A stretch of DNA of 11,460 nt from an uncultured Synergistales bacterium (lineage in GTDB: Bacteria; Synergistota; Synergistia; Synergistales; Aminobacteriaceae), in assembly GCA_905234205.1 (NCBI GenBank), contig CAJOGG010000019.1, positions 1-11,460 of the forward strand, written 5' to 3'. The notes under the pieces are model-generated. The model saw only the letters and a program-made list of their open reading frames with translations, ran no database searches and was not told the origin of the DNA. This document shows, piece after piece, positions 1 through 11,460 of this stretch; position 1 is the first letter of the stretch; each line of letters begins with the position of its first letter. Made by a program: the position numbers and the translations under genes.

Positions 1-632
1 TCAAGGACAGAAAGAGTAATACCGCTCTGTTTCACGCAATCACGAACGGCCGCCAAGAAAGCTCCGCTAGTAACAGTTGCGCCACTGACAGAATCACAAG
101 CTAATGACTGATTATCAAGAATTTCTTTTGTGAGAACGTCAATAGCTGCTGTACCGATACCAATTGACTCTACGCCTTCAGCCTTGATTGAAGTTATTTT
201 GTCCTCGGTGAAAGTCATTGTTACAGTCAAAGGCCCGTTGTGCCCGGTCATGGTTGATTTATATTCGCCGGGTTTGAATTTGCTGACGACCTCGGATTTT
301 GTGCCGCTAGCTTGAGCGATACATTTTTCCACAGCTTCCTTCAAAGCGTTCGATGACATTGTAGCGCCGGTCATGCCGTCAACTTTTGTGCTTTGAGCGG
401 AGATTATGGCCGGAATAACTTTCTCGAATGCCTTATCGCCGAGTCCTGGAGTCTCTTCGTGAGCAACGACCTTAATATCAGTGATCGCCTTCTCATCAAA
501 CGTAACTTGAACCTCAATGGGAACATTAACATTATTGCCCGTAGCCTTGGCCGAGTAAACGCCCGGTGTGTAAGCCGATGCACAAGCAACGAGACTCAAC
601 ACGATTAATAATGCCGCTAAAAACTTTTTCAT
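1..632 (-). CDS. Exported protein with two FMN_bind domains (3' end outside window)
   Basis: Read from the minus strand; at least 210 residues, open at the left edge. ATG at 632-630 follows a strong GGAGGTG site at 642-648. Residues 1-20 form a signal peptide (MKKF, then a hydrophobic stretch). LVAC at 15-17/C18 fits a lipobox, but ASA-Y just after could also be a signal peptidase I site. The mature part holds two similar units. Each ends in the flavinylation-type motif D-x-x-(S/T)-G-A-T: DGMTGAT near residue 90 and DSVSGAT near 185. In FMN_bind proteins the Thr of this motif receives FMN from ApbE, so the protein probably carries two covalent flavins outside the cytoplasmic membrane and moves electrons. 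It may be a stand-alone carrier or the front of a larger secreted fumarate- or urocanate-reductase-like flavoenzyme whose FAD domain lies beyond the edge. It starts only about 30 bases after the terminator of the decarboxylase operon, with no visible promoter between. Confidence 0.85.
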   Translation of the reverse strand, partial: MKKFLAALLIVLSLVACASAYTPGVYSAKATGNNVNVPIEVQVTFDEKAITDIKVVAHEETPGLGDKAFEKVIPAIISAQSTKVDGMTGATMSSNALKEAVEKCIAQASGTKSEVVSKFKPGEYKSTMTGHNGPLTVTMTFTEDKITSIKAEGVESIGIGTAAIDVLTKEILDNQSLACDSVSGATVTSGAFLAAVRDCVKQSGITLSVL

Positions 633-661
633 GAATCAATACACCTCCAAAAAATTTTGCT

Positions 662-700
662 ACAAAAAAAGGACCCACCCGTAAATTTTGAGTGAGTCCT
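662..700 (-). terminator. Rho-independent terminator after the biotin carrier gene
   Basis: On the minus strand an 11-bp stem (AGGACTCACTC at 700-690 with GGGTGGGTCCT at 680-670) has a 9-base loop and is followed by a run of seven T (670-664). Two pairs are G-U only when read as minus-strand RNA; on the plus strand they are C-A mismatches. This fixes the direction. It lies 10 bases after the stop of the biotin carrier gene. Confidence 0.9.
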
Positions 701-710
701 AATTAGTGCC

Positions 711-1103
711 TTATGCTATTACCAGTAAAACGTCGCCGGTGTTTACGCTGTCTCCTGATTTAACTCGAATCTCCGTAACTTTTCCTGAAGCCGTCGCGAA
801 GACTTCATTCTCCATTTTCATAGCCTCAAGCAATAATACTAAGTCGCCACTGTTTACACTATCTCCAACATTGACTTTAAGGCTTAAAATTTTGCCGGGC
901 ATTGGAGCTGTAACTGTCATTGCGCCTTCTGCAACTGCTGCGGGTGCTGCGGGTGCGGCTGGTGCTGGTGTAGGAGCTGCTGCCGGGGCTGGAGCTGCAA
1001 CGGGTGCTGCGGGAGCTACTGGCATTGATGCGCCTGCGCCTAAACTCTCTACTTCAACTGTGTAAGCTGTTCCATCAACTACTACTCTATATTTGTTACT
1101 CAC
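711..1103 (-). CDS. Biotin carboxyl carrier subunit of a biotin-dependent decarboxylase
   Basis: This 130-residue protein carries carboxyl-biotin between the carboxyltransferase and the membrane decarboxylase. Residues 1-22 are a short N-terminal segment, and 24-59 are an Ala/Pro-rich flexible linker typical of gamma subunits. Residues 62-130 form the biotinyl/lipoyl domain, with EAMKMEN at 93-99 and K96 as the expected biotinylation site. The start is GTG at 1103-1101, with AAGGAG about 9 bases upstream. It is the last gene of a three-gene operon, 24 bases after the membrane-anchor gene and directly before a terminator. It corresponds to MmdC (gamma) of methylmalonyl-CoA decarboxylase; acetyl-, glutaconyl- or oxaloacetate-type systems use near-identical carriers, so the substrate cannot be read from this gene. 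Confidence 0.92.
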   Translation of the reverse strand: MSNKYRVVVDGTAYTVEVESLGAGASMPVAPAAPVAAPAPAAAPTPAPAAPAAPAAVAEGAMTVTAPMPGKILSLKVNVGDSVNSGDLVLLLEAMKMENEVFATASGKVTEIRVKSGDSVNTGDVLLVIA

Positions 1104-1127
1104 GATAAATTTCTCCTTTTCATTAAA

Positions 1128-1508
1128 TTAATGCCAACTTCTGTGTAATCTGTTAGCGTTTTGTGCCATCATTCCTGCTAATTTCCAACGTGAAGTCCAA
1201 TAATCCGGTGCTTGTTGTTCAGCCTGTACGGACAAGATTTTGAAATTCGCGTTTCCTGTGAACTCAACTATAGCTGCTGTGATTGCTGCAACGATTTTAG
1301 CCTTGTCAACATTTGCCGGCGTTGATACTTTAACTGGAGCGGGGGCTGCTGGCTTTTTGGTAACTACATCATTTTTTTTTTCGTCGCCTGAACCTGCGAA
1401 CAACTTCATGCCATAAATAACTCCCGTCAATACGAGCAACACTCCGAAAACGATTGAGAATGCCACTATACTGACGTTGATTGCTCCTGAAAGTCCTTCA
1501 AAGTGCAT
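1128..1508 (-). CDS. Membrane-anchor subunit of the decarboxylase (OadG/MmdD type)
   Basis: A 126-residue protein with one transmembrane helix at about 11-33, followed by a Lys/Asp-rich turn, a short Ala/Pro linker (53-66) and a small C-terminal domain ending in a Trp/Arg/His-rich tail (WTSRWKLAGM, then LHRSWH). This matches the delta (MmdD) or OadG subunits. These subunits hold the carboxyltransferase and biotin carrier at the membrane beta subunit. ATG at 1508-1506 has AGGAGG about 11 bases upstream, in the 25-base gap after the carboxyltransferase gene. Position between carboxyltransferase and biotin carrier is the usual order alpha-delta-gamma. Assignment rests on topology, size and context, since this subunit family is weakly conserved in sequence. 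Confidence 0.8.
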   Translation of the reverse strand: MHFEGLSGAINVSIVAFSIVFGVLLVLTGVIYGMKLFAGSGDEKKNDVVTKKPAAPAPVKVSTPANVDKAKIVAAITAAIVEFTGNANFKILSVQAEQQAPDYWTSRWKLAGMMAQNANRLHRSWH

Positions 1509-1533
1509 AGTTCAAATTCCTCCTGTGTATGAT

Positions 1534-3096
1534 TTAATGAGGGATAACCCCGTGTTTCTTGCTAGGGCGTGCGATTTCGCGTTTGCTCTCGATGCCTTCA
1601 AGTGCTATGTAAAGTGCTCTGCGTGTCTCTTCAGGCATGATTACGCGGTCAACATATCCACGTTCAGCAGCTCTATACGGGTTAGCAAAAGCTTCGCGGT
1701 ACTCGTCAATTTTCTCGAGTCTCTTTGCGCTTGGATCATCAGCGGCTTCGATCTCTTTCTTGAAAACGATACTTGCGGCACCTTCTGCTCCCATGACTGC
1801 GATTTCTGCTTGCGGCCAAGCTAACACGACATCAGCCCCGAGAGATTTGCTGCTCATTGCGAGATACGCACCACCGTAAGCTTTACGAAGGATAACGCTG
1901 ATCAATGGCACAGTAGCTTCACTGTAAGCATAAAGCAACTTGGCTCCCTTGCGAATGATTCCGCCATTTTCTTGGTCAGTCCCTGGCAAATATCCTGGCA
2001 CGTCTACGAATGTAACTATAGGAAGGTTGAAAGCGTCGCAATGTCTGATGAAGCGTGAAGCTTTATCGGAAGCGTTAATGTCAAGGCAACCGGCCATAAC
2101 GTCAGCATTGTTAGCGATAATTCCGACCGAACGGCCACCGATTCTCCCGTAGCCTGTAACTATATTTTTCGCGTAACCAGCTTGAACTTCTGTGAACTCG
2201 CAATCATCAAGAACTTTTGTAATTACCTCGTGAACGTCATAGCCCTTGTTGGGATTAACCGGTACGATCTCACGCAATGAAATATCAGCGCGGTTAATGT
2301 CGTCATTACTTGGCTTAAATGGTGCGTCATCAAGATTATTTGATGGAAGGTAAGATAAAACTTTGCGGACCTGTTCAAAGCATTCAGCCTCGTCCTTGGC
2401 CTCAAAGTGAGCTACTCCGCTAACGTTGTTGTGAGTCTTCGCGCCGCCGAGCTCTTCACTTGTGATAGCCTCACCCGTAACTGCTCGAATAACTTCAGGG
2501 CCGGTTATGTGCATAATGCTTTCTTTATCGACCATGAATATAAAATCAGTGAGTGCCGGACTATAAACAGCGCCTCCAGCCGTTGGGCCCATTATGATTG
2601 AGATTTGAGGGATAACTCCACTTGCGAGAGTGTTGCGTTTGAAGATTTTGCCGTAACCGTTGAGAGCGTCAATAGCTTCTTGAATCCTAGCGCCGCCGGA
2701 GTCGTTAATGCCAATGACCGGACAACCCATTTGCATAGCCATATCCATGACCTTACAAATTTTATCAGCGTGCTTTTCTCCAAGTGAACCACCGAAGACC
2801 GTGAAATCCTGACTGAACACGAAGACTTTACGACCGTCAATAGCTCCCCAACCTGTAACAACTCCGTCCCCTAAAGGTTTTCTTTCTTCAAGGCCGAAAT
2901 TATTGCAGCGATGAGTTACAAACTCGTCAATCTCTACGAATGAACCTGGGTCAAGCAACTGTGCAATACGTTCGCGGGCAGTGCCTTTACCTTTGGACTT
3001 CTGCTTAGAGACGGCTTCATCTCCTCCGCCTGCCAGAGCCTTGGTACGTTTCTCATTAAGTTCCGTGCAAAGCTCTTCTATACTACGAAATCCCAT
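1534..3096 (-). CDS. mmdA: Carboxyltransferase (alpha) subunit, methylmalonyl-CoA decarboxylase type
   Basis: A 520-residue acyl-CoA carboxyltransferase of the MmdA/PccB/GcdA family, usual length about 510. It transfers CO2 from an acyl-CoA (methylmalonyl-CoA in MmdA) to biotin on the carrier protein. N-terminal crotonase-like half: NDSGGARIQE at about 131-140, GPTAGGAVYSPALTDF at 170-185, and a GGAKTHNNVSGVAHF segment near 218-231. C-terminal half: FVDVPGYLPG at about 363 and RKAYGGAYLAM at 404-414. These are the oxyanion-hole and CoA-binding segments of the family. Start choice: ATG at 3096-3094 lies 12 bases after GGAGG. A TTG at 3105 in the same frame would lie only 3 bases after it, so ATG is preferred, adding or losing three residues. 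First gene of an operon with the delta and biotin subunits. No beta subunit, mutase or epimerase is seen nearby, so methylmalonyl-CoA specificity is likely but not proven. Confidence 0.88.
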   Translation of the reverse strand: MGFRSIEELCTELNEKRTKALAGGGDEAVSKQKSKGKGTARERIAQLLDPGSFVEIDEFVTHRCNNFGLEERKPLGDGVVTGWGAIDGRKVFVFSQDFTVFGGSLGEKHADKICKVMDMAMQMGCPVIGINDSGGARIQEAIDALNGYGKIFKRNTLASGVIPQISIIMGPTAGGAVYSPALTDFIFMVDKESIMHITGPEVIRAVTGEAITSEELGGAKTHNNVSGVAHFEAKDEAECFEQVRKVLSYLPSNNLDDAPFKPSNDDINRADISLREIVPVNPNKGYDVHEVITKVLDDCEFTEVQAGYAKNIVTGYGRIGGRSVGIIANNADVMAGCLDINASDKASRFIRHCDAFNLPIVTFVDVPGYLPGTDQENGGIIRKGAKLLYAYSEATVPLISVILRKAYGGAYLAMSSKSLGADVVLAWPQAEIAVMGAEGAASIVFKKEIEAADDPSAKRLEKIDEYREAFANPYRAAERGYVDRVIMPEETRRALYIALEGIESKREIARPSKKHGVIPH

Positions 3097-3143
3097 ATTC
3101 GACAAGTTCCTCCTTTAATTTATGAAATGTGATTTTAGCGTGT

Positions 3144-3172
3144 AGAATACCATATAAATTTATTCAGCGCAA
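3144..3172 (-). promoter_or_regulatory. Candidate promoter of the decarboxylase operon
   Basis: On the minus strand TTGCGC (3172-3167), a 17-base spacer and TATTCT (3149-3144), with TGG just before the -10 giving an extended -10. It would place the transcript start about 40 bases before the ATG at 3096. The -35 matches the consensus at only three positions. Confidence 0.5.
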
Positions 3173-3234
3173 AGAATTATATAACGCAATGCAGTCCCCG
3201 TTAAATTGACAGGGGGATTTTGTAATGACTCTCC

Positions 3235-3262
3235 TTGAAACTAGATCGTTAAATGCTATAAT
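3235..3262 (+). promoter_or_regulatory. Promoter of the AIPR gene
   Basis: TTGAAA (3235-3240), 16-base spacer, perfect TATAAT (3257-3262) with TGC directly upstream (extended -10). Expected transcript start is near 3269, which rules out the upstream ATG at 3225 as the translation start and leaves ATG 3312. Confidence 0.75.
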
Positions 3263-3311
3263 TCTAGCAACAATCAATCATTACCATTACCACAAAGGAA
3301 CTATATTAATT

Positions 3312-5105
3312 ATGCCAGCAACCACGAAAGACTATCTATATATCGAGAGCAAAATTAACTCGTTAAAGAGCAAGTATGTATTTCTACGAGACAAGCCGGA
3401 CTCTTATGTTTTCTCTGCCATATGTGTGATTTATAGCTTGTACAAGGAGCCAGATAATATTAGTGAAGATGATTTGAAGAACATCATAACGGATCAAGCT
3501 TATGATGGTGGCGTGGATATGCTATTAACTGATCCGCTGTCAGGTAGTGATGATTTAGTTATGTGTCAGTCTAAATTTTACAGGACTATCAGCTACGAAG
3601 AAGTGAAAAACGCTTTAACCAAAATGGCAGAGTTCTATATTAATGTTAGCGACACAAAATATGAAAACGTTAATGATAAAGTTGTTAGCAGATTTATGCA
3701 GCTTAAAACCAAAATAGGTGACGAATCCAAGGTAAGATTTATATTTTACACGAGCGCATCTCAAAATAAAATTAGCACAAAACGCCTTCGTGAGAACTTC
3801 ATGAAAAAGTTCCCTGATAGTTCTAACGTTGAACTTGTAGTTATGTTTGCTGCTGACATAGTGAACGAAATCAAGGAAACTGAAACTAGATGTCCCATTG
3901 TTGAAGCTGGAGTGTTGCAAATTGATCGCAATGGAAATGTTCTTCGATACAAAGAAGAAGCTATAATCGTCAATGTGTCTGCATGTTCTGTAAAAAAGTT
4001 GTATGCCATATATGGACAACATTTGCTTTCAAAAAATTTACGTTATCATATAAGAAGTGGCCGCAAAATCGATGACGCCATCAAGGCAACTATAAATACT
4101 AGGCCGGAATTATTCTGGATGATGAACAACGGAATCACGATATTTTGTGACTCATTTACAGTTAATCGGAAAGAAGTTAATCTGACAAATTTTTCTGTAA
4201 TAAACGGCGGCCAAACAGTTTATGAACTCTACAAGAACACGAATGTCAACGCTGATAATGATTTCTATCTTCCCTGCAAAATTATCCGAGCACGAGGTAA
4301 CAATGAGAAGGAAAAAAATGATTACGGTTTGGAAATCTCGATAGCGGCTAACTGGCAAAAACCTATAAAGGATTTCGATTTGAGGGCTAATTCCTACGAA
4401 CAAGTGCTTTTTGCGCGTGTTATGCGTGAGGTTGGAATCTTTTACCAGACTAAACGAGGCGAAACCGTGCCAAGAGAATATACAGCAAAATATTTGCATA
4501 CAGACCTTGCTGAAGTTGGTAAACTGGGACTTTGTGCAATATTACAACTTCCCGGAACGGCACGTAACAAACCATCTGTGGCATACGACGACAATCACAA
4601 CTTTTATGAGACAATTTTTAACACTAATCAGACTCAAGTAGCAAACATATGCAGGGAACTCTTGTACATAGATTACCATTTCGATACGTTCATTAAGAGC
4701 TATAAGAAGGAAAAATCTAATGATATTGCACTTAACGCGAGAACTATGTGTATAGCCTTTGTTGCTCTTGCTGCAAGGTATCATCAAGGAAACATAACCG
4801 ATAATGATATTCACAAGTTGGGACAAAACAATAATGCTTTACGCGAAATTTCAGGAAACTTGGGCGCAATAAAATCTATTCTTCCTGTAAAGTTGTACAC
4901 CGAAAAATATGATTCAGCAGTTGACGAATTATTCAGATTGATAATCAACAATGGAGCAATGATGTATTCTGGCGCAAAATACAATAACAACACCTTAACT
5001 GCTACTAACTTTCTAAAATCAGATAAAAGCTATTACTTTATTCTCAGTAATCGATGGGAAGAACTCAAAATCGGTATTAATAACTTATTTAGAGAACTAA
5101 ACTAG
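3312..5105 (+). CDS. AIPR-family protein with predicted nuclease motif (candidate phage defence)
   Basis: A 597-residue protein. The middle matches the AIPR family (named for abortive-infection phage-resistance proteins): a KNLR segment at about 241-244, then PELFWMMNNGITIF around 265-278, and FSVINGGQT at 294-302. The N-terminal 200 residues contain DGGVD at 65-69, a strand, then CQSK at 85-88. That is a D...QxK arrangement like the restriction-endonuclease (PD-(D/E)xK/Mrr-like) fold, so nucleic-acid cleavage is plausible. The reading is by eye. No signal peptide or membrane segment is seen. ATG 3312 is chosen because a strong promoter lies between it and the in-frame ATG at 3225; AAAGGA at 3294-3299 sits 12 bases before. 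It stands alone between two minus-strand genes, with its own promoter and terminator. It is AT-richer than they are (30-40% G+C in sampled blocks against 47-48%), which suits horizontal acquisition. Confidence 0.82.
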   Translation: MPATTKDYLYIESKINSLKSKYVFLRDKPDSYVFSAICVIYSLYKEPDNISEDDLKNIITDQAYDGGVDMLLTDPLSGSDDLVMCQSKFYRTISYEEVKNALTKMAEFYINVSDTKYENVNDKVVSRFMQLKTKIGDESKVRFIFYTSASQNKISTKRLRENFMKKFPDSSNVELVVMFAADIVNEIKETETRCPIVEAGVLQIDRNGNVLRYKEEAIIVNVSACSVKKLYAIYGQHLLSKNLRYHIRSGRKIDDAIKATINTRPELFWMMNNGITIFCDSFTVNRKEVNLTNFSVINGGQTVYELYKNTNVNADNDFYLPCKIIRARGNNEKEKNDYGLEISIAANWQKPIKDFDLRANSYEQVLFARVMREVGIFYQTKRGETVPREYTAKYLHTDLAEVGKLGLCAILQLPGTARNKPSVAYDDNHNFYETIFNTNQTQVANICRELLYIDYHFDTFIKSYKKEKSNDIALNARTMCIAFVALAARYHQGNITDNDIHKLGQNNNALREISGNLGAIKSILPVKLYTEKYDSAVDELFRLIINNGAMMYSGAKYNNNTLTATNFLKSDKSYYFILSNRWEELKIGINNLFRELN

Positions 5106-5146
5106 ATACCCGGAGTGTGAGTTATTCCGTGCCCCGGGATTTTTAT
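5106..5146 (+). terminator. Probable terminator between convergent genes
   Basis: CCCGG (5109-5113) pairs with CCGGG (5134-5138) around a 20-base loop that can form an inner stem (GGAGT with ATTCC), followed by ATTTTTAT. It lies 4 bases after the AIPR stop. The T run suits plus-strand termination; on the minus strand the following bases are a weaker T-containing stretch, so bidirectional use is uncertain. Confidence 0.5.
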
Positions 5147-5150
5147 AGCG

Positions 5151-6779
5151 TTATTCTTTCTCGAAGAAGCTGCTGCCTTTTGCGTACATTTCTCGTAATT
5201 TTGGTTTCTCGATTTTTCCGGTGGGATTGCGTGGAACGTCAGCGAATATAATTTTTCGTGGACGCTTATAACGTGGGAGGCCAAGGCAGAAATGGTTTAT
5301 TTCCTCTTCCGTGCAGGTCATGCCTTGTTTAACTTGAATGATAGCCGCCGCAATTTCCCCGAGTCTTGGTTCAGGAAGTCCGATAACTGCAACGTCGTGA
5401 ACTTTCGGGTGCGTAATGATGAAGTTCTCAATCTGTACTGGATAAAGATTTTCGCCGCCCATTATAACAACATCCTTCTTACGGTCAACAAGCCACACAA
5501 AGCCGTCCTCGTCCTGCATTGCCATATCGCCTGTGTATAGCCAATTGTCCTTAATCGTCTCTCTAGTTGCTTCAGGATTGTTGAAGTAGCAGAGCATTAC
5601 GCCCGGACCCTTCACGCATAATTCGCCGGTTTCGCCTTGTTTTACAGGGTTGCCCTCGTTGTCCACGATCTTCAATTTCCAACCATAACCGGGGACTCCA
5701 ATTGCTCCGACCTTGTGAATATTCTTAACTCCAAGATGCACACAGCCCGGCCCTGTTGATTCTGACAAGCCATAATTTGTATCGTATTGATGTTTAGGGA
5801 AATATTCGAGCCAATGCTTTATTAACGACGGCGGAACGGGTTGCGCACCTATATGCATCAAACGCCATTGTGATAAATTCCTGCCCTCAAGTTTCAATTC
5901 TCCTCGGTCTAACGCTGTGAGTATATCCTGGCACCATGGAACTAACAGCCACACAATCGTACACCCCTCTAACGACACTACGTCAAGAATCGTTTTTGGC
6001 GAAGTACCTTTGAGAAGAACTGCCCGGCTTCCTGTGAATAATGATCCGAACCAATGCATTTTTGCGCCCGTGTGATAAAGAGGAGGTATGCAGAGAAATA
6101 CATCATCGTGAGTTGTTCCGTGATGAATGGCTTCCATTTTTGCGGACTGCATTAACGCCATATGATTATGCAAAATCGCTTTCGGGAATCCTGTTGTACC
6201 TGATGAGAAATATATCGCTGCTTCGTCAGTGTCTTCGATTAAGATTTTAGGAGCTACTGATGAACAATTGCTTACGGCCTCATTGTAACTTTCCGCAAAC
6301 GACGGACAATTACTCCCTACGAAAAATAATAAGCACCTATCGCCGAGAGCAAGCGACGTATTCTCAACCCTACCGATAAATTCCGGCCCGAAAAATAACA
6401 CGTCAACTTCTGCAAGACTCGTACAGTATTCGATCTCTTCAGACGAGTAACGGAAATTCAACGGCACCGCAAGAGCTCCAGTCTTGAGTATTCCAAAATA
6501 TATCGGTAGCCATTCAAGACAGTTCATCAACAAAATTGCAATTTTTTGGCCTGGCTTTATACCTCTTGAGAGCAGCATATTCGCGACTCTGTTAGCTTTC
6601 TCATCAAAGACTGACCATGTAATTTCACGTCTATATGGTTTCGATGAAGTTGGCTGAATCAGTGCGTATTCTTTCCAAGTTATGCGTAAGGGTTCTTGTT
6701 GTTCTGGGTTAATCTCTACTAGTGCTACTTCATTTCCGTAGAGCTTGCTGTTACGTTCAAGTAAATCTGTGATTGGCAT
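5151..6779 (-). CDS. AMP-forming acyl-CoA synthetase (class I adenylate-forming enzyme)
   Basis: A 542-residue cytoplasmic ligase that would activate a carboxylic acid to an acyl-AMP and then the CoA thioester. Core motifs are all present: P-loop FSSGTTGFPKA at about 191-201, YGLSEST at 336-342, YTGD at 415-418, VDRKKD at 431-436, and NPTGK at 518-522 with K522 as the expected catalytic lysine. Length fits the family. ATG at 6779-6777 follows GGAAGGA about 11 bases upstream. A longer in-frame TTG at 6833 is rejected because it lies inside the promoter spacer. The acid substrate cannot be read from the sequence; fatty or aromatic acids are both possible. It faces the AIPR gene convergently and diverges from the RiPP cassette, with no operon partner in the window. 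Confidence 0.9.
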   Translation of the reverse strand: MPITDLLERNSKLYGNEVALVEINPEQQEPLRITWKEYALIQPTSSKPYRREITWSVFDEKANRVANMLLSRGIKPGQKIAILLMNCLEWLPIYFGILKTGALAVPLNFRYSSEEIEYCTSLAEVDVLFFGPEFIGRVENTSLALGDRCLLFFVGSNCPSFAESYNEAVSNCSSVAPKILIEDTDEAAIYFSSGTTGFPKAILHNHMALMQSAKMEAIHHGTTHDDVFLCIPPLYHTGAKMHWFGSLFTGSRAVLLKGTSPKTILDVVSLEGCTIVWLLVPWCQDILTALDRGELKLEGRNLSQWRLMHIGAQPVPPSLIKHWLEYFPKHQYDTNYGLSESTGPGCVHLGVKNIHKVGAIGVPGYGWKLKIVDNEGNPVKQGETGELCVKGPGVMLCYFNNPEATRETIKDNWLYTGDMAMQDEDGFVWLVDRKKDVVIMGGENLYPVQIENFIITHPKVHDVAVIGLPEPRLGEIAAAIIQVKQGMTCTEEEINHFCLGLPRYKRPRKIIFADVPRNPTGKIEKPKLREMYAKGSSFFEKE

Positions 6780-6815
6780 ATAATAAACTTTCCTTCCCAA
6801 TTTCAAACTTTGCGC

Positions 6816-6844
6816 AAAATACTCTAAACTCAAATTTCTGTCAA
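6816..6844 (-). promoter_or_regulatory. Promoter of the acyl-CoA synthetase gene
   Basis: On the minus strand, consensus TTGACA (6844-6839), a 17-base spacer and TATTTT (6821-6816). Expected transcript start is near 6808, about 30 bases before the ATG at 6779. Confidence 0.65.
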
Positions 6845-6958
6845 GGATTCATATTTGACTTGTTGCTAACAAATTTTTAACCGTGAAATTCTTCCTGCAT
6901 GAACATGTACGAATGGGGCATTCTGTTTCAGCTTTGGAATATTAACAAATTAATGCTA

Positions 6959-6988
6959 TTGCGTTTTTTTTTTTTTTTTTTGTATACT
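6959..6988 (+). promoter_or_regulatory. Candidate promoter of the RiPP cassette with an all-T spacer
   Basis: TATACT (6983-6988) is a good -10 box. TTGCGT (6959-6964) is a weak -35 at 18 bases. The spacer is 17 T plus one G. Transcription would start near 6995, leaving a leader of about 44 bases before the ATG at 7039. The rest of the 6845-7038 gap shows no gene or other clear signal. Confidence 0.5.
6964..6981 (+). repeat. Homopolymer of 18 T
   Basis: Uninterrupted run of 18 T between the possible -35 and -10 boxes upstream of the RiPP precursor. No hairpin abuts it, so it is not a normal terminator. Homopolymers of this length are prone to slippage and also to sequencing error. Confidence 0.9.
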
Positions 6989-7038
6989 TTGCACAACCTA
7001 AATTAACAGCCGGAGGGCAGAAAGGATAAAATACAACG

Positions 7039-7224
7039 ATGAAGTTATTATTTAACGTTTTTGATTCGGGAAATAACACATTCGGCAAATCTCCCGCCGA
7101 CGTATCACAGGACTCTCTTGTATCGTACAGCAGCTGCAGAGGTTGGTCTAGGATACCTTTGTTCAGGACTTTCAGTAGTTGCAGGGGCTGGTCAAGAATC
7201 CCGAATTACGCGCTTTCATATTGA
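7039..7224 (+). CDS. RiPP precursor peptide with two SSCRGWSRIP core repeats
   Basis: A 61-residue peptide, ATG 7039, with AAAGGA at 7021-7026, 12 bases upstream. Residues 1-29 look like a leader (MKLLFNVFDSG, then a Gly/Asn and Asp/Ser-containing stretch). The rest holds two copies of SSCRGWSRIP at 31-40 and 46-55, in a 15-residue period. Each is preceded by an aromatic residue (Y30, F45) and followed two positions later by another (F42, Y57); the peptide ends in Tyr. Eight of ten codons differ between the copies and every change is synonymous, which shows selection on the peptide. The gene directly downstream is a radical SAM/SPASM enzyme. Precursor plus maturase is the usual RiPP layout. 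No double-glycine export site, transporter or protease gene is seen. Cys, Trp and Arg in each repeat are candidate sites for thioether or carbon-carbon crosslinks; which one is made is unknown. I do not recognise a named family. Confidence 0.82.
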   Translation: MKLLFNVFDSGNNTFGKSPADVSQDSLVSYSSCRGWSRIPLFRTFSSCRGWSRIPNYALSY

Positions 7225-7234
7225 CACATATAGC

Positions 7235-7294
7235 ATAAGTAAATACGAATTCATTAGAGCAGATTGGGCGAGAGTCTGACTGCTCTTTACTTAT
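7235..7294 (+). promoter_or_regulatory. Intercistronic RNA hairpin between precursor and maturase
   Basis: Outer 9-bp perfect stem ATAAGTAAA (7235-7243) with TTTACTTAT (7286-7294), and inner 6-bp stem GAGCAG (7257-7262) with CTGCTC (7280-7285), separated by a one-sided 13-base bulge. No T run follows, so it is not a classical terminator. It could protect the precursor message or reduce read-through into the maturase gene. Confidence 0.5.
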
Positions 7295-7324
7295 ATCATA
7301 ATACAAGAAGGGATAGTCTTAACT

Positions 7325-8602
7325 GTGAGCACGTTATTATACCCACCGTATCTTCAATGGGAAGTCGTATCTGAATGTAACCACAAGTGCATTCATTGCT
7401 ATAATTACTGGCGCGCAAGTAACATTGACGTCGTAAAACATTCTGACTTTAACGCTATAACCGACAAAATCATAGCAAGAAAACCTGTCTATGTTGCCAT
7501 AACGGGTGGAGAACCTCTACTGGTGTTTGACGAAATTAAGCCATGTATCTCAAGAATGATTGAGGCGGGAATAAGAATTTCTATATCGTCAAACGGGACA
7601 TTGATAACGGAGGAGATAGCAAATTTTTACGAACGGAATAATATTGACACGGTTATATCGTTCCCCTCAATAGACCCTGAAATTTGCGATAAAGTTTGCA
7701 ATTCTGAAGGTGTAGTTCATAAGTTAGAGGGCAAGCTAGAAATTTTGAAGCGTCATAAGATTCCTGTTACCATTAACATCGTTCTCACTAAATTAAATCT
7801 CCCGACATTGTACGACACGTTAATAGCGATAAAGCAATGGGGATTCACAGCACGAGTTGGCATTGCCCAGCGACCAATTAATGCTTCTGAAGAGTATATC
7901 AAGTACGAACTTGATCGAAATGATTTCAGGCACATAGTGAAAGAATGTATAAGAGCCAAGCGTGAATTAATGCTTGACGTTGATTTCTCGGTGTGTGTTC
8001 CTGATTGCGCGTTTGATTCCGAAGAGGAATATCTCGAGATTGATAAGGGGGACTGTTACGCCGGAACTATAGCTTACAGCATAGGCACTGACGGATCAGT
8101 AAAAGCCTGCCAGTGTGATATAAAGACGTACGGAAATATTTTGCGTGATGATTTTGAAGCCATATATGAGAAAATGTCAGAATGGCGAAATGGTGGAATG
8201 ATCCCTTCAGAATGTGAACACTGCAACAGAGTCTATACATGCCGTGGCGGTTGTAGAGTGGAAGCGTTTGCCTACGATGGAGACAGAAGGACTCTCCCGA
8301 CGTTTGCTAATCTTGAGAACATACCTGTGAATTATGTTAAGCCGATAGAAATTATTAACTTAGCTGATGATTCTGAATTTGAAGTTTCTCCGCACGCAAA
8401 ATTTTTGAAGGATAAAGAATGTTATCGAGTCTCTGTGGGGATTGTTGCAGTTCATCTGACTAATGAGTTTGCCCAATGGCTGAAGAATAATCCGTGTTTC
8501 ACATTTAAAGAGCTAGCAAAAATCTCACATATACAACATGAAGAACTCAAGTTAATTCTAAACATGCTCATCAAAAACACGATCATTAACATTGTGCGAT
8601 AA
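7325..8602 (+). CDS. Radical SAM/SPASM peptide maturase with C-terminal RRE-like domain
   Basis: A 425-residue enzyme predicted to modify the adjacent precursor. Radical SAM core: CxxxCxxC at C18, C22, C25 for the SAM-binding 4Fe-4S cluster, and GGEP at 61-64. SPASM domain: C244-x12-G257-x4-C262 and C297-x2-C300-x5-C306-x3-C310, the full pattern for auxiliary clusters. Residues about 354-424 (SPHAKFLKDKECYRVS, then HLTNEFAQWL, a FTFKELAKI helix and a final helix) look like a PqqD-type RiPP recognition element fused at the C terminus. That part is by-eye fold reading. GTG start at 7325, with AAGGGA at 7308-7313, 11 bases upstream. It lies 100 bases after the precursor stop, with a hairpin between. 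Probably co-transcribed with the precursor. It is AT-rich (30-37% in sampled blocks). The reaction type, thioether or C-C crosslink, cannot be told. Confidence 0.9.
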   Translation: MSTLLYPPYLQWEVVSECNHKCIHCYNYWRASNIDVVKHSDFNAITDKIIARKPVYVAITGGEPLLVFDEIKPCISRMIEAGIRISISSNGTLITEEIANFYERNNIDTVISFPSIDPEICDKVCNSEGVVHKLEGKLEILKRHKIPVTINIVLTKLNLPTLYDTLIAIKQWGFTARVGIAQRPINASEEYIKYELDRNDFRHIVKECIRAKRELMLDVDFSVCVPDCAFDSEEEYLEIDKGDCYAGTIAYSIGTDGSVKACQCDIKTYGNILRDDFEAIYEKMSEWRNGGMIPSECEHCNRVYTCRGGCRVEAFAYDGDRRTLPTFANLENIPVNYVKPIEIINLADDSEFEVSPHAKFLKDKECYRVSVGIVAVHLTNEFAQWLKNNPCFTFKELAKISHIQHEELKLILNMLIKNTIINIVR

Positions 8603-8624
8603 ATTTAGAAGCTTTAGTGTCATT

Positions 8625-8654
8625 TTGCCAAAACTCAAAGCATCATGCTATTAT
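8625..8654 (+). promoter_or_regulatory. Promoter of the DUF4230-type gene
   Basis: TTGCCA (8625-8630), 18-base spacer, TATTAT (8649-8654) with TGC directly before it (extended -10). Expected start near 8661. It makes the in-frame ATG at 8645 untranscribed. Confidence 0.65.
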
Positions 8655-8689
8655 CTGACAAGTTAATATTTAATCAGGAGGAAAAAATT

Positions 8690-9337
8690 TTGGCAGCTTC
8701 CATCGTAATTGTATTCGCGTTAATGATCTCGGTAGTGTTAAACGTTTTGTTGTTCATGCGCAAGAAAGCCAATCCGAATCATTCAATCAGGTCCACAATC
8801 TTATCCGGCATTAAAAGCGTCAGTGAGCTAGCAACTGTTAGAGGACAATTTCAATCAATCGTAACTTTTTCGGACGGCGTAAAAATTCCTTGGCTCGATG
8901 TAAATTTCCCGGGCACTACTCGCAAATTCATGTTGAAGTATTATGGAACTATAGTTTGTGGTTGCGATTTATCTAAAGCCCAAGTATCTGAACGTTTTGA
9001 CGTGAACCGAGTCAGAATCACTCTCCCTCACAGCAAAATTCTTGACGTGTACGCCGACGTAAATAGCTTTGAAGTTTACGACCAGAGCGCGGGAATCTTC
9101 ACACGCGTGAAGCTTGAGGACCAGAACAGAGAAGTAAACGCTGACTTAGAAAAAGTTAAAGCACATGAATTACAGAACGGAATACTTGAACAATCGGACA
9201 ACAACGTGCGAAAAATCTTAACGTCCGTAGTAGCCTCAACAGGAATGGAAGCGGAAATTTTATTCACCGACGACGAAACTTTAGCATTGATCGAAAATTC
9301 TGCCGGCACTCTTCAGCTTGAAGCGCAGGCTATGTGA
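8690..9337 (+). CDS. DUF4230-type membrane-anchored protein
   Basis: A 215-residue protein of unknown function. Residues 4-23 form a single N-terminal transmembrane helix followed by RKK, so the rest may face either side; the positive residues favour an N-out or anchor arrangement. The body fits the DUF4230 pattern as I remember it: a SVSELATVRGQFQSIV segment near 43-58, a GTIVCGCDLS turn near 86, and a beta-rich stretch ending IFTRVKL. No catalytic motif is visible. Start is TTG 8690, with AGGAGG at 8676-8681 eight bases upstream. The ATG at 8645 lies within the promoter. No terminator is seen before rpsB, and the probable rpsB promoter overlaps its stop codon, so read-through into the ribosomal genes is possible. 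Confidence 0.72.
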   Translation: MAASIVIVFALMISVVLNVLLFMRKKANPNHSIRSTILSGIKSVSELATVRGQFQSIVTFSDGVKIPWLDVNFPGTTRKFMLKYYGTIVCGCDLSKAQVSERFDVNRVRITLPHSKILDVYADVNSFEVYDQSAGIFTRVKLEDQNREVNADLEKVKAHELQNGILEQSDNNVRKILTSVVASTGMEAEILFTDDETLALIENSAGTLQLEAQAM

Positions 9338-9343
9338 TATACT
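9335..9343 (+). promoter_or_regulatory. Candidate extended -10 promoter of rpsB-tsf
   Basis: TGA-TATACT at 9335-9343 is an extended -10 box overlapping the stop codon of the upstream gene. No good -35 is seen at 16-18 bases. It would give a leader of about 75 bases before the rpsB start. Confidence 0.45.
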
Positions 9344-9377
9344 GATAACGAAAAAAATTCACACGCTCGTGTTTAGA

Positions 9378-9417
9378 ATAGGTTAAAGAACGGGCGGAGG
9401 TTAAACCTATAGGAGGT
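9378..9417 (+). promoter_or_regulatory. rpsB leader hairpin next to the ribosome binding site
   Basis: ATAGGTT (9378-9384) pairs perfectly with AACCTAT (9404-9410), and the stem ends directly against the AGGAGGT site (9411-9417). The 19-base loop is purine-rich. Ribosomal protein operons are often controlled by such leaders through binding of the encoded protein; that this is an S2 site is inference. Confidence 0.45.
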
Positions 9418-9427
9418 AAGTTGTAAA

Positions 9428-10243
9428 TTGGCAGTAGCAAGTATGAAGCAGTTGCTTGAGTGCGGAGTCCACTTTGGACATCAAACACGCCGCTGGAATC
9501 CCAAAATGAAACCCTACATTTTCACAGAACGCAATGGAGTCTACATCATTGACCTTCAGAAAACAGTTAGAGGTCTTGATCGTGCATATGATTTCATTCG
9601 TGAGACAGCCGCCGCTGGTGGTCATGTGTTATTCGTGGGGACAAAACGTCAAGCCCAAGAGACAATCAGAGATGAAGCTACACGTTGCGGACAGTTTTAT
9701 ATCAATCAGCGTTGGCTCGGTGGATTAATGACCAACTTCCCGACGATTCGCAGACGTATTTCAAGAATGCTTGAGCTAAGAAGGTACGATGAAGAAGGCA
9801 AATGGGAGGATTACACGAAAAAAGAAGCTGCTATGATCAAGAAAGAGCAGTTGAAGCTCGAGAAGTATTTAGGCGGTATAGCTAACATGACTTCAACACC
9901 CGATGCAATTTTCCTGATTGACCCACGTCGCGAAGAGAACGCAATCGCCGAAGCTCGTAAGTTGCATATCCCGGTCGTATCTATCGTTGATACTAACTGT
10001 GATCCAGAAATGATTGATTACCCGATCCCTGGAAATGACGACGCTATCAGAGCGATCAAATTAATTACAGGGTTGATGGCTAATGCAGTTATTGAAGGCA
10101 GACAGGGTGAAGACGCTGTAATAATTCCTGTGAACGAACTCAGCGGACCTGATGCACTTAGCGCAGAGGAATTAATCGCAACAAAAGAACGTCTCTATGA
10201 GAGCTACGAAGGCAACATCGACGACGAAAACATAGGGGAGTAA
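9428..10243 (+). CDS. rpsB: 30S ribosomal protein S2
   Basis: 271 residues, a full-length S2 of the small ribosomal subunit. The N terminus [19 protein letters not shown] is diagnostic, with [12 protein letters not shown] following. Later come [10 protein letters not shown] near 72-81, [10 protein letters not shown] near 95, and [19 protein letters not shown] with [21 protein letters not shown]. The start is TTG at 9428, ten bases after AGGAGGT. An ATG five codons later exists, but the MAV-S-MKQLLE form is the common S2 N terminus, so TTG is kept. The coiled-coil insert with [20 protein letters not shown] is normal for S2. A leader hairpin abuts the ribosome binding site. tsf follows after 6 bases. 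Confidence 0.97.
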
Positions 10244-10249
10244 TAAATC

Positions 10250-11122
10250 ATGGCAGAAATTACAGCAGCAAAAGTTAAAGAATTACGCGAACGCACTGGT
10301 TCAGGAATGATGGACTGCAAAAAAGCTTTGGCCGAAACAGATGGCGACATGGAGAAAGCAATAGATTATCTCCGCGAAAAAGGTTTAGCCAAGGCAGCCA
10401 AGAAAGCAGAACGTACAGCAAGCGACGGAAGAGTATTCTTCTCACTTAGCAAAGACGGAAAATTAGGCGCAATGATCGAGCTTAACAGTGAGACAGATTT
10501 TGTGGCCAAGACCGACGAGTTCAACGACTTAGGCAACAAGATTACAGCTCACCTTTTCGCAAAAGATTACGCCGATCCCGCAGCATTATTGGCAAGCGCT
10601 CATGAATCAGGGAGCACGATCAATGACTTACTCACAGCAGTAATAGCTAAGTTGGGTGAGAATATCGTGTTAAAGCGTTTTGCAAGATTCGATTCAGCTA
10701 ATGGCCGCGCGTTCAATTACATTCACAGCAATTATAAAGTAGGCGCATTGTTGGAGCTTGAAGCCGAGGATAAATCAAAACTTGATGCCCCGGAATTTGC
10801 AGAGCTTGGACATGAAATTTGCATGCAGATAGCCGCCGCTGGTCCGTCGTATCTCGTTCCTGAAGACGTTCCCGAAGAAGTTCTTGAGCGCGAGAAAGCC
10901 GTTTATCGTCAGCAGTTGCTTGATGAGGGCAAACCAGCCGACAAGATCGAGAAGATTATCCCTGGCAAGTTGAGAAAGTACTATGAGACAAGCTGCTTGC
11001 TTGAACAGGAATATATCCGCGACTCTGATAAGAAGGTTAAGGATTTAATCGCAGAAGTTGGCAAGAAACTCGGAACTAAGATCAGTGTGAAACGTTTTGA
11101 GCGTTTTGCGATAGGCGAGTAA
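10250..11122 (+). CDS. tsf: Elongation factor Ts
   Basis: 290 residues, normal length, the nucleotide-exchange factor for EF-Tu. The N-terminal UBA-like domain has RERTGSGMMDCKKAL near 13-27 and DGDMEKAIDYLREKGLAKA at 31-49. The core has ETDFVAKTDEF at 81-91, the conserved EF-Tu-contacting segment. ATG at 10250 lies 6 bases after the rpsB stop; AGGGGAG within the last rpsB codons serves as ribosome binding site. Classic rpsB-tsf operon, with a terminator-like hairpin 20 bases after the stop. Confidence 0.97.
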   Translation: MAEITAAKVKELRERTGSGMMDCKKALAETDGDMEKAIDYLREKGLAKAAKKAERTASDGRVFFSLSKDGKLGAMIELNSETDFVAKTDEFNDLGNKITAHLFAKDYADPAALLASAHESGSTINDLLTAVIAKLGENIVLKRFARFDSANGRAFNYIHSNYKVGALLELEAEDKSKLDAPEFAELGHEICMQIAAAGPSYLVPEDVPEEVLEREKAVYRQQLLDEGKPADKIEKIIPGKLRKYYETSCLLEQEYIRDSDKKVKDLIAEVGKKLGTKISVKRFERFAIGE

Positions 11123-11142
11123 GAAAAATTTTGATGAGAATG

Positions 11143-11180
11143 GCTCCAGTGTGAATGAGTTTGCGCTGGGGCGTTTTTGT
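11143..11180 (+). terminator. Terminator or attenuator between tsf and pyrH
   Basis: GCTCCAGTG (11143-11151) pairs with CGCTGGGGC (11164-11172), nine pairs with two G-U, 12-base loop, then GTTTTTGT. It ends 11 bases before the pyrH ATG, so pyrH either has no own promoter here or depends on read-through. Confidence 0.8.
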
Positions 11181-11191
11181 AATTGTCAATC

Positions 11192-11460
11192 ATGTATAAA
11201 CGTATATTACTCAAACTTTCAGGAGAAGTATTAGCGGGAGATAAACACACGGGGCTTGATTTCAAATTCATTCGTGATTTCGCGGAAAGTCTTGCAAAGA
11301 TTCGTAATGCCGGAATTGAGCTTTCAATGGTTATCGGTGGCGGAAATATGCTGCGTGGTCGTGATGCTCTTGAATATGGCCTTGACCGTGTGAGCATTGA
11401 CACAATAGGAATGCTTGGGACTGTAATGAATGCCCTTGCGATTAAAGCAGCCCTTGAGAA
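11192..11460 (+). CDS. pyrH: UMP kinase (3' end outside window)
   Basis: The first 89 residues of uridylate kinase, which makes UDP from UMP in pyrimidine synthesis. KRILLKLSGEVLAG at 3-16 is the phosphate-binding start of the amino-acid-kinase fold. VIGGGNMLRG near 49-58 and DTIGMLGTVMNALAI near 70-84 are PyrH signatures. The ATG at 11192 matches the usual PyrH N terminus. No Shine-Dalgarno is visible in the 11 bases between the hairpin's T run and the ATG, which is unusual beside the strong sites of the other genes. The order rpsB-tsf-pyrH is widespread and frr is expected next. The gene is cut by the right edge. Confidence 0.93.
   Translation, partial: MYKRILLKLSGEVLAGDKHTGLDFKFIRDFAESLAKIRNAGIELSMVIGGGNMLRGRDALEYGLDRVSIDTIGMLGTVMNALAIKAALE

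Follow-up and report, generated by a model that had tools for sequence, protein, structure and literature searches.

A repeated SCRGW-type peptide and its neighbouring radical SAM/SPASM enzyme as a candidate RiPP system

A repeat peptide beside a radical SAM/SPASM enzyme

Does a short peptide that carries the same ten residues twice, encoded just ahead of a radical SAM/SPASM enzyme, belong to a ribosomally made and enzymatically modified product (RiPP), and what would the enzyme make of it? We addressed this question in an 11,460-nucleotide stretch of DNA from an uncultured Synergistales bacterium, referred to as the window, whose numbering is used unless another locus is named. The precursor gene (7039-7224, forward strand), delimited by its ORF, alignment and profile searches, encodes 61 residues: a leader starting MKLLFNVF, with a hydrophobic N-terminal [L/V]-x-F-[N/D]-V stretch, and two copies of SSCRGWSRIP (7129-7158 and 7174-7203, forward strand) with a period of 15 residues, as the original prediction had described. 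At eight of the ten positions the two copies use different codons, and every change is silent; in a simulation with 8 random substitutions per trial, all were silent in 2 of 500,000 trials. Because all 8 differences are silent, we consider the repeat to have been selected as a peptide. The 61-residue precursor matched no family of Pfam or NCBIfam at E values up to 1. The enzyme gene (7325-8602) follows on the same strand after 100 bases, so the peptide indeed lies directly before it.

The enzyme has 425 residues and a GTG start. It scored 59.9 bits with Pfam Radical_SAM (cut-off 29.5), and its CX3CX2C motif (C18, C22, C25) was present in all 19 aligned maturases. The structure model (pLDDT 89.5) gave TIM-barrel fold matches, and its PDB matches were anSME, SkfB, TigE, SuiB and CteB. 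The seven-Cys SPASM motif consists of CX9-15GX4C, CX2CX5CX3C and a final C. Six of these seven Cys were found in the window maturase, as CX12GX4C (C244, G257, C262) and CX2CX5CX3C (C297, C300, C306, C310); the last one is absent, with no Cys between residues 311 and 365, and the Pfam SPASM score of 19.0 bits lies below the 21.5 cut-off. Thus, of the complete radical SAM and SPASM patterns claimed at first, the radical SAM part stands, and the SPASM part is not quite complete. C224 and C264 are possible extra cluster ligands: C264, beside the cluster residue C262, was seen in the close family only, where sister rows read CPR, and some relatives lack C224.

The C-terminus (residues 346-425; 8360-8599, forward strand), overlooked in the original prediction, carries in the structural model an RRE-like (PqqD-like) domain. 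Modelled separately (pLDDT 95.3), it shows beta strands followed by three helices, in agreement with RRE structures, and its best PDB matches were RRE domains of RiPP enzymes; leader binding by this domain is a prediction. We rejected membership of the enzyme in any named maturase family. Among the 25 best NCBIfam rows no named maturase model reached its cut-off, with a top score of 82 bits against 400, and YhhB, a cyclophane-forming model, was absent from these rows. The NCBIfam picture was the same for 35 A1 members, with cut-offs taken from member 1 only.

Upstream of the precursor, a stretch on the forward strand (6959-6988) is a putative promoter, recognized in the sequence and by alignment with a related locus (L004, see below). 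It consists of TTGCGT (6959-6964), a run of 18 T (6964-6981) and TATACT (6983-6988). The order is alike in the two loci: TTGC, a T run (18 in the window and 12 in L004), GTATACT and then GGGCAGAAAGGA before the start. A run of 14 T with TATACT within 5 bases occurs at a single place in the window's own genome. The length of the T run between the promoter hexamers could vary expression, assembled homopolymers being unsure in length. The purine-rich ribosome-binding stretch GGAGGGCAGAAAGGA (7012-7026, forward strand) includes the part that is identical in L004. Between the precursor and the maturase, folding and the L004 alignment revealed a hairpin (7256-7286, forward strand; -16.4 kcal/mol, z -3.3) followed by a short T-rich stretch; its L004 equivalent, partly different in sequence, folds at -22.6 kcal/mol (z -5.3). 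The hairpin is perhaps a leaky terminator that keeps the enzyme below the precursor. A promoter and terminator consensus scan listed neither the 6959-6988 stretch nor the hairpin, and Rfam gave no match in the window at gathering score.

Relatives of the peptide and of the enzyme

We scanned 84,980 species genomes for the maturase and obtained 19 loci, one of which (L022), with only 37 residues matched, was excluded from every count. Two are close relatives, in a Fretibacterium MAG (L004, 74% identity) and a Clostridia MAG (L005, 59%), and sixteen are distant (L006-L021, 25-37%). A check of the short ORFs beside homologous maturases, the test set out in the original prediction, came out in its favour at both named close loci: each, found via the enzyme and not via the motif, has upstream of the maturase, in the same orientation, a peptide whose start and core match. 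The L004 precursor reads MKLLFDV...SYNSCRGWAKISLFVL, and that of L005, identical to peptide cluster P0121, reads MKKLICNVFDD...MSSCRGWSRI...MSSCRGWCKI...

A maturase protein search was taken to the best 120 of 1979 matches, in which the first 38 clusters, at least 48% identical, are called close and the other 82, mostly 30-40% identical, distant. Two profile searches seeded with sequences containing SCRGW gave 5 and then 23 peptide clusters. Ten of the 23 (P0009, P0010, P0015, P0017, P0020, P0021, P0022, P0025, P0029 and P0030) have a longest contig exactly as long as that of a close maturase cluster among these best 120, and none pairs likewise with the 82 distant clusters; we infer that longest contigs of equal size are one and the same contig. 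The other 13 have no such contig partner among the listed maturases, and they include P0121, which yet adjoins the maturase in L005. In a tree of 44 rows, the 18 rows of SCRGW-type maturases grouped together as a single, fully supported clade. The nearest sister rows are P0039 and P0041; a search for the sister group P0041 in 391 genomes from the class that includes genome G081 matched only the known maturase of G081 itself.

The cassette is rare: the family has it in 2 of 81 genomes, the phylum in 2 of 185 and, of 301 genomes sampled from the family to which the Clostridia genome with L005 belongs, 1 carries it. Ten candidate stretches on viral contigs included no relative, and plasmid records gave no tblastn match at 1e-20. 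At 19 loci besides the window's own, where flanks were short, another window gene (rpsB) was found only in L044. As a control, we searched the 81 family genomes with a DNA pattern for SCRGWxxI and with the reversed pattern. The forward pattern matched at 11 places in nine genomes; three of these lie in the window's precursor and in that of genome G059, and the other 8, in 7 other family genomes, equal the 8 found with the reversed control.

The 23 clusters (including P0121 of L005), the window and L004 make up 25 precursors with 43 cores. All 43 share the conserved core S-C-R-G-W-[S/C/A]-[K/R]-I, an invariance that is partly built in because the searches were seeded with SCRGW sequences. The residue after Trp is S in 28, C in 13 and A in 2 cores, and the next is K in 37 and R in 6, giving W-S-K 22 times, W-C-K 13 times, W-S-R 6 times and W-A-K twice; the residue before Gly-Trp is always Arg and never Lys. 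The motif first proposed, an aromatic residue before SSCRGWSRIP, was too wide at both ends. Among the 43 cores, the position three before Cys holds M in 21, L in 9, V in 7, Y in 3, F in 2 and I in 1, so that aromatics are exceptional, and only 4 cores have Pro after Ile. Two cores were found in 18 of the 25 precursors, sixteen of them with a spacing of 17, one with 16 and the window precursor with 15, and a single core in the other 7. One copy therefore appears to suffice, and these sequence counts fit the earlier suggestion that each repeat is one core. In the main texts of open-licence PubMed Central papers, a search for the SCRGW-type motif returned none on such peptides; the matches were unrelated by title, one of them concerning MHC peptides.

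These computational results show a real peptide that is under selection and goes together with this enzyme clade, and an enzyme with the architecture of a RiPP maturase. As in RiPP systems, a short precursor gene adjoins a modifying enzyme and the two are kept together in relatives, and a conserved core (43 of 43, from the seeded searches) is joined to an alignable leader, with an RRE-like fold predicted to bind it.

A different kind of peptide accompanies the distant enzymes. At 12 of the 16 distant maturases (L006, L007, L009, L010, L012, L014-L019 and L021), a Cys-rich short peptide starts after the maturase, within 52 bases of its stop, as counted by at least 4 Cys, fewer than 110 residues and a start near the maturase stop, the last part chosen after the list had been seen; by this definition L008, L011, L013 and L020, 4 of the 16, have none. 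These peptides lie, for instance, at 6311-6472 in L006, 6306-6434 in L010 and 1732-1881 in L007, and the sequence ...LACYCHCACACHV occurs in L010, L012 and L021. The MAGs in which they occur are of Patescibacteria, Clostridia and Deltaproteobacteria, and several of the peptides contain CxC runs such as CYCHCACACH. NCBIfam gave no match for the four of them that were tested with the distant maturases, and they look like a separate RiPP family. The peptides of L006, L007 and L009 begin FFVNV or FFVNP, which resembles LLFNVF in the window family, and SCRGW was absent within 900 bases upstream and 1200 downstream of the 16 distant maturases. Because some starts are alike and SCRGW is missing there, the leader-binding part may have been kept while the core changed across the wider maturase family.

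Candidate crosslinks

The locus is likely a two-gene RiPP system, in which a radical SAM/SPASM enzyme would crosslink each core of a leader-plus-cores peptide. The most plausible reading is a new RiPP family in which each precursor carries one core or two and the enzyme probably ties each repeat copy into a small ring. In the proposed mechanism, the fused C-terminal RRE-like domain would hold the leader of the precursor while the radical SAM/SPASM enzyme installs one crosslink per S-C-R-G-W-[S/C/A]-[K/R]-I core. The bond would be a C-C link from the Trp indole to the C-beta of the Lys/Arg at position i+2, forming a three-residue cyclophane with a loss of about 2 Da per core. As the cassette has neither protease nor exporter, release of the product is proposed to occur by ordinary cell proteases.

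By analogy, the likeliest bond is a Trp-to-Lys/Arg cyclophane of the i,i+2 type within W-x-[K/R], a tentative choice to which we give somewhat less than an even chance. We favour it because W-x-[K/R] is the substrate pattern of i,i+2 Trp cyclophanes, with precedents in DarE and XncB. W-S-K is the tripeptide crosslinked in darobactin. A darobactin study describes a C6(Trp3)-Cbeta(Lys5) link made by DarE and reports that a minimal cluster of precursor and one radical SAM enzyme is sufficient (PMC9055067); a C6(Trp)-Cbeta(Arg) link is described for XncB (PMC11002830). The aromatic-x-x core of triceptides is found as W-[S/C/A]-[K/R] in 43 of 43 cores, and on the enzyme side, where a known cyclophane-forming family would be expected, no NCBIfam maturase model came to its cut-off among the 25 rows shown for the window protein. 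A plain W-x-[K/R] link leaves unexplained that Cys is as invariant as Trp and that Arg is never Lys. The Trp-Lys/Arg link is further weakened by the more distant peptides, which have Cys, not Trp, in common.

The main rival, which we rate as possible if rather unlikely, is a Cys thioether in each core, resembling those of sactipeptides or ranthipeptides, from the invariant Cys to a nearby backbone or side-chain carbon, for example of Arg, Trp or Lys/Arg. Besides the Cys present in all 43 cores, the Cys-rich short peptides at 12 of 16 distant maturases make Cys the shared residue of the wider family, and without the last SPASM Cys a cluster may have a free position. For SkfB, a cluster with three Cys ligands is described that keeps a site free for the substrate (PMC8326336). 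However, a thioether would leave the invariant G-W and [K/R]-I unaccounted for, and the PapB ranthipeptide maturase model gave only 65.4 bits against a cut-off of 340, which places the enzyme outside the PapB family. Moreover, L005 has a chance Cys-bearing ORF at the same place as the Cys-rich peptides.

An Arg-Trp crosslink in R-G-W, a counterpart of the Arg-Tyr bond in ryptides, is improbable, as is a fused bicycle R-G-W-S-K with both links on Trp, comparable to darobactin W-N-W-S-K. The ryptide motif is R-G-Y. R-G-W is invariant in 43 of 43 cores with Arg never replaced by Lys, but such an Arg could serve binding only, and we know of no Arg-Trp link made by a radical SAM enzyme. An Arg-Tyr crosslink is described for the RRR family (PMC13361665), and both darobactin rings are given as the work of one enzyme in the darobactin study cited above (PMC9055067). 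An extended form of this idea, a long shot in our judgement, is that one C-terminal-RRE enzyme makes a fused Trp-centred polycycle per core, with Arg (i-2), Lys/Arg (i+2) and perhaps Cys on the same indole; the RiPP class would then have arisen from a lineage of Cys-rich-peptide maturases whose substrate changed to a repeated SCRGWSKI core.

Equally doubtful is a change of the core other than a crosslink, such as epimerisation or dehydrogenation, or a role of the peptide as raw material of a redox cofactor like PQQ or mycofactocin. Against the mycofactocin maturase model the enzyme does reach 79 bits, and against PqqE 39.5, as many SPASM enzymes do, but both values are far under the cut-offs of 265 and 381, and a cofactor pathway agrees poorly with two cores per precursor and with no further enzyme beside the cassette. 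A peptide ORF that arose by chance, beside a maturase with another substrate, has a negligible probability and is rejected: short ORFs are common and the SCRGWxxI matches in the 7 other family genomes did not exceed the reversed control, but the silent divergence of the repeats, the leader and core conserved across 25 precursors and the position beside the enzyme in relatives all argue against it.

Likeness to known systems

The Trp-Lys/Arg cyclophane system proposed here resembles triceptides (XncB, OscB, MscB, YhhB) in its SPASM radical SAM enzyme, its aromatic-x-x core with a Trp-x-Arg precedent and the suggested i,i+2 link. It differs from them in an invariant S-C-R-G before Trp, a C-terminal RRE-like domain, NCBIfam scores below every such cut-off and a bond that is a proposal. 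With darobactin (DarA/DarE) it shares the sufficiency of two genes, the W-S-K tripeptide and a single radical SAM enzyme, whereas the window core has no second Trp two residues before, is repeated, and has no DarBCD-like exporter in sight beside the cassette. Ryptides (RRR family) and other streptococcal RaS-RiPPs likewise combine a peptide and a radical SAM enzyme with an Arg-aromatic pair in the core; by their published description, Trp here takes the place of Tyr, and the cassette is without an Rgg/SHP regulator or a separate RRE gene.

Sactipeptides and ranthipeptides (SkfB, CteB, PapB) also have SPASM or twitch maturases with an RRE and Cys in the core, and the distant kin of the window enzyme have Cys-rich peptides. 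In contrast to them, each core here has one Cys, sometimes two, inside a fixed RGW[S/C/A][K/R]I, and the RRE-like domain is C-terminal, whereas it is N-terminal in SkfB and CteB. Tandem identical motifs in one precursor are known from the repeat-core radical SAM RiPPs of TvgA/TvgB, which differ by TVGG repeats, free of Trp and Cys, and by cyclopropylglycine. A study that mapped SPASM enzymes in 2022 described 22 unexplored RiPP pathways and repeat-core peptides, so further families of this kind are to be expected (PMC9062424). New in the window family are a core unreported within the open-licence PubMed Central scope, a C-terminal RRE-like domain and a putative substrate switch within the family.

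The pair is compact and ready for expression, and nature supplies 25 variants of the precursor, some with one core and some with two. With C, R, G, W and I invariant around W-x-[K/R], three known crosslink chemistries can be compared in one eight-residue core. In the wider maturase family the same architecture is also seen with two unlike putative substrates, SCRGW repeats upstream and Cys-rich peptides downstream, which would allow a change of substrate with a kept leader-binding domain to be probed.

Other genes were seen near the cassette. An AIPR-domain protein (3225-5105, forward strand), which scored 102 bits as PADLOC AbiU, is likely an abortive-infection defence gene. The downstream gene for a DUF4230 protein (8645-9337, forward strand) is present in 41 of 43 genus genomes, and some genus copies have an in-frame stop in the matched stretch.
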